NCBI GenBank assembly: GCA_029261295.1
Contig: JAJDBP010000002.1
Span: forward strand, 434,001-498,000
Length of the DNA stretch: 64,000 nt
Reading direction: 5' to 3'
Source of the DNA: Nitrospirales bacterium
GTDB taxonomy: Bacteria; Nitrospirota; Nitrospiria; Nitrospirales; UBA8639
In this document: positions 1 through 64,000 of the stretch, in pieces
Position numbering within the stretch: the stretch's first letter is position 1
Layout of the letters: each line of letters opens with the position of its first letter
The notes under the pieces: model-generated
Database searches by the model: none
The model's input: only the letters and a program-made list of their open reading frames with translations
Told to the model about the DNA's origin: nothing
Translations under genes and position numbers: made by a program

Positions 1-1
1 G

Positions 2-586
2 TTACGGCCCCTCGGCTTTTCTGTGCAGCAAGCCAAAGACGGGCAAGAATGCCTCCAGCAAGTAGCCGAAAGTAAGCCCGATGCGATTTTGATGGACTTG
101 CGTATGCCACGCTTGAATGGGCTAGAAGCTACGCGGCGCATTCGTGCCCTTCCTGAGGGAGGAAGCCTCATAATTTTGGGTGTCTCGGCGAGTTCTTTTG
201 ATCACAATCGGACCGAATGCCTGGATGCAGGAGCTGACGGGTTCTTGTCAAAACCTTTTCGAGTGGGGAAATTGATACGAATGCTCTGCGAGCATCTTCG
301 CCTCGAAGTCATTTATGAGCAACAAAAACCTGCAGCATCTAAGGAGTTTCCTGATGGAGTGATTTCATCGACAGGAATGACTTTACCTCCAGCGGAATGG
401 GTGAAGGAGCTTCAAATGCTTGTGCTCTCGGGGGATATGGCACAAATACTCGATCGTCTTCAGGCGCTTGAGCAAACAGAGCCCACCTATCAGAACTTTG
501 TTGAACGTGTGCGAACATTAGCTCAGCAGTTTCAAATAAAAAAACTGCGACTGTTTCTATCGAGTCTCAAAGGCCCAGACGCATGA
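2..586 (+). CDS. Hybrid sensor kinase or response regulator, C-terminal part (receiver domain), 5' end outside window
   Basis: The reading frame is open from the window edge, so the gene begins upstream; the GTG at 23 falls inside the receiver fold and is not a start. The visible part has the second half of a receiver domain with the phospho-acceptor Asp in a MDLRMP motif and the conserved Lys in SKPF. A roughly 100-residue tail follows, with alpha-helical character and no motif I recognise. Such a tail after a receiver is usual at the end of hybrid histidine kinases, but the kinase domains are not in the window. The stop overlaps the start of the sigma-54 activator by ATGA, so the two are translationally coupled and probably form one phosphorelay. 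Confidence 0.85.
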   Translation, partial: LRPLGFSVQQAKDGQECLQQVAESKPDAILMDLRMPRLNGLEATRRIRALPEGGSLIILGVSASSFDHNRTECLDAGADGFLSKPFRVGKLIRMLCEHLRLEVIYEQQKPAASKEFPDGVISSTGMTLPPAEWVKELQMLVLSGDMAQILDRLQALEQTEPTYQNFVERVRTLAQQFQIKKLRLFLSSLKGPDA

Positions 587-2082
587 CCTCTACTGCTGAT
601 TGCCATCGAACGATTTTAGTTGTTGATGATACTCCGACGAATCTTAGCGTGGTTTCGGCCTTTTTGGAGGAAGCTGGATTCAAAGTCCTTGTAGCGGAAA
701 GTGGGGACGATGCTCGAGAGGTCATCCGCCAGATGCATCCGGACCTCATTTTGTTAGACGTGTTGATGCCCGCACCAAATGGGTTCGAGACATGTCGAGA
801 ATTGAAATCTGATCATGAGACTCAAGACATTCCCATTATTTTTATGACAGCCCTCTCGGATACGGTGGAAAAGGTCAAGGGATTTGAAGTGGGGGGAGTT
901 GATTACATCACCAAACCGTTTCACCAAGAAGAAGTCTTGGCTAGAGTTAAGACTCATCTAGCTCTACGTGAACTCCGCCGGGAGTTGGAAGTGCAGCAAG
1001 CAGGACTCCAAGAGCAAAATCGATTGTTGCAAGCGGAAATTGACGCCCATACCAGGACCAAAAGTACGGTGCAGTATCTCAAGGGTGAGCTAGAGTCAGA
1101 GCAAGTCGGTCGAGGGATGATTGGGCGTAGTCCCATTTTTCGGGAGACACTTGAACAAGTGGCACAGGCCGCAGAGACAGATTGTACAGTCTTGATCATT
1201 GGCGAAACTGGAACTGGAAAAGAGGTGCTCGCTCGGACGCTTCATGAACAAAGTCTGCGTGCCGCTATGCCGATGATTAAAGTTAATTGTGCCGCCATCC
1301 CCAAGGACTTGTTTGAGAGCGAATTTTTTGGACATGAAAAAGGTGCCTTTACTGGCGCTGTTGCGAAACGTGTGGGGCGGTTCGAACTGGCCGATGGGGG
1401 AACGCTCTTTCTGGATGAAATCGGAGAGCTTCCTCTCGATATCCAAGGCAAGCTTCTGCGTGTGCTTCAAGAGCAAGAATTCGAGCGGGTTGGGGGGCAG
1501 ATTACCCAAAAGGTTGATGTTCGAATCATTGCCGCCACAAATTGTGATCTTCAAGAGGACGTGACGCTTAAACGGTTTCGCGAAGATCTCTATTATCGGC
1601 TCAATGTCTTCCCTGTTCGCATTCCCTCCCTTCGTGAACGTCAAGACGATCTTCCCTTGCTTATCGAGTATTTCCTTAAGAAATTTTCGGAGAGGCATCG
1701 CAAGAATGTTGATGCTATGCACGAAGAGAGCATGAGTGATCTTCTGAATTATGGGTGGCCGGGGAATATTCGAGAATTGGAAAATGTGATTGAGCGAGCC
1801 GTGATAGTGAGCAAAGGGCCCATTATCCAGATCGGGAAATGGTTTGATAAGCAACCGACATCTTCGAGTGTTGCCCCCGTAGATGCCACTCCCCCTCGCC
1901 CTACTCCAGAGACCACTGGGTTTATGTCCCTAGAAGATGTGGAACGGCTCCATATACTTCGTGCGCTGGATTCTACGAAGTGGCGTATTTCTGGCGAAAA
2001 AGGGGCGGCACAGCTTCTTGGAGTGAACCGATCTACTTTACGCGGCCGCATGGAGAAACTTGGCATCGTTCGTGAAGAATAA
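583..2082 (+). CDS. NtrC-type sigma-54-dependent response regulator
   Basis: 499 residues in four parts. Residues 10-125 are a receiver domain with probable phospho-Asp59 (LLDVLMP) and Lys in TKPF. A coiled-coil linker covers about 130-185. The AAA+ sigma-54 activation domain has Walker A GETGTGKE at 207-214 and the sigma-54-contacting GAFTGA loop near 254-259. The last 40 residues are a Fis-type helix-turn-helix. It should turn on sigma-54 promoters by ATP hydrolysis after phosphorylation, probably by the hybrid kinase whose end it overlaps. A sigma-54 promoter lies 210 bases downstream, in front of the next receiver gene, making that gene its most likely nearby target. Confidence 0.95.
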   Translation: MTSTADCHRTILVVDDTPTNLSVVSAFLEEAGFKVLVAESGDDAREVIRQMHPDLILLDVLMPAPNGFETCRELKSDHETQDIPIIFMTALSDTVEKVKGFEVGGVDYITKPFHQEEVLARVKTHLALRELRRELEVQQAGLQEQNRLLQAEIDAHTRTKSTVQYLKGELESEQVGRGMIGRSPIFRETLEQVAQAAETDCTVLIIGETGTGKEVLARTLHEQSLRAAMPMIKVNCAAIPKDLFESEFFGHEKGAFTGAVAKRVGRFELADGGTLFLDEIGELPLDIQGKLLRVLQEQEFERVGGQITQKVDVRIIAATNCDLQEDVTLKRFREDLYYRLNVFPVRIPSLRERQDDLPLLIEYFLKKFSERHRKNVDAMHEESMSDLLNYGWPGNIRELENVIERAVIVSKGPIIQIGKWFDKQPTSSSVAPVDATPPRPTPETTGFMSLEDVERLHILRALDSTKWRISGEKGAAQLLGVNRSTLRGRMEKLGIVREE

Positions 2083-2144
2083 TCCTTCCATTCCTGATTA
2101 TCCCTGACCACTCTATTCAAAACCTTCTGGCTCTTTATCGCCAA

Positions 2145-2164
2145 ATTGGCTAAATGTTGCCAAT
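2145..2164 (+). terminator. Possible terminator hairpin after the sigma-54 activator
   Basis: ATTGGC and GCCAAT form a 6-bp stem around an 8-base loop, followed shortly by a run of five T. It lies about 60 bases after the activator stop. The stem is short, so termination may be weak. Confidence 0.4.
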
Positions 2165-2291
2165 TGCCTTTTTGGCTTGACCCTCCTTGATCTCCCGTCT
2201 TCATTGGCTTCGATCAATTCGGAAGACGTATTTCTCATGGTTATATGGGTTTTAGGTATTTGGTCCTATCAGGCGACAAAGAGGCCATCTG

Positions 2292-2307
2292 TGGCATTCA
2301 AGTTGCA
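2292..2307 (+). promoter_or_regulatory. Sigma-54 (-24/-12) promoter
   Basis: TGGCATTCAAGTTGCA has the GG and GC dinucleotides exactly ten bases apart and matches the TGGCAC-N5-TTGCA consensus at nearly every conserved position. It ends 95 bases before the ATG of the receiver-only gene and sits just downstream of a gene for a sigma-54 activator. Activator-binding sites upstream cannot be defined from sequence alone. Confidence 0.65.
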
Positions 2308-2402
2308 ATAATCTTTCTCATGTTCCGAGAGAGATTGGAAAACTTTGACAATCATAAAGTCACCCAGAAAATAGGTCACGGCATCTTTTAGGGAAAGGTC
2401 AC

Positions 2403-2819
2403 ATGGATACACACCTCACCACGTTACTTTTGGTTGATGACACGCCGGATAATCTTCTCGTGCTATCGGATATGTTGACTGATGCTGGTTACCGTGTGCT
2501 TTGTGCGGAAAGCGGGGAAAGGGCTCTAGAGTGTGCGAAACTTGGCCAACCGGATCTCGTTATGGTCGATGTTCGTATGCCTGGGATGGATGGCTTTGAG
2601 ACTTGTCGACGACTCAAGAGTCTGGTCGACATGAAGGAAGCTCCGATACTGTTGACCAGTGCTCACGTGACTGCAGAGGTCTGGAGAGACGCGTTAGCCT
2701 CCGGCGGATCGGATGTACTGACTAAGCCGTTTACGAATTTGGAAGTCTTAACCCGAGTAGATTTGCATCTACAGCTACGGCACTTTCAACGAACCTTGGC
2801 AGCAATCTCATCCTCTTAA
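2403..2819 (+). CDS. Single-domain (receiver-only) response regulator
   Basis: 138 residues, almost all receiver domain: acidic pair in LLVDDTP, probable phospho-Asp56 in MVDVRMP, Thr/Ser in LLTSAH and Lys in TKPF. There is no output domain, so it should work by protein contact or as a phosphate shuttle, like CheY or Spo0F. The start is well placed after AGGTCAC. Its N-terminal half resembles the receiver of the upstream activator (VDDTP-N, CAESG/VAESG, GFETCR), suggesting the two arose by duplication. A sigma-54 promoter precedes it, so transcription is probably under that activator. Confidence 0.9.
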   Translation: MDTHLTTLLLVDDTPDNLLVLSDMLTDAGYRVLCAESGERALECAKLGQPDLVMVDVRMPGMDGFETCRRLKSLVDMKEAPILLTSAHVTAEVWRDALASGGSDVLTKPFTNLEVLTRVDLHLQLRHFQRTLAAISSS

Positions 2820-2888
2820 TCTGTTTTCAAAACCTATCCAGAGTTCTTTGCGACCGAGAATTCAGTTGTCTGTGCTAGAGCTTATGGC

Positions 2889-3278
2889 TTACAACCGCCC
2901 GAGGGCATCTCCGACCCAAACAGCCGAAAGACCCAGAAATACATGGAGAATGATATTGACGGAGGCTTTGAGGATCGCGCCGTCTTTGAGGAGGGCTAGG
3001 GATTCAAATCCAAAGGTGGAATAGGTCGTAAATCCTCCGAGTACTCCAATGAAGAGAAAGATGCGGATATCAGGTCCGAGCAGTGAACGGGTTTCTGTCA
3101 CTCCATGAAGAAGACCGATTAACAGGCATCCGAGTATATTGACCGTGAGGGTTCCAACAGGAAAGCCCAAGACTGGGCTGAATCGATTCAACGCGCCGGC
3201 CATGACGAAACGGCCAATTGAGCCTAGAAATCCGCCAAAGCCAACCCAAAGGAGTTGTGGTAATCCGTATGGTGTCAT
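2889..3278 (-). CDS. crcB: CrcB/Fluc fluoride ion channel
   Basis: 129 residues with four hydrophobic segments, the usual Fluc length. Family signatures are present: GGFLGSIGRF near the N-terminus and GGFTTYSTF in the third segment, which carries the phenylalanine and threonine/serine track for fluoride. Fluc channels are dual-topology dimers in the inner membrane that let fluoride leak out of the cell. I checked upstream for a fluoride riboswitch and did not see its conserved core. Confidence 0.92.
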   Translation of the reverse strand: MTPYGLPQLLWVGFGGFLGSIGRFVMAGALNRFSPVLGFPVGTLTVNILGCLLIGLLHGVTETRSLLGPDIRIFLFIGVLGGFTTYSTFGFESLALLKDGAILKASVNIILHVFLGLSAVWVGDALGRL

Positions 3279-3358
3279 GATGATTTCAATGCTAAAAGAT
3301 TGTCTAGATGCCAGGGGAAGAATGCAAGCGGATGGTTGATTCGATGATCTCTATTCCT

Positions 3359-4171
3359 TCACGCTTTAGATTGGCGTTTTGATGGAGTGGGTTGACGAAT
3401 GGATTGAGCTTTACGACGACTTGCCGACGATGATTTATTGGCTGCCCCATTCATCCAAAGCGCAATGCCCCCTAGCAATCCAGCGACGTTTGAAACGGTG
3501 GTCACATTTGGTGGCAATTCTAATGTGACCTTCTTTGCATTGCCGCCTCCTAGATACAGGCGGTCGTAGTTGATGACGTGATCAAGGGTTTCGATGGCTT
3601 GAGCCAGGCGTTGGTTCCATTTCTTTTTCCCGACCTTCTTGAGTGCGGGGGCTCCTAATTCATCTTCATAGGTTTTCCCTTTTCGAAACGGGTGGTGGGC
3701 TATTTCCAAATTAGGCACCAGCGCTCCATTGATAAAGAGGGCTGTGCCAAATCCCGTACCCAGCGTAATCACAAGTTCGACGCCTTTTCCCTTGATGGCT
3801 CCAAAGCCTTGCACGTCGGCATCGTTCGCCGCGCGAACTGGTTTTTTTAACTGGCGGACAAGTTCTCCCACGAGATTGGTTCCTGGCCATGATTGATCGA
3901 GATTCGGTGCGGTTTTCACTTGCCCTTGCTGAATCACACCAGGAAATCCTACCGAAACCCTATCAAATGTTCCCATTCCTTTGACGAGTTCGGTGATGCC
4001 CGCAAGCACCGCTTTTGGTGTGGACGGTTGTGGTGTGACGATTCTCAGGCGTTCCCCAATCGGTTGTCCTGTTGGATTGAGAAGAATCCCTTTGATTCCC
4101 GACCCTCCAATATCAATAGCAAGAGTGACCAGTTTGGTTATTGTAGAAATGCGTTTTGATGTCGATGCCAT
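3359..4171 (-). CDS. ppgK: Polyphosphate glucokinase, ROK family
   Basis: 270 residues. The N-terminus has the phosphate-binding AIDIGGSGIKG motif of ROK/PPGK kinases, followed by DVQGFGA and LGTGFGTALF typical of PPGK. The enzyme phosphorylates glucose using inorganic polyphosphate or ATP. AAGGAGA lies 8 bases before the ATG. The last 35 residues are basic and Ser-rich (KSSSASRRKAQS), a tail beyond the catalytic fold that could bind polyphosphate; this is inference. A Ppx/GppA-type polyphosphatase lies 36 kb away, so polyphosphate turnover is represented elsewhere in the window. Confidence 0.88.
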   Translation of the reverse strand: MASTSKRISTITKLVTLAIDIGGSGIKGILLNPTGQPIGERLRIVTPQPSTPKAVLAGITELVKGMGTFDRVSVGFPGVIQQGQVKTAPNLDQSWPGTNLVGELVRQLKKPVRAANDADVQGFGAIKGKGVELVITLGTGFGTALFINGALVPNLEIAHHPFRKGKTYEDELGAPALKKVGKKKWNQRLAQAIETLDHVINYDRLYLGGGNAKKVTLELPPNVTTVSNVAGLLGGIALWMNGAANKSSSASRRKAQSIRQPTPSKRQSKA

Positions 4172-4183
4172 GAGTGTTTCTCC

Positions 4184-4798
4184 TTAGCGAGGTGGTTCCT
4201 TGGAGCCCTGTCGGCTGTTATACACCTTTCCGCCTTGTTCGACATATTTCTGTAAGACTTGAGTGGCTTGGAAACGCCCAATATTTTTGGTTACTGTAAT
4301 CCCGCGTTGTTCCAAAGCCGAAGCCCAATCTTTGAGCTTCGGGCCTTCATCAAACCCAATTGCTTCAGCATCGTTTCCCTGAGCTCCACATACCAGATGA
4401 GAAACGCCTGACCAACAAATGGCTCCAAGGCACATGGCACAGGGTTCGCAACTCGTGACCAGCTCATGTGATGGGAGACCAGCGGCCCCTAAATCATGAC
4501 TCCCAAGTAATTGTTGAGCCATTATGATTGCCACAATTTCTGCATGTGCCAGAGAATTCTGAGAAGAGAGCACCAGGTTAACCCCTGGAGCCACGAGTTG
4601 ATGAGTATCGACTCTAAACACTCCTGCCCCAAATGGGCCACCCGTGCCTTCTTCAATATTGTGTTGAGATAGAGTAGTGACTAGGGTCATTCGTGCCTCA
4701 GGGGTAGGGAAGGCAACAGGTTGTGACTTAAGAAATTCAGTTACCCATTGAGGAAGTTCTAGTTGAAATGGTGGGAAGGGGTGGGGGGTGTTTTTCAT
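4184..4798 (-). CDS. Nucleoside/guanine deaminase, CDA fold
   Basis: 204 residues with zinc-site motifs of the cytidine-deaminase superfamily: HAE (zinc His and catalytic Glu) and PCAMC (two zinc Cys). The GDA/TadA-like arrangement and C-terminal region fit guanine or nucleoside deaminases better than TadA, but the substrate cannot be fixed from sequence. The stop is 12 bases before the ppgK start, so the two are probably co-transcribed. No convincing ribosome-binding site precedes the ATG at 4798, so an internal start is possible. Confidence 0.82.
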   Translation of the reverse strand: MKNTPHPFPPFQLELPQWVTEFLKSQPVAFPTPEARMTLVTTLSQHNIEEGTGGPFGAGVFRVDTHQLVAPGVNLVLSSQNSLAHAEIVAIIMAQQLLGSHDLGAAGLPSHELVTSCEPCAMCLGAICWSGVSHLVCGAQGNDAEAIGFDEGPKLKDWASALEQRGITVTKNIGRFQATQVLQKYVEQGGKVYNSRQGSKEPPR

Positions 4799-4952
4799 GA
4801 TAATCTTGATCCAGAGAAAAATGTCCTGGTTCTAATGAATTGGAAAAACCTCGTTTGGAAAAGTTGGTTTTGGTGAGCCCAACGCTCCGACTACCCTTAT
4901 AAAAAAGTGTATCAGCACATTCAGTTTAATAAAAGATTTTTTAAGAGAAGCT

Positions 4953-5255
4953 ATGGCAAGACAATGAGAAGATGAGGTTCTCATTATTATTGGGGCTTCT
5001 GTGGGTGCTGGAGAAGATCTGCCTCTGGCTTTCACTCTTTAATCTCCTAAGTTGGTGTTGGCAGCAAGTGATCGGAGGCGGTTAGAAGCTTGTGCCGAAG
5101 CTTGTGCTTATATTTTTGTGAAGGCGAATACTCAGCGAAGATGTTTAGTGGTGACATCCCTACGAGGGAAATTAGGACGACTGGTGAAATTGTGTTTTCC
5201 TCAGGGCATTGATTGGATGGCTATGAACAGCGCGAAAGAGGCTTATAGAGAGTGA
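4953..5255 (+). pseudogene. Decayed short-chain dehydrogenase (SDR) gene
   Basis: One frame from ATG 4953 reads as an SDR N-terminus: a beta strand then IIGASVGAG (family TGxxxGxG), then KLVLAASDRRRLEACA, the usual end of the second strand. It continues as RRCLVVTSLRGKLGRLVK, which resembles the C-terminal part of such enzymes. The frame has stops at 4965 (TGA) and 5040 (TAA), and the whole catalytic middle including the YxxxK region is absent. It is therefore a remnant with nonsense mutations and a large internal deletion. The open part from 5052 alone could be mistaken for a 67-residue gene. It lies between two minus-strand genes. Confidence 0.6.
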
Positions 5256-5280
5256 GTATGCTCACCCTGAGTTGTGAGAG

Positions 5281-6219
5281 TTAGGGTATGGCATAAGAGA
5301 CTCGCTCAAGCGTATGGCCTTTTTCCGTTAATAAAGTTACAAGCCCATCATCGCCAACTAAATGAGCTGCGCCAATGATCACGAGGACGTTTTTATCTTC
5401 CAATAGAAAATTTTCAATTTGAGGGATCCATCGTTTGTTGCGGTTGGTTAGTAGAGAATTATGATACGTCAAATTCTTTGCTTTTTGTTCTTGAATAATA
5501 TGTTCTAATTCCGAAAAATTTCCTTGATGCCAATTTTTCACTAAATGGAGAAATTTTTTCTCACTTTCTTCCGAGTTCGAAACGGTTAGGGTTTCACGAA
5601 GAATTTTGTCCTGCATCTTCAAGGGTAGTTTGTCATCTATGTCGAGCTGATCTTCGATGGTTTCCAGCCCTCCTGTGGGTTTCCCAGCATCTTTTGCTAA
5701 ACGAAAGAAATAATATTCAATCCCCAGGTCTGGTCGGAAATCATTGGTTGATAAAGGACTTCGACCAATAATTTTATTGACCGCCCATGGCTTGAGTTTG
5801 TTAATCGGTTCAAAGTCGAGTCCCATTTGAGCGACACGTTTTTTCAGTAGCTTGAGTGTCTTGGGATGGAGCACTTTTTCAAGAGTGTTCCCGTTTTGAA
5901 GGTAATGATAATTTTCAACATTTTTATTTGGGGTCAATGAAAAGAGTATTTCTGGGTCAATTTCAAATATGACTTTTTGTGAATTGTAATATGAATACGA
6001 AAACGCTCGAGTGAGAGGGTAATATTCTTCAGCCAGTATATGGATTGATCCGAGAAGATAAACGGTGTTGGTGTCGGATTGAATTTTATAAATGAGACTG
6101 TTGTTATACCCTTTTCCAACCACTTGGCTTTGCGTGGTACCAGAAAAGGTTAAAAACATCATGAGAGCAAAGAGTATGCTGAAGGTGTAAGGCCGGCGTG
6201 AAGAATGATAACCGTTCAT
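5281..6219 (-). CDS. TraB/GumN family secreted protein
   Basis: About 312 residues from the ATG at 6219, preceded by AAGGAGAG. A longer frame to 6291 exists, but its extra 24 codons lack signal character. A signal peptide (SILFALMMFLTF...GTTQS) leads into TraB/GumN hallmarks: LLGSIHIL with YPL, GGLETIEDQ, the NRNKRW region, and IGAAHLVGDDGL near the end. The paired GxxH and ET motifs suggest a metal-dependent hydrolase of the Tiki/TraB fold. The protein should act outside the inner membrane; its substrate in bacteria is not known. Confidence 0.85.
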   Translation of the reverse strand: MNGYHSSRRPYTFSILFALMMFLTFSGTTQSQVVGKGYNNSLIYKIQSDTNTVYLLGSIHILAEEYYPLTRAFSYSYYNSQKVIFEIDPEILFSLTPNKNVENYHYLQNGNTLEKVLHPKTLKLLKKRVAQMGLDFEPINKLKPWAVNKIIGRSPLSTNDFRPDLGIEYYFFRLAKDAGKPTGGLETIEDQLDIDDKLPLKMQDKILRETLTVSNSEESEKKFLHLVKNWHQGNFSELEHIIQEQKAKNLTYHNSLLTNRNKRWIPQIENFLLEDKNVLVIIGAAHLVGDDGLVTLLTEKGHTLERVSYAIP

Positions 6220-6494
6220 GGAACTCTCCTTGTTGGGTAACTCTTTGATCTGTAGGGCTTTTCCAGACAAAAGTTTTGGAAGGTTGCCCATCTCATAGCA
6301 GTGATACTCACTGACAATGCTGTTACTTCGGAAGGAAAAGGAAAAAGGTAAAGAATTTTTCTTGAAAGTATTGGAGAGCAGGGATTGGTTACTATTCGTT
6401 TGTGTGGGGTTCTGTGTATTCGTATTGAATCCAGTTAGAAAAATTCAGCTGCTGAACTCTGATGGTCGAAAGCCGGAGGGAAGGTATTTTGCCC

Positions 6495-6920
6495 CTAAGA
6501 CGTTTCATTAGGGTGAGACTGAGGGTCTTGTTGGATGACGTGAAAATCTTTTTGGGTGATAAAGTTTCCATCGGCAAAAAGGCGAAATTCGTATTTCCCC
6601 GGTCCGGGAAACACTAAATAAGGAATATTGACACCGAAATCGTGTGTCGCCAATCGATTCTGAATTTCAATAGGAGGCAGTGAGCCTTTGCCTACCATTT
6701 GATCCTTGTCAAGGTAAAATAATTGTATGTCAAAGGTGTATTTGCCTTCGGCGTCAGTCAAGGAAAAGTACACTCCGACTTGTGGATGTTGACAAGGGAA
6801 TGTCTTGGCCCACAGGTGAGTGAAGGCGCCAATGATGCTTTTTTTTCCGGTTAAACTATCAATGATAATCGTATCACATACTAAAAAAGCATGGATGCTG
6901 GGTTTAATGAAATCTGTCAT
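6495..6920 (-). CDS. Conserved hypothetical protein (DUF6941-like)
   Basis: 141 residues, soluble, no signal peptide, starting from an ATG after AAAGG. The pattern 'MTDFIKPSIHAFLVCDTIII...IGAFTHLWA' with a later beta-rich GxYEFRLFADG segment matches a family I recall as DUF6941. Proteins of this type are short beta-sandwich-like domains with no known role. It precedes a small membrane protein gene in the opposite order of transcription (the membrane gene is upstream), with 45 bases between them. Confidence 0.7.
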   Translation of the reverse strand: MTDFIKPSIHAFLVCDTIIIDSLTGKKSIIGAFTHLWAKTFPCQHPQVGVYFSLTDAEGKYTFDIQLFYLDKDQMVGKGSLPPIEIQNRLATHDFGVNIPYLVFPGPGKYEFRLFADGNFITQKDFHVIQQDPQSHPNETS

Positions 6921-6965
6921 ATATGAAACCTTTCGTTCATGTCGAACATGAGTCAGGAATTTTTA

Positions 6966-7304
6966 TTAATGAATGAATACACGTGTGATTCCAACTCCGG
7001 CTATGTAGAGCCCGATCGCGAGGGCATAAGCTGGCCAAAATCCTAATTTAGGAACGACGGCAATCATGGTCCCAACATAGATAAACCATGGGGGTGAAAG
7101 CCAGATCAAATTTTTAGCGAATGCCACGGTTGGAGAATCGCCAGCATTGAGATACACCAGAATAAAGGTGACTCCACTAATGACGGGTAATGTACTGGCG
7201 AGAGCGGCGAGAAATCCTTTCCCATGACTTCCTAAATAGGTGGAAATACTCACCAGCGTTCCACCGATAATGAAATACAGTGCATATTTCGACAGTTCAG
7301 GCAT
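6966..7304 (-). CDS. Small four-helix membrane protein (DUF3147/GlpM-like)
   Basis: 112 residues with four predicted transmembrane segments and a GAGGAG ribosome-binding site. The spacing and glycine/proline pattern (SGVTFILVYLNAG, YALAIGLYIAG) resembles the DUF3147/GlpM group of small integral membrane proteins. The assignment is from overall pattern only, and no function is known. Confidence 0.6.
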   Translation of the reverse strand: MPELSKYALYFIIGGTLVSISTYLGSHGKGFLAALASTLPVISGVTFILVYLNAGDSPTVAFAKNLIWLSPPWFIYVGTMIAVVPKLGFWPAYALAIGLYIAGVGITRVFIH

Positions 7305-7404
7305 GATCTCTCCTCTAGTTTTTTATAAGATGAACGCGCCCCTTAGTTTTATCGCAGCCCGTGTCCGTGATTGTAAGGGAATGATTGGTGGCCACCAAAT
7401 TGGT

Positions 7405-8103
7405 TTAAAGAAGTGCTGCACGGACCGCAAAGTAGAGGATGAGGACTTCCACAGCATGTGCCGTGATAACAGAGTAGAGATTGGTTAGACGAATCCACAT
7501 CCATCCCCAAATTAGTCCATCCCAGACCGCAATCCAATGTAAGGAACCAAAGGTTGTCACCATAAATGGATCAAAGGAAAACGTAAGGGCGGAGATGATT
7601 AACGACAACAGAAGTCCCAGTCTTATACGAGCAGGAGAGGAAGGTTCTGATTGGCTGAGCGACTGGGAACTAAAAACCAGCAAGCGCGCAAAAATGAATC
7701 CACGGAAATTCAGTTCTACAAAAACGGCAATCAACAGAATGAACCAAGGCACCATGACCCAAAATGGTAGTTGTGCATGCGGGGTATCTCGAAGAAACGA
7801 TATATTGCCTCCCATAAATGGGACGAGATAGAGAATGATGGTTGCATTGATGCATCCTAAAAGAATTCCAATTCCGGTTCCGACTTTCACCCCTAGCCCC
7901 ACCTTATGCCTTTCAAGGCCGAGTTTGGTTACAAGGGCAACATTTTGAAGCGACCATAGTCCTAAGGCCAGGTAGGCACTTAGTTGGGGAATAAATTGAA
8001 TGAAAATATTGGATTGCCAATGTGAAGGGAGAAAGTAAAATCCAACGGTCGTGGTAATCGGAAGAAAGGCTAGTCCGCTTGCACGTTCCGAGATCAAGTT
8101 CAT
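7405..8103 (-). CDS. CPBP-like integral membrane protein
   Basis: About 232 residues from ATG 8103 (a TTG at 8148 would add 15). It has six or seven hydrophobic segments. Toward the C-terminus are VELNFRG, FGSLH and HAVEVL, which line up with the EExxxR, FxxxH and HxxxN/B motifs of CPBP intramembrane proteases. The first Glu of motif 1 is Val here and the Asn of motif 3 is Val, so proteolytic activity is doubtful. Neither candidate start has a clear ribosome-binding site. Confidence 0.55.
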   Translation of the reverse strand: MNLISERASGLAFLPITTTVGFYFLPSHWQSNIFIQFIPQLSAYLALGLWSLQNVALVTKLGLERHKVGLGVKVGTGIGILLGCINATIILYLVPFMGGNISFLRDTPHAQLPFWVMVPWFILLIAVFVELNFRGFIFARLLVFSSQSLSQSEPSSPARIRLGLLLSLIISALTFSFDPFMVTTFGSLHWIAVWDGLIWGWMWIRLTNLYSVITAHAVEVLILYFAVRAALL

Positions 8104-8303
8104 AGAGTCAGGACAGATGCGAAAGATATGGCGACTATTGGTTGCCAAAAGCTGGTGTTTCCGTTTGGAAGAGAATCAAATTGAGGGAGAGGGGCTTGGT
8201 CAAAATTTTCCCCTAGGATACAAATTGGCAAAAGCTAAATGGCAAGCGATGTTAGATAGATGAAATTTAGGGATTTTCCCGTAGCTGACGCTACCAAAGG
8301 TAG

Positions 8304-8349
8304 TTGAGAGAGGGCAATTGTAAAACAATTTGCCCTCAGGCCTTCTCAA
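8304..8349. repeat. Long imperfect hairpin between divergent genes
   Basis: TTGAGAG pairs with TTCTCAA and, inside it, GAGGGCAATTGT pairs with ACAATTTGCCCTC with one bulged base around an AAA loop. A smaller CTACC-AAA-GGTAG hairpin lies just upstream at 8291-8303. ATGAAATTT occurs on both sides of the structure (8261 and 8369 areas). The rest of the 8104-8507 gap shows nothing I recognise. Confidence 0.5.
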
Positions 8350-8507
8350 AGTTTACGCTAAAGATAGTATGAAATTTCACCATTCTATATTTGAGATTTC
8401 CAGTTGAAAAAGGGGTCGTCTCGGTCCTCTTAGAATGCGTATCACTTCATTCCTGTATGGCAGAGACCAGGCATTTTATAAATTTCGTAAACAGGGTAGG
8501 GATTGTT

Positions 8508-9347
8508 ATGACATTGGGTAGGATGAACGATGGTCTAAGTAAAGCAGGAGAGGGAAAGAATTCTCGAAATGATAAAATTTTGAGTGAAAATACCGTGGCT
8601 AGGAAGATGCTGCTACTAAGCATTGGGCTTGGTTGGTGTTTGGTCGGCTCTCCATTAGTAGTTTTGGCTGGCAGTGAGCCGCAAGAGCTTCCGAAGCCTA
8701 CTCATATGCTCAGCGCTCCTTTATTTCAGGAATGGCAATTTGATAAATCCGCTCTGGCGAACTTACCTGAGGGATTTTCTCAGGAAGCTATTGGGAAGGA
8801 TCCTCAAGGTAGCTGGGTTGTCCGAAAAGATGCCACGGCTCCTAGCCGGCCAAAAACAGTAGAACAGCATCTCACTTGTGAGAAAGGTCCGTGCTATCAG
8901 TTATTAAGTGTCGATGGAGTGACGGTCGAATATGTCGATCTTTCGGTTCAGATGAAAATGCGATTGGGGACTCCCTCCGGAAAAGCTGGATTGGCTTATG
9001 GGATTCAGAATGCGAAAAATTTCTATGCGGTCGTGGTTGAACCAAAAACTAATGAAATTGTGGCGTATGTGGTGAAAGATGGGGAGCCAAAGGAAATCGC
9101 TCGTGAAACGTTAATTGTTGAACCTTCCGAATGGCATTTTCTTCGAATTCAACGCAATACTATTGTGAGTAAAGAGTTCACCGAAATTTTCTTTGACCAC
9201 CATCTCATGATTGATGTCTATGATCAATCATTCAAAATAGGAAAAATAGGCTTGGTGGCGATGGGAGATGGCGCATTTTCATTTGATAATCTTCGCGCCA
9301 TAGAATTGATGTCGAATCGCCCACTTTCCAGACCAGCGGCTTATTAA
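8508..9347 (+). CDS. Exported LamG/concanavalin-like domain protein
   Basis: About 280 residues from ATG 8508 (AGGG six bases upstream). A TTG at 8391 and an ATG at 8607 are alternatives, the last giving the shortest leader. A hydrophobic stretch MLLLSIGLGWCLVGSPLVVLAG is a signal peptide or anchor. The mature part has beta-strand-rich features of a jelly-roll (GKAGLAYGIQNAKNFYAVVV, WHFLRIQR, IGLVAMGDGAFSFDN) as seen in DUF1080/LamG-type carbohydrate-binding folds. Function unknown; probably periplasmic. Confidence 0.7.
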   Translation: MTLGRMNDGLSKAGEGKNSRNDKILSENTVARKMLLLSIGLGWCLVGSPLVVLAGSEPQELPKPTHMLSAPLFQEWQFDKSALANLPEGFSQEAIGKDPQGSWVVRKDATAPSRPKTVEQHLTCEKGPCYQLLSVDGVTVEYVDLSVQMKMRLGTPSGKAGLAYGIQNAKNFYAVVVEPKTNEIVAYVVKDGEPKEIARETLIVEPSEWHFLRIQRNTIVSKEFTEIFFDHHLMIDVYDQSFKIGKIGLVAMGDGAFSFDNLRAIELMSNRPLSRPAAY

Positions 9348-9348
9348 C

Positions 9349-9918
9349 CTACGCTAAATTTGGGAGACTATTCAGGCGAAGATGAGGTTTCATCAAGTCG
9401 AGTAAGGGTTCTGGGGCGGTGGCTTCAAGAACAAGCGCTCGATTTTTCTGAGTGAGGAACTCCTGGCTCACTTGATGGTCCAGGAATCCAAGTAGCTTAT
9501 CAAAAAACCCAAAACAGTTCAGAATCCCACAGGGCTTCTCATGAATTTTGAGCTGAGCCCATGTCAGCATTTCACAGCATTCCTCCAATGTTCCTAATCC
9601 ACCGGGTAAGCTGATAAAACCTGAAGAGAGGGTGGCCATCAGCGCTTTCCGTTCGTGCATGGTTTCCACAATATGAGTGTTGGTGAGTTGTGTATGAAGC
9701 AGCTCTTTTTCGGCTAACTGCCTTGGTATTACCCCGATGACCTTGCCTCCGGCCTCAAGGACTGTCGAGGCCAAAATTCCCATTAACCCAATATTGCCGC
9801 CTCCATAGACAAGGCCAAATTCCTGTTGAACGAGGGCTTTCCCTAAGCCTTCGGCCATGTTCGCATAGTCAGGGTTTATCCCAGGGCTTGACCCACAAAA
9901 GACACAAATATATTGCAT
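9349..9918 (-). CDS. LOG family protein (TIGR00730 type)
   Basis: 189 residues with the Rossmann-like VFCGSSPG start, VYGGGNIGLMG, and the LOG signature LPGGLGTLEE. Family members cleave nucleoside 5'-monophosphates (cytokinin riboside 5'-monophosphate phosphoribohydrolase, or AMP nucleosidase-like). In bacteria the physiological substrate is often unclear. It converges on the LamG-like gene with one base between stops. Confidence 0.9.
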   Translation of the reverse strand: MQYICVFCGSSPGINPDYANMAEGLGKALVQQEFGLVYGGGNIGLMGILASTVLEAGGKVIGVIPRQLAEKELLHTQLTNTHIVETMHERKALMATLSSGFISLPGGLGTLEECCEMLTWAQLKIHEKPCGILNCFGFFDKLLGFLDHQVSQEFLTQKNRALVLEATAPEPLLDLMKPHLRLNSLPNLA

Positions 9919-9952
9919 CGTTAGTTAGTGATTGAAAAGAAGAAGAGGGCGG

Positions 9953-10888
9953 TCATTTTGGTAGATGTTCTAGAGGTAAAACTGTGAGGGCATACGGGTT
10001 AACTCGCGCGCCGTTAAGGCGAATTCCCCAATGAAGGTGCGGCCCGGTAGCTCTTCCCGTGGCTCCTACTTTCCCCAACGACTCTCCTTTGTTGAGAGTC
10101 TGGCCGGGTTGTACGTCAATTTCCGATAAATGAAAATACATGGAAAACAATCCGACCCCATGATCGATAATCACTCCTTTTCCTGAGAAAAAATGATCAA
10201 CCGCTGCTACGACCGTGCCCTTATTGATAGCCAGGACTGGTGTGCCTAGAGGTGCAGCGATGTCTTCTCCAGAATGGGGGCGTTTGTGTTGTCCGTTAAT
10301 CACACGACGACTGCCGAATCGTCCAGTTACGGTGCCTTTGGTTGGCTCGAGAAAAGGCCCATCCCATAGCGGCTGTTTGCCGATATGGTGAAAGGCATTT
10401 GACATTTCCTTTTGTTCGAGCCGTACTCGTTTTAAAGTTTTTGCATCAAGGTCAACTTTATTCTTAGGCAATTTGAGGTGTTGGACGGCATAGTCTTCTT
10501 TGATAATCGTTATCGGGTAAGTGAGATGATCCGATTGGGCATTGGCCTGTACTGTGATGTGCAATTTCTGTTTCCCTGGTGGGTCTTGCATATCAATGCC
10601 AACGATAGCGGCAAACCTGCTATTCGTCATTCGAAAGAAGGGAATCTTTCGTTTAAGAAAAACCCCGCTAACATGAGATTGTGGATTGTTGACAGGGACT
10701 TCAATCCATAAGACTTTTCCCTGTTTGCCGCTAAATTGTTTCTCTGGAGCCGAAAGATGTTTTTCTACGGCAGGGGTTTCAAGAATCTGGAATGAAAAAG
10801 TGCTCACAAGGACGAAGAAGAGAATCTGGAGCCCTTGTCCCTTAACCTGGGGAAAAATCGATAATAATGGAAAATGTTTATTGGTCAT
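9953..10888 (-). CDS. M23 family zinc endopeptidase (LytM domain), exported
   Basis: 311 residues. An N-terminal hydrophobic segment acts as a signal anchor. A beta-rich middle domain follows, then a C-terminal M23 domain with all zinc ligands: H and D in RPHSGEDIAAP, and HLH in GPHLHWGIRL. It should cut peptidoglycan cross-links in the periplasm. Its start overlaps the pafA stop by four bases (ATGA), so it is the last gene of the proteasome operon as transcribed. The functional link to the proteasome is unclear; coupling may be only positional. Confidence 0.88.
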   Translation of the reverse strand: MTNKHFPLLSIFPQVKGQGLQILFFVLVSTFSFQILETPAVEKHLSAPEKQFSGKQGKVLWIEVPVNNPQSHVSGVFLKRKIPFFRMTNSRFAAIVGIDMQDPPGKQKLHITVQANAQSDHLTYPITIIKEDYAVQHLKLPKNKVDLDAKTLKRVRLEQKEMSNAFHHIGKQPLWDGPFLEPTKGTVTGRFGSRRVINGQHKRPHSGEDIAAPLGTPVLAINKGTVVAAVDHFFSGKGVIIDHGVGLFSMYFHLSEIDVQPGQTLNKGESLGKVGATGRATGPHLHWGIRLNGARVNPYALTVLPLEHLPK

Positions 10889-12261
10889 GGGTAGAGCCGA
10901 TTATGCGGAACCTGGCTCAATAATTCGTCAACTCTTGGGTTAAATGGGCAAAATGGATCCATACAGAGAATTGTTTCCTCCCAATATCCGTTCAGCTTGA
11001 GATAGGTCCAATCCACAGTATACGACCGATTTTTGGCTCGGGCAAATCTAATGAAGTCGCCGCGAACTTTTGCACGCGTGGTTTGTGGAGGGATGGTTTT
11101 GGCTTGTTCTATGGCTTCCTCGTCAACAAGTTTCCTGATGCCTTGTCGTTCCGCTAGCAGATAAAAGAGGCCTCGCTTTCGATTAATATCATGGTATTGC
11201 AGGTCCATCATGCAGAGTCGTGGATCATCCCATCCGCATGATTTATTTGCCATGTAATTTTCCATCAACCATTTTTTTGTAATCCAGTCGATTTCTCTGA
11301 CCAACTGCATGGGCGAATGCGTGAGAAGCTGCAAGACTCGTCCCCATTCATCATGAATTTCTGAAAATATTTTATTAGGAGGTTGGGACTGCAAATATTC
11401 TCCCGCGCGCTCCCAAAAGACCTGTTGAATTTCGAGGGCCGTCAGTGCACGCCCATCTTCTAATTTGACGGTTTTCTTTAAGGTGGAGTCACGAGAAATA
11501 TCTCTAATCGCTTTGACTGGTTCTTCTAGATCGATATTGGGAATGGAGTAGCCATCTTCAATCATAGACAACACGATTGCTGCCGTGCCGACTTTTAAAT
11601 AGGTGGCGAATTCCGACATGTTGGAATCGCCAAGAATGATATGGAGACGACGAAATTTTTCTGCATCAGAATGGGGTTCGTCCCGAGTATTAATAATGCT
11701 TCGGGAGGATGTCGTTGAAGATGAAGTTTTCTCATGAATATGTTGAGCACGTTGAGAAATGAAAAATTGAGATTTGCCAGAGACTCTAAGGATTTTTCCG
11801 GCGCCGGAATAAATTTGACGAGTGACAAAAAATGGAATGAGTTGTTCACTCACTTTCCAAAAATCGACATCCCTCCGCATGAGAAAGTTTTCGTGTGATC
11901 CATAGGTGTTGCCGAGTGAATCCGTATTATTTTTGAAAATGTAGATGTCTCCTGAGAGGCCTTCTTCTCTCAATCGTTCCTCAGCAATGGGGAGGCAATT
12001 TTCTAAAATTCGTTCGCCGGCTTTATCATGAATGACTAAATCAATGAGATCATCACATTCGGGTGTCGAATATTCTGGATGGCATCCGGTATCTTGATAA
12101 AATCGTGCGCCATTTGTGAGAAATGCGTTGGATGGCCAGCTGTTAGGAATGAGTCCTTCAAAGATATACCCGAGAATCTTTTCAATTGGAAGATAGACGC
12201 GTCCGGTGGGAGAAAAGGTCAGTCCGTATTCGCACTCAAGGCCGAAAATTCGCTTAATCAT
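10885..12261 (-). CDS. pafA: Pup-protein ligase PafA
   Basis: 458 residues from ATG 12261, which has AAGG upstream and gives the family's MIKRIFGLECEYG start; a TTG at 12282 would add seven residues. It belongs to the PafA/Dop carboxylate-amine ligase fold: LECEYG (metal-binding Glu), HPEYSTPECD, FKNNTDSLGNTYGSHENFL, INTRDEPHSDAEKFRRLH and DSNMSE. These match PafA rather than Dop because the extra loop of Dop is missing. It joins the C-terminal Glu of Pup (or UBact) to lysines of target proteins. Last proteasome gene in the operon arc-dop-prcB-prcA-pafA. Confidence 0.95.
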   Translation of the reverse strand: MIKRIFGLECEYGLTFSPTGRVYLPIEKILGYIFEGLIPNSWPSNAFLTNGARFYQDTGCHPEYSTPECDDLIDLVIHDKAGERILENCLPIAEERLREEGLSGDIYIFKNNTDSLGNTYGSHENFLMRRDVDFWKVSEQLIPFFVTRQIYSGAGKILRVSGKSQFFISQRAQHIHEKTSSSTTSSRSIINTRDEPHSDAEKFRRLHIILGDSNMSEFATYLKVGTAAIVLSMIEDGYSIPNIDLEEPVKAIRDISRDSTLKKTVKLEDGRALTALEIQQVFWERAGEYLQSQPPNKIFSEIHDEWGRVLQLLTHSPMQLVREIDWITKKWLMENYMANKSCGWDDPRLCMMDLQYHDINRKRGLFYLLAERQGIRKLVDEEAIEQAKTIPPQTTRAKVRGDFIRFARAKNRSYTVDWTYLKLNGYWEETILCMDPFCPFNPRVDELLSQVPHNRLYP

Positions 12262-12400
12262 GGCCGCCTTATTGCTTCTCAAAATGAGCGTATTTTAGGA
12301 ATGTTCGATAGGGATTACTTCGTCATAAAGTCAGAATACACCCCTCTTGGTGAATGTTCAACCTAAGAACTTTTAGACGAAATAGGTGAGCCTGAAAGGG

Positions 12401-13084
12401 TTAGGAGAGGAGGCCTGAGGCTTCAGAGGTTTCAACTCGACGGAATTTTCTCCCCGAACGCGTTCGATCCAAAAGAGCAATTTCTAGCCCCTCTAGACGC
12501 GTTTTAGGCTCTGCGCCAATTTCAAACGCCTGTTGGCATAATTGTAAGGCCATATTAAGCGGTGGACTTGATTCGGGCATTTCCTTACGAAGAAAAGTAA
12601 GAATGGCTTCCGATCGTCCGCCAATGGCGGTGACCTTACGTTCGTCAATAATGCTTCCATCGAAGCCGATGCGATACAGCTCATTGCCTTCTGGGGTCTC
12701 ACCAACTTGTGCCAGAAGGAGTTCCACTTCATACGGCTTCATTTCTTGACTGAAGATGGTCCCTAACATTTGTGAATATCCATTCGCCAATGAACGAGCC
12801 GTAACATCTTCTCGGCTGTACATCATGCCTTTCATGTCAGCATGTTGGATGCCTGCCTTTCGCAAATTTTCAAATTCGCTGTATCGGCCGGCTCCTGAAA
12901 ATGCAATGCTGTCATAGATTTCGGAAATCTTAAAGAGTGAGGCACTGGGATTGTCTGCGACAAATAACACGCCTTGATCGTATTCCATGGCAATAATTGA
13001 ACGACCTTTGGCAATACCTTTTTTGGCATATTCTGCTCGGTCCTGCATCATTTGTTCGGGGGAAACGTAAAAGGGCATGGCCAT
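12401..13084 (-). CDS. prcA: 20S proteasome alpha subunit
   Basis: 227 residues. YVSPEQMMQDRAEYAKKGIAKG is the actinobacterial-type alpha N-terminus that gates the pore, and GVLFVADNPS, GKF/GRYSEFENLR and PYEVELLLAQVG follow as in PrcA. No catalytic Thr, as expected. Alpha heptamers cap the beta rings and receive the C-terminal tail of the ATPase. The gene starts three bases after the prcB stop, so the two subunits should be made in equal amounts. Confidence 0.96.
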   Translation of the reverse strand: MAMPFYVSPEQMMQDRAEYAKKGIAKGRSIIAMEYDQGVLFVADNPSASLFKISEIYDSIAFSGAGRYSEFENLRKAGIQHADMKGMMYSREDVTARSLANGYSQMLGTIFSQEMKPYEVELLLAQVGETPEGNELYRIGFDGSIIDERKVTAIGGRSEAILTFLRKEMPESSPPLNMALQLCQQAFEIGAEPKTRLEGLEIALLDRTRSGRKFRRVETSEASGLLS

Positions 13085-13087
13085 GAT

Positions 13088-13927
13088 TTATGGTTCCCGT
13101 TCTTCCGAATACAATTCTTGGCAGATGGTCGCGAGAGTCGAATCGTCTACGTCTCGAACACCTTGGGCGTCAACTAATTTGACCAGGGGGAAAATTTTTC
13201 GAAGTAAGTCAGGCCCCCCTGTTCCCACATCTTCTTCCGCTGCATTCGATAAAGCTCGAATGGCCACATGAACCGCTTTGTCTTCGGGTAGGTGCTTACG
13301 AAAATGTTCTTTTAATGTGAGGCGGGCATCCTTGCCACCAGATCCCACTGCGTGAAAATCCGTATCCTCATACCGGCCCCCAGTAATATCATATTTAAAC
13401 AAACGCCCTAATCCTCGCTTCTGATCGTATCCGACAAAGAGCGGAATTACGACAAGGCCTTGCATCACCATTGGAAAATTTGCCTTGACCATGTATCCAA
13501 GGCGAGTAGCTTTCCCTTCACATGTTAGGGGTTTACCATCAAGTTTTTCATAATGTTCCAATTCGATTCGAAAGAGTTTTGCCATTTCCACACAAGGGCC
13601 AGCAGCCCCTGCAATCGCCATGGCCGAAAATTCGTCGGTTTGAAATACCTTATCCATTCGGTTGGCGGCAATTTGATATCCTTCGGTGGCTCGCCGGTCT
13701 CCCGCGATGAGCACTCCATTTTGGTAGGTGAACGCAAGAACCGTGGTGCCATGCGGCCAGGCAGGTAATCCACTCGAAAGAAAATTTTCACTTGATCCTT
13801 GTTGCCCAGGGATCGTGCCCCATCGTGCTATCGGTAAGAGCTCTGGCCGCTGTGTCGATAAAAATTGATAAAAGCTTGAGCAGGGGTCGAAAGAGAACCT
13901 TGAGAATGGAGAGCTGTCAGTATTCAT
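13088..13927 (-). CDS. prcB: 20S proteasome beta subunit (catalytic)
   Basis: 279 residues. A 60-residue propeptide ends in WPHG, and processing should expose Thr61 as the N-terminal nucleophile (WPHG|TTVLAF). Asp77 and Lys93 stand at the 17 and 33 positions of the mature chain, completing the catalytic triad. IAGDRRATEG, FELEHYEKLDG and MQGLVVIPLFVGYD match known PrcB. The propeptide keeps the QRPELLP segment seen in mycobacterial PrcB. Only 42 bases separate it from dop, so there is no room for the pup gene that usually lies between dop and prcB. Confidence 0.96.
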   Translation of the reverse strand: MNTDSSPFSRFSFDPCSSFYQFLSTQRPELLPIARWGTIPGQQGSSENFLSSGLPAWPHGTTVLAFTYQNGVLIAGDRRATEGYQIAANRMDKVFQTDEFSAMAIAGAAGPCVEMAKLFRIELEHYEKLDGKPLTCEGKATRLGYMVKANFPMVMQGLVVIPLFVGYDQKRGLGRLFKYDITGGRYEDTDFHAVGSGGKDARLTLKEHFRKHLPEDKAVHVAIRALSNAAEEDVGTGGPDLLRKIFPLVKLVDAQGVRDVDDSTLATICQELYSEEREP

Positions 13928-13969
13928 TTCGACCTTCGCTTGCGTAGTGTGTTGAGGCCATAGTCATTG

Positions 13970-15445
13970 TTAGGTGTTGAGCCGAGATAATAGCTGATCA
14001 ACTGTCTCAATGTCCTGGAAAAGCTCTTGAGTGAGTGATTGTGTGCCGCGAAAAGGATCCATAAGAGGTATGCGTTTTATTTTAGCATCCGTTCCTGCAA
14101 GTAAGACGGAAGTCCAACTCATTCCGTAGACCTGTTTAGGAAATCGTTGAAGACACGCTCCTCGAAAAAATGCACGGGTTTGGGTTGGAGCGATATCCAT
14201 CGCGCGTTGGACTTCTTCCGTGTGAGTGAGCCGTTCTATCTTCCCCGATCGTTCTAAGGTGTAATACAAGCCTTTGTCTGGTCGTACATCGTGATATTGT
14301 AAATCCATCATGGCAATACGAGGGTCTTCCCAAGAACAGTGCTTGCGGTCCATATAGGATTCTATCAGCAGGCGTTTGGCAACCCAATCGATTTCTTGGC
14401 TGAGCTTAGTGGGATCTTGGGCTAATTGTTCAAGCACTGACTCCCAGCGAATTAAGACTTCTTTGGTGATAGGAGATAATTCTCGGGTGGTATAAAAATC
14501 GTGGGCGGCATGTAGAAATGCCTGTTGAATAGCCAGGGCTGTTGTATGCTGGCCATTCTGAAGAGAGAGGGATGTTTGAAGAGTAAGGTCGCGAGAAACC
14601 TGTTTTACTGCATTGACCGGATCGGCTAGTTCGATATGTGGCAGAACTCCTTGGTTTTCTAACATGTCCATAATGATGGCGGTGGTACCAATTTTGAGGA
14701 AAGTCGATACCTCGCACATATTAGAATCACCGACAATGACATGCAGTCGACGATAGTGGGATTGTTGGGTATGTGGTTCGTCCCGGGTATTGATGATGGG
14801 ACGATTGACCATGGTATTGAGATCGAAGAGACACTCTAAAAAGTCCGCTCGTTGAGATATTTGATAGGCCGTGGGGTTTGTCCCATTTTCTGCACCGACT
14901 TTTCCTGCTCCACAATAGATTGGGCGTGATACAAAAAATGGCAGAAGTGTTTCGGCTATTTTTTTAAAGGGTATTTTTCGAGAAATAAGATAATTCTCAT
15001 GATATCCGAAGCTATTGCCTTTTCCGTCGGAATTGTTGCGATACACCAGAAATTCATCTGTTCCTACACTCGTGTTCAGACTTGCAAGACATTGGGCGAC
15101 AAAGGTATCTCCTGCTCGCTCATAGGCAACGACTTCACGTGGATTGCTACATTCGGGTGTTGAATATTCTGGATGGGCCCCGTCGATATAGAGTCGACCG
15201 GCATTGGGCAGTATTTTATTGAGTTGGCGATTGTAGTGAACGCCCGGCCGTTCGGGTTCACCTTCTACTTTAAATCCTCTGGCATCCAAGAAGGGGTTTT
15301 CGTTTTCATAATCCCACAGGGCAGTGGGTGCTGGAAGTCGAGGACAGTGGCTGATTAAGCGAAGTGAATTATCAACGGGATCAGGGTTGAGGTGAGACCG
15401 AGCGATGATCCCATATTCTGTTTCAGTTCCAATGATGCGGAGCAA
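13970..15445 (-). CDS. dop: Depupylase/Pup deamidase Dop
   Basis: 491 residues starting at a TTG with GAGG upstream. GTETEYGI is the family's catalytic metal-binding start. The segment after it (about residues 37-75, ENENPFLDARGFKVEGE) is the Dop-specific loop missing from PafA. HPEYSTPECS, NNSDGKGNSFGYHENYL and INTRDEPHTQQSHYRRLH complete the site. Dop removes Pup from substrates and, where Pup ends in Gln, deamidates it to Glu. The gene lies 30 bases after arc. Confidence 0.95.
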   Translation of the reverse strand: MLRIIGTETEYGIIARSHLNPDPVDNSLRLISHCPRLPAPTALWDYENENPFLDARGFKVEGEPERPGVHYNRQLNKILPNAGRLYIDGAHPEYSTPECSNPREVVAYERAGDTFVAQCLASLNTSVGTDEFLVYRNNSDGKGNSFGYHENYLISRKIPFKKIAETLLPFFVSRPIYCGAGKVGAENGTNPTAYQISQRADFLECLFDLNTMVNRPIINTRDEPHTQQSHYRRLHVIVGDSNMCEVSTFLKIGTTAIIMDMLENQGVLPHIELADPVNAVKQVSRDLTLQTSLSLQNGQHTTALAIQQAFLHAAHDFYTTRELSPITKEVLIRWESVLEQLAQDPTKLSQEIDWVAKRLLIESYMDRKHCSWEDPRIAMMDLQYHDVRPDKGLYYTLERSGKIERLTHTEEVQRAMDIAPTQTRAFFRGACLQRFPKQVYGMSWTSVLLAGTDAKIKRIPLMDPFRGTQSLTQELFQDIETVDQLLSRLNT

Positions 15446-15475
15446 AGAAACCTCATCTAAGGGCAGATCGGTTGG

Positions 15476-17203
15476 TTAAAAATAGTGACCGACACTCATG
15501 GTTTCAATTTCTCGTGATTCAGATTCTTCATCCACGGTGAGCGTTCTAACGTGAATGATTTTCTCTCCTTTTTTCCCGGCGATTTTCGCCCAGTCGTCTG
15601 GATGTGTCGTATTGGGTAGATCTTCCTGTTCTTTGAATTCTTCTCGAATGGCTTGAAGAAAGTCCTCGCTCGTGAGCCCCTTTTCACCTCCGGAAATCGT
15701 ACGCTTGATGGAAATTTTCTTGGCCCGCGATACGACACTTTCAATCAATGCACCGCTGGAGAAATCCTTATAATACACGGTTTCTTTTTCTCCATTGGCA
15801 TAGGTGACTTCTAGGAATTGATTTTCTTCGGTTTTGGCATACATGGACTCTATGGTTGTCTCGATAAGATCATTGAGATAGCCTGTTCGATCTAGGCTCT
15901 TTGCCGCCATGGCTGATTCAGAATAGGGTAAGTTGGTTAGTAGATATTTACCAAGAATATCTTTAGCGCCCTGTTTGTCCGGTCGAGGGATCTTAATTTT
16001 AATATCCAATCGGCCAGGCCGTAAGACGGCGGGGTCAATCAAATCTTGCCGGTTGCTGGCACCAATCACGATAACATCACGCAAACTTTCTACCCCGTCA
16101 ATTTCGGAAAGAAATTGGGGCACGATAGTGGATTCGATGTCTGAAGAGATGCCGGTTCCCCTGGTCCGAAATAATGCGTCCATTTCATCAAAGAATACGA
16201 TGACTGGATGGCCGTGAGAGGCTTTTTCTTTGGCTTTAGCAAAGACCTCTCGGATTTGTCGCTCAGATTCGCCTACATACTTATTCAGAAGCTCAGGCCC
16301 TTTGATATGTAGGAAATAGCTACGAATATCTTTGCCCTTGAGATGCCCGAGTTTTTTCGCGATGGAATTGGCTACGGCTTTGGCTATTAAGGTTTTCCCG
16401 CAGCCTGGTGGACCATACAGGAGGAGCCCTTTGGGCGGGGATAGGTGGTGCTCGGCAAAAAGAGTGGGATGGAGGAAGGGGAGCTCTACCGCATCTTTCA
16501 CTTGTTCCAATTCTTTTTCGAGGCCGCCAATATGGTCATAATTAATATCTGGGACCTCTTCGATCACGAGTTCTTCCATTTCACCTTTAGGGATTTTTTC
16601 AGTGAGATAGCCCGAACGTGATTCAAAGAGAAGGTGATCGCCTACGCTGAGCTTTTGTTGAGTGAGGGCGTCGGATACTTCAACAACCCGCTCATCATCC
16701 AAGTGAGTGCTCACGACGGCACGGCCATCATCGAGCAATTGTTTAAGATGAACGATTTCACCTTGGGGATCATATCCGCGTGCTTCAATGACATTGAGCC
16801 CCTCGTTCAAGATCACTTCCTGCCCTGTCTTAAGAGAGTCTATGTGAATGGATGGGTGTAAATTGACACGCAATTTTCGCCCACCTTGGGAAACAGTAAT
16901 GGTCCCATCAGAATTTGTGCCATAGAAAATGGCGAAAGTTGAAGGTGGGGCTGTTAATTTCTCTACTTCTTTTCTGAGGGCTTCTATTTGGGTTCGGGCT
17001 TCTTGAAGGCTTCCGACTAACCGCTCATTTTTCTGTTGGGTTTGGTTAAGTTGTTGGCGAAACTCGTTGTCCTGTTGTCTTTCAAGTTGCAAAGACTCCA
17101 GCTGGGACCGCAAATTTTGAATTTCGCGGGAAGTGTCGTCAGCTTTTCTTATTCCCATAAGCGTCTCAAATCGTTTGTACAACTCCTCAAGCGATGAGGA
17201 CAA
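15476..17203 (-). CDS. arc: Proteasome-activating AAA ATPase ARC/Mpa
   Basis: 575 residues. Residues about 24-85 form the coiled coil that binds Pup-like tails. Two OB-fold regions follow (about 88-200), then the AAA domain with Walker A GPPGCGKT at 264-271 and Walker B VIVFFDEMDALF. The chain ends in GHYF with a penultimate Tyr, equivalent to the GQYL tail that docks into the PrcA pocket and opens the gate. The start is TTG 17203, preceded by AAAGGGG. First gene of the operon, with a possible promoter 67 bases upstream. It unfolds tagged proteins and threads them into the 20S core. Confidence 0.95.
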   Translation of the reverse strand: MSSSLEELYKRFETLMGIRKADDTSREIQNLRSQLESLQLERQQDNEFRQQLNQTQQKNERLVGSLQEARTQIEALRKEVEKLTAPPSTFAIFYGTNSDGTITVSQGGRKLRVNLHPSIHIDSLKTGQEVILNEGLNVIEARGYDPQGEIVHLKQLLDDGRAVVSTHLDDERVVEVSDALTQQKLSVGDHLLFESRSGYLTEKIPKGEMEELVIEEVPDINYDHIGGLEKELEQVKDAVELPFLHPTLFAEHHLSPPKGLLLYGPPGCGKTLIAKAVANSIAKKLGHLKGKDIRSYFLHIKGPELLNKYVGESERQIREVFAKAKEKASHGHPVIVFFDEMDALFRTRGTGISSDIESTIVPQFLSEIDGVESLRDVIVIGASNRQDLIDPAVLRPGRLDIKIKIPRPDKQGAKDILGKYLLTNLPYSESAMAAKSLDRTGYLNDLIETTIESMYAKTEENQFLEVTYANGEKETVYYKDFSSGALIESVVSRAKKISIKRTISGGEKGLTSEDFLQAIREEFKEQEDLPNTTHPDDWAKIAGKKGEKIIHVRTLTVDEESESREIETMSVGHYF

Positions 17204-17269
17204 TAACCCCTTTGAGGGAGAGTAGGGGTATATGTTATGAACGGGAAATGACGAAAAAGACTTAATGAG

Positions 17270-17299
17270 AGTCTACCACTCAAAAAAAAATAGGGTCAA
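17270..17299 (-). promoter_or_regulatory. Candidate sigma-70 promoter of the proteasome operon
   Basis: Reading on the minus strand, TTGACC and TAGACT are separated by 18 bases with an A/T tract between. They match the -35 box at five of six and the -10 box at four of six positions. It lies between thiE and arc, the only sizeable gap upstream of the operon. Confidence 0.35.
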
Positions 17300-17340
17300 C
17301 CAAAAGCTATCGTGAGATCAGTCGACCTTAAATTGACAAA

Positions 17341-17967
17341 CTATGGAAGTTTTGAGATTAGAGTATTTGTGCTATCAACAATATTGGGTGCTTGAAGAAT
17401 AGCTGAGATCACAGCAATTCCATAGGCTCCGGAAGACATGACGGAGTGGACGTTCATTGGATTGATGCCACCAATGGCAAAAATAGGGAGATGAGTTGCT
17501 CGACACGCCTTCTCAAGTGTGGAAAGACCTAATGGTGGTCCGTAGATACGTTTTGATGGTGTCTCATGAATGGGACCCAGGACCGCAAAATCCGCGCCTT
17601 CATTTTCTGCTTTTCTAATCTCGTCTACAGAATGAGTTGAGATTCCAATCAGTTTTTTCGCCCCCAACATTCGGCGAGCGAATGGAAGGGGAAGACTATT
17701 CGAGCGAAGATGAACCCCATCCGCCTCAAGAGCAAGGACAAGATCAATGCGATCATTTAGGAGGACCTTCCCCTGTTGCCTTTGTATTAGAGAAATGAGA
17801 TTTTTGGTTAAATCGATCAAAGGCCTAGTGTCTAGATCCTTTTCACGAATTTGGACCATGCGAACTCCAGCATCCATCGCCTGGTTGATAATGGATGGAA
17901 GAGGTCGTTGAGAGGTATTGTGGCGATCTGTGAGAAGGTACAGTCGAGGAAGGGTGAAACCTGACAT
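17341..17967 (-). CDS. thiE: Thiamine-phosphate synthase
   Basis: 208 residues of TIM-barrel ThiE/TenI type: YLLTDR start, MVQIREKDLDTR (pyrimidine-phosphate binding), LLNDRIDLVLALEADGVHL, LIGISTHS, GADFAVLGPIHETPSK and FAIGGINPMNV. It couples hydroxymethylpyrimidine diphosphate with thiazole phosphate to give thiamine phosphate. Since TenI (thiazole tautomerase) has the same fold, the alternative cannot be fully excluded, but the K/R residues and position after thiG favour ThiE. It starts eight bases after thiG. Confidence 0.88.
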   Translation of the reverse strand: MSGFTLPRLYLLTDRHNTSQRPLPSIINQAMDAGVRMVQIREKDLDTRPLIDLTKNLISLIQRQQGKVLLNDRIDLVLALEADGVHLRSNSLPLPFARRMLGAKKLIGISTHSVDEIRKAENEGADFAVLGPIHETPSKRIYGPPLGLSTLEKACRATHLPIFAIGGINPMNVHSVMSSGAYGIAVISAILQAPNIVDSTNTLISKLP

Positions 17968-17975
17968 TCCCGAGG

Positions 17976-18761
17976 CTAGAGCATACCTTCAATGGGGCTA
18001 CTGGCAGTTGCGTAAAGCTTACGGGGAATTCGACCAGCCTTAAATGCAAGTCGCCCCGCATCCACAGCATAACGCATGGCTGTCGCCATCATGATTGGGT
18101 CTTGGGCTCCAGCAATGGCTGTGTTCATCAGCACTGCATCGGCCCCATATTCCATGGCCAATGCTGCATCAGAGGCGGTCCCTACTCCGGCATCAACGAT
18201 GATAGGTACTTTTACGGTGTCCATAATAATTTTAAGATTATATGGATTACGAATGCCCAATCCTGAACCTATTGGAGCGGCGAGGGGCATGACCGCTGGG
18301 CAGCCAATATCCATTAATTTCTGCGCAACAATAGGGTCATCATTTGTATACGGAAGAACGATGAACCCTTCCGCAATGAGGATTTTTGCGGCTTCAATGA
18401 GGCCAGCAGTATCAGGAAATAAGGTACGTTCATCACCAATGACTTCGAGTTTCACTAAATCTGAAACCCCGGCTGCTCGAGCTAAGCGAGAATATCGGAC
18501 TGCATCTTCAACGGTATAACAGCCTGCGGTATTGGGGAGGATCGTGTATTTTTTGGGATCAATGTAATCTAGTAGGTTTTCTGAATTCTTATCTGTAATA
18601 TTGACTCGACGGACAGCAACCGTGACGATGTCAGCTCCTGAAGCCTCAATGGCAAGCCGAGTTTCCTCAAAATCTTTATATTTTCCAGTTCCAACCCAAA
18701 GGCGGGAACGGAATTCCCTTCCCGCAATGATTAAAGGGTCATTTGAAGTATAATTAGTCAT
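17976..18761 (-). CDS. thiG: Thiazole synthase
   Basis: About 261 residues from ATG 18761 (a TTG at 18809 inside thiS is a less likely start). Family landmarks are [13 protein letters not shown], the Schiff-base Lys region [55 protein letters not shown] and the [11 protein letters not shown] phosphate site. It forms the thiazole ring of thiamine from deoxyxylulose phosphate, a glycine imine and ThiS thiocarboxylate sulfur. It is the middle gene of thiS-thiG-thiE. Confidence 0.95.
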
Positions 18762-18789
18762 CGTGTTTGGTACCTTGGGAATGTCTTGG

Positions 18790-18996
18790 TTATGAAGCCC
18801 CACCGCCAAAAAAACTTAAGATTTCTACTTTATCGCCATCTTGAAGTTCCCAGGTCGGAAAAGTTAAACGGTCAAGAATAGTGAGATTCACTTCCACCGC
18901 CACTTGTTCAGTTTGTAGATCAAGCTTTTGTAGAAGAGTGGTCACGGTAAGGGGGACGGTATGCTCTTGATTTTCTCCATTCACAATAATCTTCAT
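18790..18996 (-). CDS. thiS: ThiS-type sulfur carrier protein
   Basis: 68 residues, beta-grasp fold: MKIIVNGE start, [26 protein letters not shown]. In most ThiS proteins the chain ends at Gly-Gly, whose carboxylate becomes the thiocarboxylate. Here Ala-Ser follow the glycines (GGGAS, then TAA). Either the tail is trimmed first or the position of the end is tolerated. First gene of the thiamine thiazole operon; I found no TPP riboswitch upstream. Confidence 0.88.
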
Positions 18997-19040
18997 GAGG
19001 CAAGGCGTTTGAATACCAGTTTTTCATTGGCAACGATTGG

Positions 19041-19057
19041 TAGGAAATCATCCTACG
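19041..19057. repeat. Small perfect hairpin upstream of thiS
   Basis: GTAGGA and TCCTAC pair around a five-base loop. It lies 45 bases before the thiS start on the minus strand, in the gap between divergent thiS and the PolX-like gene. No T-run follows it, so it is not a standard terminator. Confidence 0.35.
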
Positions 19058-19242
19058 GGACAGGTGAAATTCTTGTCAATGAATGAGACCTCTGTAGCCA
19101 CGAATCATCAGTAGGCATAAGGCGAAGGACGTATGATGGTTCACTAGTTTTGAGTGAAGCATATGGCATACAATAAGGGGGTAACGGCATGTTGCCCTTA
19201 CCCATTAATACCGTATGTCCTAACTTTATCTCCAATTTCGTT

Positions 19243-19731
19243 ATGACAAAAGTCAATCAAAATTTAGCTGCCTTGTTTGGCTCCATGGCTGGTTTGTTGG
19301 CTTCCCGAGGGGAAAATCCCTACAAAGTAAAAGCCTACCAGCGTGCTGCTGATTCCATACAGAATCTCCCCGAAGAAATCAGTGCCTATGGTGAACGGGG
19401 AGAATTGCGTATGATCTCTGGTATTGGAAAGGAGTTGGAACTTAAAATTCAGGAATTTCTCGCGACAGGTCGTATCCGAGCCTATGAAGAACTCAAAACA
19501 CCTTTACCCGATACTGTTCGAGAATGGGTCAATCTGCCTGGGTTTTCTGAGCCAATCGTGCACGACCTTTTTTTTCGATTGGGTATGACCACATGGGAAG
19601 ATTTGGAAGTTTTGGCTCAATCACACCTTTTGGAAACTCTGCCTGGCTTAAAAGGTCGAAGTGAAGAAATTCTTGAAGTCATTCGGAGCAAGCGTTCGGT
19701 GTATCAAGCAGAAAAAGGGCCCATTCAATAA
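19243..19731 (+). CDS. Stand-alone PolX N-terminal (8-kDa/HhH) domain protein
   Basis: 162 residues from ATG 19243; a frame extension to 19189 adds 18 residues of no known type. The start MTKVNQNLAALFGSMA and YKVKAYQRAADSI match the 8-kDa domain of family X DNA polymerases. LRMISGIGKELELKIQEFLATGRI is a helix-hairpin-helix, and LPGLKGRSEEILEVI is a second one. In bacterial PolX this is followed by the polymerase palm and a PHP exonuclease; here the protein stops. It may bind gapped DNA ends but should not polymerise. Confidence 0.8.
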   Translation: MTKVNQNLAALFGSMAGLLASRGENPYKVKAYQRAADSIQNLPEEISAYGERGELRMISGIGKELELKIQEFLATGRIRAYEELKTPLPDTVREWVNLPGFSEPIVHDLFFRLGMTTWEDLEVLAQSHLLETLPGLKGRSEEILEVIRSKRSVYQAEKGPIQ

Positions 19732-19836
19732 GGAGAGAGAAACTAGATGATAGTATGTGGTTACCCCATCCTAAGAGAATAGGAAAAGAAACGGGCAAAA
19801 ACCAATACCTGTATTAATTGGAGGGATCAAGATTTT

Positions 19837-20073
19837 ATGGCTATCTCTGCATTTGTATTAATCGATACCACGGGCAATCATACCAAAAGCGCCTATAAGA
19901 CTCTGACAAGAATTCAAGGTGTACAAGCCGTCTATCCTGTGACTGGCCCACATGATTTAGTGGTACAGGCCGAGGCGGAAACCTTAGAAGAATTGAATGA
20001 CTTGGTTATGGTTCGTATTCGAGGAATAGATGGTATAACCAAGACGAACACAGCTATTGTTCTCAAGCTTTAA
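19837..20073 (+). CDS. Lrp/AsnC ligand-binding (RAM) domain protein
   Basis: 78 residues, one alpha-beta RAM domain: AFVLIDTTGNHTKSAYKTL, GVQAVYPVTGPHDLVV and GITKTNTAIVLKL are typical. There is no helix-turn-helix, so it does not bind DNA alone. Such stand-alone domains bind amino acids or modulate other Lrp proteins. GGAGGG lies 12 bases before the ATG. It is 105 bases after the PolX-like gene and may be co-transcribed. Confidence 0.9.
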   Translation: MAISAFVLIDTTGNHTKSAYKTLTRIQGVQAVYPVTGPHDLVVQAEAETLEELNDLVMVRIRGIDGITKTNTAIVLKL

Positions 20074-20155
20074 CTAAGGGTAGAAAGTGTAGAGTATGAA
20101 GTTGCCCTTAAAAACCTGTTGGCCCCTCGTTTTCTCCCAACCCTCTCTTAATTCT

Positions 20156-21469
20156 TTAGGCTGCAGGCCGAAGTTGTTCAAAGACCTTCCAGGACTTTAA
20201 CATTTCGACGGCTTTGAGTAACTGTACATCTTCTGGTGGAACTGGTTGAGGAGCATCGGGGTCTACGGGAGCTTTAGATTCTTTGCTCTTAGATTTGGAA
20301 GGGGTTTTTGCCTTTGCAGTCTTTCCATCTTTTTTATCCTTGCCGGCTTCCTTTTTTGTGACCTGAATGGCTTTTGGGTCGATAACAATATCTGGTTGAA
20401 CTCCAATCGAGTGGATGGATTTGCCTTTGGGGGTATAATACTTTGCGGTGGTTAGGCGAAGACCTGAACCGTCCGAAAGTGGAAGAATGGTTTGGACTGA
20501 TCCTTTCCCAAAGCTAGTGGTGCCAATGACGACTGCCTTTCCCCAATCCTGCATGGCAGCAGCGACAATTTCAGAAGCGCTGGCTGAGCCGTGGTTGACC
20601 AGAACGATCATGGGATATTCATAATGTTTGCTGTTGGCTCCAGACCGATATTCAATCTTTTTCTCATTCCGACCTTGGATCGAGACCACAAGGCGTCCGG
20701 CTTCTAAAAATTGCTCTGAGACTCCAACGGCAGCCGTAAGCAAGCCTCCAGGGTTATTTCTCAGATCAAGAATCAATCCTTGAATATCTTTCGCAGTGAG
20801 TTTTTCCAATTCCTTTGTTAAATCTTTCGATGAGGCTTCTTGGAATTGGCTAAGTCGTACATAGCCGACGTTTCCTTCTAAAAGCTTCGATCGGACACTC
20901 TGAATTTTAATAATATCCCTTGTAATGGTGAAGACCAAAGGTTCTTCTAGCCCCTCTCGAAAAACTGTGAGAGTCACCGATGTTCCTCGTGGCCCTCGCA
21001 TATGCTGGACGGCTTCCATCAGAGTAAGGTCTTTGGTCGGGATCTCGTCAACTTTAATGATCGTGTCTCCAGACTGAATGCCGGCGGCGAATGCCGGGGT
21101 ATCTTCGATGGGCGCAATAACGGTGAGGCGATTTTCTTTAATGCCGATTTGAATACCTAAGCCACCAAACTCTCCCTTGGTTTCCACTTGCATTTCCTTA
21201 AACATGTCGGTGGTCATGAAAGAGGAGTGCGGATCTAGTCCTGCTAGCATGCCCCGCAGGGCCCCTTGAACCAAATCTTTGGTTTTCGTTTCTTCCACAT
21301 AATGTTTTTTCACTTGTGAGAGGACTTCAGCAAACACTTGCAATTCTTCATAGGACTCACTGGCATGTCCTGTCTGGTCGCCTCCTTTCCCGATAAAAAT
21401 ACCGACAAAGAGAATCGCGGTTAAAGTGAGACCAGAAATGAGGACAGTCGAAAATCGTTCTTTGGCCAT
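20156..21469 (-). CDS. ctpA: C-terminal processing peptidase, S41 family
   Basis: About 437 residues from ATG 21469, preceded by GAAGGA. An N-terminal transmembrane anchor is followed by a PDZ domain (GGLGIQIG, IEDTPAFAAGIQSGD). Next is the S41 protease core with probable catalytic Ser in HGSASASEI and Lys in TSFGKGSVQT. The tail is Lys-rich (KAKTPSKSKSKES), followed by a short conserved end. It degrades or trims envelope proteins. Downstream of envC by 26 bases, it ends the ftsEX-envC group; CtpA-type proteases in other bacteria control peptidoglycan hydrolases. Confidence 0.93.
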   Translation of the reverse strand: MAKERFSTVLISGLTLTAILFVGIFIGKGGDQTGHASESYEELQVFAEVLSQVKKHYVEETKTKDLVQGALRGMLAGLDPHSSFMTTDMFKEMQVETKGEFGGLGIQIGIKENRLTVIAPIEDTPAFAAGIQSGDTIIKVDEIPTKDLTLMEAVQHMRGPRGTSVTLTVFREGLEEPLVFTITRDIIKIQSVRSKLLEGNVGYVRLSQFQEASSKDLTKELEKLTAKDIQGLILDLRNNPGGLLTAAVGVSEQFLEAGRLVVSIQGRNEKKIEYRSGANSKHYEYPMIVLVNHGSASASEIVAAAMQDWGKAVVIGTTSFGKGSVQTILPLSDGSGLRLTTAKYYTPKGKSIHSIGVQPDIVIDPKAIQVTKKEAGKDKKDGKTAKAKTPSKSKSKESKAPVDPDAPQPVPPEDVQLLKAVEMLKSWKVFEQLRPAA

Positions 21470-21495
21470 GAGTGTTCCTTCTTTTAGGAGTTCGA

Positions 21496-22689
21496 TTATC
21501 GCTTTGCCAGCCACTTGAGCGGGTCGATTGGTGTTGTACCTTTTCGTAATTCAAAATACAGAGTATCGTCCTGGGTTACGCCTGTTTCTCCAGTATGTCC
21601 GATCATTTGCCCCATAGTTACGCTATTGCCTTCAGCGACTAACAATTTTGAGGCATGTGCGTACAGTGAATAAAACCCATTAGTGTGATCCACGATGACA
21701 ACGAGCCCATAGCCTTTCAACCAATCGGCATAGACGACCTTCCCCGCTGAAACGGATCGGATGGGACTGCCTTCTCTCGCTTGTATTTCAATCCCCTTTT
21801 TGGTGACATAGGTATCAAATGTCGGATGTTTTTGCCGTCCAAAGAAGGATACCACTTTTCCTTTCGTGGGCCAAAGGAAAGAGCCCAAAGAGGGTAGTTT
21901 GCCTGGAGTGGTCCGTAATTTCGACTGTGCTAGTTGAAATCGCTGGTCGAGGGCTTTCAGTAAGCTATCGACTTGTTCGGCTGATCGCTTGAGATCTTCT
22001 ACGGTGCGTTCATGTGTATCTTTTTCCTTAGACAGACTCACCAGCACGGTGCGTTTCTTTCTTTTTAGCCCAGAAATTTCTTTGATGGTGTCCTGGGTCT
22101 CGCTTTTGAGCGCGAACAAAGTTTCTCTCGCCTTGGTTTGTTGGTTCTTCAGAAGCTGGAGGTTGGTAAGGCTTTCTTGAAATTGTTGGACCACAACATG
22201 TTCTCGTTGAGCGACCCATGCAATATAATCCATGCGATTTGCCGCCTCGGCAAATGTTTCCGCAGTAAACAAGGTTTTGAGATAGCCAGACCGGCCTTCG
22301 ATATACAATAAACGAAGGCGAGCGATTACAGCGTTCCTGTGGTTCTGAAGGTTTTTCTCAAGTTCATCAATGCTAATACTCAGTTTGGCTAACTCTTGAT
22401 CTTTTTCTTTGATTTTCGTGTCGATTCGGTTTCGTTCTTTTTTTTGTCGGTACAGACGCTGATCAAGTTGTTCTATATTTTTGAGAACCGATCCATGTTG
22501 TTTTTTCGCCTTCTTGGCTTTTTTTTTGGATTCTGCAATTTTTTTCCTAAGTTGTTCTAGCCGTTTGCGTTCCTCGCTCATTTCGTTTTCAATAGAAGAC
22601 GATTTGGCCCCATACCCAGGAACGAGGGGCATGAAGAACAGGACGAGCAAGCCAGTCATAAGTATGAAATTTTTTTGAAACCGGGTCAT
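21496..22689 (-). CDS. envC: EnvC-like murein hydrolase activator (degenerate LytM)
   Basis: About 397 residues from ATG 22689, which overlaps the ftsX stop (ATGA). Signal peptide, then about 210 residues of Lys/Glu-rich coiled coil, then a LytM domain. In the LytM domain the zinc-binding residues are lost: KKGIEIQA stands where active enzymes have HxGxD, and LYFELRKG where they have HLHFE. This is the pattern of EnvC, which does not cut but activates amidases under FtsEX control. Position directly after ftsEX supports that role at the division septum. Confidence 0.9.
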   Translation of the reverse strand: MTRFQKNFILMTGLLVLFFMPLVPGYGAKSSSIENEMSEERKRLEQLRKKIAESKKKAKKAKKQHGSVLKNIEQLDQRLYRQKKERNRIDTKIKEKDQELAKLSISIDELEKNLQNHRNAVIARLRLLYIEGRSGYLKTLFTAETFAEAANRMDYIAWVAQREHVVVQQFQESLTNLQLLKNQQTKARETLFALKSETQDTIKEISGLKRKKRTVLVSLSKEKDTHERTVEDLKRSAEQVDSLLKALDQRFQLAQSKLRTTPGKLPSLGSFLWPTKGKVVSFFGRQKHPTFDTYVTKKGIEIQAREGSPIRSVSAGKVVYADWLKGYGLVVIVDHTNGFYSLYAHASKLLVAEGNSVTMGQMIGHTGETGVTQDDTLYFELRKGTTPIDPLKWLAKR

Positions 22690-23585
22690 AATCGAAATCT
22701 CATCCATCCGTACATACTGGTGAATGTTCCAACACATCCTAACAAGATTCCTCCAAGAATGAGCAGGAAGGAAAAAGAGTAGGGGAAAAATTCAAATATT
22801 GATGAAAAGCCGCCAATGACACTCAAGGTATGTGTTTTATGCTTAAAAAATTCGAACCCTCCCCGTAAAAAGACCAAGGCGATTCCACCACCGAGTCCTC
22901 CTATGACAGCCCCCTCGATAAGATAGGGAATACTGATAAAGAGATTCGTTCCACCAATTAATCGTAAAATTTCAATTTCTTCTTGGCGAGTATAAAATGC
23001 AAGTTGTACGGTATTGGCAATAATGGTGATAGAGGCTAGAGCCAGGACGCCACCTACGATCAAAGCTCCGACTTCTATGTAGGTGATCACCAAAGCCAAC
23101 CGTTCGATCCAATCACGATTGTATCGCACCCGTTCTACATGTGGGTGTTGTTGCAAACGATTAACGAGATTGGATACGACGCCAGTTGAAGGGATGGTGT
23201 TGGCCAAATTCAGTACCAGAGATGCAGGAAAGGGGCTCGATCCTAAGCCATCTAACAGATAAGCTTCGTCGGGGAATTGGTGCTTGAAATCCTTTAACGC
23301 ATCATTTTTGGAAATGAGGGTGAGAGAATCGATAGCTGGATCCTCTTGTATTGTTTTTTTTAGGCTTTGGAGTTCCTGTGGTTCAATAGAATCATCGGGG
23401 TACACGATGATTTGAACATTGGTTTGAACGCGGCCAATCAAATTGTGCACATTGTGGTACAACAATAAAAATGTTCCAAAGCTGGTGAGCGTGAACGCTG
23501 TGGTAATAATGCCAATCACCGTGCTGGCTTGATGTGTTCGGAGGCTGATAAAAGCCTCTCGGATGAAATACCAAAGGCGTTTCAC
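22686..23585 (-). CDS. ftsX: Cell division protein FtsX
   Basis: 299 residues with GTG start overlapping the ftsE stop. One transmembrane helix near residue 25-45, a roughly 120-residue periplasmic domain, then three more helices toward the C-terminus, the ABC2/FtsX topology. The coupling region EEIEILRLIGGTNLFI contacts FtsE. The periplasmic loop should recruit the coiled coil of EnvC, encoded next. FtsEX passes ATP hydrolysis across the inner membrane to activate cell-wall cutting. Confidence 0.94.
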   Translation of the reverse strand: MKRLWYFIREAFISLRTHQASTVIGIITTAFTLTSFGTFLLLYHNVHNLIGRVQTNVQIIVYPDDSIEPQELQSLKKTIQEDPAIDSLTLISKNDALKDFKHQFPDEAYLLDGLGSSPFPASLVLNLANTIPSTGVVSNLVNRLQQHPHVERVRYNRDWIERLALVITYIEVGALIVGGVLALASITIIANTVQLAFYTRQEEIEILRLIGGTNLFISIPYLIEGAVIGGLGGGIALVFLRGGFEFFKHKTHTLSVIGGFSSIFEFFPYSFSFLLILGGILLGCVGTFTSMYGWMRFRL

Positions 23586-24250
23586 GTGTAAGTCCCTTGA
23601 TCAGATAAAAGGTGCCCACATTCAAGCCGTAACACTCTGCCATTTAATTGTTCCACAACCTGGCGATTATGGGTCGCCATCATCACGGTCGTCCCTCGCG
23701 CGTTGATGGCTTTGAAAAGTTCCGCAATTTCAATGGTGAGTTGAGGGTCTAAATTTCCTGTCGGCTCGTCCGCGAGCAAGATAATGGGGCTATTCACAAT
23801 GGCGCGAGCAATGCAGGCTCTCTGTTGTTCTCCAGCCGAGAGTACTGCGGCGTGTGTACTTTGTTTATGTTCCATCCCGACTGCGCGCAAGGCTTCAATG
23901 ACTTTTCGCCGTGATTCAAACGAGGATAATCCCCGAATAATAAGTGGGAGCGAGACATTTTCAAAAACTGTCCGATGGGGAAGCAGTTTGAAGTCTTGTA
24001 GAACAAATCCCATGGTTCGGCGATGATAGGGGACATCTGCACGACGAAGCCTAGCAATGTTGCGATTTTGGACGAGAATTTGACCATCATCAGGATGTTC
24101 TGCTCCGAAAATAAGTTTGAGTAGAGAAGTTTTGCCAGCGCCACTGGGTCCTGTAAGGAGGACGCACTCTCCTTTATCGATTCGAAGAGAGATATCGGAG
24201 AGTGCTAGACAGCCCTCATAATATTTTGTGACGTGAAATAACTGAATCAT
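23582..24250 (-). CDS. ftsE: Cell division ATP-binding protein FtsE
   Basis: About 222 residues from ATG 24250; the frame stays open further upstream, but that part does not resemble FtsE. ABC ATPase motifs: MIQLFHVTKYY start, Walker A GPSGAGKTS, the Q-loop, signature LSAGEQQRACIARA, Walker B ILLADEPTGNLDP and H-loop MATHNRQV. The canonical LSGGEQ signature has Ala at the third position here. Pairs with FtsX; a 124-base gap separates it from yraN upstream. Confidence 0.94.
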   Translation of the reverse strand: MIQLFHVTKYYEGCLALSDISLRIDKGECVLLTGPSGAGKTSLLKLIFGAEHPDDGQILVQNRNIARLRRADVPYHRRTMGFVLQDFKLLPHRTVFENVSLPLIIRGLSSFESRRKVIEALRAVGMEHKQSTHAAVLSAGEQQRACIARAIVNSPIILLADEPTGNLDPQLTIEIAELFKAINARGTTVMMATHNRQVVEQLNGRVLRLECGHLLSDQGTYT

Positions 24251-24374
24251 GGGTGACGGTACTAAAAATATAGAAAGAATGTACTTATTTGGGTATGTGA
24301 ATATGAACGATGATGGGGGTTCATTCCAATCTGCGCAAACCGTCTTGGGTGATTTTGGAACCCGTTCTGTTAAT

Positions 24375-24761
24375 TTACCATTGCCAATCGGAGCTGGGAA
24401 CCTCAAATGCCTGTTTGATGTGAGTGATTTGAGGGGAATCTACTTGCGGACTTACAATAAGAATGGCATCAAAGCGACATTGTTTATCTGTAATTTTATA
24501 TTTAGCAAGATAGAAGAGAGCCAATTTGATGAGCTGTTGCTTTTTATGAGTGCTGATAGCATAGGACGCCCCTCCGAATTTGTCCCCGCGTCGAGCTTTG
24601 ACTTCTATAAAGACAAGGGTGTGGCGGTCTTCAGCGATAAGATCCAATTCCCCGCCTGCCAGGCGCAGATTTTTTGCAATAATGCGATAGCCCTTTTTTC
24701 GTAACATTTGTTCAGCCAGGTTTTCAGCTAACCGCCCAAACAATTGAGATGATGATGGCAT
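24375..24761 (-). CDS. YraN/UPF0102 endonuclease-fold protein
   Basis: 128 residues with the restriction-endonuclease-like core: GRLAENLAEQMLRKKGYRII, then GGELDLIAED and FIEVKARRG, giving the D...ExK metal site. Function is not settled in the family; it is often near rnhB as here. It starts eight bases after rnhB and belongs to the same run of genes. Confidence 0.92.
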   Translation of the reverse strand: MPSSSQLFGRLAENLAEQMLRKKGYRIIAKNLRLAGGELDLIAEDRHTLVFIEVKARRGDKFGGASYAISTHKKQQLIKLALFYLAKYKITDKQCRFDAILIVSPQVDSPQITHIKQAFEVPSSDWQW

Positions 24762-24769
24762 TGAGTATC

Positions 24770-25414
24770 TCAGGCATCCAAGCTACAAGCTTGAACCGGA
24801 CGAAAGCTTTGGCGGTGTCCAGCACAGGGGCCAAATTGGCGTAATCGTTTCAGATGTTCGGGCGTAGGATAGCCCTTATGAAGATGAAACTGATAATTGG
24901 GGAATTGTTCATGATAGGTTTCCATAATGCGGTCTCGGGTCACTTTGGCCAATATTGAGGCTGCGGCAATGGAGATGGACAGTTGATCGCCTTTGATCAC
25001 TGGGCGTTGACGAACAACAATCGTTGGAATGTGAAGGGCATCTAAAAGAAGATAGTCCGGTGGAGCGGCAAGATTTTGGATGGCGCGAAACCCAGCTAAT
25101 CGAGTAGCACCTAAAATATTCAACTCGTCGATTTCATGTTCAGAAGCCGTTCCGAGTCCCCAATCTTGTGCATGTCTAGTAATAGAATCAAAAAGAGAAT
25201 GGCGTTGAGCGGCTGTCAGGAGTTTAGAGTCGTCGAGAATATCAAGGGAGCAACGCCGAGGGAGAATAACGACGGCAGCCACAACTGGGCCGGCCAAGGG
25301 GCCGCGGCCAGCTTCATCAAGCCCGGCAATCCGCCGATACCCACAGGCCCAAGCGGATGTCTCAAAGAAGTCCGTTGGTCCTCTATTGGATTCTCGAAGG
25401 GTTGGGTTGTTCAA
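24770..25414 (-). CDS. rnhB: Ribonuclease HII
   Basis: 214 residues. The catalytic motif [19 protein letters not shown] holds the Asp-Glu pair; DDSKLL, the Asp-rich YLLLDAL region and [14 protein letters not shown] follow. It nicks DNA at misincorporated ribonucleotides and removes RNA from hybrids. The start appears to be TTG 25414. It lies 35 bases after rplS in the conserved rplS-rnhB-yraN order. Confidence 0.95.
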
Positions 25415-25449
25415 GATGTAGAGAAGGAATCCTTTTCAGGCATCCCGAG

Positions 25450-25917
25450 TTATTCCGTGGCCTCAGGGGCACTAGTTTCCTCAGGAGTCGGCTCCTCAAC
25501 TGCTGCGGTGGAAGCGGTTTTAATGGTTTTAGGTGTGCGTGAGAACTCTCGTTCAGAGATTTTTGCCGCTTTTCCTTTTTTGTCACGAATGTAATAAAGC
25601 TTGGCGCGACGGACTTTCCCTTTTCGAACAACTTCAATGCCGGCAATGTTTGGTGAATGGACGGGAAAAATTCTTTCCACTCCAACGCCAAATGAGATTT
25701 TTCGAACGGTAAAAGTTTCCGTAGCTTTTCCGTGTTTCCTGGCGATCACGAGACCTTCAAAGACCTGAATCCGCTCTTTTTCCTCTTCTTGGGTTTTCTT
25801 TTTGCCCGAGGCCCGTGCTTCCATCACTCGGACTTTCACACGGACTGTATCGCCAATTTCAAAAAAAGGTGCTGCCTCAGTGGCATATGATTGTTCTAAG
25901 CGTTCTAGCTGGTTCAT
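25450..25917 (-). CDS. rplS: 50S ribosomal protein L19
   Basis: 155 residues. The L19 core is clear ([60 protein letters not shown]). About 35 extra residues follow the usual end, rich in Thr, Pro, Glu and Ala ([16 protein letters not shown]). This acidic disordered tail is an addition to the standard 115-residue protein. AAGGAG precedes the ATG. Confidence 0.97.
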
Positions 25918-25932
25918 GGGTGCCTTTCTCCT

Positions 25933-26697
25933 TCAATGTCTCTGCGGATCGTACCCCGCCGAGGTATAGTCATGTTCAATTTCTTCTAAAAGTTGATGGT
26001 CTTCTCTATTCAGTGGATGATGATCTAATAAATCGGGTCGTTTGAGCAAGGTCTGGCGCAGGGACTCCTTTCGTCGCCATCGACGAATAGCTTCATGGTT
26101 GCCTGACATTAACACGTTTGGCACTGAATGGCCGCGAAGCTCGGCCGGTCGCGTAAAATGAGGGTAATCCAATAACGATTCAACAAATGAATCTTGTTGG
26201 GCCGATTGTGGATCACCCAGGACGCCAGGAATTTGCCTCATGGCGGCATCAATCATCGTGAGGGCAGGAAGTTCACCTCCAGTGACCACGTAATCCCCTA
26301 GAGAGATCTCTTCAACCGATAATTGCGTCCGGATCCGCTCATCAATCCCTTCATAATGTCCGCAAATAAATACCAAAGATCGGGTTTCTCTACTCAATTC
26401 TAGTGCCAATCCGTGGGAAAACCGAATTCCTTGGGGCGAGGGGAGGAGAAGACGGATCTCCTTCCTCCTTTGTTTGAGGGCATCAATGGCAAGAAAAATC
26501 GGTTCGGCCTTCATCACCATTCCACCACCACCACCGAAAGGGGTATCGTCGGTAGAGCGATGAGGGTCATCAGTATAATCACGAAGATTGTGTGTTTGAA
26601 GGGTGAGCAGGCCCTTATCCTGAGCACGCTTCATGATGCTTTGGCAGCTCACAGCTTGAATAAGCTCAGGGAAGACGGTAAGAAGATCACAGTGCAT
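25933..26697 (-). CDS. trmD: tRNA (guanine-N1)-methyltransferase
   Basis: 254 residues from ATG 26697. Trefoil-knot SPOUT enzyme: DLLTVFPELIQ start, NLRDYTDDPHRSTDDTPFGGG, FICGHYEGIDERI, ISLGDYVVTGGELPAL and the VPNVLMSGNH hinge. It methylates G37 of tRNAs reading CNN codons and prevents +1 frameshifts. The start lies within the 3' end of rimM (11-base overlap). Confidence 0.97.
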   Translation of the reverse strand: MHCDLLTVFPELIQAVSCQSIMKRAQDKGLLTLQTHNLRDYTDDPHRSTDDTPFGGGGGMVMKAEPIFLAIDALKQRRKEIRLLLPSPQGIRFSHGLALELSRETRSLVFICGHYEGIDERIRTQLSVEEISLGDYVVTGGELPALTMIDAAMRQIPGVLGDPQSAQQDSFVESLLDYPHFTRPAELRGHSVPNVLMSGNHEAIRRWRRKESLRQTLLKRPDLLDHHPLNREDHQLLEEIEHDYTSAGYDPQRH

Positions 26698-27250
26698 GAT
26701 GAATATCCCACCATTCTTTTGAAGCAAGGTGCAAAGATTGCCTGTCTAAATCAACCTTCTTGATGGTTCTCCGATTGGCGGGGATCAAATACTCATTCTC
26801 CTCACTACGAACAACCAATACATGATGCTGGGGATATTCCAAAATTTCTTCTACCGTTCCCATTTGTTGGCCATCAGGATCTTCCACACTGAGTCCAATC
26901 AATTCAAATTGATAATATGTATCCTTTGGACGAGGGAGGTCGTGACTTGTTGGAATCTGGATCCATGCCCCTCTAAAATGAGCGGCCTCTTCAGGTGTTG
27001 AAAACGCTGAACATTTCATGAGAAACCCTGCAGGCACCTCCCTCACCTGGATAACAGTGGTTTCCTGTAGTGGAACTGTATCATTTGGAAGGGTGAGGAA
27101 GGCCTTCTCTAATTTTCCAAAACGTCCAGGTACATCCGACAGCGATTCCACTTTCACCTCACCGTGGACTCCAAAGGGTTTCAAAATTCGCCCAATGGTG
27201 ACAAGGGAGTCGCTGTGAATTTCTGACCGATTTAATACAGGAGACATCAT
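26687..27250 (-). CDS. rimM: Ribosome maturation factor RimM
   Basis: 187 residues with the usual two parts. The N-terminal barrel has IGRILKPFGVHGEVKV; the C-terminal PRC barrel has YYQFELIGLSVED, GTVEEILEYPQHHVLVV and EYLIPA. It assists 30S head assembly with S19. The 76-base gap to rpsP shows no recognisable feature. Confidence 0.95.
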   Translation of the reverse strand: MMSPVLNRSEIHSDSLVTIGRILKPFGVHGEVKVESLSDVPGRFGKLEKAFLTLPNDTVPLQETTVIQVREVPAGFLMKCSAFSTPEEAAHFRGAWIQIPTSHDLPRPKDTYYQFELIGLSVEDPDGQQMGTVEEILEYPQHHVLVVRSEENEYLIPANRRTIKKVDLDRQSLHLASKEWWDIHHAL

Positions 27251-27326
27251 GGTGAATTACGCTCTTTCAGTAACAAGTAAAGCTGATCCTGGCGAATCCG
27301 CCTCACCCTTTTCACATTCCTGGTCC

Positions 27327-27605
27327 TTAGGCCTTAGCGAGTTTTTTTGATTCGGATAAGGCTTTGTACACCCCGGTTCGTCGTAATAACGCTCGAACCG
27401 AATCGGTGGGTTGCGCGCCTTTTTGGAGCCAAGCGAGGACTCGGTCTTCCTTGAATGTGGCTTTATCGCTTTCCTTTAAAGGATCGTAGGTCCCAATGAT
27501 TTCAAGAAACCTACCGTCTCGCTTCATCTGAGAGTCGGCGGCGACTACTCGATAAAATGGCCGTTTATGTCGCCCCATTCGCGTTAAACGTAAATGAACT
27601 GCCAC
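27327..27605 (-). CDS. rpsP: 30S ribosomal protein S16
   Basis: 92 residues with the S16 pattern: HLRLTRMGRHKRPFYRVVAADS, FLEIIGTYDPL and the ALLRRTGVYKAL C-terminal helix. GTG start with GAGGAG upstream. It lies 57 bases after ffh, the classical ffh-rpsP-rimM-trmD-rplS order. Confidence 0.97.
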   Translation of the reverse strand: MAVHLRLTRMGRHKRPFYRVVAADSQMKRDGRFLEIIGTYDPLKESDKATFKEDRVLAWLQKGAQPTDSVRALLRRTGVYKALSESKKLAKA

Positions 27606-27662
27606 TGGTATTCTCCTCTAGTAAAAAATGAACACATGAAAAATGCAGGGTCTTTGTCAGCT

Positions 27663-29051
27663 TTACCGGGCATGAATAGCACGGATCAGCTTCCCTCGTT
27701 TTTTCTTTTTCTTCCCAATGCCTAATTGCCCACCAACCAATGATTTCATCATTCGGCGGGCATCTAAAAATTGTTTAATTAATCGATTAATCTCAGGAAC
27801 AGATGTCCCACTACCTTTGGCGATCCGTTTTTTCCGATCCCCATTGAGAACCGTATGATCCCGCCGTTCTTTTGGAGTCATGGAATCAATAATGGCCACG
27901 ACCCGCTTCATCTCTTTTTCAGGAACGGCGGCATTGCCGGCACCGGCGGAGCCCATCATATTTTTGATTTTTTGACTGCCAGGCAGCATGTCAATAATCT
28001 GGTCCAAAGAACCCAGTTTATTCACCTGCTGAATTTGGTCGCGAAAGTCCTCTAAGGTTAGGGTATTACTGGAAACCTTTTTTTGCAATGCTTGGGCTTG
28101 TTCTTGTGAAAAGTTCTCTTGTGCTTTCTCTATGAGTGTCAGCACATCCCCCATGCCCAATATGCGAGAGGCCATGCGATCTGGGAAAAAGGGTTCTAGC
28201 GCATCAAGCTTTTCGCCTACCCCTAAAAACTTTATGGGTTTGCCGGTTGCAGCCCGAATGGATAGGACTGCCCCTCCACGAGCATCTCCCTCGACCTTGG
28301 TCAGAATAACGCCAGTAAGCCCTAGAGTTTCATTAAAACGTTCCGCGACGGAAACGGCCTCTTGCCCAGTCATTGAATCTGCGACCAGCAGCATTTCCTG
28401 GGGTTGGACCCCAGTTTGGATATCCACCAACTCCTGCATGAGTTCTTCATCAATGTGCAGGCGACCTCCAGTATCGAGTAGGACCACATCGTAGCCATGT
28501 TCTCTGGCACGAGAGACCCCATCCTTGCAGGTTTGTACAGCTTGGGCGCCGGGTTGGCCTTCGTTGGTCCCGCGATGAACAGGGATATCCAGATCGGTTC
28601 CTAGCGAGGCCAATTGATCTCCTGCGGCTGGGCGTCGCGGATCAGCCGCTACAAGCAGAACACGTTTTCCGTCGGTTTTAAAATAATTGGCAAGTTTGCC
28701 AGTTGTGGTAGTTTTTCCGGATCCTTGAAGGCCCACCATCATAATGATCGTCGGAGGTTGAGAGGACAGATGTAGGGCGCTTTGTTCATGCCCGAGTAGG
28801 TCACGAAGTTCTTCCCATACGACCTTCACAACCTGGTTTGCTGGGGTCAGGCTTTTTAGGACTTCTTGCCCGACGGCTTTTTCCCGAACCTTCTCAATAA
28901 AGTCTTTGACGATCTTAAAATTGACGTCAGCTTCTAGGAGGGCTAGCCGGACTTCCTTTAACGCATCGGTAATATTCTGCTCAGATAACACGGCTTGGCC
29001 GCGTAACTGCTTGAAAACACTCTCGATTTTTTCTGTTAATGTCGTAAACAA
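27663..29051 (-). CDS. ffh: Signal recognition particle protein Ffh
   Basis: 462 residues. N domain at 1-85, then the GTPase domain with GLQGSGKTTTTGK, DPRRPAAGDQL, DTGGRLH and TKVEGDARGG, then a Met-rich M domain with GSGTSVPEINRLIKQF for 4.5S RNA binding and a basic GKKKKKRG tail. It delivers membrane proteins to FtsY. The frame begins MFTTLTEKIESVF at TTG 29051, which fits the family start, but no good ribosome-binding site precedes it. Confidence 0.97.
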   Translation of the reverse strand: MFTTLTEKIESVFKQLRGQAVLSEQNITDALKEVRLALLEADVNFKIVKDFIEKVREKAVGQEVLKSLTPANQVVKVVWEELRDLLGHEQSALHLSSQPPTIIMMVGLQGSGKTTTTGKLANYFKTDGKRVLLVAADPRRPAAGDQLASLGTDLDIPVHRGTNEGQPGAQAVQTCKDGVSRAREHGYDVVLLDTGGRLHIDEELMQELVDIQTGVQPQEMLLVADSMTGQEAVSVAERFNETLGLTGVILTKVEGDARGGAVLSIRAATGKPIKFLGVGEKLDALEPFFPDRMASRILGMGDVLTLIEKAQENFSQEQAQALQKKVSSNTLTLEDFRDQIQQVNKLGSLDQIIDMLPGSQKIKNMMGSAGAGNAAVPEKEMKRVVAIIDSMTPKERRDHTVLNGDRKKRIAKGSGTSVPEINRLIKQFLDARRMMKSLVGGQLGIGKKKKKRGKLIRAIHAR

Positions 29052-29485
29052 GGAAGGCGGTCCTATGCTAAAGATGCTATTTTAAGCAAACTCAAGACAA
29101 TAGAGAAGGCTCTTATCCTCTGTCAAGCAAAGAGAAGTGAATATAACGGCCTGAAATAGTAGCGGTTAGTGGGAAAATACAGTTTTAAGGGATGGTCGTC
29201 TAGCAAAAGACCATCTAAGTCTTGGGGAAACGTACGTCGGTGAATCAGATTTCACTTAGGAGAGTGAATCAGGTAGCTTAGCTTATTGGAATGTAAGGTT
29301 ATAAGCATTTCAAGCAGGGCGATGATGACTACAGGTAAATTAGCCCTATCGCTAGTTTTTCGTAGGGGTAGCTCTACTTGTAGTGGAGCGGTATTATTGG
29401 TTCTCTCTTCAAGCTCCCCTAACAATCTCTTTGGTGCAGTGGGTTATCTTGTACTTCGAAACACGCCTCTCTCGCCGAATGACTT
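29052..29485. other. 434-base gap between divergent ffh and the DUF748 gene
   Basis: Presumably holds the promoters of both transcription units. A small hairpin TTCACT-TAGGAG-AGTGAA is at about 29250-29267, and TGAATCAG occurs twice around it. I could not assign promoter boxes with confidence, and no gene is supported. Confidence 0.5.
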
Positions 29486-32400
29486 ATGAGAAAAAGTTTT
29501 AAAATCCTGCTTATTGTGTGCGTTGGCCTATTCGTCCTTTACACCGGCCTTGGATTTTTGGCTGTCCCGTGGGCCATCATCAATAAACTTCCTCCGATTC
29601 TCACCGAGGAATTAAATCGGCCAGTATCGATTCAAGAGGCAACCTTTAATCCTTTTCTTTTTAAATTACAAATTAAGGGTTTGGCAATTGAAGAGTCCGA
29701 TGGGTCGCCCCTAGGTGGGTTCAATGACCTATTTGTGGACTTTGAAGCGCTGTCTTCCATAAAAAACAAGGCGTATACTTTTGCCCAGGTTCGGTTGGGT
29801 TTGCCCCATGGGCTAGCGGAAGTGCGACCAGATGGATCATTGAATTGGGCTGACCTGGGAAAGCCCTCTGATGAAAGAATTCCCCCTCAAGAAGTTGAGC
29901 CTTCCGCTCCTAAATCTGAGGAGCCAGCTGGCTTGCCCCCGGTGATTATTCAGGATATCCAGATCGAACAAGGGATAGTGGAATTTCAAGACAACTCACG
30001 ACCGACTCCATTTGTCGCTCATATTGTTCCAATTAATCTCAAGTTAGAAAATTTCAGTACGCAAAAAGGACAAGCTAATCCCTATTCCCTGTCGGCTGAG
30101 TTGAGCGATGGAGAACGGATTTCGTGGGAAGGAACGCTAACGTTAGAGCCTTTTGGTTCCAATGGGCAATTGGCGTTGGATAAGATTCGGTTAGATTCTT
30201 TGTGGGCCTATATGCAGCATCAATTTCGATTTCAGATTTCGCAGGGGCTGTTGAACATTAATGGCAAGTATGAAGTGTTAACGACTTCTGACGGTGTCGA
30301 CGTTCGAATCAATGGTGGAAACGTCATCGTTCAAGATCTTAAAATTGGTGAAGTCGGGGCATCGGATCCGGTCATCACGGTTCCACTCTTTGAAGTGAAG
30401 GGTGTCAGTGTTGATGTGGCTAAGCAATCTGTGACGATTCCATCGGTTGCTGTACGAGATGCACAGTTTGTGGGATGGGTCGATAAAAATGGCACCATGA
30501 ATTATCAAACGTTGTTTGCGCCGATTGAATCTCCAATAGATTCGTCCGCTTCCGTTCCTCCTCCAGCAGATGAGGTTGAATCAGGAAAAGTTGAAATGCC
30601 GTGGTCTGTGCTTGTCGAAGAATTTGATTGGGAAAACTTCACCATTGATGTAGAAGACCGACAACCAGAAGAGCCAGCGCGAGTATTAGTGGAAGCGCTT
30701 CATTTTCATACATCTCAGGTATCATCGGCGTTGGATAAGCCTCTCCCGGTTGATCTTTCTTTTCAGTTGAATCAGACGGGGAAAGCCGATCTCAAAGGCA
30801 CCGTCAACGCAGATCCCTTATCCGTTGAAATGAATGTGGCGCTTACTCATATTGCTCTCAAACCTTTTGAGCCGTACTTAGCTCCATTTGTGCAATTTGC
30901 CATTGGGAGTGGGGCTTTGAGTTTGACTGGTCAAACTCATTACCAAAATGCATCAAAAACCGAGCCTATGGTGACGTATGCTGGTTCCATTGGTATCTCA
31001 AAGTTGGCATTGGTGGATCCCGAAAGTTCGAAACCCTTTCTGCATTGGAAAGATTTTGAGGTCAACAGTCTTTCACTCAATGTTGAACCTACAACGGTGA
31101 AGATCCAGGAGATTGCGCTCCTTGCCCCAGGGGTCGTATTTTCAATTGCCCCGGATGGGAAATCAAATATGGCGCGTCTGTTTGCCCCACCTGGGCAGAC
31201 AGACGAACCCCCAGGGGAAGATGAAGAATCTACCACCGAAGATAAAGAGCCTCAGGCCAAAGAGACATCGACGCCTCCACTCCCCGTTCAAATAGATACC
31301 GTTCGGATTGATAATCTTCAATTCCAGATGGCTGATCGTTCCATTACACCCAATGTGGCGACGAAGATCGAGGAATTCTCTGGAACGATCAAGGGCCTGT
31401 CTTCCGAACAATTGGCCAAGGCCGATGTGGATCTTGCGGGGAAAGTCGATCGCTACGCGCCCTTTAAAATTAAGGGCCAAATCAATCCTTTGAGCGAAGA
31501 TGCCTATACGGATGTGAGCGTAGTGTTTGAGAATCTTAATCTCACCACGATCTCTCCATACTCAGGAAAATTTGCGGGGTATCCCATTAATAAAGGCAAG
31601 TTGTCATTAGATCTCGCGTATAAACTTTCTCAAAAGGAATTGGTTGGGAAAAATAAGGTGTTGATTGATCAAATGACGATGGGTAGCAAGGTGGAGAGTC
31701 CAGACGCCACGTCCTTGCCTATTCCTCTCGCACTGGCTCTTTTGAAGGATCGGAAGGGTCTTATTGATATTGACCTTCCCATTAGCGGCAATATCGATGA
31801 TCCAGAATTTAGTTACGGTGGCATCATTTGGAATGCCTTGCTAAATCTGATTACGAAAATAGCCACTTCACCATTTTCGCTTGTTGGTGGATTGGTGGGA
31901 GGAGTTCTGGGAGGTGATGCCGATGCGCTTCAATATATCGCGTTCCCGGCCGGAGATAATGAAATGCCACCTCCCGAGCAGGAAAAGTTAGTTGCTTTAG
32001 GAAAGGCCTTATCCGATCGACCAGGATTGAGGCTTGATATTACTGGTGCTGCCGACTCAATTGTCGATGGGAAGGCCTTGGCGGAGGCCAAACTTCTCCT
32101 TCAGATGAAAAAAGCCAAATTTGTTCAACAGCCAGCTTCTAGCGAGCAAGTGCCTCTCAAAATCGATACGTTAGAATTAGCGCAAGAGGAAGAAGCTCAA
32201 TTTCTTAAACAACTTTTTATAGAAAAATTTGGGGAATCAGCATTATCCAAATCAGCCGAAAAAACGGAAAATCCGAAAACTGAGAAAGAATCTGGGAGCA
32301 AGGCTACGAATATTTTAACTGTTGATGAGATGAAGGAAAAACTTCTAGAAGGCCCTATGGTGAATGAAGGGGAATTGCGTGTATTAGCGCAACAACGAGC

Positions 32401-32533
32401 TCAGCACATTCGAGAGTTTTTAATTCAGGAAGGAAAGGTCCCGAGTAATCAGGTTTTTTTAGTTGAAGTTGCCTTGAATCCTGTCAGTGAAGAAGGAATG
32501 GTTCGCATTCCCTTAGCCCTCAATGCCAATTAA
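29486..32533 (+). CDS. DUF748/AsmA-like envelope protein
   Basis: 1015 residues. One N-terminal transmembrane helix (ILLIVCVGLFVLYTGLGFLA), then a very long beta-rich periplasmic part. LPPILTEELNRPVSI...FNPFLFKLQIKGL is the opening of DUF748 proteins. The repeated 'LDLAYKLSQKELVGKNKV' and 'PISGNIDDPEFSYGG' segments fit the AsmA-like bridge fold. The C-terminal third has LRLDITGAADSIVDGKAL. AsmA-like proteins carry lipids between the membranes in other Gram-negatives; the role here is inferred. Two acidic, Pro-rich linkers break the chain near residues 135-150 and 570-600. Confidence 0.85.
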   Translation: MRKSFKILLIVCVGLFVLYTGLGFLAVPWAIINKLPPILTEELNRPVSIQEATFNPFLFKLQIKGLAIEESDGSPLGGFNDLFVDFEALSSIKNKAYTFAQVRLGLPHGLAEVRPDGSLNWADLGKPSDERIPPQEVEPSAPKSEEPAGLPPVIIQDIQIEQGIVEFQDNSRPTPFVAHIVPINLKLENFSTQKGQANPYSLSAELSDGERISWEGTLTLEPFGSNGQLALDKIRLDSLWAYMQHQFRFQISQGLLNINGKYEVLTTSDGVDVRINGGNVIVQDLKIGEVGASDPVITVPLFEVKGVSVDVAKQSVTIPSVAVRDAQFVGWVDKNGTMNYQTLFAPIESPIDSSASVPPPADEVESGKVEMPWSVLVEEFDWENFTIDVEDRQPEEPARVLVEALHFHTSQVSSALDKPLPVDLSFQLNQTGKADLKGTVNADPLSVEMNVALTHIALKPFEPYLAPFVQFAIGSGALSLTGQTHYQNASKTEPMVTYAGSIGISKLALVDPESSKPFLHWKDFEVNSLSLNVEPTTVKIQEIALLAPGVVFSIAPDGKSNMARLFAPPGQTDEPPGEDEESTTEDKEPQAKETSTPPLPVQIDTVRIDNLQFQMADRSITPNVATKIEEFSGTIKGLSSEQLAKADVDLAGKVDRYAPFKIKGQINPLSEDAYTDVSVVFENLNLTTISPYSGKFAGYPINKGKLSLDLAYKLSQKELVGKNKVLIDQMTMGSKVESPDATSLPIPLALALLKDRKGLIDIDLPISGNIDDPEFSYGGIIWNALLNLITKIATSPFSLVGGLVGGVLGGDADALQYIAFPAGDNEMPPPEQEKLVALGKALSDRPGLRLDITGAADSIVDGKALAEAKLLLQMKKAKFVQQPASSEQVPLKIDTLELAQEEEAQFLKQLFIEKFGESALSKSAEKTENPKTEKESGSKATNILTVDEMKEKLLEGPMVNEGELRVLAQQRAQHIREFLIQEGKVPSNQVFLVEVALNPVSEEGMVRIPLALNAN

Positions 32534-32581
32534 GTTTTTTTAGTTAGACCATTAGACTGTGCTTTTTCCTCATCCCTTTGT

Positions 32582-33385
32582 ATGTCCTTAGGAATCTTTC
32601 TTCCCCCCTTCCTGTATATTTACCTCATATCCTTAAGTCTTTTCTTTTCCCTTTTGTGGGTTCTCCATATTCGAGTTCGAAATGCCTCGTTAGCTGATGT
32701 CGGGTTTTGCTTGGCCTTTGCAATAGTGGTCCTCATTTGTGCGATCTCTAGTGCGGGAGACCTTTCTCGTAAGATGTTGATTGCTGGGATGGGATTAGTA
32801 TACGCCGGACGTCTCGGATACCATTTGTTTCTCCATCGGGTTTGGAACCAGCCAGAGGACGCTCGCTATCAAAGAATCCGCTCTGTACTTGGCCGTTGGG
32901 AATCCATCGGGATTTTTGGGTATTTTCAGTTACAAGGTCCAGCCTCTCTTTTATTTGCCGGGCTGTTATGTTGGGTGATGAATCATCCAGCAGATGGCAT
33001 TCGATGGTGGGACGGTCTTGGAGTCATCATATTTCTTATTGCCATAATAGGTGAGGTATGGGCTGATCGTCAGTTAGAGTTGTTTAGGGAGAATCCAGCC
33101 AATAAAGGAAAAACCTTGCAAACGGGTTTGTGGCACTATTCCCGGCATCCAAATTACTTTTTTGAAAGTTTGCATTGGTGCGCCTATGTTCCATTGGCTG
33201 TTGGTCTCCCTTGGGCATGGGTGTCGATTGTCTGGCCTTTGTTGATGACCATTTCCTTGCTCTGGATCACAGGTGTTCCTTGGGCAGAAGCCCAGGCTCT
33301 TGCTAGCCGAGGGCAGACCTATCGCGACTATCAACGGACGACCAACCGATTCTTTCCTTGGTTTCCACAAACTTCAATCAAATAG
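32582..33385 (+). CDS. DUF1295 membrane protein (steroid 5-alpha-reductase-like)
   Basis: 267 residues with about seven membrane segments. The C-terminal part has the DUF1295/isoprenylcysteine-methyltransferase-like signature LWHYSRHPNYFFESLHWCAY and ends in YRDYQRTTNRFFPWFP. Related proteins reduce or methylate lipid-like substrates using NADPH or S-adenosylmethionine; the substrate here is unknown. It follows the DUF748 gene after 48 bases and is probably co-transcribed. Confidence 0.88.
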   Translation: MSLGIFLPPFLYIYLISLSLFFSLLWVLHIRVRNASLADVGFCLAFAIVVLICAISSAGDLSRKMLIAGMGLVYAGRLGYHLFLHRVWNQPEDARYQRIRSVLGRWESIGIFGYFQLQGPASLLFAGLLCWVMNHPADGIRWWDGLGVIIFLIAIIGEVWADRQLELFRENPANKGKTLQTGLWHYSRHPNYFFESLHWCAYVPLAVGLPWAWVSIVWPLLMTISLLWITGVPWAEAQALASRGQTYRDYQRTTNRFFPWFPQTSIK

Positions 33386-33861
33386 TTGGAGACGTAATTT
33401 TGACGTTACCTATTCGGGCACGTTTTCAGACTTTGTTTCAGAGCCGGTGTGGTTCAATGTGGGATAGTCATAGGCATGCCTAGCCTTTTCATTGGGTGTG
33501 CGTTGGGCCGTATGGAAGATGTTCCGCAAGTGCATCATATTGCCATGAATCAGGATGCCAAATTTACTCGATACCTTTTATGGCAATCGCTTGAGTCTGC
33601 TCAATTTTCATTCTGGTTTTTTTAGGCTCGTCTCTTTCTCTTTATTTCCAACACTGGTTCTTCAAGTTAGCCCAGGGGCGTTGACTGAAAACCTCTTGAG
33701 TTCCTGTTAGTCCTATCACTTGGGAACATAATTGTAATCCCCCTTCGCTATTCATTGGAGAAGAATATTTAGTGTTATAGCAGTTAATTTTTTAACCGAA
33801 AGTTTTCTCACCAGCGGCCGATATCTATATTCGGCAATGATTCAACATTACCCATAATCTG
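33386..33861. other. Gap between the DUF1295 gene and the c-di-GMP riboswitch
   Basis: I see no supported gene. A 49-codon frame from ATG 33476 has no ribosome-binding site and no recognisable product. The promoter for the riboswitch transcript should lie in the AT-rich part near 33720-33820, but I could not place its boxes. Confidence 0.5.
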
Positions 33862-33950
33862 TTTCAGGGCAAACCCATCGTGAGATGGGGACGCAAAATC
33901 ACCGGTCTGCACCAACATGCAGATAGCGGGATTGCCGGGTTGTGGCTGCT
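33862..33950 (+). promoter_or_regulatory. Cyclic di-GMP-I (GEMM-I) riboswitch aptamer
   Basis: All core elements of the class are in order. CAGGGCAAACC opens P2, which is CCATC-GTGA-GATGG capped by a GNRA tetraloop. The invariant GGGACGCAAA follows, then the P3 arm with CCGGTCTGCACC...GCAGATAGCGGG, and the closing GATTGCCGG. It matches the Vibrio Vc2 aptamer nearly base for base in the binding core. It ends 82 bases before the ATG of the metalloprotease gene. Downstream, GGCT...GGA/TCC-AGCC could form a hairpin of the expression platform, but whether the switch is on or off with ligand cannot be told. Confidence 0.93.
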
Positions 33951-34032
33951 TCGGATATTTAGTCCAGCCTTTCCCTTCATTCCTTCCGAGTGCTTCTGTT
34001 TGCCCACAGCTAACCATTTACGGAGGCCTCGC

Positions 34033-36816
34033 ATGGATCACGATGATTCTTCAAAGTTTCCCTCGACATCCAAGGAAGCATTAACGCCCAGCCGACAAAA
34101 AAATCGAGGAAAAACATGGCTTCTGACCATGGGATTGTTGGGTACATTAGCGCAGCCCATATGGGCTGTGGCAGCACCACCAGAGCATGCCAATGCGGTG
34201 TTCATGGATGGGGAAGTGACTATGATTCACATTGATGAAGTGATTCCGGAAAAGTCTCGATTTGCCTACTTTCTGCATCCCAAGGGTGGGAAGGTTGAGG
34301 ATGTCGTCGAGATGATTTTTGAAGGAGAACCTCCCAAGCATCTACGTACGGGGAAGAAAGTCAAAATTAAGGGACGAAAGGCCAAGGGCAAAGTGTGGGT
34401 ATCGGAGGTCGCGGCATTAGATGGAGATAGTTCCACCAGTACAACTAGCGGAAACGTCGCTGAGGCAACAACGGGAGATCGAAAAACGATTACCTTTGTG
34501 ATTAATATGACGGGGGTGGATTATGGAGCACAGGGGGCCTCACCCTATACGCAAACGCATGTGACCAATTCAGGAAAAGCCATGCATGATCCTGTCGCGT
34601 TTTCGGTGAACAGTGCGTATGAAGAAGCCTCCTTTGGGCAAGTGACGTTTTCAGGAAGTACGGCGACAGATGTGTTCTTAGTGTCCGTACCCTATGATCC
34701 GGGAGAAGCTTGTGCCTATCGCACAATTGCCACGCAAGCTGATTCGGCTTCACCTGTTAGTGTCAATGGCTATCGTCACAAAATGTATGTGGTCCCTCCT
34801 AAAGCTATTTCCGGTTGTGGGTGGCTCGCCTTAGGCGAAGTGGGGAGCTATGGGAGTACGTCGACCAGGAAATCCTGGAGTACGCGGATTGATGCCATCG
34901 CCTTCGCTCATGAATTGGGCCACAACATTGGCTGGCATCACGCGGCGACAGATCCAGATAATGATGGCCTCAAAAATGTGGAGTATGGGGATACATCAGA
35001 TCTGATGGGCTACTGTTGTTCCAAGCGCAAGCTCAACAGCGTGCACATTGACCAAGTGGGATGGTTTGATCGAGCGGACTTACAGGACAAATTGGTTGAT
35101 GTCACAGGGGCAGGGGAATATTCCTTGGCACCTTTAGGAACGGCTCCTGGTCTTTCGAGTGACCCTCAAATTCTACGGATCACTCCTTCGACCGGACGCC
35201 CCTATTACTTATCCTATCGACAACGGATTGGCCTTGATGCAGGTATGTCCTCAACCTATGCGACAGGGGTGAATATTCATCGAGGTTCTGAAACGGATAA
35301 TTGGTCTTATTTAGTGAAAGTGCTGAAGAGCGATTTCAGTGATTCGAACCTGTACGAATTTCACGATCCAACCAATAATCTGACAATAATGCAGCTAGAA
35401 AACAATTCAAATTTTGTCTCTGTCGATATTAGTTTTGGAGGAGAATGCGTAGCTGGTGACACGCAGGTTGTTTTGTCTCCTAACAGTCAGGAAGTGAATG
35501 TTCTGACTCAAACCCCATCTTATGTGATGACCATTACCAATAACGATACGGCCGATTGTGGAGATACGGATTATCAGGTTTCTCTTGGAACAGTGAAAGA
35601 TAGTCTGGGTAATGTTGCTCCAGCCATAACAAGTTCTGTTCAGCAATCAGTGGTGACTGTGGGCCCTCAAGGCCAAGGTTCAACCACGGTGACCTTAGGA
35701 TTAGGCGAAGTCGCTAATGGTGCATATACCTTTGGTTTGGATGTGGCCGATCAAAATGTGAATGAACCAATGCATTTTAAACAGACTACAGGTTCTTTGA
35801 ATGTCAATGTGGCGGTTTGTCAGATTGGCACCCCAACGGTTTCAGTCTCGCCCGCTTCTCAGGTCGTGACAAATGTGAGTCAATTACAACCATATACCGT
35901 CACCGTGACGAATACAGATAGTTCGACTTGTCCCTCCAGCAATTGGTCCGTAGGGCTCAATTCTTCATTAAGTGGGGCCATCGCCAATCCGGCATTGAAT
36001 ATAGCGCCAGGGGCCTCCGATTCAACCTCAGTAACCATGAATGTGGTAGGAGCGGTTGATGGTGTGTATCCGATGATATTTGACGTGGTCGATACCGATA
36101 CTGGGGTTGCAACACATGCTGCCCAAGGTTCGGCATCTTTAGAATTAAGTGTGAATAGTTGTGTGATGGGAGCGCCAACAGTTGAACTGAATCCAAGCCA
36201 ACAATTGGTATCCCAGGTGAGTGACCTTCAAGCCTATATGCTGAAGGTGACGAACAATGATAATGCGTTTTGTGATGCCAGTTCGTGGTCGGTGGCTGTG
36301 GCTTCCGGCTTGGGGAGTACGGTGGAAAATCCTACACTGAATGTGACTCCAGGAAACAGTGTGGTGACTACTATCATGATGCAGGTAGTAGGGGTTGCGG
36401 ATGGGACCTATTCCTTGACGGTGATGGTCGCTGATACTGAGCCCGGACATTCAGGTCAGGCTGGAGCGTCATTGCAATTGGATGTACAGGCTCCCACAGC
36501 ACCATCCGGAGTTTCAGCTCAATTGACGGGTAAGCGGCGCAATCAGTCGGTTCAACTCTCGTGGAATCAGGCTAGTGATAGCCCAGGTGGGACGGGCGTC
36601 GCCTCCTATTCAATTTACAGGAATGGCGAATTGCTCAGTTCGACAAGCAATCTTAATTTCAAAGATGCGAATTTTTCAACAACCAATGAAAATGTGTATG
36701 AAGTATATGCGGTTGACCAGGTTGGGCATATTTCTTCGACTCCTGGTAGTGTGACCTACTCCTATGGGGGAGGTAATTCTTCGAAGCCAGGAAATGGGAA
36801 AGGACGAAAAAAATAG
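34033..36816 (+). CDS. Secreted zinc metalloprotease with tandem Ig-like modules and FN3
   Basis: 927 residues from ATG 34033, preceded by GGAGG. The frame runs back to 33880 but that part is the riboswitch. A hydrophobic export signal lies near residue 30-48. The protease domain has HELGHNIGWHH at about 293 (HExxHxxGxxH, three zinc His and catalytic Glu) and a following Met-turn DLMGYC, placing it with metzincins of the M12B/M11 kind. Three Cys-started modules of about 110 residues follow (from 35446, 35815 and 36160), each with VSPxxQ and NPxLNxxPG-like motifs. An FN3 domain and a basic Gly-rich end complete it. The c-di-GMP riboswitch suggests a role in adhesion or biofilm matrix. Confidence 0.9.
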   Translation: MDHDDSSKFPSTSKEALTPSRQKNRGKTWLLTMGLLGTLAQPIWAVAAPPEHANAVFMDGEVTMIHIDEVIPEKSRFAYFLHPKGGKVEDVVEMIFEGEPPKHLRTGKKVKIKGRKAKGKVWVSEVAALDGDSSTSTTSGNVAEATTGDRKTITFVINMTGVDYGAQGASPYTQTHVTNSGKAMHDPVAFSVNSAYEEASFGQVTFSGSTATDVFLVSVPYDPGEACAYRTIATQADSASPVSVNGYRHKMYVVPPKAISGCGWLALGEVGSYGSTSTRKSWSTRIDAIAFAHELGHNIGWHHAATDPDNDGLKNVEYGDTSDLMGYCCSKRKLNSVHIDQVGWFDRADLQDKLVDVTGAGEYSLAPLGTAPGLSSDPQILRITPSTGRPYYLSYRQRIGLDAGMSSTYATGVNIHRGSETDNWSYLVKVLKSDFSDSNLYEFHDPTNNLTIMQLENNSNFVSVDISFGGECVAGDTQVVLSPNSQEVNVLTQTPSYVMTITNNDTADCGDTDYQVSLGTVKDSLGNVAPAITSSVQQSVVTVGPQGQGSTTVTLGLGEVANGAYTFGLDVADQNVNEPMHFKQTTGSLNVNVAVCQIGTPTVSVSPASQVVTNVSQLQPYTVTVTNTDSSTCPSSNWSVGLNSSLSGAIANPALNIAPGASDSTSVTMNVVGAVDGVYPMIFDVVDTDTGVATHAAQGSASLELSVNSCVMGAPTVELNPSQQLVSQVSDLQAYMLKVTNNDNAFCDASSWSVAVASGLGSTVENPTLNVTPGNSVVTTIMMQVVGVADGTYSLTVMVADTEPGHSGQAGASLQLDVQAPTAPSGVSAQLTGKRRNQSVQLSWNQASDSPGGTGVASYSIYRNGELLSSTSNLNFKDANFSTTNENVYEVYAVDQVGHISSTPGSVTYSYGGGNSSKPGNGKGRKK

Positions 36817-36886
36817 CAGTTGCCTTGAATCTTTCAAGGCTTAGCGAAGGGCATCCCTCACTATCATAGCGTGCACCTCCACTGTG

Positions 36887-36916
36887 ACGGGGATCAGATA
36901 CGTATCTGATCCCCGT
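36887..36916. terminator. Bidirectional terminator, perfect 30-base palindrome
   Basis: ACGGGGATCAGATAC followed by its exact reverse complement. It lies between the convergent metalloprotease and ampG genes, with TTATTGTTT after it on the plus strand. On the minus strand the flank is GTCACAGTGG, without T-rich sequence, so termination in that direction would rely on the stem. Confidence 0.6.
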
Positions 36917-36955
36917 TATTGTTTATACCCTTTTTCCTCTTTTCGAATAAAACCT

Positions 36956-38236
36956 TTATGAAACGGGCATTGTTTCAGCCATGTAATTTTTCGGTATTCG
37001 TCGGAGGTGGGCAATCAAGAGCAATCCTGGTATGGCCAGTAGGGTACAAAGAACAAAAAACCCTGCCCAGCCTAACCAAGTGGCTAAGACTCCAGTGACT
37101 GAGCCAAACAATACACGGGGAATGCCCATTACACTGCTCAAAAGGGCATATTGTGTGGCTGTAAAGCGTTTGTCGGTGAGGCTAGCCATGAAGGCTACAA
37201 AGGCCGTCGTTCCCATCCCTCCGGTGAGATTTTCAAAAGCAATCACGGCCGTTAACGTAGGGAGATGATTCCCTACGATGGCCAATAGGGCAAATCCCGC
37301 CGTGGAAATCATTTGCAGAATTCCAAAAATTAGGAGCGAAGGAATAATTCCCCAGCGATACACGACGAGGCCGGCAAGCATGCCTCCAATAATGAGGGCG
37401 GCAAAGCCAAAGGTTTTTACGATGGCTGCAATTTGAGGTTTAGAGACCTCTAAGTCCACCCAAAAAGGTGAGAGCATTTCGGAAGCCATGCTATCACCTA
37501 TTTTGTAGAATAGGATAAAGAGTAAGATAGCTACCCAGCCTGGCCTCCGGCAAAATTCTAGCAGAGGACCCATGAAGGCCTCGCGCAGGGATGTTGGTGG
37601 AACAACTTCGACAATGGGTTCAGGTGCCAAGATGGTTGCCACAATCCCGACTAACATGAAGAGGCCTAAGATGAAATAGGCAGTAGGCCAAGACAAGTAT
37701 TCAGCCAACACCAACGTCAAGGCACCAGACGCCAAAAGTCCGATTCGGTATCCATTGACGAAGATCGACGATCCAATCCCCAATTCCTCATCAGTTAAAT
37801 ATTCGCGGCGATAGGCATCAAGGACAATGTCTTGACTCGCACTGGCAAAGGCAATGAGAAGGCAGAGCCCGGCAATGGTAGGCAAATGTACGGCTGGTTG
37901 GACAAAGGTCATTGACGCAAGTGCGATCATGAGGAACACTTGGGTCATAAGCATCCAACCGCGGCGACGCCCACCAAAGGGAGGAATGATTCGATCCATG
38001 AAGGGAGCCCACAGAAACTTTAAAGTATAGGGGAGCCCGATAAGTCCGAAAAACCCGATGGTGGTCAAATCGAGACCTTCTTCCCGCATCCAAAATTTGA
38101 GAGTGGAACCCGTGAGAAGTAACGGAAGGCCCGATGAAAAGCCGGTCAAGAGCATGACCAACATTTTGGGGCCGAAAAGTAAGGTAAAGAAATTCCACAG
38201 CCAAGAAGATGGCTGGCTTGGTGTGTTCATAGTCAT
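36956..38236 (-). CDS. ampG: AmpG-family muropeptide permease (MFS)
   Basis: 426 residues, about 12 membrane segments. FSSGLPLLLTGSTLKFWMREEG, LIGLPYTLKFLWAPFMDR and the A(S)QDIVLDAYRREYL motif are typical of AmpG/PAT transporters. It takes anhydro-muropeptides into the cytoplasm for recycling of cell-wall fragments. The presence of envC, M23 and DUF882 genes in the window fits active wall turnover. Confidence 0.9.
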   Translation of the reverse strand: MTMNTPSQPSSWLWNFFTLLFGPKMLVMLLTGFSSGLPLLLTGSTLKFWMREEGLDLTTIGFFGLIGLPYTLKFLWAPFMDRIIPPFGGRRRGWMLMTQVFLMIALASMTFVQPAVHLPTIAGLCLLIAFASASQDIVLDAYRREYLTDEELGIGSSIFVNGYRIGLLASGALTLVLAEYLSWPTAYFILGLFMLVGIVATILAPEPIVEVVPPTSLREAFMGPLLEFCRRPGWVAILLFILFYKIGDSMASEMLSPFWVDLEVSKPQIAAIVKTFGFAALIIGGMLAGLVVYRWGIIPSLLIFGILQMISTAGFALLAIVGNHLPTLTAVIAFENLTGGMGTTAFVAFMASLTDKRFTATQYALLSSVMGIPRVLFGSVTGVLATWLGWAGFFVLCTLLAIPGLLLIAHLRRIPKNYMAETMPVS

Positions 38237-38396
38237 GACCTTATCAAATAAAGATGCTTAGGTCTTCTAGGATTCTATGGATTTGGGCAATTGAGAATGG
38301 TCGAATGGGATCGTTGAAGAACCAGGGTAACTTGGGAAAATAATAATGCTTTGTAAGAACATAGAACATTAGTTGGTGAGGGAGTTGACCGACTCA

Positions 38397-38759
38397 ATGA
38401 ATGAAGTCAAAGCCTGGCTTATCTCAATGGTAGGGCAAATGCTTGACGTTGTGATTCTTCGGAAATCAACCGAGGGAATGTCTGAGCAGGTGGTCTGGGA
38501 GGGTCAGGGCAAGGTACTGAGGTGTGTACAAGAAGGAGTAGTGTTGGATTTGAATGCAGGTGGAGCGTCATGGTGGAGCAGGTTTTTCCCACCGTGGCAT
38601 GTTGCACCCCGTTGGATTAAAAAACCGTTTTCTGTTCCCTATAGGGACTTGGCGATTGAGGACAATCCAACAACTGGAGCAAAGAGACTGGTGATTGATG
38701 CTGAGACTTGGAGACGGTCTCCCAGTGAATTGGTTCAGAAGAAAAATGGGTATGGTTAA
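38397..38759 (+). CDS. Unrecognised small protein
   Basis: 120 residues from ATG 38397, or 128 from GTG 38373; AGGGAG lies between the two. The chain is soluble, with a hydrophobic N-terminal helix (LISMVGQMLDVVIL), a Trp-rich middle (SWWSRFF, RWIKKPF) and a polar end. I cannot assign a family. It is convergent with yqgE, and coding bias looks normal for the region. Confidence 0.45.
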   Translation: MNEVKAWLISMVGQMLDVVILRKSTEGMSEQVVWEGQGKVLRCVQEGVVLDLNAGGASWWSRFFPPWHVAPRWIKKPFSVPYRDLAIEDNPTTGAKRLVIDAETWRRSPSELVQKKNGYG

Positions 38760-38796
38760 TCAGAGTCTGTAGATATGGAAGAAGAAAAGGAAGAAA

Positions 38797-39363
38797 CTAA
38801 TTGAGGCTGGGATCAACCGGCATGTGAGCATACATGCTGTATTCATCGCCAAATGTTTGAAGGACTTCAGCCCATAAGCCTGATGAGTAGTCTTCAAAGA
38901 CAAATTTTGGTTTCGCAGGCATGATAAGCCAAGATCCACTTTTCATTTCGTTTTCCAATTGGCCAGGACCCCAACCGGAGTACCCCATAAAGGCTCGGAA
39001 TGATTCTTCCTCTGCGGGAACTTCTAAAATACGCTTAAGTGTCTCAGTATTTCCTCCAAGATACACCCCATCAATGACGGCATGGGTGTCTTCAACTTCC
39101 TCATTAAGGTGATACAACACGAGCAAGCTATCTTTTTGCACGGGGCCTCCAGAGAAGACGCGGTGCGGTTGGCCTTCAAGCACTGGTACTTGGGGTAAGA
39201 CTTCGGTGATATTCATCTCAGTTGGTCGATTCAGCACCACACCCAATGCCCCCTCCGGACCATGTTCACAGAGCAGAATCACCGTCTGCCGAAAATTTGG
39301 ATCACGGAGTGCCGGTTTGGCGATGAGGAATACACCTTTGCCAAGGGGAACATCCATTACCAT
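38797..39363 (-). CDS. YqgE/AlgH family protein (UPF0301)
   Basis: 188 residues with the full family pattern: KGVFLIAKPALRDPNFRQTVILL start, GALGVVLNRPT, FSGGPVQKDSLLVLYH, GYSGWGPGQLENEM and a C-terminal Trp/Phe segment. The fold is known but the cellular role is not, although AlgH influences alginate production in Pseudomonas. Confidence 0.95.
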   Translation of the reverse strand: MVMDVPLGKGVFLIAKPALRDPNFRQTVILLCEHGPEGALGVVLNRPTEMNITEVLPQVPVLEGQPHRVFSGGPVQKDSLLVLYHLNEEVEDTHAVIDGVYLGGNTETLKRILEVPAEEESFRAFMGYSGWGPGQLENEMKSGSWLIMPAKPKFVFEDYSSGLWAEVLQTFGDEYSMYAHMPVDPSLN

Positions 39364-39511
39364 ATCCTACCGTGCGTCAAATTATCCTTCAAGAGGGAAG
39401 CTCCGTCGAAAGAAAAGTGGGAAACCTGGCCAGAACGACCTTTAAAACAACCATCCACAATCAGAAAGGTCACCATGGGATATTGAATTTAGATGCCTCA
39501 CAAACTTTCGA

Positions 39512-39784
39512 TCAAACTCTATAATCTTTAAATTCTTCATTCGTATCATCTAATTTTAAAAAGGTTCGCATTTGTTTCTTCAGCGTGTCCCGTGCGCTTT
39601 CCTCGCCGAGATTTAATTGGTACTCGTTAATCACCATAGTCTTGGTCCCACCTGGACCCGCCCATTCATTCCAACACGTTTGGCAAACTTTTTCCTTAAC
39701 TTCAGCTTCAAGCTTTCCCATAAACAGATTGTCAGTGATAGCATCACTATCCTTATCGCATTTGCGGCAATGAATTTGCGCCAT
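39512..39784 (-). CDS. YggX-like Fe(II)-trafficking protein with added Cys motifs
   Basis: 90 residues, AAAGGAG before the ATG. The second half matches YggX (WNEWAGPGGTKTMVINEYQLNL, then LKKQMRTFL). The first half differs: CRKC at residues 6-9 and CQTC near 34-37 give four cysteines, where YggX has one conserved Cys. This suggests a bound zinc or iron rather than loose Fe(II) handling. YggX proteins protect iron-sulfur clusters. Confidence 0.75.
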   Translation of the reverse strand: MAQIHCRKCDKDSDAITDNLFMGKLEAEVKEKVCQTCWNEWAGPGGTKTMVINEYQLNLGEESARDTLKKQMRTFLKLDDTNEEFKDYRV

Positions 39785-39974
39785 TCTGGTCTCCTTTAGT
39801 AGGTTAGGGGGCTGAAATTTTCAGAGTCCAACACGTGATAGAGAATAAAATCCTACCACAGGAATATCGGGCTGGAAAAGAAGGACAAGGCAATTTCACT
39901 GTACTGGGATTCCTTAACTCAAGGGTGAGGATAATGCATCTTTCCTGAATTGATGAACAAGAGGTCTAAAGATC

Positions 39975-40913
39975 ATGCGTTTAGCGGGAATTGATATTGG
40001 GACCTTGACCTGTCGATTGTTAGTCGCAGAGGTCAATCTGCCAGGTGAATTCAAAGAAATCGATGCCGATCGACGAATCCTTCGGCTTGGCGAAGGGGTG
40101 GACCAAAATAAGCAATTGTCTGAGGCCGCCATGGATCGGGTGGTTGGGACGCTCACGGGCTGGAAAGAAAAAATTCCAAAACATTCATTAGATTCTGTAG
40201 TAGTAGTTGCCACAAGCGCGGTGCGGGAATCAGAAAACCGGGAAGAATTTCTCAGGCGAGTGAAACAAAAAACTGGGTGGGAGGTAGAAATTTTAACCGG
40301 TGAAGAAGAAGCTCGTCGAACGTTGCTTGGGCTTCGGTTTGGGTTGCCTCAGAAGATTGCTGATTTTATGGGGTTGGATATTGGAGGAGGAAGTACTGAA
40401 TGTATTCTGGCCAAAACTGATCAATCGATTAAAGTTATATCATTAGATCTGGGCGTCGTCCGTTTGTTGGAACGCGTATTCCAACAGGACCCTCCCTCCA
40501 CGGAAGATTTGCAAAACGCTGAAGCCTGTATTGATGAACAACTGACGCAGGTAAAGAAGAGCTTTGGGGAATTATCAAAAGTTTCTCTCGTTGGAACAGC
40601 AGGCACTGTCACCACGCTTGCGGCCATGGCCCAAGGTCTCAAGCAGTATGATCGAACGAGAGTACATAATTATAAGCTCAATTTTGCAACTGTTAAAAGT
40701 GTAGAGGAGGATCTTCTTGCAAAAACAGGCTCACAGCGTTTAGGCATGCCAGGCTTGGAGCCAGGGCGTGAGTTTGTCATCGTTGCCGGCACTGTCATTC
40801 TTCGCCGCATTATGGAAACTTTCAATTTTAATACCTGCCTTGTCAGCGACTACGGCCTCCGAGAAGGAATCCTGATACATAAAGCTGAACAACTTCTGAG
40901 GAAAATACAATAA
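39975..40913 (+). CDS. Ppx/GppA family phosphatase
   Basis: 312 residues, the short form containing only the two ASKHA domains: AGIDIGTLTCRLLVAEV, VVVATSAVRES, ILTGEEEARRT, LDIGGGSTEC and GTAGTVTTLAAM. The C-terminal HD-like extension of long Ppx is absent. It should hydrolyse inorganic polyphosphate or pppGpp; short forms are often exopolyphosphatases. With ppgK it could help set polyphosphate levels. Confidence 0.92.
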   Translation: MRLAGIDIGTLTCRLLVAEVNLPGEFKEIDADRRILRLGEGVDQNKQLSEAAMDRVVGTLTGWKEKIPKHSLDSVVVVATSAVRESENREEFLRRVKQKTGWEVEILTGEEEARRTLLGLRFGLPQKIADFMGLDIGGGSTECILAKTDQSIKVISLDLGVVRLLERVFQQDPPSTEDLQNAEACIDEQLTQVKKSFGELSKVSLVGTAGTVTTLAAMAQGLKQYDRTRVHNYKLNFATVKSVEEDLLAKTGSQRLGMPGLEPGREFVIVAGTVILRRIMETFNFNTCLVSDYGLREGILIHKAEQLLRKIQ

Positions 40914-40928
40914 AGATTGAAGTAACGA

Positions 40929-42446
40929 TTACTGTTGAGTGTACCAGCGGAAGCCGGCAGATTCTTTGAAGGCGGGTTGTTGGCCGATGCTCATTCCACC
41001 TGGCTTTTCGAGCAGCATGACTTTGAAATCCCAGAGACCGAACCAAGCGGGGTCTAATACATTGTGGTAGTGGAGGCCGGTGAGTTTGGGGAGTAGGTCT
41101 CCAAGGGTGGATCCTAATTCTTTTTCGGTGTAGGCGCGAACGGAAAAGGGTTTCTCCAATTCACGGCAAATTCGTCGTAGCGTATAGGCAGCACCTGTGC
41201 AGAGGACTTGAGTGTCCGGTTTCATGCCCAGGAGTTGAGGTAAGGTGCAATATTGTTCTCTAAAGCCCAGCCACTTGGCGGCATGGCGAAGGTGGCTGAA
41301 TTGCACTTCATATTCGGTGTGACCTGGTAATTTAACGGGTGAGGGCCAATCTTCTTCAATCCCAAATTCTACCAAGATCGCGTGTCCCCCTGGTCTCAGC
41401 ACACGCCAGACTTCCTGCAAAAATTGAAGGGCGCCGTAATTGAAAATGACCTCGTCAGGATAGGGTGGCTTGAGCGGCAGCCGCATGCGTCGGATAAGGT
41501 CTAAGGCTTCCTCATGTTCTGGGTTCTCACCTTTAAACATGAGAAGTTCATCGCCAGAAAATTGAACGGGAGTCATGTCTGCGAGATTTTCATTGTCGAT
41601 GAGCAGATCAACCGAATTGTCTGACAAGGGTATACATTCGGCATTGGCTTGAATGGCTGTAGCCGTCCAACCCGCTTGTCGAGCGAGTGATGTTTGGGAG
41701 CCAAGAAATGGGCCAGTGAGGTCAAGAAATGTGTAATTGATGTCTTTCCGTTCTTCTGCAGAAAGTTCACCTGCGAGTTCTTTTGAGACATAGCCTAGTC
41801 CCGCACCCACTTCCACAATTTGTTTGGGTTTGGGGGCAAGCCAGCCCATTTGCCGTAAGGTTTTGCCAAGAAGTCGTCCATACGTGGTGCCGTTCATGGC
41901 TTCGCAAGGTTCCCGGAAAAGATGGGAAACCGTCGTTTCAATGAGTTCAAAATGTCCATGTGGGCCCTGAATGCCTTGGACATGAAAAGTGGACAAGTGG
42001 TCTTCGGTTTCGGCTTTCACATTTTGATGCCAGCCTTCTCGTACTTTTTGGAGTAACAGATCCCATTTGGCCTCGGCACTGTGCCCACTGGGTGGTTCGG
42101 TGCCGTAGTAGGCAAGCGAAAATCGTGGCTGCGCCCACCGTTCCAAATGCCAGCGGCCATTTTGCTGGCTGGGGCTGCACACCCATTTGCCATATTGATT
42201 CAATAAGGCCCCAATCGTCAGGCGACCATCCATGGCGCCGAGTAATGTCGCCCCCATGCGGTTTAAGCGGACGAGTGGTAATTCTTCATCGAGTGGGGCC
42301 ACCCACCATTCTTCAGGCCCATGTTGGTAGATCACGATGTCGGGCATGCGCCAGGCACGTTGATTGAGCAGGTCCTCGTCTAAGGTTTGAGGCTCAATCT
42401 CAACCCATGGATCGGCAATAGGGTCGGTGGTGATGGAATCAGTCAT
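40929..42446 (-). CDS. SAM-dependent methyltransferase with PqqD-like N-terminal region
   Basis: About 505 residues from ATG 42446; the frame runs to 42578 but the extra part lacks domain character. Residues about 30-85 (LPLVRLNRMGATLLGAMDG and following helices) resemble the PqqD fold that binds peptide leaders. From about 195, VEVGAGLGYVS, NYTFLDL and LRPGGHAILVEFG are motifs I, II and III of a class I methyltransferase. The C-terminal 120 residues are not assigned. No precursor peptide or radical SAM partner is next to it, so the PqqD similarity may be only structural. Confidence 0.6.
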   Translation of the reverse strand: MTDSITTDPIADPWVEIEPQTLDEDLLNQRAWRMPDIVIYQHGPEEWWVAPLDEELPLVRLNRMGATLLGAMDGRLTIGALLNQYGKWVCSPSQQNGRWHLERWAQPRFSLAYYGTEPPSGHSAEAKWDLLLQKVREGWHQNVKAETEDHLSTFHVQGIQGPHGHFELIETTVSHLFREPCEAMNGTTYGRLLGKTLRQMGWLAPKPKQIVEVGAGLGYVSKELAGELSAEERKDINYTFLDLTGPFLGSQTSLARQAGWTATAIQANAECIPLSDNSVDLLIDNENLADMTPVQFSGDELLMFKGENPEHEEALDLIRRMRLPLKPPYPDEVIFNYGALQFLQEVWRVLRPGGHAILVEFGIEEDWPSPVKLPGHTEYEVQFSHLRHAAKWLGFREQYCTLPQLLGMKPDTQVLCTGAAYTLRRICRELEKPFSVRAYTEKELGSTLGDLLPKLTGLHYHNVLDPAWFGLWDFKVMLLEKPGGMSIGQQPAFKESAGFRWYTQQ

Positions 42447-42759
42447 GAGAGTCTTTCTCAGTGAATTAAAAAGCTCAAAATGAGCTGCAAGGGTACCCGA
42501 ACTCTTCGAAAGGCCGCAACCTATAGGAAATGGTTCAAAGCGAAGTGGCCCCTTTGTATCGGTTTCGATGAATATCAAGAGGAATAATGGAATCTCCAGG
42601 CTTTAGCCTTGGTTGGGGAGGTTACCCTCAGGATACTGAGTACCAAAAAGTACAAGACAGGTTTGGTCCTTTCCCGGGCAACCGATAGAGTGGTCTTTCT
42701 CTCATAGTAGTGGGTATGATTGAGAGCATTGGTGGGGCGCAAATTAAAGGAGTAAAGTC

Positions 42760-43239
42760 ATGCCTGCGTACGTCGTAACTTGGATACATCTAATAGCGGT
42801 GATCACATTTATTGGGGGCTGGCTGTTTTTTCAGTTGGCGGTGAGACCGAGCCTTTTCGAAGGCAAGGCCAAGTCACCCACGAAAGAAGCCATGGAAATG
42901 GCCAAGAAAATGGGGCAACGTTTTAAGACCGTGGGATGGGTGAGTCTGATGGTGCTTATTTTCACGGGGGCCTCACAATTGCTAGACGAAAGCGGATCAG
43001 CACGTATTGAAACGAGCTGGGGGCTGATTATGATGCTCAAACTTTTTATATTTGCCATTGTGGGCGGCTTGATTTTCGTGCACGATCTTATTCTCGACCC
43101 GTACGGTGCAATCGGGAAAAGTCAGAAAATCGAGGGGCCAGCGCTCTTGTTTGCAGGAAAAGTCGTGTGGGTTCAACGCGCTATTCTCGTGCTCAGTTTA
43201 GTCGTTCTTGGTATTGCCGTGTATTTAACCTCCCTCTAA
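42760..43239 (+). CDS. CopD-like four-helix membrane protein
   Basis: 159 residues, four transmembrane helices. The first helix, TWIHLIAVITFIGGWLFF, has the His and Gly/Trp pattern of CopD-type (copper resistance D) and related heme-binding domains. A second His lies in FVHDLILDP. AAAGGAG precedes the ATG. Copper or heme binding is plausible but not shown. Confidence 0.65.
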   Translation: MPAYVVTWIHLIAVITFIGGWLFFQLAVRPSLFEGKAKSPTKEAMEMAKKMGQRFKTVGWVSLMVLIFTGASQLLDESGSARIETSWGLIMMLKLFIFAIVGGLIFVHDLILDPYGAIGKSQKIEGPALLFAGKVVWVQRAILVLSLVVLGIAVYLTSL

Positions 43240-43283
43240 ATCCTCCAGTATCTATCGATTTTGTTCTGAAGGGCCTTAGATTT

Positions 43284-43298
43284 TAGGGGTTTCCCCTA
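43284..43298 (+). terminator. Terminator hairpin after the CopD-like gene
   Basis: TAGGGG-TTT-CCCCTA, a 6-bp stem, then TAGCTC and six T. It lies between the CopD-like and sigma factor genes. Confidence 0.55.
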
Positions 43299-43374
43299 TA
43301 GCTCTTTTTTACGCTCCACATGAAGGTTATTGAGAAGTGGGAAGTTATGGAAGTATGCTCCAATAAAGAATCTA

Positions 43375-43959
43375 ATGGGTTTTGAAGGAAACGATACGTT
43401 TATGGTGGGGTTCACACGTGAGGAAGTTTTACAGCAATTGCGTGAAAGGATTCTTGCGTTTGCCACATCTCGTGTGGGGAGGGAAAGCGCCGAAGATCTC
43501 ACGCAGGAGGTGCTCATGGTGTTACACGAAAAGTACCCCCGGGTGTTGTCATTGACCGAGCTGGTTCCTTTAGCGTTTCAAATACTACGATTTAAAATGC
43601 TTGATCGCCATCGAAAACTTTTGAGGCGTGGGGAGTATAATCAGGAATCTGTGGATGACGCTCCCCTTGTTGATCCCAGTGAGGATCCATCAGAGGAAGC
43701 TGAGCAGAGGGAGCGGGTGACACAGTTGATTGAGGCTCTTCAACAGCTAGGTGAACGGTGCCAACATTTATTCCGATTGAAATTAGAGGGCTATACGTTC
43801 CCTGAGATTAAGGGCATTTTTGGTGCAGGTTCTATCAATACGATTTATACATGGGATTTACGATGCCGCAAGCAACTTCTGGCCCTCATGGGAGGGCAAT
43901 GGGAGGCCAAGCCCTTTAAGAGCGATGCTCAACCACCCAATCAGGAGACCGTGAGTTAA
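43375..43959 (+). CDS. ECF-type sigma-70 family factor
   Basis: About 194 residues from ATG 43375; TTG 43330 and ATG 43402 are alternatives. Region 2 reads SAEDLTQEVLMVLHEKYP...AFQILRFKMLDRHRKLLRR, and region 4 is LGERCQHLFRLKLEGYTFPEIKGIF...NTIYTWDLRCRKQL. The stop overlaps the next start by one base, and that partner has one membrane helix, the usual sigma/anti-sigma arrangement. Confidence 0.88.
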   Translation: MGFEGNDTFMVGFTREEVLQQLRERILAFATSRVGRESAEDLTQEVLMVLHEKYPRVLSLTELVPLAFQILRFKMLDRHRKLLRRGEYNQESVDDAPLVDPSEDPSEEAEQRERVTQLIEALQQLGERCQHLFRLKLEGYTFPEIKGIFGAGSINTIYTWDLRCRKQLLALMGGQWEAKPFKSDAQPPNQETVS

Positions 43960-45452
43960 TGGCTAAATCATGGGAGCAAATCCTTGGCGGCTATGCGACT
44001 GATACGTTGACGGCTGCCGAAAAACGTAAATTGTTTGAGGCGGCGCTGTATGACCAGGACCTGTTTGATGCCCTAGCGGATGAAGAGGCGTTGAAAGTGT
44101 TGTTATCTGATCCCAAGGCGCGGCAACGAATTCTGGAGAGTCTCAAGGCTTCCTTAGAACCACAATGGATCGCCTCATCCCACCCTTCGTGGTTCAAATG
44201 GTTTCGCAAGCCGTCTTCTCTCGCCTGGGTGGGAGGAATGGCTGCTGCTGGTTTGGCCCTTATCTTTGGCTGGCAAATGAACACTGATTGGGGTTCTATC
44301 GTCCAGCAACAGACAGAGATCGAACAATCTGAGTTGAATAAAAAGGAGAGCGATGCAAATGAGGACGCAGGTCTCTCTCAACCTACACCTTCACCACTGG
44401 AGGAGAAAAAACTCACTGCCAAGTTCAGGAAAAAGGATGAGAGTCTGTTGCCAAAATCCGTGCGACCTCAGGCGAGTGTGCCCCCACTGTCTGAAGTGAG
44501 TTCCGAGATAGCGAAGAGTTTCGATGGGTTGAGGCAAGACCAGGATACGGTAAAGAGGGAGCGGCGCGAGCAAGACGGAGGTTTAGATTCTTTATCTTCA
44601 GAAATCCAGGAACGGGTTGCTGGAGATTCAGAGTCAACACCGGTTCAAGAAAAACTGCCATTAGAACCAGCGGTTCAACCATTGGTAATGTTGGATGAAG
44701 AGAAAATGGAGAGGCCAGCTGATGCCAAATTAGCTCCTGCTCCGGAACCCGTTGTCGTTCAAGCGCAAAAGCAAGAATCGTTACCGCCTCCCGGGGCATT
44801 AGATAGATTTTATGCTGGAGTTGGAGCTCGAGATCTTGGTCGAAAAGGGAAGGCCGGTGCCGGCCACACATCTCGCAAGCAGGCTTCTAAGAAATCTTCG
44901 TCGTTCAAGGCCAAAAAGAAAAACCGGGAGTCCAAGCAAGCGCCTGTGGAAACTGATGAAGCGGTGATCCAAAAGGCTACAGGGATTCGGTATAGCTTTA
45001 TGCGGGAAGTGGGTGGTGAGGTACTTGAATTTGCAAGATGGGAGCAAATTACTGGTGATTGGAGTGATGTGCGTATAGCTATTGAACCGAATGAAGCGGG
45101 GTTTGTATATGTCCTGGCGCCTGTGGGAAGAGGGACATGGCGACTACTCAAGGAAACGAGAGAAGCTGATCGACAAGCCAAGCAAGATGGGATTGCGGTC
45201 AAAGCCTATCAAACAGTAGATTTCCAACTAGGCGTTTATACGAATGTTTTGGGGAAATTAGTAATTTCTTCTCTTAGAGTATTCTATTCTCCCACACCGG
45301 TAGAGAATTTTAGTGGAGGTGGTGCGGGTCCGGACAATGTGAATATGGCTAAATTGCAAATTGAACGGACGGACGATTCAGTATATGTCGTTCGATCTGA
45401 AGGAGTCTCCGATGATTGGCTCCGTGTGGATATCGATTTTGAGGAGAAATAG
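43959..45452 (+). CDS. Putative membrane anti-sigma factor with long periplasmic domain
   Basis: 497 residues. A cytoplasmic N-terminal 85 residues (LTAAEKRKLFEAALYDQDLFDALADEEAL, helical) is followed by one transmembrane helix (WVGGMAAAGLALIFGW). A 220-residue disordered, Lys/Glu/Pro-rich linker comes next, then a folded C-terminal domain of about 165 residues (from TGIRYSFMREVGG) with beta character. Position and topology suggest an anti-sigma, although no zinc-type ZAS motif is present. The C-terminal domain could sense an envelope signal; I do not recognise its family. Confidence 0.55.
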   Translation: MAKSWEQILGGYATDTLTAAEKRKLFEAALYDQDLFDALADEEALKVLLSDPKARQRILESLKASLEPQWIASSHPSWFKWFRKPSSLAWVGGMAAAGLALIFGWQMNTDWGSIVQQQTEIEQSELNKKESDANEDAGLSQPTPSPLEEKKLTAKFRKKDESLLPKSVRPQASVPPLSEVSSEIAKSFDGLRQDQDTVKRERREQDGGLDSLSSEIQERVAGDSESTPVQEKLPLEPAVQPLVMLDEEKMERPADAKLAPAPEPVVVQAQKQESLPPPGALDRFYAGVGARDLGRKGKAGAGHTSRKQASKKSSSFKAKKKNRESKQAPVETDEAVIQKATGIRYSFMREVGGEVLEFARWEQITGDWSDVRIAIEPNEAGFVYVLAPVGRGTWRLLKETREADRQAKQDGIAVKAYQTVDFQLGVYTNVLGKLVISSLRVFYSPTPVENFSGGGAGPDNVNMAKLQIERTDDSVYVVRSEGVSDDWLRVDIDFEEK

Positions 45453-45591
45453 GGAGTGTGGAGGTTAATCTAAGAAGAGTAAGAAATCTTCCTGTAAATT
45501 TGGCGACGAGCTAATAGTTGTGGGACCTTCTCGGAATTAGCAAGGGGCGAATTTTGAAACGGCGGAAAGTTGGTAATGACTGAATAGCAAA

Positions 45592-46167
45592 TTACCAGTA
45601 GCGAGGTCGGCCGGTGTCAATGTGGAGAAAACCGCGCGAGCGATAATATCCGACTCCCCCGAGTTTCAGTCTTACCGCAGCACGCTTAACAGAAGAGAGC
45701 CGAACCCCAGGGATATAAAAGTCCATGGCTTTCCCTTGGGTGTGAAAGCTGCTCAGAGCAGCGCCTTGTTCGTGGAGAACCAGTTTAAAGTTAAAGGATG
45801 GAGAACGATAGCCAGAGGAAACATGAATTTCATTCCCGCGCGCAGAATTTTTTTCAATCAAATTTAAATATTCGAGTAATCGGATATCCATCCGTCGTAC
45901 GTTCTTCGTGTGATTGCAACGAAGAAGATAATTGATGTCTTTGAGAGCTCCACGGTCATAGCGGCCGGAACGTGATCGGTATTGTACCGTCAGTCGTTCA
46001 TCTCGATAGACATTGTAGAGTCGAATGCGCCCTTCCGGGAGAGCGGAGGACCATGCTGTATCTGGGAAAAGCAGTCGGCTTCCCAGAAGGGCCATGCCTG
46101 CCAGTGAAGACTGCAAGAAAAACCTTCTAGACCATATGTCTGTTTCGTTTTGGGTATCCATGTCCAT
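45592..46167 (-). CDS. DUF882/YcbK family protein, Tat-exported
   Basis: 191 residues. The N-terminus SRRFFLQSSLAGMALLGSRL is a twin-arginine signal. The mature domain has the M15-like (D-Ala-D-Ala carboxypeptidase fold) pattern EIHVSSGYRSPSFNF, SSFHTQGKAMDF and GFLHIDTGRPRYW, with the zinc-type His/Asp/His. YcbK-type proteins act on peptidoglycan; substrate not shown. Sits alone between the anti-sigma gene and a gap. Confidence 0.88.
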   Translation of the reverse strand: MDMDTQNETDIWSRRFFLQSSLAGMALLGSRLLFPDTAWSSALPEGRIRLYNVYRDERLTVQYRSRSGRYDRGALKDINYLLRCNHTKNVRRMDIRLLEYLNLIEKNSARGNEIHVSSGYRSPSFNFKLVLHEQGAALSSFHTQGKAMDFYIPGVRLSSVKRAAVRLKLGGVGYYRSRGFLHIDTGRPRYW

Positions 46168-46574
46168 CAGCCGATGTTTTTCAAAAAGGGGGTAAGAGGA
46201 TAAAACACAAGAATCTTACGAAACCCCTTGATAAAAGGTCAATTCGTCATCGTTGGTAAAAAGAAAAACACCTAAAAAGAAATAACTAATTTTTTGAGAT
46301 AGGTTTTAGCTGAAATCTTCACTCTTTTTTCAATAAGTTACCAAATTCTTTAATGTTTTCATCACTCAAAACAAATCAATCTGCTTGATACATAATTCCC
46401 TTCCTATTTCCCTTCGGATTACTTGGTAATTTTATTTCCCTCATCACAATCTCTTTGGATTTTATAAGGCCACATATTTTTATGGATACGAGATGTATTC
46501 TGAAAGGATTTGGAGAGTCATGCCATTTCCTCCCATGAAGCGGCATGGGGCCGTGGATCGAAAGGAGGGGAGTT
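46168..46574. other. AT-rich gap upstream of the VIT-VWA gene
   Basis: About 400 bases between divergent genes, clearly richer in A+T than its surroundings. It should hold promoters for both, but I could not assign boxes reliably. Strong AAAGGAGG for the VIT-VWA gene ends it. No riboswitch core or RNA gene seen. Confidence 0.45.
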
Positions 46575-49049
46575 ATGGTTGGCAAAAGTTGTAGGACAAG
46601 AGTTTTGGGATGGGCTCTGGGGGGAAGTCTGGTTGGAGCGCTGACTCTGTTGGGTGGAGGATGGTTTGGGTTTGAGTCCATTTCTGCTCCGGTGGCTTAT
46701 GCAAGTGCCGAATGGGTAGGTGATGAATCCGGGGCTTTAGTAGGGATTGATGATGAGGGAAAGCTGACGCAGGCTTTTCCGCTGAAACACACCAATGTTG
46801 CTATTCAGGTCAGCGGGCCACTTGCGCGGGCGCAGGTGACTCAGCAGTTTGAAAATCCCTATTCCGAGAAAATTGAAGCGGTCTATACCTTTCCACTTCC
46901 GCAGAACGCAGCGGTGGATAATATGACGCTGACCGTTGGCGATCGGGTGGTGAAAGGCACGATCAAAAAACGAGAAGAAGCGCGGGCCATTTATGAAGCC
47001 GCGAAACGTAGAGGTAATGTGGCTGGTTTGTTAGATCAGGAACGCCCCAATATTTTTACCCAATCAGTGGCCAATATTCTTCCAGGAGAGAAGATTTCCA
47101 TCACGATAAGTTATGTACAGACCTTGTCGTATGACGGTGGAACATATTCGGTCGTCTTTCCCATGGTAGTAGGGACGCGGTATATACCTGGCCAACCCAT
47201 TTCCCAAGAGCTACCAGCGCAAACCTTAGGAGGCGGTTGGGCATATGACACCAACCAAGTTCCTGATGCTTCTCGTATTACGCCTTCCGTTCTGAAACCA
47301 GGGACTCGATCCGGACATGATCTGACCCTATCCGTAAAAATTGATGCAGGTGTGCCAATACACCAGGTTCAGTCAATGACGCATGAAATTGTGGTGAGCA
47401 ATCCTAAGAAATCGCAAACGGCTGTTTCTCTCAAAAAAGAAGCGACCATTCCCAATAAAGATTTTATCCTGACGTATGCTGTAGCAGGCCAAGATATTCA
47501 TGATGCGGTGCTGACTCATCGAAATGGGAAGAATGGGTTTTTTACTCTGCTGTTGCAACCACCGGATCGTGTAAAGACGGATCAAGTCACGCCAAAGGAA
47601 TTGGTGTTTGTCTTGGACACCTCAGGATCGATGTCGGGGTTTCCATTGGATAAGGCCAAAGAAACCATGCGTCTCGCCATTGATGGGCTGAATCCACGCG
47701 ATACCTTTAATCTCATCACGTTTGCGGGGGATACGCATATTCTATTTCCCGAACCCGTTCCAGCCACGCCATCGAATGTGCGCAAAGCCCAACGCTTTTT
47801 AGAATCGCGCAGAGGGGGTGGTGGCACAGAAATGATGAAGGCCATTCGAGCGGCGTTAGATCCAAGTGATTCCCAGGAACATCTGCGAATTGTCTGTTTT
47901 ATGACCGATGGCTATATCGGCAATGATATGGCGATTGTTGGGGAAATTCAAAAACATGTCAATGCTCGCGTTTTCGCGTTTGGGATTGGTTCCAGTGTTA
48001 ATCGTTTTTTGTTAGACAAGATGGCGGAACATGGCCGTGGCGAGGTGGAATATGTGGGATTGCAAGATGATGGATCGTCGGCCGCTCGTCGATTTCATGA
48101 ACGAGTCCAACATCCCTTGCTCACAGATATTTCAGTGGACTGGGACGATCTGGATGTGTTTGAGGTCTATCCCAAGCGATTGCCCGATCTGTTTAGCGCC
48201 AAACCCTTGGTCGTGACGGGACGATATACGACCCCTGGAAAAGCGACCATTCGGCTACGAGGAAAAGTTGCCGGGCATTCAGTCGTGCGCAAGATTGAGG
48301 TGGACTTCCCTGGCTTTGAGCCCGAACATGATGTCTTAGCAACATTATGGGCACGTACGAAGATTGCCGATCTGATGGCACAAGATTACAACGGGGTTCA
48401 ACAAGGAAATCCCAAGCCTAATATTCGCAAGGCGATCACACAACTGGGCTTGGACTATCGATTGATGACTCAGTTCACCTCATTTGTGGCTGTCGAAGAA
48501 TTAATTATCACCGAAGGCGGACAACCGCGACGAGTAGAAGTACCCGTCGAATTGCCTGATGGCGTCAGTTATGAAGGCATCTTTGGCCGTGATGATCAAC
48601 GGCAAGCTGGTTTCCGCAATCGTGCCATGAGGCCTGCGGCTAAAATGAGTAAGAGTCTTCTTGGTGGAGTAGTCGCTCAAGAAGCCTACAGTGCAGCCCC
48701 GCCAGTTATGGCTGATAGGCTAGAGGAAGACCGTTCCATGAAAAGCCTCAATGAGCCTCTGTCAAAATTTGATGCGGCCTTGTTGACTATGGTGGACAAA
48801 AAGAAAAAAGGAAAGGCCTTCTCTTTCGACGAGTCAGAAAAGCTTCAGGATGGAAAAGCCTTGGTCCAGGTCTGGCTAGCAGATACAAAAGAAGAAACCT
48901 TGTCTCAACTAAAGGCGTTGGGCTTCAAATCTGTGGCACAACCCAAATCAGGCCACCTGGTCATCGGGTACATCCCTGTCGAACAGCTAGAAGCGCTAGC
49001 CAAGCTATCCATTGTTCGCTACATAACTATGCAACCTACCGCAGCATAG
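46575..49049 (+). CDS. VIT and von Willebrand A domain protein
   Basis: About 824 residues from ATG 46575 (AAGGAGGGGAG just upstream). Signal peptide/anchor, then a VIT domain (about 55-175; AQVTQQFENPYSEKIEAVYTFPLP and IFTQSVANILPGE), then VWA with the MIDAS motif LDTSGSMSG near residue 345-355. The C-terminal 100 residues after a variable linker hold a small folded domain (FKSVAQPKSGHLVIGYIPVE). It resembles inter-alpha-trypsin-inhibitor heavy chains. Some bacterial homologues are sortase targets; here no sortase motif is visible. A terminator follows. Confidence 0.9.
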   Translation: MVGKSCRTRVLGWALGGSLVGALTLLGGGWFGFESISAPVAYASAEWVGDESGALVGIDDEGKLTQAFPLKHTNVAIQVSGPLARAQVTQQFENPYSEKIEAVYTFPLPQNAAVDNMTLTVGDRVVKGTIKKREEARAIYEAAKRRGNVAGLLDQERPNIFTQSVANILPGEKISITISYVQTLSYDGGTYSVVFPMVVGTRYIPGQPISQELPAQTLGGGWAYDTNQVPDASRITPSVLKPGTRSGHDLTLSVKIDAGVPIHQVQSMTHEIVVSNPKKSQTAVSLKKEATIPNKDFILTYAVAGQDIHDAVLTHRNGKNGFFTLLLQPPDRVKTDQVTPKELVFVLDTSGSMSGFPLDKAKETMRLAIDGLNPRDTFNLITFAGDTHILFPEPVPATPSNVRKAQRFLESRRGGGGTEMMKAIRAALDPSDSQEHLRIVCFMTDGYIGNDMAIVGEIQKHVNARVFAFGIGSSVNRFLLDKMAEHGRGEVEYVGLQDDGSSAARRFHERVQHPLLTDISVDWDDLDVFEVYPKRLPDLFSAKPLVVTGRYTTPGKATIRLRGKVAGHSVVRKIEVDFPGFEPEHDVLATLWARTKIADLMAQDYNGVQQGNPKPNIRKAITQLGLDYRLMTQFTSFVAVEELIITEGGQPRRVEVPVELPDGVSYEGIFGRDDQRQAGFRNRAMRPAAKMSKSLLGGVVAQEAYSAAPPVMADRLEEDRSMKSLNEPLSKFDAALLTMVDKKKKGKAFSFDESEKLQDGKALVQVWLADTKEETLSQLKALGFKSVAQPKSGHLVIGYIPVEQLEALAKLSIVRYITMQPTAA

Positions 49050-49063
49050 TTTCAACTTGAATT

Positions 49064-49100
49064 AGGCGGCTCGGGCAAACACCTGAGCCGCCTTTTTTTT
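49064..49100 (+). terminator. Rho-independent terminator of the VIT-VWA gene
   Basis: AGGCGGCTC and GAGCCGCCT form a 9-bp GC-rich stem, followed by about ten T. Strong and standard. Confidence 0.9.
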
Positions 49101-49389
49101 TGTCATTTTTGCAAGGTTAAAACCGTAATCCCTCACTTCTATCATTTCCGATATTGGTTATCAGGAATCTAACTTTGGTATTAAGTGTGGATGCAAGCCA
49201 CAAATGAAAGAATATGTATGATGGATTGAAGAACTGGTGAATAGTCAAGATTCCCTAATCTTGAAGTGGTTTAAGTCTTGTTTTATCTTCAGGTCCGTAA
49301 TTAACATGTATCGTTTCTACTAGAAGGGTTGTGAAAAATAGTATGGAGTGTTTTTCTTTAAAAACATGGATACTATGAAAGGCTTACAG

Positions 49390-50361
49390 ATGGACTTCTT
49401 TTGTAATCGTAGCCTAGGGATTTTGTTGCTTTCCCTTCTTTTTCTGTTGCAGGCGTGTGGGATTACGAACTCTCACATTGACGGGCAATTGAATGTGCTA
49501 CGGGCTCCATCTGAGCCTATAAGCGATATTAGGTTCTTAGAAGAAAAGACTGTGAACTTGGAAGATGTAATTTTTGTTCCCCGGCCAGATGAGGACTTTT
49601 CCCTGAGTTTGAAAGAAAGATCTGTAGCTAGGCTAAAAAGTTCTGTCGCAGGGTTTAAACAAGGGGGGATGGTGGGTGCTGGGTGGATGGGTGAAATTTT
49701 TTGTCATTCAAGTTCGGGAGGTCAAAGTGTTAATTCTTGGGAAGGAGTCCTTTTCGTGGTCCTCATGTGTCCGACTATGATCTTGGGGGGAGTACTTGTT
49801 GGGGGTTTGGTCGGAGGAGTTGGTGGTGCAGTTGTAGGGCCGAAGTCAGAAACTTCCACAGATCTTCAATTGCACTCTCTGATTAATTCCCCCAAAGAGT
49901 TGAGATACATTATTTTTGCAAGCGAGGTGAGCAAGAAAATTGAAGACCATCTTATTCAGCTCACATCGAACAATGATCCCACTTCTGTTGACTCACCCCA
50001 TGTTGTTCGTTTCAGTAGGGACAAGAAACCAAAAAATTTCATGACAATTGAACCTGTCCAAATTGGCTTGATTCAGGTCGGACAAGATTCGACGGAGAAA
50101 TATGAACTCAGTATGAAGTTTCGAATAGTTTTCTCAGATACCAGTCAGATCCCCTGGGCGATTGAAGAGATTGAGGCCAAATTGGGTGAGTATCGATATG
50201 AACGATGGGGTTCAGGGAACGGGCAATTGTTGCGTGAGGGATTGGAACTAGGTGCTCACGACATTGCCACACAGATTCTGGCCGAATTCCGGAAACACGT
50301 GACTTCGCTTGAAATAGCAGAATCTGTAGGCACGGAAGATCCGCTTTCCTCTACCCCCTAG
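49390..50361 (+). CDS. Lipoprotein with glycine-zipper segment
   Basis: About 323 residues from ATG 49390 (AAAGG seven bases before). The signal peptide ends in the lipobox LLQAC, so the mature protein starts at lipidated Cys. A glycine-zipper GGVLVGGLVGGVGGAVVG near the middle suggests oligomerisation or membrane insertion. The rest has mixed alpha/beta character with no family I recognise. A 7-bp hairpin (49246-49263) lies in the gap upstream; otherwise I see nothing in 49101-49389. Confidence 0.7.
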   Translation: MDFFCNRSLGILLLSLLFLLQACGITNSHIDGQLNVLRAPSEPISDIRFLEEKTVNLEDVIFVPRPDEDFSLSLKERSVARLKSSVAGFKQGGMVGAGWMGEIFCHSSSGGQSVNSWEGVLFVVLMCPTMILGGVLVGGLVGGVGGAVVGPKSETSTDLQLHSLINSPKELRYIIFASEVSKKIEDHLIQLTSNNDPTSVDSPHVVRFSRDKKPKNFMTIEPVQIGLIQVGQDSTEKYELSMKFRIVFSDTSQIPWAIEEIEAKLGEYRYERWGSGNGQLLREGLELGAHDIATQILAEFRKHVTSLEIAESVGTEDPLSSTP

Positions 50362-50375
50362 TTTTTCCTGTTCGT

Positions 50376-50447
50376 TTAAAACGGGGCTTGGCCAGCGCGG
50401 AGTTTGGTGAGGGATTCTTTGACGAACGCGAGGTCCTGACTGCCGGG
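50376..50447 (-). pseudogene. Relic of a second ccmI 3' end
   Basis: On the minus strand these 72 bases read PGSQDLAFVKESLTKLRAG then QAPF and stop: the last 23 codons and stop of a ccmI gene. The intact ccmI ends identically at 53168, about 2.8 kb away. The two copies differ at eight positions, and all eight are synonymous. The match stops abruptly upstream of the Pro codon. It is the leftover of a diverged but functional ccmI, marking one edge of the three-gene insert that follows. Confidence 0.85.
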
Positions 50448-50690
50448 GTACTATTTTCTCCTGTTATTCCTGCAGGTTATTAAAAGGAATCCATCTGTCT
50501 ATGCGCACCTCAAAAAAACCAATCGAATTTTGATTTTCCACTCCAAAACTTATTTCACATTCATTCCGTTTTGTGATTTTCTTGCACAGTAACGACTGTT
50601 GGATTCTCCTCGCCTGTGGGTTGGCCACTTCACGCCGATAAGTGAAAGGACCTAATACATCTCTTGTTAGTTTTTTATGGTTTGATTGCT
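50448..50690. other. Gap between the ccmI relic and the first membrane gene of the insert
   Basis: Past the ccmI match at 50448 there is no further similarity to the intact ccmI. The region has no supported gene. A TTG at 50664 would extend the next gene by nine residues. Confidence 0.45.
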
Positions 50691-51578
50691 ATGGATGAAA
50701 TTGCTGAAAGCGTTTCTGTGAAAAAAATCTCTATCCAGGGGACGATTCAAGAAACTCTCGAAATCTGTTGGCAACATCGTAAGGTCTTAGCACTTTGGAT
50801 CGTTGGCTGTACCATTTTCACGGGAGGTTTTTGCTACCTCATTGAGTATTCTTCTATTCAACCTAGCTTAACCTATGGGAAATGGTCCTCTATTTGGTTC
50901 AGAGTACCTTTTGTCTTCTTGGGGATTTTTGTTTCTGTCATTGTCCCTTTAATGATTTGTGCTCGATTTTCAGTTTTTTGTCATCGTCTCGTTTTGGTTG
51001 ATAAGAAATATTCATCTATTTCCCCGTTTTTCTTTAGCAAACGAGAGTGGAGGTTCTTGGGATGGGATTTATTTTTGGTCGCGGGCGTACTTGTGATTGG
51101 TGTTGTGGTAATGACAGTTGGTGCTCTTGTGCTGCAATTCATGGGAATTCTTTTCGCGCCGCATGGCCACTCATTTTTGATCAGGGCAATTGTAGATAGC
51201 TACCTATTCACGGCTTTGTCCTACGGATTGGGTTCCTATGCTCTTGCTGGATATTGTCTAGTCCTTCCAGCAACAGCCTTAGATCTTAAGCCTTCTTTGG
51301 CATGGTCATCGGAACAATCCAAAGGGAATGAATTGAGCCTGGCTGTATTATTTGGGGGCCTGCCATTTGCCTTTGGGTTTTTGTACTGCCCGCCTTCCCT
51401 TCTGACCTGGTTGCAAATTGATCAGTTGATGGTTGTGAAGCATGTGATTCGACCTTTTCTTGTGTATTTGGTGACTCCCGTCATAGTAATTGCCATATCA
51501 ATTGCATTCCGTGAACTTACCAATTGGATTCCTATTGCCCAGCTTTCCGAATCCGCCAAAGTGGGAAGCATGAGTTAA
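50691..51578 (+). CDS. Six-helix membrane protein, paralogue 1
   Basis: About 295 residues from ATG 50691. A short cytoplasmic N-terminus (TIQETLEICWQHRKVLALW) is followed by five or six membrane helices. The end AISIAFRELTNWIPIAQLSES is nearly the same as that of the gene at 52216. The two also share a WQHRK/WDHRH entry to the first helix, a CHR segment and a (S/K)(E/Q)QSKGN/TKGN loop. No family name recognised; overall pattern resembles DUF975/glycerophosphoryl diesterase-type membrane domains. One of three plus-strand genes between the ccmI copies. Confidence 0.75.
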   Translation: MDEIAESVSVKKISIQGTIQETLEICWQHRKVLALWIVGCTIFTGGFCYLIEYSSIQPSLTYGKWSSIWFRVPFVFLGIFVSVIVPLMICARFSVFCHRLVLVDKKYSSISPFFFSKREWRFLGWDLFLVAGVLVIGVVVMTVGALVLQFMGILFAPHGHSFLIRAIVDSYLFTALSYGLGSYALAGYCLVLPATALDLKPSLAWSSEQSKGNELSLAVLFGGLPFAFGFLYCPPSLLTWLQIDQLMVVKHVIRPFLVYLVTPVIVIAISIAFRELTNWIPIAQLSESAKVGSMS

Positions 51579-51637
51579 TGAGGGAAATTATATTCAAAGA
51601 TTTTTTTCATAGAAGTTCTAAGGAAGGGGAGGTGAAA

Positions 51638-52162
51638 GTGAATTGTAAAATACTGAATAACAATGTTTCCTATGTAGTGAAAACATTATTAGTAAGCTGT
51701 GTGCTTATTTTGGCTTCTCCCTTGCCAATTTTTGCATATGAAAAAATGTGGGATAGTAGTGGATTTGAACCAGAAGAATTTTCCTTAATTCTTCAGCTGT
51801 CTAAATCTGAATGGGAGCAGGTGGCAACTGAAATGGCAAGGGATGAGGGCTCAAATGGACGGGTAGAGAATTCCGAGGGTAGCCTGGAGTTAATTATTGT
51901 TAATTCTAATCGTAACTCGAGACTTTCTTTTCTGCCTTTGTATATGAATGATGGCGAATCCTCAAAACCTTTCGCCCTGAAAGTGGGAATTCATTTTACG
52001 AGGCAGTCGATGCTAGTGAAATACCAAGGAAATTTTACAGAGAGGGCGATTGAAGAATTTCGAGAAGTGCTTGGTCCAGAATATATGGTCACTGGCCACC
52101 ACGATTCCAGTAGTCCGTCTTGGGATGGGGTGGAGTTGGAAATCCAATCTAATGTTCCGTAA
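51638..52162 (+). CDS. Small exported protein of unknown function
   Basis: 174 residues from GTG 51638, chosen because GGGGAGGTGA lies right before it; the frame is also open from ATG 51578, which overlaps the upstream stop. A signal peptide (TLLVSCVLILASPLPIFA) leads into a polar periplasmic domain of 130 residues ending in YMVTGHHDSSSPSWDGVELEI. No family recognised. It lies between two paralogous membrane-protein genes, which suggests the three products act together. Confidence 0.65.
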   Translation: MNCKILNNNVSYVVKTLLVSCVLILASPLPIFAYEKMWDSSGFEPEEFSLILQLSKSEWEQVATEMARDEGSNGRVENSEGSLELIIVNSNRNSRLSFLPLYMNDGESSKPFALKVGIHFTRQSMLVKYQGNFTERAIEEFREVLGPEYMVTGHHDSSSPSWDGVELEIQSNVP

Positions 52163-52215
52163 CTAATTTTAGAATATTAAGAATAATCGGTGAGTCCAAT
52201 TTTTAGGTTAGCCGT

Positions 52216-53046
52216 ATGAATATTCCCCCAATAAACTCTTTTCCAAACGCCCTCAATGTTAGGGCCATTTTCAAGGAAGCTTTTGGTTTTGCCTGGGACC
52301 ATCGGCATGCTTTTTGGTGGTGGATTTTTGTTGGTGCGGTTCTGACGGGGTTGGGGGATTTAGTCGGGGAATTTTCCTATGGGGAGGAAGGCTGGGGTTT
52401 AACAGGCTTTCCGTATTTCGCGGCCATATTTTTGGCCCCGATACCTGGTTTATTAGTTTTTGTGTTGTTAGCTGTTTACTGTCATCGTACATTTCTTATT
52501 TATCATGGCGGTAAATCCCTCAATCTCAAATTTTTCTTTACAGAAAGGGAACGGAAGTTCTTTGTTTGGATTCTTGGAATCTCTTTATTTTGCGCCTTCA
52601 TTACCATGCCAGGAGTATTCATTGTGGTAACAATTTGGGATTCCATAATTGAAATTTTTCCAGAAGGATTCTGGGAGGACACCTTTATTGGCGATTTATT
52701 TGTGGTTTGGGTATTTCTATTTCCTTTTTACTACGTTTTTGGAAGATGGGTTTTAGTGTTTCCTACCATTGCAATAGATCAGGAGCCTAGAATCGGCTGG
52801 TCTTGGAAACAGACAAAAGGTAATGACTGGCAAATGTTTGTTTTGGTGGGATTCCTTCCGTTTACCGTCGGAAATCTATGGCTCCTATTGCCATTCCTTG
52901 GACTAGCTGAATTTCCGGTGCTTAGTGCCTTCATTTCTACATTTGCCCTGTTTCTTTTTACACCGGTGGAAGTAACTGTGATATCAATAGCCTTTCGTGA
53001 GCTCACTAATTGGTCTCCATCCTCACAACTTCCTGAATCGACATAA
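52216..53046 (+). CDS. Six-helix membrane protein, paralogue 2
   Basis: 276 residues, same topology as the gene at 50691 and the same C-terminal box (VISIAFRELTNWSPSSQLPES). RAIFKEAFGFAWDHRHAFWWW opens helix 1. The sequences have diverged well beyond the ends, so the duplication is old. The gene ends 121 bases before the end of ccmI, on the opposite strand. Confidence 0.75.
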   Translation: MNIPPINSFPNALNVRAIFKEAFGFAWDHRHAFWWWIFVGAVLTGLGDLVGEFSYGEEGWGLTGFPYFAAIFLAPIPGLLVFVLLAVYCHRTFLIYHGGKSLNLKFFFTERERKFFVWILGISLFCAFITMPGVFIVVTIWDSIIEIFPEGFWEDTFIGDLFVVWVFLFPFYYVFGRWVLVFPTIAIDQEPRIGWSWKQTKGNDWQMFVLVGFLPFTVGNLWLLLPFLGLAEFPVLSAFISTFALFLFTPVEVTVISIAFRELTNWSPSSQLPEST

Positions 53047-53145
53047 TTTGCACGAAATGGTTCAAGAAAGATGGATGCCCGCCCGCTACAAACTGCGAGC
53101 ATGACGAATTGGAAGGTAGAGTGTTTATTTTAGGTTGAGGCGGTT

Positions 53146-53177
53146 CCCGTTTTAAGGCAGTTATTGCTTAAAACGGG
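53146..53177. terminator. Hairpin between convergent genes, made from a ccmI tail copy
   Basis: CCCGTTTTAAG (53146-53156) pairs exactly with CTTAAAACGGG (53167-53177) around a ten-base loop. The right arm is the end of ccmI itself, including its stop codon. The left arm is an inverted copy of the same 11 bases. It could stop transcription from both sides. Confidence 0.55.
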
Positions 53178-54091
53178 GCTTGGCCAGCGCGAAGTTTGGT
53201 AAGAGATTCTTTGACGAACGCCAAGTCTTGGCTGCCTGGTTCCATGTTTTGTGCGGCAAGCGACCAGGCTTCATCGGTTTCTTGCTTTCTGTCTAAATAC
53301 CAGAGGGCGATGCCTCGATACCAATTGACGGCTGGTTGATTGGGCAAGTCGGCGAGGACCATATCAAAATGTTTGAGGGCTTCTTGGAAGAGTTTGGGGT
53401 CATCGATTTTTCGCGAGTCAATTAAGAGAACCCCATAGTTATACCGGGCTTCATGCTGTTTGGGATCTAATTCTAAGGCTTTGGCCCAGGCCTTCTGGGC
53501 CTCTGCCGCGCGTCCTAAGGCTTGATAGGAGCGCCCCGCCATAATTTGTCCTTGTAAATCATCGGGGTTTTCTTTCAACCGGGCTTCTAACTTCGCGACC
53601 ATTTCCATCGGATTGGGTCCGCCACCCATTTCCGCTTCGACGGCCATGAGCTTTTGGGCAGCTTGAATTTGCAAGATGCTATAAATCCCGACAGAAGCTA
53701 TTAAGACCACTATTCCCGATGCGATGGCCGAGAGCCAACCCTTTTGTTTCGGGGCGGCTTCTTGAGTATGGCTGCTATCGCCGTCTCTCCCATCTTTCAG
53801 TATCTCTAAGCGATCTAAAATGTGGAGCAGCCGATGTTCGTCCGTGGCTTTGAGGCGTTCATAGTCGGTCTTAGCCATCCTGCCTTGTGCAAGTTCCATT
53901 TCTAACTCTTGTAAAGATTGATTCAGGACTCCACGTTCAACCTGCAGGTCGGCATATTCTTGTTCTTGGTTATCGTCTAACCCAAAGGAAATGGGGGAAG
54001 GGTCTCTCCGCCAAAATGGGAGGGTTAGGGCAAACAGCACAATGCTGATGACGATGAGAAGCGGAGTAATAAAGGCAATGATCGGAGGCAT
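53168..54091 (-). CDS. ccmI: Cytochrome c biogenesis protein CcmI (TPR)
   Basis: 307 residues. Two membrane helices: the first at the N-terminus (IAFITPLLIVISIVLFAL) and the second near 125 (GIVVLIASVGIYSI). Between them is a cytoplasmic, coiled-coil part (QVERGVLNQSLQELEMEL). The C-terminal half is TPR repeats (GRSYQALGRAAEAQKAWAKAL, ARYNYGVLL). CcmI hands apocytochrome c to the heme ligase CcmFH. Last gene of the ccm run; 16 bases follow ccmH. Confidence 0.93.
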   Translation of the reverse strand: MPPIIAFITPLLIVISIVLFALTLPFWRRDPSPISFGLDDNQEQEYADLQVERGVLNQSLQELEMELAQGRMAKTDYERLKATDEHRLLHILDRLEILKDGRDGDSSHTQEAAPKQKGWLSAIASGIVVLIASVGIYSILQIQAAQKLMAVEAEMGGGPNPMEMVAKLEARLKENPDDLQGQIMAGRSYQALGRAAEAQKAWAKALELDPKQHEARYNYGVLLIDSRKIDDPKLFQEALKHFDMVLADLPNQPAVNWYRGIALWYLDRKQETDEAWSLAAQNMEPGSQDLAFVKESLTKLRAGQAPF

Positions 54092-54107
54092 GTCAGAGAA
54101 GCAGGGC

Positions 54108-54578
54108 TTACGATTCTAATTCGCGCTCAAGGCGCTGGCGAGCTTGTTCGTCTAAGGGTGTCGGTGGAGTGGTTGACGGGGTTGGGGTGCGCCGCACCCA
54201 GCCGATGACTTCCTTATAAAGAAGGAGCCCGCCTCCTAACAACAGAATGAACGGTCCCGCCCAGAGGAGCCAATTGACGCCATGTGCGGGGGGTTGCATC
54301 ATAATATAATCCCCATATCGGCTGAGGAAGTATTCTTTAATATCTTCTGGGCTATGGCCCATTTTCAATCGGTCCCGCACTACCCCTCGCATTTGTTGAG
54401 CGAGTGGAGCGCCGGATTCCCAAATATTTTCAGTTTGACACACCGTACAGCGCAGCGTTTTGGCAATTTCTCGGACCTGGATGTCTAAGGCGGATTCGTC
54501 TTGGACTTCAGCCAAGACGGCCCAAGGTGTTGTTAAAATAAACGTGAGAGCGAGTGCTAAACGAATAGGCATGAACAT
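54108..54578 (-). CDS. ccmH: Cytochrome c biogenesis protein CcmH
   Basis: 156 residues. Signal peptide, then RCTVCQTENI, the redox-active CxxC (family usually CPVCQGQSI), then MRGVVRDRLKMGHSPEDIKEYFLSRYGDYI and a C-terminal membrane helix followed by a short cytoplasmic tail. CcmH reduces apocytochrome CxxCH disulfides together with CcmG. Its ATG overlaps the ccmG stop. Confidence 0.95.
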   Translation of the reverse strand: MFMPIRLALALTFILTTPWAVLAEVQDESALDIQVREIAKTLRCTVCQTENIWESGAPLAQQMRGVVRDRLKMGHSPEDIKEYFLSRYGDYIMMQPPAHGVNWLLWAGPFILLLGGGLLLYKEVIGWVRRTPTPSTTPPTPLDEQARQRLERELES

Positions 54579-55138
54579 TAGGATGGGGTGCTGATGGGTT
54601 TCCCCTTGAGTAAAGGTGCAATAATTTCTTGGGTAATCTTGGTGTACATATGGCCGGTGACGGGTCCCACATATTTATAACGGATTTTCCCCTGCTGATC
54701 GATGACAAAGGTTTCGGGTACGCCATAGACACCATAGTCGATGGCTAATTGGCCATGCAGATCTCGCATATGTGCAAAGGTCGTCCCGTATTCTTTGAGA
54801 TATTGTTGGGCATCGGGCAATTTATCTTGATAGTTGACGCCAAGCATGACGAAATTGGGGTCATCTTTAAAGAGTTTATGGAGCTGTAAGACACTCTCAT
54901 GCTCGACCTTGCATTCATAGCACCAAGATGCCCAAAAGTTTAGCAGGATGACTTTGCCCTTGAATTGATTGAGGGAAATTAAATCGCCTGTTTCTACATC
55001 GGGTCCTTCCACCATTGGGGCATCGGTGCCGATGAGCACAGTTGGGATATGTCGGGGATCTCCCCACAGGCCTTGATAGAACAAGGCGAAAAGTCCGAGC
55101 AGAACCAAGACTAAAGTCAGTTGAGAGCCCTTGGTCAT
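54578..55138 (-). CDS. ccmG: Thiol:disulfide interchange protein CcmG/DsbE
   Basis: 186 residues from ATG 55138, which overlaps the ccmF stop. One N-terminal membrane anchor, then a thioredoxin fold with WASWCYEC (active CxxC) and GVYGVPETFVID with the cis-Pro. It keeps apocytochrome thiols reduced in the periplasm. A longer frame upstream lies inside ccmF and is not used. Confidence 0.95.
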   Translation of the reverse strand: MTKGSQLTLVLVLLGLFALFYQGLWGDPRHIPTVLIGTDAPMVEGPDVETGDLISLNQFKGKVILLNFWASWCYECKVEHESVLQLHKLFKDDPNFVMLGVNYQDKLPDAQQYLKEYGTTFAHMRDLHGQLAIDYGVYGVPETFVIDQQGKIRYKYVGPVTGHMYTKITQEIIAPLLKGKPISTPS

Positions 55139-57084
55139 TCTTCCCTCTTTCGTGGCCTGAGAATGTTCAAGATGACGCCTAGTCCCATAATAATGCCCCC
55201 GCCCCATACCCAGAGGATTAGGGGGTTGAGCACGCCTCGCGCAACCGCGACGCCTTCGGGTGAGACTTCAGGCATAGTCAAAAAGATATGTCCCATATTG
55301 ATGGAATAAATTGCTGATTCCGTCGTTGGGGTTTGGGTGGCATTGTAAATGCGTTTCTGTGGGCGAAGTTCGGTGAGAAGGGTCTCATCCTCATATACTT
55401 GAAATACGCCTTCTTCTGCTTTCCAGTTTCCACCTTCAACATCATGAATATTCGTGAGCTTCATGCGATAGTCGCCAATAGACATTTCGTCGCCGACTTT
55501 CATGGAGACCACTTTTTCCGTTTGATAGATCGTTGAGGCAATAATACCTATGACTAACACGAGCACTCCAATATGAGTCAGCATGGCTGCATAGCGTCGT
55601 TGATTGGCGGTAAAGGCAGCCAGACATCCCTTGAAGATATTACTGCTGTTTCGCTGAGCATAGAGTTGCGAAACTTTGCTGAAGTCCATCACAATCGCCA
55701 TGCCCGAAAAAGCCACCACGTAGCTTCCCGCTAATGCATAGAGGTTTCGAATGCCGGTGATGGCCAATAAGGCGACCATAATGGCCCCAGCGAGTAAAGG
55801 AATAGAAAAGCTTTTCCTCAGATTCTCGACAGAGGCTTTTCTCCATGGAATATACGGGCCAATTCCCATAAGAAATAGTAAGCCGAGCGCAATAGGCATA
55901 AAAACCGCATTATAATATGGAGGCCCAACGGTAACCTTACCCCCACCGAAGGTTTCAAGAATGAGGGGATAGAGCGTGCCTAAAAAGACGGTCGCTGCAG
56001 CAACTAAGAAAAATAAATTATTAAAGAGAAAAATTGATTCACGCGAGATGAGCGAATCCAGCTCGACCTGCGATTTTAATTTAGCTGATCGGAGAATGAG
56101 CGCACCGAAGGCGATGCCGATGATCGTACCGACGAAAATTAAGATATACAGACCACGTTCAGGGTCAGTGGCAAAGGAATGCACCGAGGTGAGCACTCCG
56201 CTGCGTACCAAAAAGGTTCCAATAAGTGAAAGCGAAAATGTGACAATAATCAGGAAGAGATTCCAGACTTTGAACATTTTCCGCTTCTCTTGCACCAACA
56301 CAGAATGCAAGTAGGCGGTACCCACCAGCCAGGGCATGAACGACGCATTTTCCACAGGGTCCCAACCCCAATAGCCGCCCCAACCTAATTCGTAATAGGC
56401 CCAGTAGCCTCCCAACAGAATACCGGTGGTCAGGCACATCCACGCAAACGTGGTCCAGCGTTGAGTGACTTTGATCCATTCTTCTCCCAAGCGGCCTGAG
56501 AATAAGGCGGCCATGGCAAAGGAGAAGGGAATAGAAAAGCCCACATAACCCATGTACAACATGGGCGGATGCATGACCATGGCGGGGTCTTGTAATAGCG
56601 GATTGAGATCTTTGCCTTCGAGCGGGATAGGAAGCAGTCGTTCAAATGGGCTAGAAAGAAAAACAATCAGACAGAGAAATCCAAAAATGATGGCACATTC
56701 CACGCCGATGAGATAAGGCATTATTGTGGGTTGTGTGCGCCAATGGAGCCACACGGCCAGGGTACTAAAGACCGAAAGAATGAAGACCCAAAGTAGGAGG
56801 GAGCCTTCATGGCCGCCCCAGACGGCGGACACCGTATAGAAGAATGGCAGGTTCGAGTTGGAATTGTTGGCGACGTAGAGGACCGAAAAGTCTCGGACAA
56901 TAAAGGAATAGACCAGAGCCAGCATGCCGATGCCCAGTAAAACAAAAATCAATGTGACCGCCATGCGCCCTGATCGAGCCCAGTCAGGGTTACGCGTCTT
57001 GAGGGCTAAGGCCGCACTGGCCATGCCGAAGACAGACAACACCAAGGCGATAATAGTCGAAAAATGGCCGATTTCTATAATCAT
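55135..57084 (-). CDS. ccmF: Heme lyase subunit CcmF
   Basis: 649 residues with about 15 membrane helices. The WWD domain is WGGYWGWDPVENASFMPWL, the heme-handling motif; HPPMLYMGYVGFS and HSFATDPERG are other family marks. A periplasmic domain precedes the last helix. It joins heme from CcmE to the apocytochrome. The last helix is followed by a short basic end. Confidence 0.96.
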   Translation of the reverse strand: MIIEIGHFSTIIALVLSVFGMASAALALKTRNPDWARSGRMAVTLIFVLLGIGMLALVYSFIVRDFSVLYVANNSNSNLPFFYTVSAVWGGHEGSLLLWVFILSVFSTLAVWLHWRTQPTIMPYLIGVECAIIFGFLCLIVFLSSPFERLLPIPLEGKDLNPLLQDPAMVMHPPMLYMGYVGFSIPFSFAMAALFSGRLGEEWIKVTQRWTTFAWMCLTTGILLGGYWAYYELGWGGYWGWDPVENASFMPWLVGTAYLHSVLVQEKRKMFKVWNLFLIIVTFSLSLIGTFLVRSGVLTSVHSFATDPERGLYILIFVGTIIGIAFGALILRSAKLKSQVELDSLISRESIFLFNNLFFLVAAATVFLGTLYPLILETFGGGKVTVGPPYYNAVFMPIALGLLFLMGIGPYIPWRKASVENLRKSFSIPLLAGAIMVALLAITGIRNLYALAGSYVVAFSGMAIVMDFSKVSQLYAQRNSSNIFKGCLAAFTANQRRYAAMLTHIGVLVLVIGIIASTIYQTEKVVSMKVGDEMSIGDYRMKLTNIHDVEGGNWKAEEGVFQVYEDETLLTELRPQKRIYNATQTPTTESAIYSINMGHIFLTMPEVSPEGVAVARGVLNPLILWVWGGGIIMGLGVILNILRPRKREE

Positions 57085-57104
57085 GTGGAAATGAGAACGG
57101 ACCC

Positions 57105-57569
57105 TTATGGGTCGAGGGTTTTCATGAAATCTTTTTTGGGAAGTTCTACGCCCGCGCGTTTGAGCTCCATGGGCATGTAGTCTTCGGAGTGTTTCGCCAT
57201 GATCATGGTCGAACGAAAGGTTTGTCCATCATTCCATTGGCCTTCAACCACCGCTCCTTGGCCCTCCTTGAAGAGATCGGGTGGAATACCTTGAAAGGCG
57301 ACGGGAATGGTAGCGGCACCGTCTGTCAGTTCAAAGGTCAGACCCACTGGCTCTGGCTGGGTTTTTAGGCTGCCTTTCACCACCATGCCGCCCACTCGCA
57401 CTTTTTTGGTATAGGTTTCGGGCGTAAACGCCTTCACTTCTGAAGGGGTGACGAAATACACAATATTCTCCCCGAAATTGCCCAAGGCCAAGTACCCTAA
57501 GGATCCGGCAATGAGGAGAATGCTCACAATAATCGCGACTTTTTTATTTGTTGTGGCCAAGGGGATCAA
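57105..57569 (-). CDS. ccmE: Heme chaperone CcmE
   Basis: 154 residues. One membrane anchor, then the OB fold (VRVGGMVVKGSL, LTFELTDGAATIPVAFQGIPPDLFKEGQGAVVEG) and AKHSEDYMP, where the His binds heme covalently and the Tyr ligates it. The start is uncertain: TTG 57569 or TTG 57560, both within the end of the previous gene (26- or 17-base overlap). Confidence 0.94.
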   Translation of the reverse strand: MIPLATTNKKVAIIVSILLIAGSLGYLALGNFGENIVYFVTPSEVKAFTPETYTKKVRVGGMVVKGSLKTQPEPVGLTFELTDGAATIPVAFQGIPPDLFKEGQGAVVEGQWNDGQTFRSTMIMAKHSEDYMPMELKRAGVELPKKDFMKTLDP

Positions 57570-58056
57570 TCTCCGGTTCGTAGAGTTTTTCGTCTTTTAT
57601 TTCCTTGAATAAAACCATGACTCTTTGGCTCATGGCAAATAGCACCCAACAGATGGAAATGACCGTCAGCAAATAGGCTGCGGCCACGAACCCAAAATTA
57701 TTGATCAAGGCCGTATCTTTGGCTTTGAACGTCTTGGTGGCTGGGTCAAGGTGACCAATCAAGACCATCGTTTTCAATTCACGAATATTTTCCAATGGCG
57801 GACCGGCATATTCCACTGGAAGCGTGGTGGGCCCGTCAATCAATTCAAATGTGGCTTGGCCTTGGTCAACTGCCCCCGACAATGTTCCACTTTTGACCAT
57901 TCCTTGAATTCTAACAGGTTTGGAGGTGGCTGGGCTGTTTAAAACCGTGGCCAGGGAAATTGTGGATAAATCACGCTGATACTGTTGGAAGGTCATTAGA
58001 GCCAAAAGGATTAATCCTCCGACCATGATGGCCCATCGTACATAAAATCCGGTCAT
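57544..58056 (-). CDS. CcmE-like OB-fold protein without the heme-binding His
   Basis: 170 residues, start overlapping the ccmC stop (ATGA). One N-terminal helix, then a CcmE-like OB fold: VRIQGMVKSGTL, ATFELIDGPTTLPVEYAGPPLENIRE. The C-terminal loop does not have the His/Tyr motif of CcmE. Instead a second helix (FVAAAYLLTVISICWVLF) and a short tail follow, in the place where CcmD (a single-helix partner of CcmC) is normally encoded. It may be a CcmD substitute fused to a non-heme OB domain. Confidence 0.7.
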   Translation of the reverse strand: MTGFYVRWAIMVGGLILLALMTFQQYQRDLSTISLATVLNSPATSKPVRIQGMVKSGTLSGAVDQGQATFELIDGPTTLPVEYAGPPLENIRELKTMVLIGHLDPATKTFKAKDTALINNFGFVAAAYLLTVISICWVLFAMSQRVMVLFKEIKDEKLYEPEIDPLGHNK

Positions 58057-58778
58057 GGGGATGTCTGAGAAAAATGCGTCTGACTAAACAGACGACCCTT
58101 TTTAGCATGAAGGAGGTCGGTCAAATACAATATTTGTGTGCGAACCATTACCATATAGGCAAAGAGGAGCCAAGCCCCAATGCTCATGAGGGTTAAGGGA
58201 ATCAGAATGTCATCTGAAATCGCTACGCCGCGGGTCGAAAAAGACATGGGTTGATGTAATGTGCGCCACCATTCCACGGAAAATTTGATAATCGGTAGGT
58301 CAATTCCCCCCACAATGGCTAAGATAGCGGCATAACGACCTCCACGTTCGGGATCATCCACCAGTTTTCTGAGCATCAGATACCCACCTAAGATCAAAAG
58401 CAGCACACTAAAAGACACCAATCGAGGATCCCAAGTCCACCAAGTGTTCCAAGTCGGCTTGGCCCAAATGGAGCCAGTGATCAGCGCGAGGGCGGTAAAC
58501 AGTGCACAAATGCCTGCAGACGCCTGACAGGCATTGTCCACAAGGGGATCCCGTTTCCATAAATACCAAATACTGCCAAAAAATAAAACGGAATAGGCCA
58601 AGGTGCTGGTATGCGCCAGTGGAACATGGACATACATGATCCGGACCAGTTCTCCTTGATAGTAATCGGGCGGAGAGGCAAATAGGCCAATATAGAGCCC
58701 TAAGAAAATACAGACGGCGGCAGCTCCGCCAAACCATCCCTTATACCGCTGAATCCACCGAATAAACCGATTAAGCAT
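58053..58778 (-). CDS. ccmC: Heme exporter protein CcmC
   Basis: 241 residues, six membrane helices. The WWD-type motif WNTWWTWDPRLVSF lies between helices 3 and 4, with the usual His residues (MYVHVPLAH, EWWRTLHQP). It loads heme onto CcmE. The gene starts right after a leader copy found also at 63370-63394, and the natural partner ccmB lies 4.7 kb away. Confidence 0.95.
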   Translation of the reverse strand: MLNRFIRWIQRYKGWFGGAAAVCIFLGLYIGLFASPPDYYQGELVRIMYVHVPLAHTSTLAYSVLFFGSIWYLWKRDPLVDNACQASAGICALFTALALITGSIWAKPTWNTWWTWDPRLVSFSVLLLILGGYLMLRKLVDDPERGGRYAAILAIVGGIDLPIIKFSVEWWRTLHQPMSFSTRGVAISDDILIPLTLMSIGAWLLFAYMVMVRTQILYLTDLLHAKKGRLFSQTHFSQTSP

Positions 58779-58779
58779 A

Positions 58780-58803
58780 TTCCCTATTGTAAACGGACAA
58801 CTC
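58780..58803. repeat. Direct repeat, copy A (ccmC leader)
   Basis: TTCCCTATTGTAAACGGACAACTC, adjoining the ccmC start. Copy B at 63370 shares TTCCC, the exact 13-mer ATTGTAAACGGAC and CTC. Same orientation, 4.6 kb apart. Confidence 0.65.
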
Positions 58804-59135
58804 GACGGAGGAAAGAGCCAGATTGTTCAATACTTGGGTAAAGTCTGTCTTGTATTTAAGGAAAACAATGAGCAAATGTATTTTCTATAGGTGATTCATC
58901 CTGGTTGTCTCGTAGTGCAGAATCCTTTCCTATTACCTGATCTCAACCTATCTATAGCTTCTTTAAAAGAGAGGGCAGAACTTTTTTGAAAATCCTACAC
59001 CGATAGTTCTTTGGATTTCAAAGACCTAGGAATGTTTCCGTTCACTTTCTGCAGTTGCTGGTGGAAGTGCCCAATGGTACTCTTCAAGCAGGCCAGATAT
59101 TAGACGATTGTCTTTTGAAATAAGGAGCATGACAT
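58804..59135. other. Gap upstream of the cassette's plus-strand gene
   Basis: No supported gene. AGGAG at 59123 serves the next gene. The sequence is the start of the cassette and shows no repeat or structure I recognise. Confidence 0.4.
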
Positions 59136-59564
59136 ATGGGAGAAGTTGATGCAGGGCCGGCAGCACCAGCCAAGCCAATGCCAGATTTGACCGCCCTTGA
59201 GGTTGATCCTTCCAAAGGGGAACGGTTCTTTAAGGCCGTCTTAGTGCATTCCAAGCAAGGGACGACCTATCGGATGGTGGCGAAGTCTCTAACTGATGGT
59301 CGGCTTGATCTCGTGCATTTTGTGTGTGATTTAAGTGCTGATGGCACCATGAATGGGAAACGGCGAATTCGGCGAATTGAATCCCAGCGCCCTGAGCGAT
59401 GGGATAAAGAAGTCGAGACCATTCAAAAGGAAATCACCGATAAAGGTGAAGAAGTGCAAAAGGTATGGGCTCATGACTTAACTGGTATTCAGGATGTTGG
59501 AGAACAAGTGGCCAGCCTGGATGCCTGGATGCTTCAAACAGCTAAAGAGATTGTGCCGGCTTAA
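59136..59564 (+). CDS. Unrecognised protein, opposite strand in the cassette
   Basis: 142 residues, AGGAG eight bases before the ATG. A Pro/Ala-rich N-terminus is followed by a compact alpha/beta core (RFFKAVLVHSKQGTTYRMVA, RLDLVHFVCDL) and an acidic helical end. No membrane segment or signal. No family recognised. It is the only plus-strand gene between ccmC and ccmB. Confidence 0.7.
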   Translation: MGEVDAGPAAPAKPMPDLTALEVDPSKGERFFKAVLVHSKQGTTYRMVAKSLTDGRLDLVHFVCDLSADGTMNGKRRIRRIESQRPERWDKEVETIQKEITDKGEEVQKVWAHDLTGIQDVGEQVASLDAWMLQTAKEIVPA

Positions 59565-59621
59565 GGCTTTTGTTGGTTTGAGGTAGGTCGTGCGGGTTTC
59601 CTGTGCTTCTACCTCCCCTGG

Positions 59622-59642
59622 CCCCTCCTTACAAAGGAGGGG
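59622..59642. terminator. Hairpin between convergent genes
   Basis: CCCCTCC and GGAGGGG pair around a seven-base loop. It lies between the unrecognised plus-strand gene and the ATP-grasp gene and may end both transcripts. No long T-run follows. Confidence 0.45.
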
Positions 59643-59655
59643 AACATCAGGATAA

Positions 59656-60927
59656 TTAGACGCGGAAGATTTCTGGGTGCACAGATTTTGTGGGCTGCGG
59701 TTTCATGACCACCTTTAGCTGACTGTGCGATTCTCGCAAGGCTTCTTCTACCTCTGTTGGCTGCGCCCCCCTGGCTACAATGAAACCTAGATAACGTTTA
59801 CCTTCCGGCAAGGGAATAAGCTGGTCACCTGGTTCAGCCGTCATAACCAATTCCTCTACGCCAGAAACCTGTTGTGCCGCCTCTTGCCCCTCCACTCTTT
59901 CTAAAATCCCTTCTTGGGGTATTGGGATCATCATGACGCCCCCTGCTCCTGTCGTTAACTCTAAAGATGGTAGGTCCTTCCCCAGAGCGTGCAGCAGGAT
60001 GAGTTCTTCTAACGACTTGCCTGTTCCAAACTCCAACATTCGAGAACATTTCCCGCCAATACTTCGTGCTGCCACTTCTATGACCCAAATCTCTTGATCG
60101 TTAATTCGTAGTTCTCCATGAACCGGTCCTTCTCGGAGCCCAATAGCTCGTGCTGCTTTCGCGAGCGATTCGGTGATTCGTGCTTGTGATTCAGGAGAAA
60201 GGCGTGAAGGGGTCACGTAAATCGTTTCTTCGAAATAGGGCCCATCGAGTGGGTCCGGTTTATCAAAGAGGGCCAGGGGATGAAATGTGTCCTTCGTGAG
60301 CAAGCCCTCCAATGCGACTTCGATCCCAGGAATAAAGTCCTCGATAAGAATTTGACGACCGGCCACCTCTTGGTCCGGCCTCTCAAGTGTTTTTAACAGA
60401 TGGCGTATTCGATTAAAGGCGTGTTGGAAGCTCACTGAATCATCAGCACGAATGATACCGCAGCTTCCTGAAAGGGTAAGGGGTTTGAGTACGCAGGGAA
60501 ATGCCACCTGTTGGACAATATCCTCTGCGTTCTTGTGGGAGTCCACCACGATAAAGTTTGGACAGGGGAGCCCTGCTTTCTGCAACAGACTCCGCATCGT
60601 GTGTTTGTTGCTTGCGGCACATACTGAATCAATAGAATTTGACGAGAGTCCTAAAGCCTCCGAAAGGGTTGAGGCTAAGACGGCTGTTCCATCGTTCACT
60701 CCGAGGACCACATCAATGGGGGAGGTTTTGGCAAATTCCATCACGGTGGGAACGGCGGTGCTGGAATTGTACAGGTCAACCGTCAGAAAATTATCTGGAG
60801 ATTGGTTTAGGAAATCTGGTGGGGCATCTCCCGCCACGGTCAGGGAGACACCGACCTTTTTAGCCGCTTCCACAAAAGCTTCACCTCTGTAGCTCATGGA
60901 GGGAAGAAGAAGGAGCAAATGTGCCAT
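59656..60927 (-). CDS. ATP-grasp ligase
   Basis: About 423 residues from ATG 60927. N-terminal PreATP-like Rossmann domain, then the ATP-grasp core: KHTMRSLLQKAGLPCPNF, CVLKPLTLSGSCGII (glycine-rich loop), ILIEDFIPGIEVALEGL, GPVHGELRIN and IEVAARSIGGKCS. The C-terminal 100 residues form a cap. It should activate a carboxylate with ATP and join it to an amine or other nucleophile. It starts 71 bases after the radical SAM gene. No good ribosome-binding site is present, so its start may be coupled. Confidence 0.85.
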   Translation of the reverse strand: MAHLLLLLPSMSYRGEAFVEAAKKVGVSLTVAGDAPPDFLNQSPDNFLTVDLYNSSTAVPTVMEFAKTSPIDVVLGVNDGTAVLASTLSEALGLSSNSIDSVCAASNKHTMRSLLQKAGLPCPNFIVVDSHKNAEDIVQQVAFPCVLKPLTLSGSCGIIRADDSVSFQHAFNRIRHLLKTLERPDQEVAGRQILIEDFIPGIEVALEGLLTKDTFHPLALFDKPDPLDGPYFEETIYVTPSRLSPESQARITESLAKAARAIGLREGPVHGELRINDQEIWVIEVAARSIGGKCSRMLEFGTGKSLEELILLHALGKDLPSLELTTGAGGVMMIPIPQEGILERVEGQEAAQQVSGVEELVMTAEPGDQLIPLPEGKRYLGFIVARGAQPTEVEEALRESHSQLKVVMKPQPTKSVHPEIFRV

Positions 60928-60998
60928 GGCTAATGGGTGAGGATAACCGTATAGGGTGAAGAACAACAGGTGGTTCGTTCTTCTTTACCCATGTGGCG

Positions 60999-62573
60999 TC
61001 AGCTTTTAGACGAGCATTCGACGGAATGAAATTGTTCCGTTGTGGGTTCTGCACAACAAAACCAGGGTTCGGTCATTCGTGGCGGTCGAATACGATCTGG
61101 ATTCAGGGAAGCCGTTTTGTTTAATGCCGCAAAATCGAGGTCTGCGGCGTCATAGACCAATTCCCATAACCGATAAAAGGTGTGCTCAGGATCTTCATTG
61201 GTACTGTTCTCCACGACCTTGGAGACGGCTTGTTGCAACGCGTCCATTCGTGGATCAGGGTGAGCCCATGTATGTTGAAACTTCTGTTGATTAAGCGGAC
61301 CGAGAAACTGGGCCATTGGTGTTGGGTGAGTCTCTGGTGGGGTTAACAATGCCGAGCCGGGAGGGATCAATAAGCGTACGCTATATTGTACGGGATCAAT
61401 GCAATCGATCAATCCATGTTGTTCAACCAAGCCAAACATTTCGGCATAGTCTTCTAGGGTTGTCCATGGAGTGAAGGCCACGAGTGAAGGGCGAAGCGTA
61501 ATGCCCTCAGACCGCAGAATGTCGTGCGCCTGGAAGATGTCTTGGCGTGTATGGCCTTTGTCCAAATGTAGGAGGACATTCTCGCTAAATGATTCCACAG
61601 CAGAAATGACGAACAGACATCCTAGTCGACTGAACTCTTTGAACGTCGATTGGTGTTTCAGGATGTGTTCAATTTTGGTGGTAAAATCAAAGGTAATATG
61701 GGGGAACTCTTCATGCAATGCTCGAACAATATTCAGGGAATGACCAGGACCATTTAAAAAGTCGGGATCCCCTAAAGTTATGTGGACGGCGCCGGCCTTT
61801 ACCTGTTGTCGAATATCTGCCAACACCACGGGAGCAGGGAACAAGAAAAATCGGCCCTGATACACCGGGACAATGGGGCAATGTAAGCAGGTATGCAGAC
61901 AGCCACGACTGGCTTCCACGTATCCCACGACATGTTTCTTCCCCTGGTTTTCTAAGCCTGCGTATTCGGAGAGAATGGGAAGGGCTTTGCGTGAGGGTGT
62001 AGGAAATGTTCCCGCATCAGGCGTGTCCTTGGTTGAGCCACTTGATTGTCCGGTAATTCGTTTCAGATAGGGCGGAGCAATAGAATTAGCGAAACTTATA
62101 CCCTCAACCTGAATCGGAAAATCTAAGCCAGGTTTATTTGGTGAAGAGTGAGATCTTGCTAAGTGATCAAGAAGATTTACCAACGGTATTTCATATTCTC
62201 CGCCGATTACCGAGTCGGCTTGGTGCTTGAGCAAATATTCCGCGTTCAGCGAGGCATAGAGCCCAAAAAAACAGATGTGTGCGTTTGAATTGAGCTGACG
62301 AACCCGTTCGGCTACCTGGCACCCCAAAGAAAGTGCGGTATGCATGGGTACGGAAATACCAACTACGTGGGCTTGTGCCACACGTTGTTCATCAAACTTT
62401 TCCACAGATAAGTCTAGAGTGTAGGGGGCATAGCCCTTCTGCTCAAGAAACCCCACAGGCTGGGCCAGGCCAATTGGTTGATGGCCCAACTCATAACAAG
62501 AAATAAGGAGGATGGCTCCTGCCTGTTGTAGAGGCCTGTCGGCTATTATGGTTGGTGAGGACGTTTTGCTCAT
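60999..62573 (-). CDS. Radical SAM protein with CCAEP tail and B12-binding-like domain
   Basis: 524 residues. N-terminal B12-binding-like Rossmann region (about 20-150), a linker, then CLHTCLHC (CxxxCxxC) for the 4Fe-4S cluster at about 230 and the radical SAM barrel. The chain closes with the tail TEPWFCCAEPTTEQ. I recall a family named for this tail, CUAEP/CCAEP, in which the first Cys-Cys pair may be Cys-selenocysteine; here both are Cys. Cofactor chemistry is likely radical, substrate unknown. Partner of the ATP-grasp and DUF169 genes. Confidence 0.82.
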   Translation of the reverse strand: MSKTSSPTIIADRPLQQAGAILLISCYELGHQPIGLAQPVGFLEQKGYAPYTLDLSVEKFDEQRVAQAHVVGISVPMHTALSLGCQVAERVRQLNSNAHICFFGLYASLNAEYLLKHQADSVIGGEYEIPLVNLLDHLARSHSSPNKPGLDFPIQVEGISFANSIAPPYLKRITGQSSGSTKDTPDAGTFPTPSRKALPILSEYAGLENQGKKHVVGYVEASRGCLHTCLHCPIVPVYQGRFFLFPAPVVLADIRQQVKAGAVHITLGDPDFLNGPGHSLNIVRALHEEFPHITFDFTTKIEHILKHQSTFKEFSRLGCLFVISAVESFSENVLLHLDKGHTRQDIFQAHDILRSEGITLRPSLVAFTPWTTLEDYAEMFGLVEQHGLIDCIDPVQYSVRLLIPPGSALLTPPETHPTPMAQFLGPLNQQKFQHTWAHPDPRMDALQQAVSKVVENSTNEDPEHTFYRLWELVYDAADLDFAALNKTASLNPDRIRPPRMTEPWFCCAEPTTEQFHSVECSSKS

Positions 62574-62607
62574 CTTGTTTTGTTATTTCTCGAGAACAAT
62601 ATGGTGT

Positions 62608-63336
62608 TTAATCTTTTGTGAATCGACGCCCATCAGTGTTGGCGTAACTTGCAACGCGGGCATTGGCTTCACGTCGAGCTTCCAGCTTTTCGACCACTTC
62701 AGTAAATCGCTTTCCTGGGATTGCACATGTCATCTCATCGGGCGACATACCGGTGCGAATCCGGCTCAGTGTGCATCCAGTACTCATGGCGATCTGGTTC
62801 TGTTCTTTCGCCAATGGAATGATATGACACTGGGGTTTTCCGACAATAGGCATGTCGCTAAAAGCATCATGTAGCACCATTCCTTGATACGCGCTTAGCC
62901 GGAGAAGAATCACATCGGGTTCGATGCTGGTCTGGGCAATCGGGCCATAGGTGATAAACTTGTACCGAGTTTTGATGACTGGCAGTTGCATCGCCTCTTG
63001 GGGAGTGACCCACTCACTCTCTAAAAGGCCACGAACATCCTCATTTTGCATAACCTCATCTAATGTCTTTAGCCCGTGAGTGACGCTTCCGACGCTGCAA
63101 TTAAAATGATCATCTGCGTTGGTCGTGAATGTGCGCTCTTCAGATTGAATCCAAAAGACACAGCCTGCCGTGACTTTTCCGGTGCGGCCATCTGCACTCG
63201 GGTCAGGAATCTTTCCCTCATGTAACGGGACCCCTTCAGGGGCATCCTGAGAAAAGGTTATGGCAATAGGTGCGTGTGAAAGCCCCAATGCTTTTTTTAA
63301 TCGCGTACCAGCTTCTTTCCAATCAACAGATACCAT
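62608..63336 (-). CDS. DUF169 family protein
   Basis: 242 residues with the DUF169 pattern: APIAITFSQDAPEGV near the start, AGCVFWI, HFNCSVGSVTHG, STGCTLSRIRTGM and MTCAIPG. The four conserved Cys suggest an iron-sulfur or other metal site. Such proteins often sit beside radical SAM or corrinoid enzymes. Strong GGAGG seven bases before the ATG, so it is the first gene of the cassette as transcribed (DUF169, radical SAM, ATP-grasp). Confidence 0.85.
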   Translation of the reverse strand: MVSVDWKEAGTRLKKALGLSHAPIAITFSQDAPEGVPLHEGKIPDPSADGRTGKVTAGCVFWIQSEERTFTTNADDHFNCSVGSVTHGLKTLDEVMQNEDVRGLLESEWVTPQEAMQLPVIKTRYKFITYGPIAQTSIEPDVILLRLSAYQGMVLHDAFSDMPIVGKPQCHIIPLAKEQNQIAMSTGCTLSRIRTGMSPDEMTCAIPGKRFTEVVEKLEARREANARVASYANTDGRRFTKD

Positions 63337-63369
63337 CTTTATGCCTCCAATTTTTCAAAAGAATCATGT

Positions 63370-63394
63370 TTCCCATTGTAAACGGACTATCTCA
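63370..63394. repeat. Direct repeat, copy B
   Basis: TTCCCATTGTAAACGGACTATCTC, the copy of the ccmC leader at 58780. It lies between the DUF169 gene and the end of ccmB. On the minus strand the match runs to the base before an ATG in both copies, then stops. Confidence 0.65.
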
Positions 63395-63458
63395 CGTGCG
63401 AAAGGTCGAGTGAGGCCCATTGTCTGAATAACGGCTTTGGGTAGCTGGAAAATGAATT

Positions 63459-64000
63459 TTACGAATCTAATATGAATTCGAAGAGCCAGAAGGAGACGAC
63501 GGTGAAGATAATATCGAAAATGACTAGTAGATGGAGCCATTGCGAATAGAAGGCATAAGGGTCACCGTTGAGGGTGCCGCGTGTGGCTTCGACCGCAGCG
63601 ATCATGACCGGGACGGCCAAGGGCAAGAGCAGGACAGGAAGCATGACTTCTCTGGCACGAATTTGCACCGTTAAGGCTGAGAAGAGGGTGCCAACCGAGG
63701 ATAGCCCTATTGTCGCAAGAAAAAAGACCAGTAACAGCATGCCGATGGCTTCGACGACTTCTAGGTTGAAAAAGATGACGAAAAGGGGAAATAACAAAAT
63801 TTCTACAGTAAACATAAACAGAAAGTTCGCTGTGACTTTCCCGAGATAAATTGCGCCTTTTGGGACAGGACTCATTTGCAACGATTCGATGCAGTCGTTT
63901 TGTAACTCTGAGGTAAAGGATTTTCCAATTCCAATTATGCCGGTAAAGGTGAAAGCCACCCAAATAATGCCCGCGATGAGTTGGCGAGCTGCGTCCTGAT
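63459..64000 (-). CDS. ccmB: Heme exporter subunit CcmB, 5' end outside window
   Basis: The 3' 180 codons are present; the frame stays open to the window edge through IAGIIWVAFTF, typical of the middle of CcmB. The motif FTSELQNDCIESLQMSPVPKGAIYLGK is the cytoplasmic loop (E-x8-LxxSP) of the family. Four membrane segments follow. CcmB forms the ABC complex with CcmA, which should lie beyond the right end, to support release of heme-loaded CcmE from CcmC. Confidence 0.92.
   Translation of the reverse strand, partial: QDAARQLIAGIIWVAFTFTGIIGIGKSFTSELQNDCIESLQMSPVPKGAIYLGKVTANFLFMFTVEILLFPLFVIFFNLEVVEAIGMLLLVFFLATIGLSSVGTLFSALTVQIRAREVMLPVLLLPLAVPVMIAAVEATRGTLNGDPYAFYSQWLHLLVIFDIIFTVVSFWLFEFILDS

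Follow-up and report, generated by a model that had tools for sequence, protein, structure and literature searches.

A candidate sigma-54 regulon joining a lone receiver gene and LCCL-protein genes to an NtrC-type activator in a Nitrospirales bacterium

Introduction

In Rhodobacter sphaeroides, CtrA activates the gene of Osp, a single-domain receiver that has been described as an inhibitor of the hybrid kinase CckA, in a negative feedback loop (PMC9430884). According to the same account, the acidic pair and the lysine are absent from Osp, and the protein works unphosphorylated (PMC9430884). The lone receiver VemR of Xanthomonas is reported to bind the activator FleQ (PMC9923393) and the sigma-54 factor RpoN2 (PMC6637908), and MrrA, also a single-domain regulator, has been described as acting as a hub (PMC5964349).

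The window, that is, the whole stretch of DNA analysed here, comprises 64 kb of contig G000:C2 of a Nitrospirales genome (G000). An initial annotation of the window had proposed a local sigma-54 circuit in which an NtrC-type activator raises the level of a receiver-only regulator encoded next to it. Comparison with related genomes turned this single promoter guess into a defined, predicted regulon with a readable DNA site. The locus is a clean case in which to test whether a sigma-54 pathway controls the transcription of one of its own receiver genes.

Results

Gene order and classification of the activator

The first bases of the window fall inside a kinase gene. The features of the locus, in window coordinates, are:

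2..586, + strand: 3' end of a hybrid histidine kinase gene (whole gene G000:C2:432028-434586, 852 aa)
583..2082, + strand: NtrC-type sigma-54 activator gene (499 aa: receiver, AAA+ domain with GAFTGA, Fis-type HTH)
2128..2162, no strand assigned: putative upstream activator site formed by a tandem pair of TGGC-N8-GCCA dyads (2128-2143 and 2147-2162)
2292..2307, + strand: predicted -24/-12 sigma-54 promoter, TGGCATTCAAGTTGCA, GG and GC 10 nt apart
2403..2819, + strand: lone receiver gene (138 aa; D12, D13, D56, S86, K108; V105 at the aromatic switch position)
2889-3278, strand opposite to the receiver gene: CrcB family gene, next gene downstream

The activator had orthologues at 80% identity in G005 (locus L086), a genome of the same genus as G000, and at 76% identity in G030 (L088); a second activator locus was present in G005 (L087). 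The kinase and activator genes overlapped by 4 bp, and the overlap was identical in L086, L087 and L088. The Pfam domain order of the kinase was PAS-PAS-HisKA-HATPase-REC. Its C-terminal 90 residues or so past the receiver (residues 760-852, window positions ~305-586) were without a Pfam match, and an Hpt histidine motif was absent from this tail on inspection by eye.

The activator combined an intact receiver pocket, an AAA+ domain with GAFTGA and a Fis-type HTH, as expected of NtrC-type (response-regulator EBP) activators. Against the named NCBIfam equivalogs, the 25 listed of the 117 models matched were all under cut-off (AtoC: 403 of the 714 bits required), and by these models the activator is assignable to the general NtrC class only, not to a named type (AtoC, NtrC, ZraR). 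The genome had one RpoN match, on another contig than the receiver locus, and the sigma-54 activator domain was matched 25 times (22 strong, 3 weak). A search of window positions 1-6000 against Rfam gave no match up to E 1. The activator and receiver genes were on one strand, 320 bp apart. The CrcB family gene was on the other strand, so the receiver transcript should carry the receiver alone.

The -24/-12 promoter

The initial annotation had noted a -24/-12 match between the activator and receiver genes, and this was confirmed: the element at 2292-2307 was exact, and it was kept in L086 and L088. Nowhere else than at TGGCATTCAAGTTGCA did the window match TGGCAYNNNNNTTGCW exactly. Exact matches averaged 0.20 per window shuffle, with at least one in 17 of 100 shuffles. 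With 1 mismatch allowed, the window had 4 matches against a shuffle mean of 4.57, which is chance level, and the weight therefore rests on the exact match only. Across the 4.06-Mb genome, the strict pattern had 27 exact matches versus 2 for the reversed pattern, so most of the 27 are probably real sites. The element had the GG and GC of a sigma-54 promoter at the proper distance within TGGCAY-N5-TTGCW, in a genome with rpoN.

Transcription from a sigma-54 promoter begins about 12 nt past the GC. The start is expected by position near 2318, about 85 nt ahead of the receiver gene's ATG (2403); the interval 2292-2310, earlier proposed for 5'-end mapping, is the promoter box itself. Six of the 27 strict boxes fell within 2 kb of an activator domain, so sigma-54 circuits of this local kind are commonplace in G000. 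Two further loci (L043, G000:C14:19506; L050, G000:C29:109457) encoded secreted-looking proteins that resemble each other (246 and 243 aa). An exact -24/-12 box stood about 80 nt before each gene, with the paired site described below absent (scores 11 and 8); they are perhaps another sigma-54 regulon.

The paired dyad site and its conservation

The dyad was found by a motif search over eight hand-chosen upstream regions. At 2128-2162 two dyads lay with their starts 19 bp apart. Single TGGC-N8-GCCA dyads averaged 1.01 in shuffles, at least two being present in 27 of 100, so that two dyads alone are unremarkable; the exact pair at the given spacing occurred once in the window versus 0 of 100 window shuffles. 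Sites were scored over the 16 positions of TGGY-N8-RCCA-N3-TGGY-N8-RCCA, a pattern designed on these very sites, and the shuffles of this score test each region and are no independent discovery of the site. Before the receiver gene, the score was 16 of 16 in the window, 15 in G005 (L086) and 16 in G030 (L088), scores that 0 of 2000 shuffles equalled in any of the three regions, and the distance from site start to -24 box was 164, 166 and 166 bp, respectively. Activator sites usually lie about 80-200 bp upstream of the -24 box. The other strict sigma-54 promoters of the genome (n = 23) had site scores of 8-12.

In the three-way alignment of the window, L086 and L088, invariant columns made up 17 of the 35 positions of the site and 14 of the 17 positions of the box (2291-2307), compared with 32 of 128 in the intervening stretch, 27 of 95 in the leader, 7 of 28 ahead of the site and 23 of 36 where the coding part begins. 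By eye, the aligned relatives had no counterpart of a sigma-70-like match present at 2345-2372. In L086, the activator and receiver genes were separated by two open frames of opposite orientation, and the box and site remained with the receiver.

Because tandem site and box are kept in order, sequence and spacing, a receiver gene with its own sigma-54 promoter, served by a bound activator, is a reading to which alternatives are hard to find, the link between receiver and site resting on three close genomes. A -24/-12 match by chance, with the receiver gene transcribed as part of the activator operon or by way of a sigma-70 promoter, would agree with the shared strand, the 320-bp gap and the sigma-70-like match, but it would leave the 14 invariant box columns in three genomes, one of them with the receiver gene not adjoining the activator gene, to coincidence, and was judged most improbable. 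The earlier proposal that the activator raises the receiver through sigma-54 was thus well supported by comparison, with tandem site and box kept in all three genomes.

With 1 mismatch allowed, the paired site was no commoner in the three activator-bearing genomes (counts 5, 8 and 9) than in nine others (2-16), counts covering both strands, with sites matching on both strands counted twice. With 0 mismatches, it was found at 3, 1 and 2 distinct places in the activator-bearing genomes, at 1 place in G007 and 1 in G033, and at none in the seven others. Five of the six exact sites in activator-bearing genomes had an exact -24/-12 box starting 122-166 bp past the site start, and the sixth (G005:C236) only a 15-of-16 box match, at 211. 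The exact site in G007 was without such a box, and that in G033 had only a 14-of-16 match 30 bp on. The dyads have the position, the conservation and the sharing between promoters expected of an upstream activator site, and co-occurrence and position support them as the putative site of this activator.

The TGGC dyads might instead be a terminator of the kinase-activator operon. A terminator-like stem was called at 2144-2165, in a region whose shuffles average 1.3 such calls; however, G030 had no five-T run directly after the dyads, and dyads with an exact box downstream also stood ahead of receiver and LCCL genes located elsewhere than behind the activator gene. The terminator reading was rejected as highly improbable.

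LCCL genes and the wider regulon

Three paralogous double-LCCL genes with secreted-looking products lay upstream of the window (G000:C2:419205-428700; L055, L026). Their promoters were 8.5-17 kb upstream of the receiver promoter, and each gene had its own exact -24/-12 box, ending 88 nt and 198 nt before the start codon in two cases and 13 or 76 nt before it in the third, depending on the start chosen. The sites, recovered with a search pattern built from these same three LCCL sites, started 122, 130 and 122 bp before the box. One of the three (LCCL2) had one clear dyad only, with a pair score of 12 of 16 that was reached by 101 of 2000 shuffles. In G030, two LCCL genes both had an exact box, with site scores of 15 and 16. 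Site and exact box thus stood ahead of all five LCCL genes in two activator-bearing genomes (G000 and G030), the full pair scoring at least 14 of 16 for four of the five. These and the other predicted targets were called secreted-looking on inspection of their N-termini by eye. One of the G030 LCCL genes was preceded by a paired site (L176:1501-1535) that is a near-perfect 35-bp palindrome, TGGTGATATGCAGCCAAATTGGCTGCATATCACCA.

Within the family, 2 of 48 genomes had LCCL domains, and both belonged to the 3 of 48 in which the activator was present at an identity of at least 76%. The third of these, G005, had no LCCL match; there, site (15 of 16) and exact box preceded a different unit, with an RTX-repeat protein about 0.4 kb on as the nearest identified product. 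At phylum level, 11 of 395 genomes had LCCL, and 2 of the 395 drawn had the activator at E 1e-160, G005 not being among those matches.

The nine LCCL genes outside G000 and G030, one per genome in other Nitrospirota, had site scores of 10-12 of 16 and box scores of 7-9 of 11, two of these loci (L212, L216) having less than 400 bp of upstream sequence. The close activator was absent from these nine genomes, where the best match (E 1.9e-111) covered the AAA/HTH part only, and listed matches reaching into the receiver were at most 45% identical. Since genomes without the close activator have their LCCL genes without site and box, the LCCL-site link follows the activator, as a co-occurrence. Taken with the receiver promoter, these comparisons make it highly probable that the activator drives both the receiver gene and the LCCL genes via sigma-54. 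The circuit is also wider than the local one first annotated, the same sites standing before genes of secreted-looking proteins.

The second, more distant locus of G005 (L087) had an activator 60% identical to that of the window and a lone receiver 48% identical over 105 residues. The receiver gene came after a gene for a 155-aa protein; the box of this unit was a near match, and its site was weak, scoring 13 of 16, with 13 of 2000 shuffles as good. A gene for a 173-aa secreted-looking protein had an exact box, and the site was absent from it (11 of 16; 581 of 2000 shuffles as good). This locus (L087:3196-7000) also encoded a 208-aa protein with, by eye, an STN-type-like domain.

Elsewhere, no lone receiver was found downstream of the activator in the available stretch of L089 (G028), L090 (G031), L091 (Competibacteraceae), L092-L095 or L129. 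Short lone receivers were encoded upstream of the activator in three loci (L093, L101, L107) and, in L156, between a pair of activator-like genes, all in other phyla. To judge by these loci, lone receivers are not rare as neighbours of activators of this kind.

Residues and descent of the lone receiver

One receiver domain was the only match of the lone receiver (2403-2819) above a curated cut-off. The protein had the D/D/D/T-S/K residues of a single-domain response regulator and no output domain, and its best match by sequence among solved structures was the first receiver of PleD. The pocket (D12, D13, D56, S86, K108) was present in all four lone receivers compared. An inhibitor of the Osp class was considered and set aside, since D12, D13 and K108 are present.

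Position 105, which we take to be the aromatic switch of CheY-like proteins, was V, V, V and C in the four lone receivers versus Y or F in all 28 other receivers compared (12 of same-subfamily activators, 6 of kinases, one of a further G028 protein and 9 of other G000 activators). The aromatic switch residue normally couples phosphorylation to the output face. Its absence suggests that the lone receiver does not signal in the classical way, in which phosphorylation acts on the output face. An intact pocket without the aromatic switch fits a regulon-induced competitor for phosphate, or a feedback element that would bind the kinase. With the acidic pocket and the lysine in place, the lone receiver may compete for the phosphate or pass it on, as the initial annotation had suggested.

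Lone receivers often act as forward effectors. The product of the receiver gene may accordingly be an effector of the regulon that, once phosphorylated, binds another target such as an enzyme, motility or secretion machinery, or another kinase. Such a role would have a precedent in MrrA and would suit both the intact pocket and joint production with secreted-looking proteins, but all four lone receivers have V or C for the aromatic coupling residue, and no shared partner gene was seen beside the receiver in an unsystematic comparison in which L086 ends 178 bp past the receiver gene. The effector role was considered rather unlikely, though it retains some weight.

The resemblance noted earlier between the lone receiver and the receiver of the activator was borne out at 47% identity over 126 residues, yet the two did not group together in the tree, at moderate support. 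Lone receivers of the three close genomes formed their own clade (99/99), and the 12 activator receivers, with the receiver of one adjacent G028 gene, were on one side of a branch (86/93, moderate) with the lone receivers outside. The lone receiver of L087 was unplaced, standing beside kinase receivers (84/84) on a long branch. Tree and alignment had the first 17 residues trimmed from the G030 and L087 lone receivers. A recent duplication of the activator's receiver was unsupported, as the lone receivers neither nest in nor pair with the activator receivers.

The lone receiver might also contact the activator or RpoN directly, in a mixed oligomer or in the manner of VemR, with positive or negative effect and with no phosphate drawn from the kinase. 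The 47% identity and the binding of FleQ and RpoN2 by VemR speak for such contact; the separate clades (99/99 versus 86/93), however, do not imply shared dimer surfaces, and direct contact was judged unlikely.

Discussion

Taken as a whole, the observations are best explained by a regulon of kinase, activator and sigma-54 that includes a receiver limiting the response, a reading we hold to be somewhat favoured. The hybrid kinase would phosphorylate the receiver of the co-transcribed NtrC-type activator. The activated activator oligomer would bind the tandem TGGY-N8-RCCA dyads and, with RpoN, open the -24/-12 promoters before the double-LCCL genes (two or three) and the lone receiver gene; in one relative, other secreted-looking proteins would be targets instead of LCCL proteins. 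The lone receiver would act back on the kinase by taking phosphate or by occupying its docking surface, and the response would be limited in proportion to the activity of the regulon.

The sense of the feedback is the more tentative part of this scheme. Negative feedback through phosphate or kinase binding has a chance approaching even. Its narrower form, in which the activator makes, from a promoter built like those of its LCCL targets, a dedicated receiver that is phosphorylatable, has lost the output switch and draws phosphate back, so that the system limits itself on a scale set by regulon output, is offered as one possibility, a little more guardedly still.

Three points are newer: the receiver gene is a conserved target with its own predicted promoter, the paired site has been defined, and a predicted LCCL regulon would link bacterial LCCL-domain proteins to a regulator. 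Literature searches, mostly outside subscription journals, found no earlier report of a regulator tied to bacterial LCCL-domain proteins, and no published description of this receiver and LCCL regulon was recognised in the literature searched.

Ordinary NtrC-type regulons share with this locus a kinase with a REC-AAA-HTH regulator, upstream dyads and -24/-12 promoters near regulator genes, whereas here the predicted targets include a receiver and LCCL proteins, and TGGY-N8-RCCA is present twice with a 19-bp step. The secreted-looking targets agree with sigma-54 as a controller of the cell exterior, the view taken in a general genome survey (PMC3162934), in the available part of which a regulon such as this one is absent. 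Like VemR in Xanthomonas, the present receiver is a lone receiver tied to a sigma-54 system; unlike it, the receiver gene would itself be a sigma-54 target of the activator, a relation to FleQ not described for VemR in the available text of PMC9923393. As in the published account of Osp, the receiver gene is a probable target of the regulator of its pathway, with a regulator site conserved across species. The Osp gene, however, is described with a CtrA site and -35/-10 elements, whereas sigma-54 is predicted here; and the present receiver keeps the acidic pair and the lysine, while its contact with a kinase, reported in the case of Osp, is proposed here from the intact pocket and the missing switch residue.

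What the first reader, a model, noticed from the sequence alone, without database searches (positions are those of the whole stretch)
50376..53239. Relic of a second ccmI with only synonymous differences
The 72 bases at 50376-50447 repeat the end of ccmI (53168-53239). Eight differences are all silent, and 23 codons plus stop are kept. That pattern requires the relic to descend from a ccmI that was under selection while diverging, so it probably came from a related strain. The three plus-strand genes in between then arrived with or through that recombination.
Basis: seen in the sequence. Interest (0 to 1): 0.75.

Follow-up and report, generated by a model that had tools for sequence, protein, structure and literature searches.

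The report
Recurrent gene insertions behind ccmI
The 72-base fragment is a displaced copy of the end of the ccmI gene, a scar of foreign genes being inserted right behind ccmI; the same kind of scar occurs in several related nitrite-oxidizing bacteria, so the end of ccmI looks like a recurring entry point for new genes that carries no recombination enzyme of its own.

Summary
The 8 differences are all synonymous, and 23 codons plus the stop are kept. The copy is not translated, because an in-frame TAG lies two codons upstream. The inference that it descends from a ccmI under selection holds; the two copies are as far apart as the ccmI genes of sister species.

The main result is that this is not a single accident. 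Five of 27 related genomes with enough sequence behind ccmI carry such a copy (a sixth is doubtful). All lie downstream, in the same orientation, and end at the stop codon, 33-339 nt long and 0.1-17 kb away. Complete genome G002 carries at least two, separating different inserted genes. Among 615 genes tested in two genomes, only ccmI and one borderline gene show this.

Best reading: ccmI's 3' end is a recurrent insertion point, where foreign segments enter by recombination anchored in the ccmI tail and leave the displaced tail as a scar, as in Vibrio T6SS effector-immunity arrays, but with ccmI's product unchanged. No recombinase was found. That the three genes arrived together is only partly supported: two have syntenic relatives without a scar in G019; the third is unique here.

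The parts
53168..54091 (-). ccmI, cytochrome c maturation TPR protein, 307 aa, last gene of the ccm operon
   Evidence: ORF; NCBIfam TIGR03142 cytochro_ccmI 28.7 bits against a 29.3 cut-off; Pfam TPR_CcmH_CycH 1.7e-9; synteny with ccmH and neighbours in 16 genomes
53168..53239 (-). 3' end of intact ccmI that is duplicated
50376..50447 (-). displaced ccmI tail (relic), 23 codons plus stop, 5'-truncated, untranslated
52216..53046 (+). c9-alpha, multi-helix membrane protein of an unnamed family, 276 aa; orthologues next to ccmI in G002 and G019 and behind the relic in G011
   Evidence: no Pfam or NCBIfam family
51524..52162 (+). ORF with a signal-peptide-like start (true start probably near 51630); found in no other of 48 family genomes
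50691..51578 (+). c9-beta, paralogue of c9-alpha; orthologue in G019 in the same order behind ccmI
49348..50361 (+). c18, lipoprotein-like gene directly behind the relic; distant relative (26%) directly behind relic 1 in G002
46545..49049 (+). VIT/VWA protein, conserved far boundary of the variable region in most same-genus genomes

Best explanation
The 3' end of ccmI is a recurrent insertion point in this Nitrospirales family. DNA carrying a ccmI tail and new cargo recombines with the resident ccmI tail. One junction lies in the ccmI tail, so ccmI stays intact. The other lies inside or at the start of a second copy of the tail, so a 5'-truncated tail ending at the stop codon is left beyond the cargo. 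In this genome the cargo is the two c9 membrane-protein genes and the gene between them. Shown: the repeat, its silent differences, the same geometry in at least four other genomes, stacking of two or more scars in G002, and near-uniqueness of ccmI among 615 genes. Inferred: that RecA-type recombination does it, either a one-sided homologous join with an illegitimate other end (homology-facilitated illegitimate recombination) or single crossover of a circle; that the relic in this genome is the older resident tail; and that the three genes entered in one step.
For: Relics downstream, same strand, ending at the stop codon: G011 (117 nt, 16.9 kb away, E 4.7e-26), G000 (3.5e-18), G002 twice (3.8e-6 and 0.017); G047, another genus (339 nt, 84%, E 3e-105); G033, another genus (E 1e-4; 27/33 against 19/33 for the next best position). 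In G002 the two relics are the top two stop-anchored matches of all positions in the downstream stretch searched (about 13.6 kb), both strands. G002 order is ccmI - c9 - relic - c18 - relic - c9 remnant - toxin/antitoxin, while G019 is colinear but lacks the segment with both relics. In G011 the relic lies directly before c9-alpha, which touches ccmI in G002 and G019, as expected if 17 kb was pushed in between. Locus-specific: of 615 genes, 3 same-strand downstream tail copies, two of them ccmI; no 5'-head copies upstream. Downstream DNA is swapped independently of ccmI: G018/G009 ccmI 97% with downstream 59%, G019/G002 ccmI 90% with downstream 92%; G002/G019 c9-alpha has half the synonymous change of ccmI (0.10 against 0.21). 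No tyrosine integrase within 160 kb of ccmI, none found in the cargo examined. ComEC, needed for DNA uptake, is encoded.
Against: If recombination were generic, other operon ends should show scars; only ccmI does, so something local is unexplained. Two genome pairs switch identity within about 9 nt of the stop codon, which is more precise than random crossovers would usually give. The intact tail of this genome shows no clear sign of being foreign. 72 nt with 11% divergence and a longest identical run of 24 nt is short for homologous recombination. No donor is known.
Confidence: 0.6

Rival explanations
1. Site-specific insertion: cassettes without their own enzyme are inserted by a recombinase acting in trans at an attachment site formed by the last bases of ccmI (about CCGTTTTAA), as integrative elements do at 3' ends of genes.
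For: All scars end at the stop codon with the same orientation, at one locus, in at least three genera. Identity changes within about 9 nt of the stop in G002/G019 and G018/G008. Cassettes stack next to ccmI.
Against: No recombinase in the cargo; nearest tyrosine recombinase about 163 kb away. Scar lengths vary from 33 to 339 nt. A tail carried by an element would be nonfunctional and should decay, yet this relic has no amino-acid change.
Confidence: 0.22
2. Local duplication of the ccmI tail within this lineage, later separated or altered by gene conversion.
For: Relic and intact end share the last 24 nt and the otherwise rare GCG codon.
Against: A neutral copy should have taken amino-acid changes; 8 of 8 silent is about 1e-5. 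Most of the 8 differences lie on the intact side relative to relatives. Nothing left of the relic is duplicated on its right, except in G002.
Confidence: 0.1
3. Chance resemblance or assembly error.
For: None found.
Against: E 3.5e-18; 516-kb contig; same geometry in complete genome G002 and in the 3.36-Mb contig of G047.
Confidence: 0.02

Closest known systems
Effector-immunity arrays of Vibrio cholerae T6SS (sequential displacement, PMC5361080)
   Same: Incoming DNA anchored by an upstream conserved gene region; older downstream gene ends and neighbours are shifted outwards into an array; homology-facilitated illegitimate recombination is proposed; no integrase known.
   Different: There the displaced gene is the variable toxin itself. 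Here ccmI is a conserved housekeeping gene whose protein end does not change, and only its neighbours turn over.
Rhs C-terminal displacement and orphan tips (cited in PMC5361080)
   Same: Truncated 3' gene ends left downstream in the same orientation.
   Different: The Rhs tips differ in sequence and are toxins; the ccmI tails are the same sequence with silent changes.
Integrative elements at 3' ends of protein-coding genes (e14 in icd type; from own knowledge)
   Same: The gene end is rebuilt with silent changes and a displaced end lies beyond the insert.
   Different: Those encode an integrase and have a fixed attachment core; here no integrase was found and scars vary tenfold in length.
Integrons
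   Same: New units added next to a fixed point, older ones pushed outwards (comparison also drawn in PMC5361080).
   Different: No integron integrase was found nearby; attC sites were not searched; inserts hold up to 17 kb.

Membership tests
Displacement arrays formed by homology-facilitated illegitimate recombination | Conserved anchor gene upstream, 5'-truncated ends of it left downstream | tested here: met
Displacement arrays formed by homology-facilitated illegitimate recombination | Stacking, older scars farther out and more decayed | tested here: met
   G002 relic 1 (E 3.8e-6) nearer than relic 2 (E 0.017); one genome only
Displacement arrays formed by homology-facilitated illegitimate recombination | Intact anchor end is donor-derived | tested here: inconclusive
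   6 of 8 sites favour the relic as resident, no excess of private changes in the intact tail
Displacement arrays formed by homology-facilitated illegitimate recombination | DNA uptake and RecA-dependent insertion | not testable with these tools
   ComEC present; function not testable
Integrative element at a gene 3' end | Integrase gene in the element | tested here: not met
Integrative element at a gene 3' end | Direct repeat of the gene end flanking the insert | tested here: met
Integrative element at a gene 3' end | Fixed attachment core | tested here: inconclusive
   Homology always runs to the stop codon, but relic length varies from 33 to 339 nt
Integron | IntI integrase and attC sites | tested here: inconclusive
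   No tyrosine integrase within 160 kb; IntI not separately modelled and attC sites not searched

The most novel reading that the evidence does not exclude
ccmI's last bases are a natural attachment site for an enzyme-less cassette system, moved in trans by an unknown recombinase, that lets marine Nitrospira-type bacteria exchange genes behind ccmI in an integron-like way.
Probability: 0.2. Interest if true: 0.75.

Novelty: new variant of a known kind. Interest (0 to 1): 0.45.

Why it matters
Many insertion hotspots of bacterial genomes lack any mobile-element gene, and how genes enter them is seldom visible. Here the displaced ccmI tails are scars that record the side of entry, the order of events and the kind of donor, in a lineage of nitrite oxidizers with no genetic tools. 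The locus could be used to test whether such hotspots are made by transformation-type recombination or by a hidden site-specific enzyme.

Tried and rejected
Chance and assembly error: rejected. General genome-wide process: rejected for the 615 genes tested. Integrase in the island or nearby: not found. Intact tail clearly foreign: not supported by a private-site count. Further decayed tails in other intergenic stretches of the window: none above shuffles. A tail copy beside the c9 genes of G013, which lie elsewhere: none. Function of the c9 family: no Pfam or NCBIfam match; the AlphaFold model from two sequences is poor (pLDDT 50), so no fold search was run. L093 beyond 10 kb: record not held. 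The G038 scar (23/36, next best 21/36) is left as doubtful.

Full report
What was checked. The window lies at bases 434001-498000 of a 516-kb contig of a 4.06-Mb genome of the order Nitrospirales. The named relatives found are Nitrospirales MAGs. G001 in the same genus has the exact length of 'Ca. Nitrospira allomarina VA' (4,553,057 bp; PMC10579370). The repeat is exactly as described: 50376-50447 against 53168-53239, 64 of 72 bases, all 8 differences silent, 23 codons and stop kept, with an in-frame TAG just upstream of the fragment. If changes fell at random, about 24% would be silent, so 8 of 8 is about 1e-5. Their distance equals that between sister species.

The wider pattern. A profile search with ccmI tails over the downstream regions of 16 same-genus genomes found the fragment here (E 3.5e-18), a 117-nt tail 16.9 kb behind ccmI in G011 (E 4.7e-26) and two tails in the complete genome G002 (E 3.8e-6 and 0.017). 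In other genera of the family, G047 has a 339-nt tail 3.3 kb behind ccmI (84% identical, E 3e-105) and G033 a 33-nt tail 139 nt behind it. G038 has a doubtful one. Every one is downstream, on the same strand, and ends at the stop codon. Among 48 family genomes searched by protein profile, second copies appear in G000, G011 and G047; the shorter ones need DNA-level search.

Anatomy. In most same-genus genomes ccmI is followed, after a variable stretch, by a VIT/VWA gene (window 46545-49049). In G013, G012, G001 and G006 the two are adjacent (empty state). In this genome the stretch holds c9-alpha, a unique ORF, c9-beta, the relic and c18. A tree of the c9 family shows that c9-alpha here belongs with the copies next to ccmI in G002 and G019 and next to the relic in G011, and c9-beta with the second copy in G019. 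The family is rare (6 of 48 genomes), and 7 of the 10 copies lie behind ccmI. G011 thus looks like ccmI - c9-alpha with 17 kb pushed in between, and the tail scar stands where ccmI used to end. In G002 the order is ccmI - c9-alpha - relic 1 - c18 - relic 2 - c9 remnant - toxin/antitoxin pair, while the colinear G019 lacks the segment holding both relics. These are stacked events, the farther relic being the more decayed.

Specificity and mechanism. The same test on 615 genes of this genome and G002 gave three tail copies, of which two are ccmI, and no head copies. The downstream sequence does not follow the ccmI phylogeny: G001, G009 and G018 have ccmI 96-97% alike but largely dissimilar downstream sequence (0.51-0.59), whereas G019 and G002 have ccmI 90% and downstream 92%. 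c9-alpha of these two shows half the silent change of ccmI, so it probably moved after the species split. No integrase was found in the inserts, and the nearest tyrosine recombinase is about 163 kb away. ComEC is present. I conclude, as inference, that foreign segments enter by recombination anchored in the ccmI tail. Homology-facilitated illegitimate recombination is the nearest described mechanism and was proposed for Vibrio effector arrays (PMC5361080). The near-exclusive use of ccmI and the breakpoints within about 9 nt of the stop in two genome pairs keep a site-specific enzyme acting in trans as a serious rival.

What is not shown. Which end in this genome is foreign; whether the three genes entered together; the donor; the function of the c9 and c18 proteins.

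Noticed in passing
window 53146-53177: Perfect 11-bp inverted repeat CCCGTTTTAAG / CTTAAAACGGG spanning the ccmI stop, between convergent genes; may be a terminator, or related to the insertion site.
   Followed up: partly
L032:6383-20000 and L033:1-3000 (G011): The 17-kb insert behind ccmI holds a TPR outer-membrane-like protein, a 2772-aa repetitive protein and a large WD40 plus caspase-domain (Peptidase_C14) protein.
   Followed up: partly
L040:6870-7085 (G002): 5' remnant of a second c9 gene, with its upstream region running into a stub that resembles the start of relic 1; suggests the c9-plus-tail junction was inherited and re-imported.
   Followed up: partly
G002:C1, about 2819476-2820375 (offset 379475-380375 in the 400-kb stretch L128-L147): The only other gene with a stop-anchored 3' tail copy downstream (29 nt, 86%); not identified.
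   Followed up: no
window 46545-49049: VIT/VWA protein scores 550.6 against a cut-off of 551.65 for TIGR03788 'marine proteobacterial sortase target protein', outside Proteobacteria; a matching sortase was not looked for.
   Followed up: no
window 45592-46167: A Tat-signal-like 191-aa gene between the VIT/VWA gene and the next conserved gene; other genomes have different genes there, so this is a second variable spot.
   Followed up: no
L086 (G041), 0.2-0.9 kb behind ccmI: IS3-type transposase genes directly behind ccmI.
   Followed up: no
L045 and L047 (G018, G008): First 60 noncoding bases behind ccmI are identical although the ccmI tails differ at about 11% of sites; points to exchange with a breakpoint at the stop codon.
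   Followed up: partly

Follow-up and report, generated by a model that had tools for sequence, protein, structure and literature searches.

A CUAEP/CCAEP-tail radical SAM enzyme and its ATP-grasp ligase partner in Nitrospirales: a candidate two-enzyme pathway

Genes of the cassette and its position between ccmB and ccmC

The window analysed here is a stretch of 64,000 nucleotides from the Nitrospirales assembly GCA_029261295.1, the source being a nitrite-oxidiser-like bacterium. The initial annotation had described three minus-strand genes in a row with a fourth gene on the opposite strand, together separating ccmB from ccmC. All four genes were found in this arrangement, and the flanking genes were identified by their matches to PF03379 and PF01578. 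The features are as follows.

63459-63998, minus strand: ccmB, upstream flank, clipped by the end of the window (PF03379, 109.8 bits); outside the pathway
62608-63336, minus strand: DUF169 (PF02596, COG2043) protein of 242 residues (PF02596, 83.7 bits)
60999-62573, minus strand: radical SAM enzyme with a CUAEP/CCAEP tail, 524 residues (NF040546, 644 bits)
59656 to about 60927, minus strand: ATP-grasp L-amino acid ligase, 423 residues from the ATG (PF13535 and PF18603, LAL_C2)
59136-59564, plus strand: ORF4, a cassette-specific protein of 142 residues that matches no family in Pfam or NCBIfam; its gene and the ligase gene are convergent
58053-58778, minus strand: ccmC, downstream flank (PF01578, 122 bits); outside the pathway

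The ligase gene is given here from the ATG at 60927, where its homologues begin; the list of open reading frames starts it at the TTG at 60966.

In three congeners (L226, L230 and L233) ccmB and ccmC adjoin each other with a gap of only 77-79 bp, and the cassette had therefore been correctly described as inserted in the ccm locus. Two of these three (G012 and G014) carry the cassette at another site. The ccm position is thus a lineage-specific insertion and holds little information on function. A functional link to the ccm genes was ruled out, since the cassette lies at other sites in other genera as well as in congeners, and its location here is incidental. A ribosomal-peptide pathway was also considered and rejected because no conserved precursor gene was seen in the cassette.

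The radical SAM enzyme and its Cys-Cys or Cys-Sec tail

The assignment of the radical SAM protein to NF040546, a named family already present in NCBIfam, is clear. The search against the CUAEP/CCAEP family profile, which the initial annotation had proposed as a check, gave a score well above the curated cut-off (644 against 500 bits), and the second-best NCBIfam model, ArsL (NF040542), stayed below its own cut-off (311.6 against 450 bits). The radical SAM motif CX3CX2C is located at C225-C229-C232 (numbering of the window protein throughout), and the tail motif FCCAEP comprises residues 505-510 of the tail region MTEPWFCCAEPTTEQF. Across 85 aligned radical SAM sequences, which come from Nitrospirota, Chloroflexota, Acidimicrobiia and Alphaproteobacteria, the residues E502, W504, C506, Cys or Sec at 507, and P510 are invariant, and the tail follows the consensus W[FY]C[C/U][AS]EP nearly without exception across the family. 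A tail that was not conserved had been named beforehand as grounds for refuting the proposal, and this is not what we observe. The only conserved Cys residues in the alignment are those of CX3CX2C and the two tail positions.

The B12-like domain noted earlier at the N-terminus holds only as a weak resemblance: the match to PF02310 (30.1 bits) falls under the cut-off of 32.1 bits, and no DxHxxG cobalamin motif was seen in the protein.

Position 507 is encoded by an in-frame TGA at all of the Chloroflexota loci and at part of the Acidimicrobiia loci, and is Cys in Nitrospirota and Alphaproteobacteria. When the folding of the 42 bases after the TGA was compared with that of shuffled sequences, the median z was -1.37 in 32 Sec loci, against 0.20 for the matching bases in 54 Cys loci (p 2e-6). 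The presence of a SECIS-like hairpin 3' of the TGA in the Sec loci and not in the Cys loci indicates that selenocysteine at this tail position is genuine in Chloroflexota and part of Acidimicrobiia. The gene selD was not found in the window genome, consistent with Cys at position 507 there, and is missing from almost all relatives which carry the cassette. Selenium as the substrate was ruled out on this ground.

ArsL sequences are about 30-38% identical to the CUAEP radical SAM proteins, and in our tree four of them form a clade of their own beside the CUAEP sequences, with long branches and a tentative rooting. Judged from these comparisons, ArsL is the sister family of the CUAEP/CCAEP enzymes. 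ArsL, an enzyme in the biosynthesis of the arsenic antibiotic arsinothricin, transfers the 3-amino-3-carboxypropyl (ACP) group of SAM to As(III) (PMC8552651; review PMC12159101).

The ligase and the lineage-specific partners

The third gene of the row encodes a protein with an ATP-grasp domain (PF13535, 117.8 bits) followed by LAL_C2 (PF18603, 60.1 bits). Its nearest solved structure is 3vot, the L-amino acid ligase BL00235, which scores 232.7 bits with the family profile. The assignment to the ligase family is thus established, whereas its reaction is only inferred from this relationship.

Gene neighbourhoods were counted with tblastn within 3.5 kb of 90 radical SAM loci. Of the 90 loci, 39 have the ligase gene next to the radical SAM gene, including loci from Nitrospirota (21/28), Acidimicrobiia (12/25) and Alphaproteobacteria (5/9), but only 1/20 from Chloroflexota and 0/8 from small-genome Acidimicrobiia. 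The DUF169 gene is next to it in 25 of the 90, made up of 19/28 Nitrospirota and 6/25 Acidimicrobiia loci; as a partner it is frequent, not universal. The objection that homologues of these genes might rarely be neighbours in other genomes hence does not hold, and the order and linkage of the pathway genes differ between loci.

Lack of linkage does not mean lack of the ligase. Whole genomes were searched with a profile built from 12 cassette ligases, and the ligase was present in 47 of 49 genomes with the radical SAM gene (18/20 in Chloroflexota), typically at 370-600 bits, against 0 of 12 without it (Fisher p 5e-11). The 49 genomes were picked by presence of the radical SAM gene, most of them because the two genes are not adjacent there, and only 12 negatives were included, which does not amount to a full census. 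Three Acidimicrobiia genomes of only 0.6-1.1 Mb, Actinomarinales-like as inferred from their class and size, also retain both genes, the ligase being more diverged there (261-272 bits). The partnership of radical SAM enzyme and ligase is obligate in the genomes tested, which supports the earlier proposal that the cassette encodes a small biosynthetic pathway; the two enzymes almost certainly act together to produce a single small molecule. That these genes might be unrelated hitchhikers which have only the ccm site in common is suggested by the patchy distribution of the cassette and its shifts between sites, but is hardly credible given that radical SAM gene and ligase co-occur without linkage in four lineages and that ORF4 follows the radical SAM gene within a single genus (10/10 genomes with it, 0/11 without).

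Among Nitrospirales relatives, 21 of 21 genomes with the radical SAM gene also have ORF4, as does 1 of 39 others; the single solo copy is in G032, where no remains of a cassette could be recognised. It is not universal among the pathway loci. Its AlphaFold model is confident (pLDDT 85.6), but the top VIA matches, PARP WGR domains (Z 5.6), are within the background range, and the best Foldseek match (E 0.24) is to folds other than WGR, so that neither search gave a convincing solved structural relative.

The DUF169 protein scores 83.7 bits against a gathering cut-off of 27 bits for PF02596, a family with no known function. It had been called Cys-rich, a description that needs qualifying: the protein has five Cys in its 242 residues, four of which (C59, C80, C170 and C188) are invariant together with H77 in 19/19 cassette homologues. 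From this conservation, the four Cys and the His likely form a metal or Fe-S site. The structure model is only moderate (pLDDT 73). Neither DUF169 nor ORF4 has a sequence match to a solved structure worth reporting, and Foldseek with the two models returned nothing below E 0.09. In Desulfovibrio, a DUF169 gene has a gene for a TauE-type exporter close by (PMC4001038); our literature search found no paper on DUF169 together with a radical SAM enzyme.

Steadier extra partners than DUF169 are nfuA and a YggX-type gene, neither of which is present in the cassette of the window. The gene nfuA (PF01106 type, checked with Pfam for representatives) accompanies the pathway in Acidimicrobiia, Alphaproteobacteria and other Nitrospirota. 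Where the ligase gene is unlinked outside Chloroflexota, nfuA lies 12-310 bp upstream of it in 21 of 22 loci, the exception being near a contig end. At linked loci nfuA forms an operon with the radical SAM and ligase genes in Alphaproteobacteria (nfuA-radical SAM-ligase) and is divergent from ligase-radical SAM in Acidimicrobiia. In Chloroflexota a YggX-type protein (PF04362) is encoded beside the radical SAM gene in one set of 8 genomes and beside the ligase gene in 8 others, one genome having all of these genes in one place; 20 genomes were tallied, most of them with YggX by one or the other gene, and a formyltransferase-like gene usually accompanies it. At loci where the pathway genes lie apart, nfuA is found by the ligase gene, with one possible exception on a truncated contig (L193), so that merely donating clusters to the radical SAM enzyme does not account for NfuA. 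It could also be a mere housekeeping neighbour of the ligase gene.

A proposed pathway and its relation to known systems

With confidence and doubt in about equal measure, we read the cassette as the form taken here by a widespread pathway of two enzymes, with ACP-type transfer followed by ligation, with a role connected to iron, Fe-S clusters or a thiophilic element. In the first step, the ArsL-like radical SAM enzyme would make an unusual amino acid by ACP transfer. In the second, the BL00235-type ligase would couple it to another amino acid by activating an amino-acid carboxylate with ATP and forming an amide, yielding a dipeptide-like metabolite. The product may serve in the upkeep of iron and Fe-S clusters, or in handling a thiophilic element that damages these clusters; such a role seems most likely because the accessory proteins, though lineage-specific (nfuA, YggX, or DUF169 with ORF4), are largely of the iron and Fe-S kind. 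The ACP chemistry, its acceptor, dipeptide formation, the product and its role are all inferences and none has been demonstrated. ACP transfer in particular is extrapolated from a sister family of only about 30-38% identity. Both branches of the radical SAM family, ArsL and CUAEP, are found with ligases of the L-amino acid ligase type, which would be expected if each makes an alpha-amino acid for subsequent coupling. The ArsL-cluster ligase scores 147 bits to the cassette ligase profile and is thus more remote than BL00235, so convergence could also account for this pairing in the two branches. A bolder version, in which an undescribed small molecule made by an ArsL-like radical SAM (seleno)enzyme and a dedicated amino-acid ligase acts as a general iron or Fe-S cofactor, carrier or protectant in several free-living lineages, those with very small genomes among them, is offered only as a speculation that we consider improbable as yet.

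Alternatively, the radical SAM enzyme might carry out 5'-deoxyadenosyl chemistry or insertion of sulfur or selenium, with NfuA reloading an auxiliary cluster and the ligase producing a low-molecular-weight thiol or selenol. NfuA does reload the consumed auxiliary cluster of lipoyl synthase, nfuA or YggX genes adjoin pathway genes in four lineages, and the CC/CU tail is a possible site for iron or sulfur. However, there are not enough conserved Cys residues for an auxiliary cluster of the standard kind, nfuA follows the ligase instead of the radical SAM gene at split loci, and a window genome without selD means that selenium is not a general substrate. We regard this alternative as unlikely, yet a real possibility.

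Arsenic itself is another candidate for the acceptor: an arsinothricin-type amino acid would be formed from As(III) held at the CC/CU pair and masked by the ligase as a dipeptide, either an antibiotic pro-drug or a detoxification product. The ArsL tail reportedly binds As(III), and the CUAEP enzyme retains the tandem Cys of its sister family. In Priestia, Alicyclobacillus and Klebsiella, plasmid-borne ArsL loci likewise include a gene for an ATP-grasp ligase. Selenoprotein forms of other arsenic enzymes are also known, for instance of arsenite methyltransferase (PMC13188914). On the other hand, the CUAEP enzyme lacks a counterpart of the third Cys in the RCCLKC tail of ArsL, and a search of the fetched flanks of CUAEP loci for ArsR, ArsM, ArsN, ArsI, ArsH, ArsB and ArsQ found none, save ArsM- and ArsR-like matches several kb away at one locus (L154) and weak methyltransferase matches at a few small-genome loci. 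No efflux genes were found in these flanks. The arsenite methyltransferase ArsM does not co-occur with the radical SAM gene either (3/21 genomes with it, 6/39 without). The acceptor hence need not be arsenic. Retention of the pathway in very small genomes would also be unusual for an antibiotic, and taken together we find arsenic as the acceptor rather unlikely.

Modification of a protein is less probable still. In this case the ligase would act on a protein such as NfuA, YggX or ORF4, either by itself or together with the product of the radical SAM enzyme, as might be suspected from the tight ligase-nfuA neighbourhood and from YggX-like proteins with Gly/Lys-rich C-terminal tails. But the ligase belongs to the LAL_C2 branch, whose solved members make dipeptides, and the NfuA tails look by eye like ordinary NfuA ends.

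With the two-enzyme pathway proposed here, a radical SAM family that had a name and no function would gain a defined pathway, an obligate partner enzyme and a physiological setting that can be put to the test. Its retention in genomes of 0.6-1.1 Mb, and the fact that nfuA or YggX constantly accompanies it, are signs of basic physiology and not of sporadic antibiosis. ArsL is a rare case among CX3CX2C enzymes in cleaving the other bond of SAM, and from a large sister family bearing a Cys-Sec tail one could judge how widespread ArsL-type chemistry is. No paper giving the product or partners of the CUAEP/CCAEP enzymes, nor any description of a pathway relation for the family, was found in the searchable literature. 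As far as those papers go, the obligate ligase partner and the link to nfuA and YggX are new, the family name alone being known already.

In comparison to ArsL, the CUAEP enzyme has in common a B12-like N-terminal domain, the CX3CX2C motif, the tandem C506-C507 and a long list of core residues, among them D269, D271, K339, W370, Q396 and W436. The differences lie in the tail and in the genomic setting. ArsL ends in a terminal RCCLKC, of which the window enzyme shares only the tandem CC, whereas the CCAEP/CUAEP tail follows a longer C-terminal region and the enzyme is often a selenoprotein elsewhere. ArsL loci carry ArsM, ArsQ, ArsN1 and ArsR, none of which is near the CUAEP loci. The cassette ligase shares its ATP-grasp and LAL_C2 domains with BL00235, while BacD, the alanine-anticapsin ligase, is more distant. 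Compared with BL00235, it constitutes a separate, highly conserved subfamily, the one that goes with the CUAEP radical SAM gene.

A solo ORF4 homologue and the YggX-like gene pair of Chloroflexota

A homologue of ORF4, 66% identical, stands alone in genome G032 (locus L277, 7854-8264), with the other cassette genes absent nearby, and is perhaps a remnant or has an independent role. Some genomes of the Chloroflexota set (loci L146-L165, L237-L254) have a pair of YggX-like and formyltransferase-like genes next to the radical SAM gene, others have it next to the ATP-grasp ligase gene, and the two placements are almost complementary.

CUAEP/CCAEP genes in Acidimicrobiia

Very small Acidimicrobiia genomes of 0.6-1.1 Mb (L194-L201, L255-L256) retain a diverged CCAEP radical SAM gene adjoined by luciferase-like monooxygenase and flavin reductase genes, and their ligase gene is paired with nfuA away from the radical SAM locus. 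Two CUAEP-family genes are present in a single Acidimicrobiia genome, G840 (L169 and L168); the tail carries Cys in one and TGA (Sec) in the other.

Arsenic-related genes and ArsL-type clusters

Within the stretches fetched around the CUAEP loci, ArsM- and ArsR-like matches occur together only at L154 (G478, Chloroflexota), where several kb separate them from the radical SAM gene; their presence is probably a coincidence. An ATP-grasp gene accompanies a radical SAM gene with the RCCLKC tail (ArsL-type) on three plasmids:

L207, plasmid NZ_CP086209.1
L208, plasmid NC_013206.1
L210, plasmid NZ_CP028479.1

Further companions are a GTP-binding protein, an aquaporin or MFS protein and, in many cases, ArsM. 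ArsQ is absent from these radical SAM/ATP-grasp clusters, which appear to be a variant of the arsQML cluster, one for an arsinothricin peptide.
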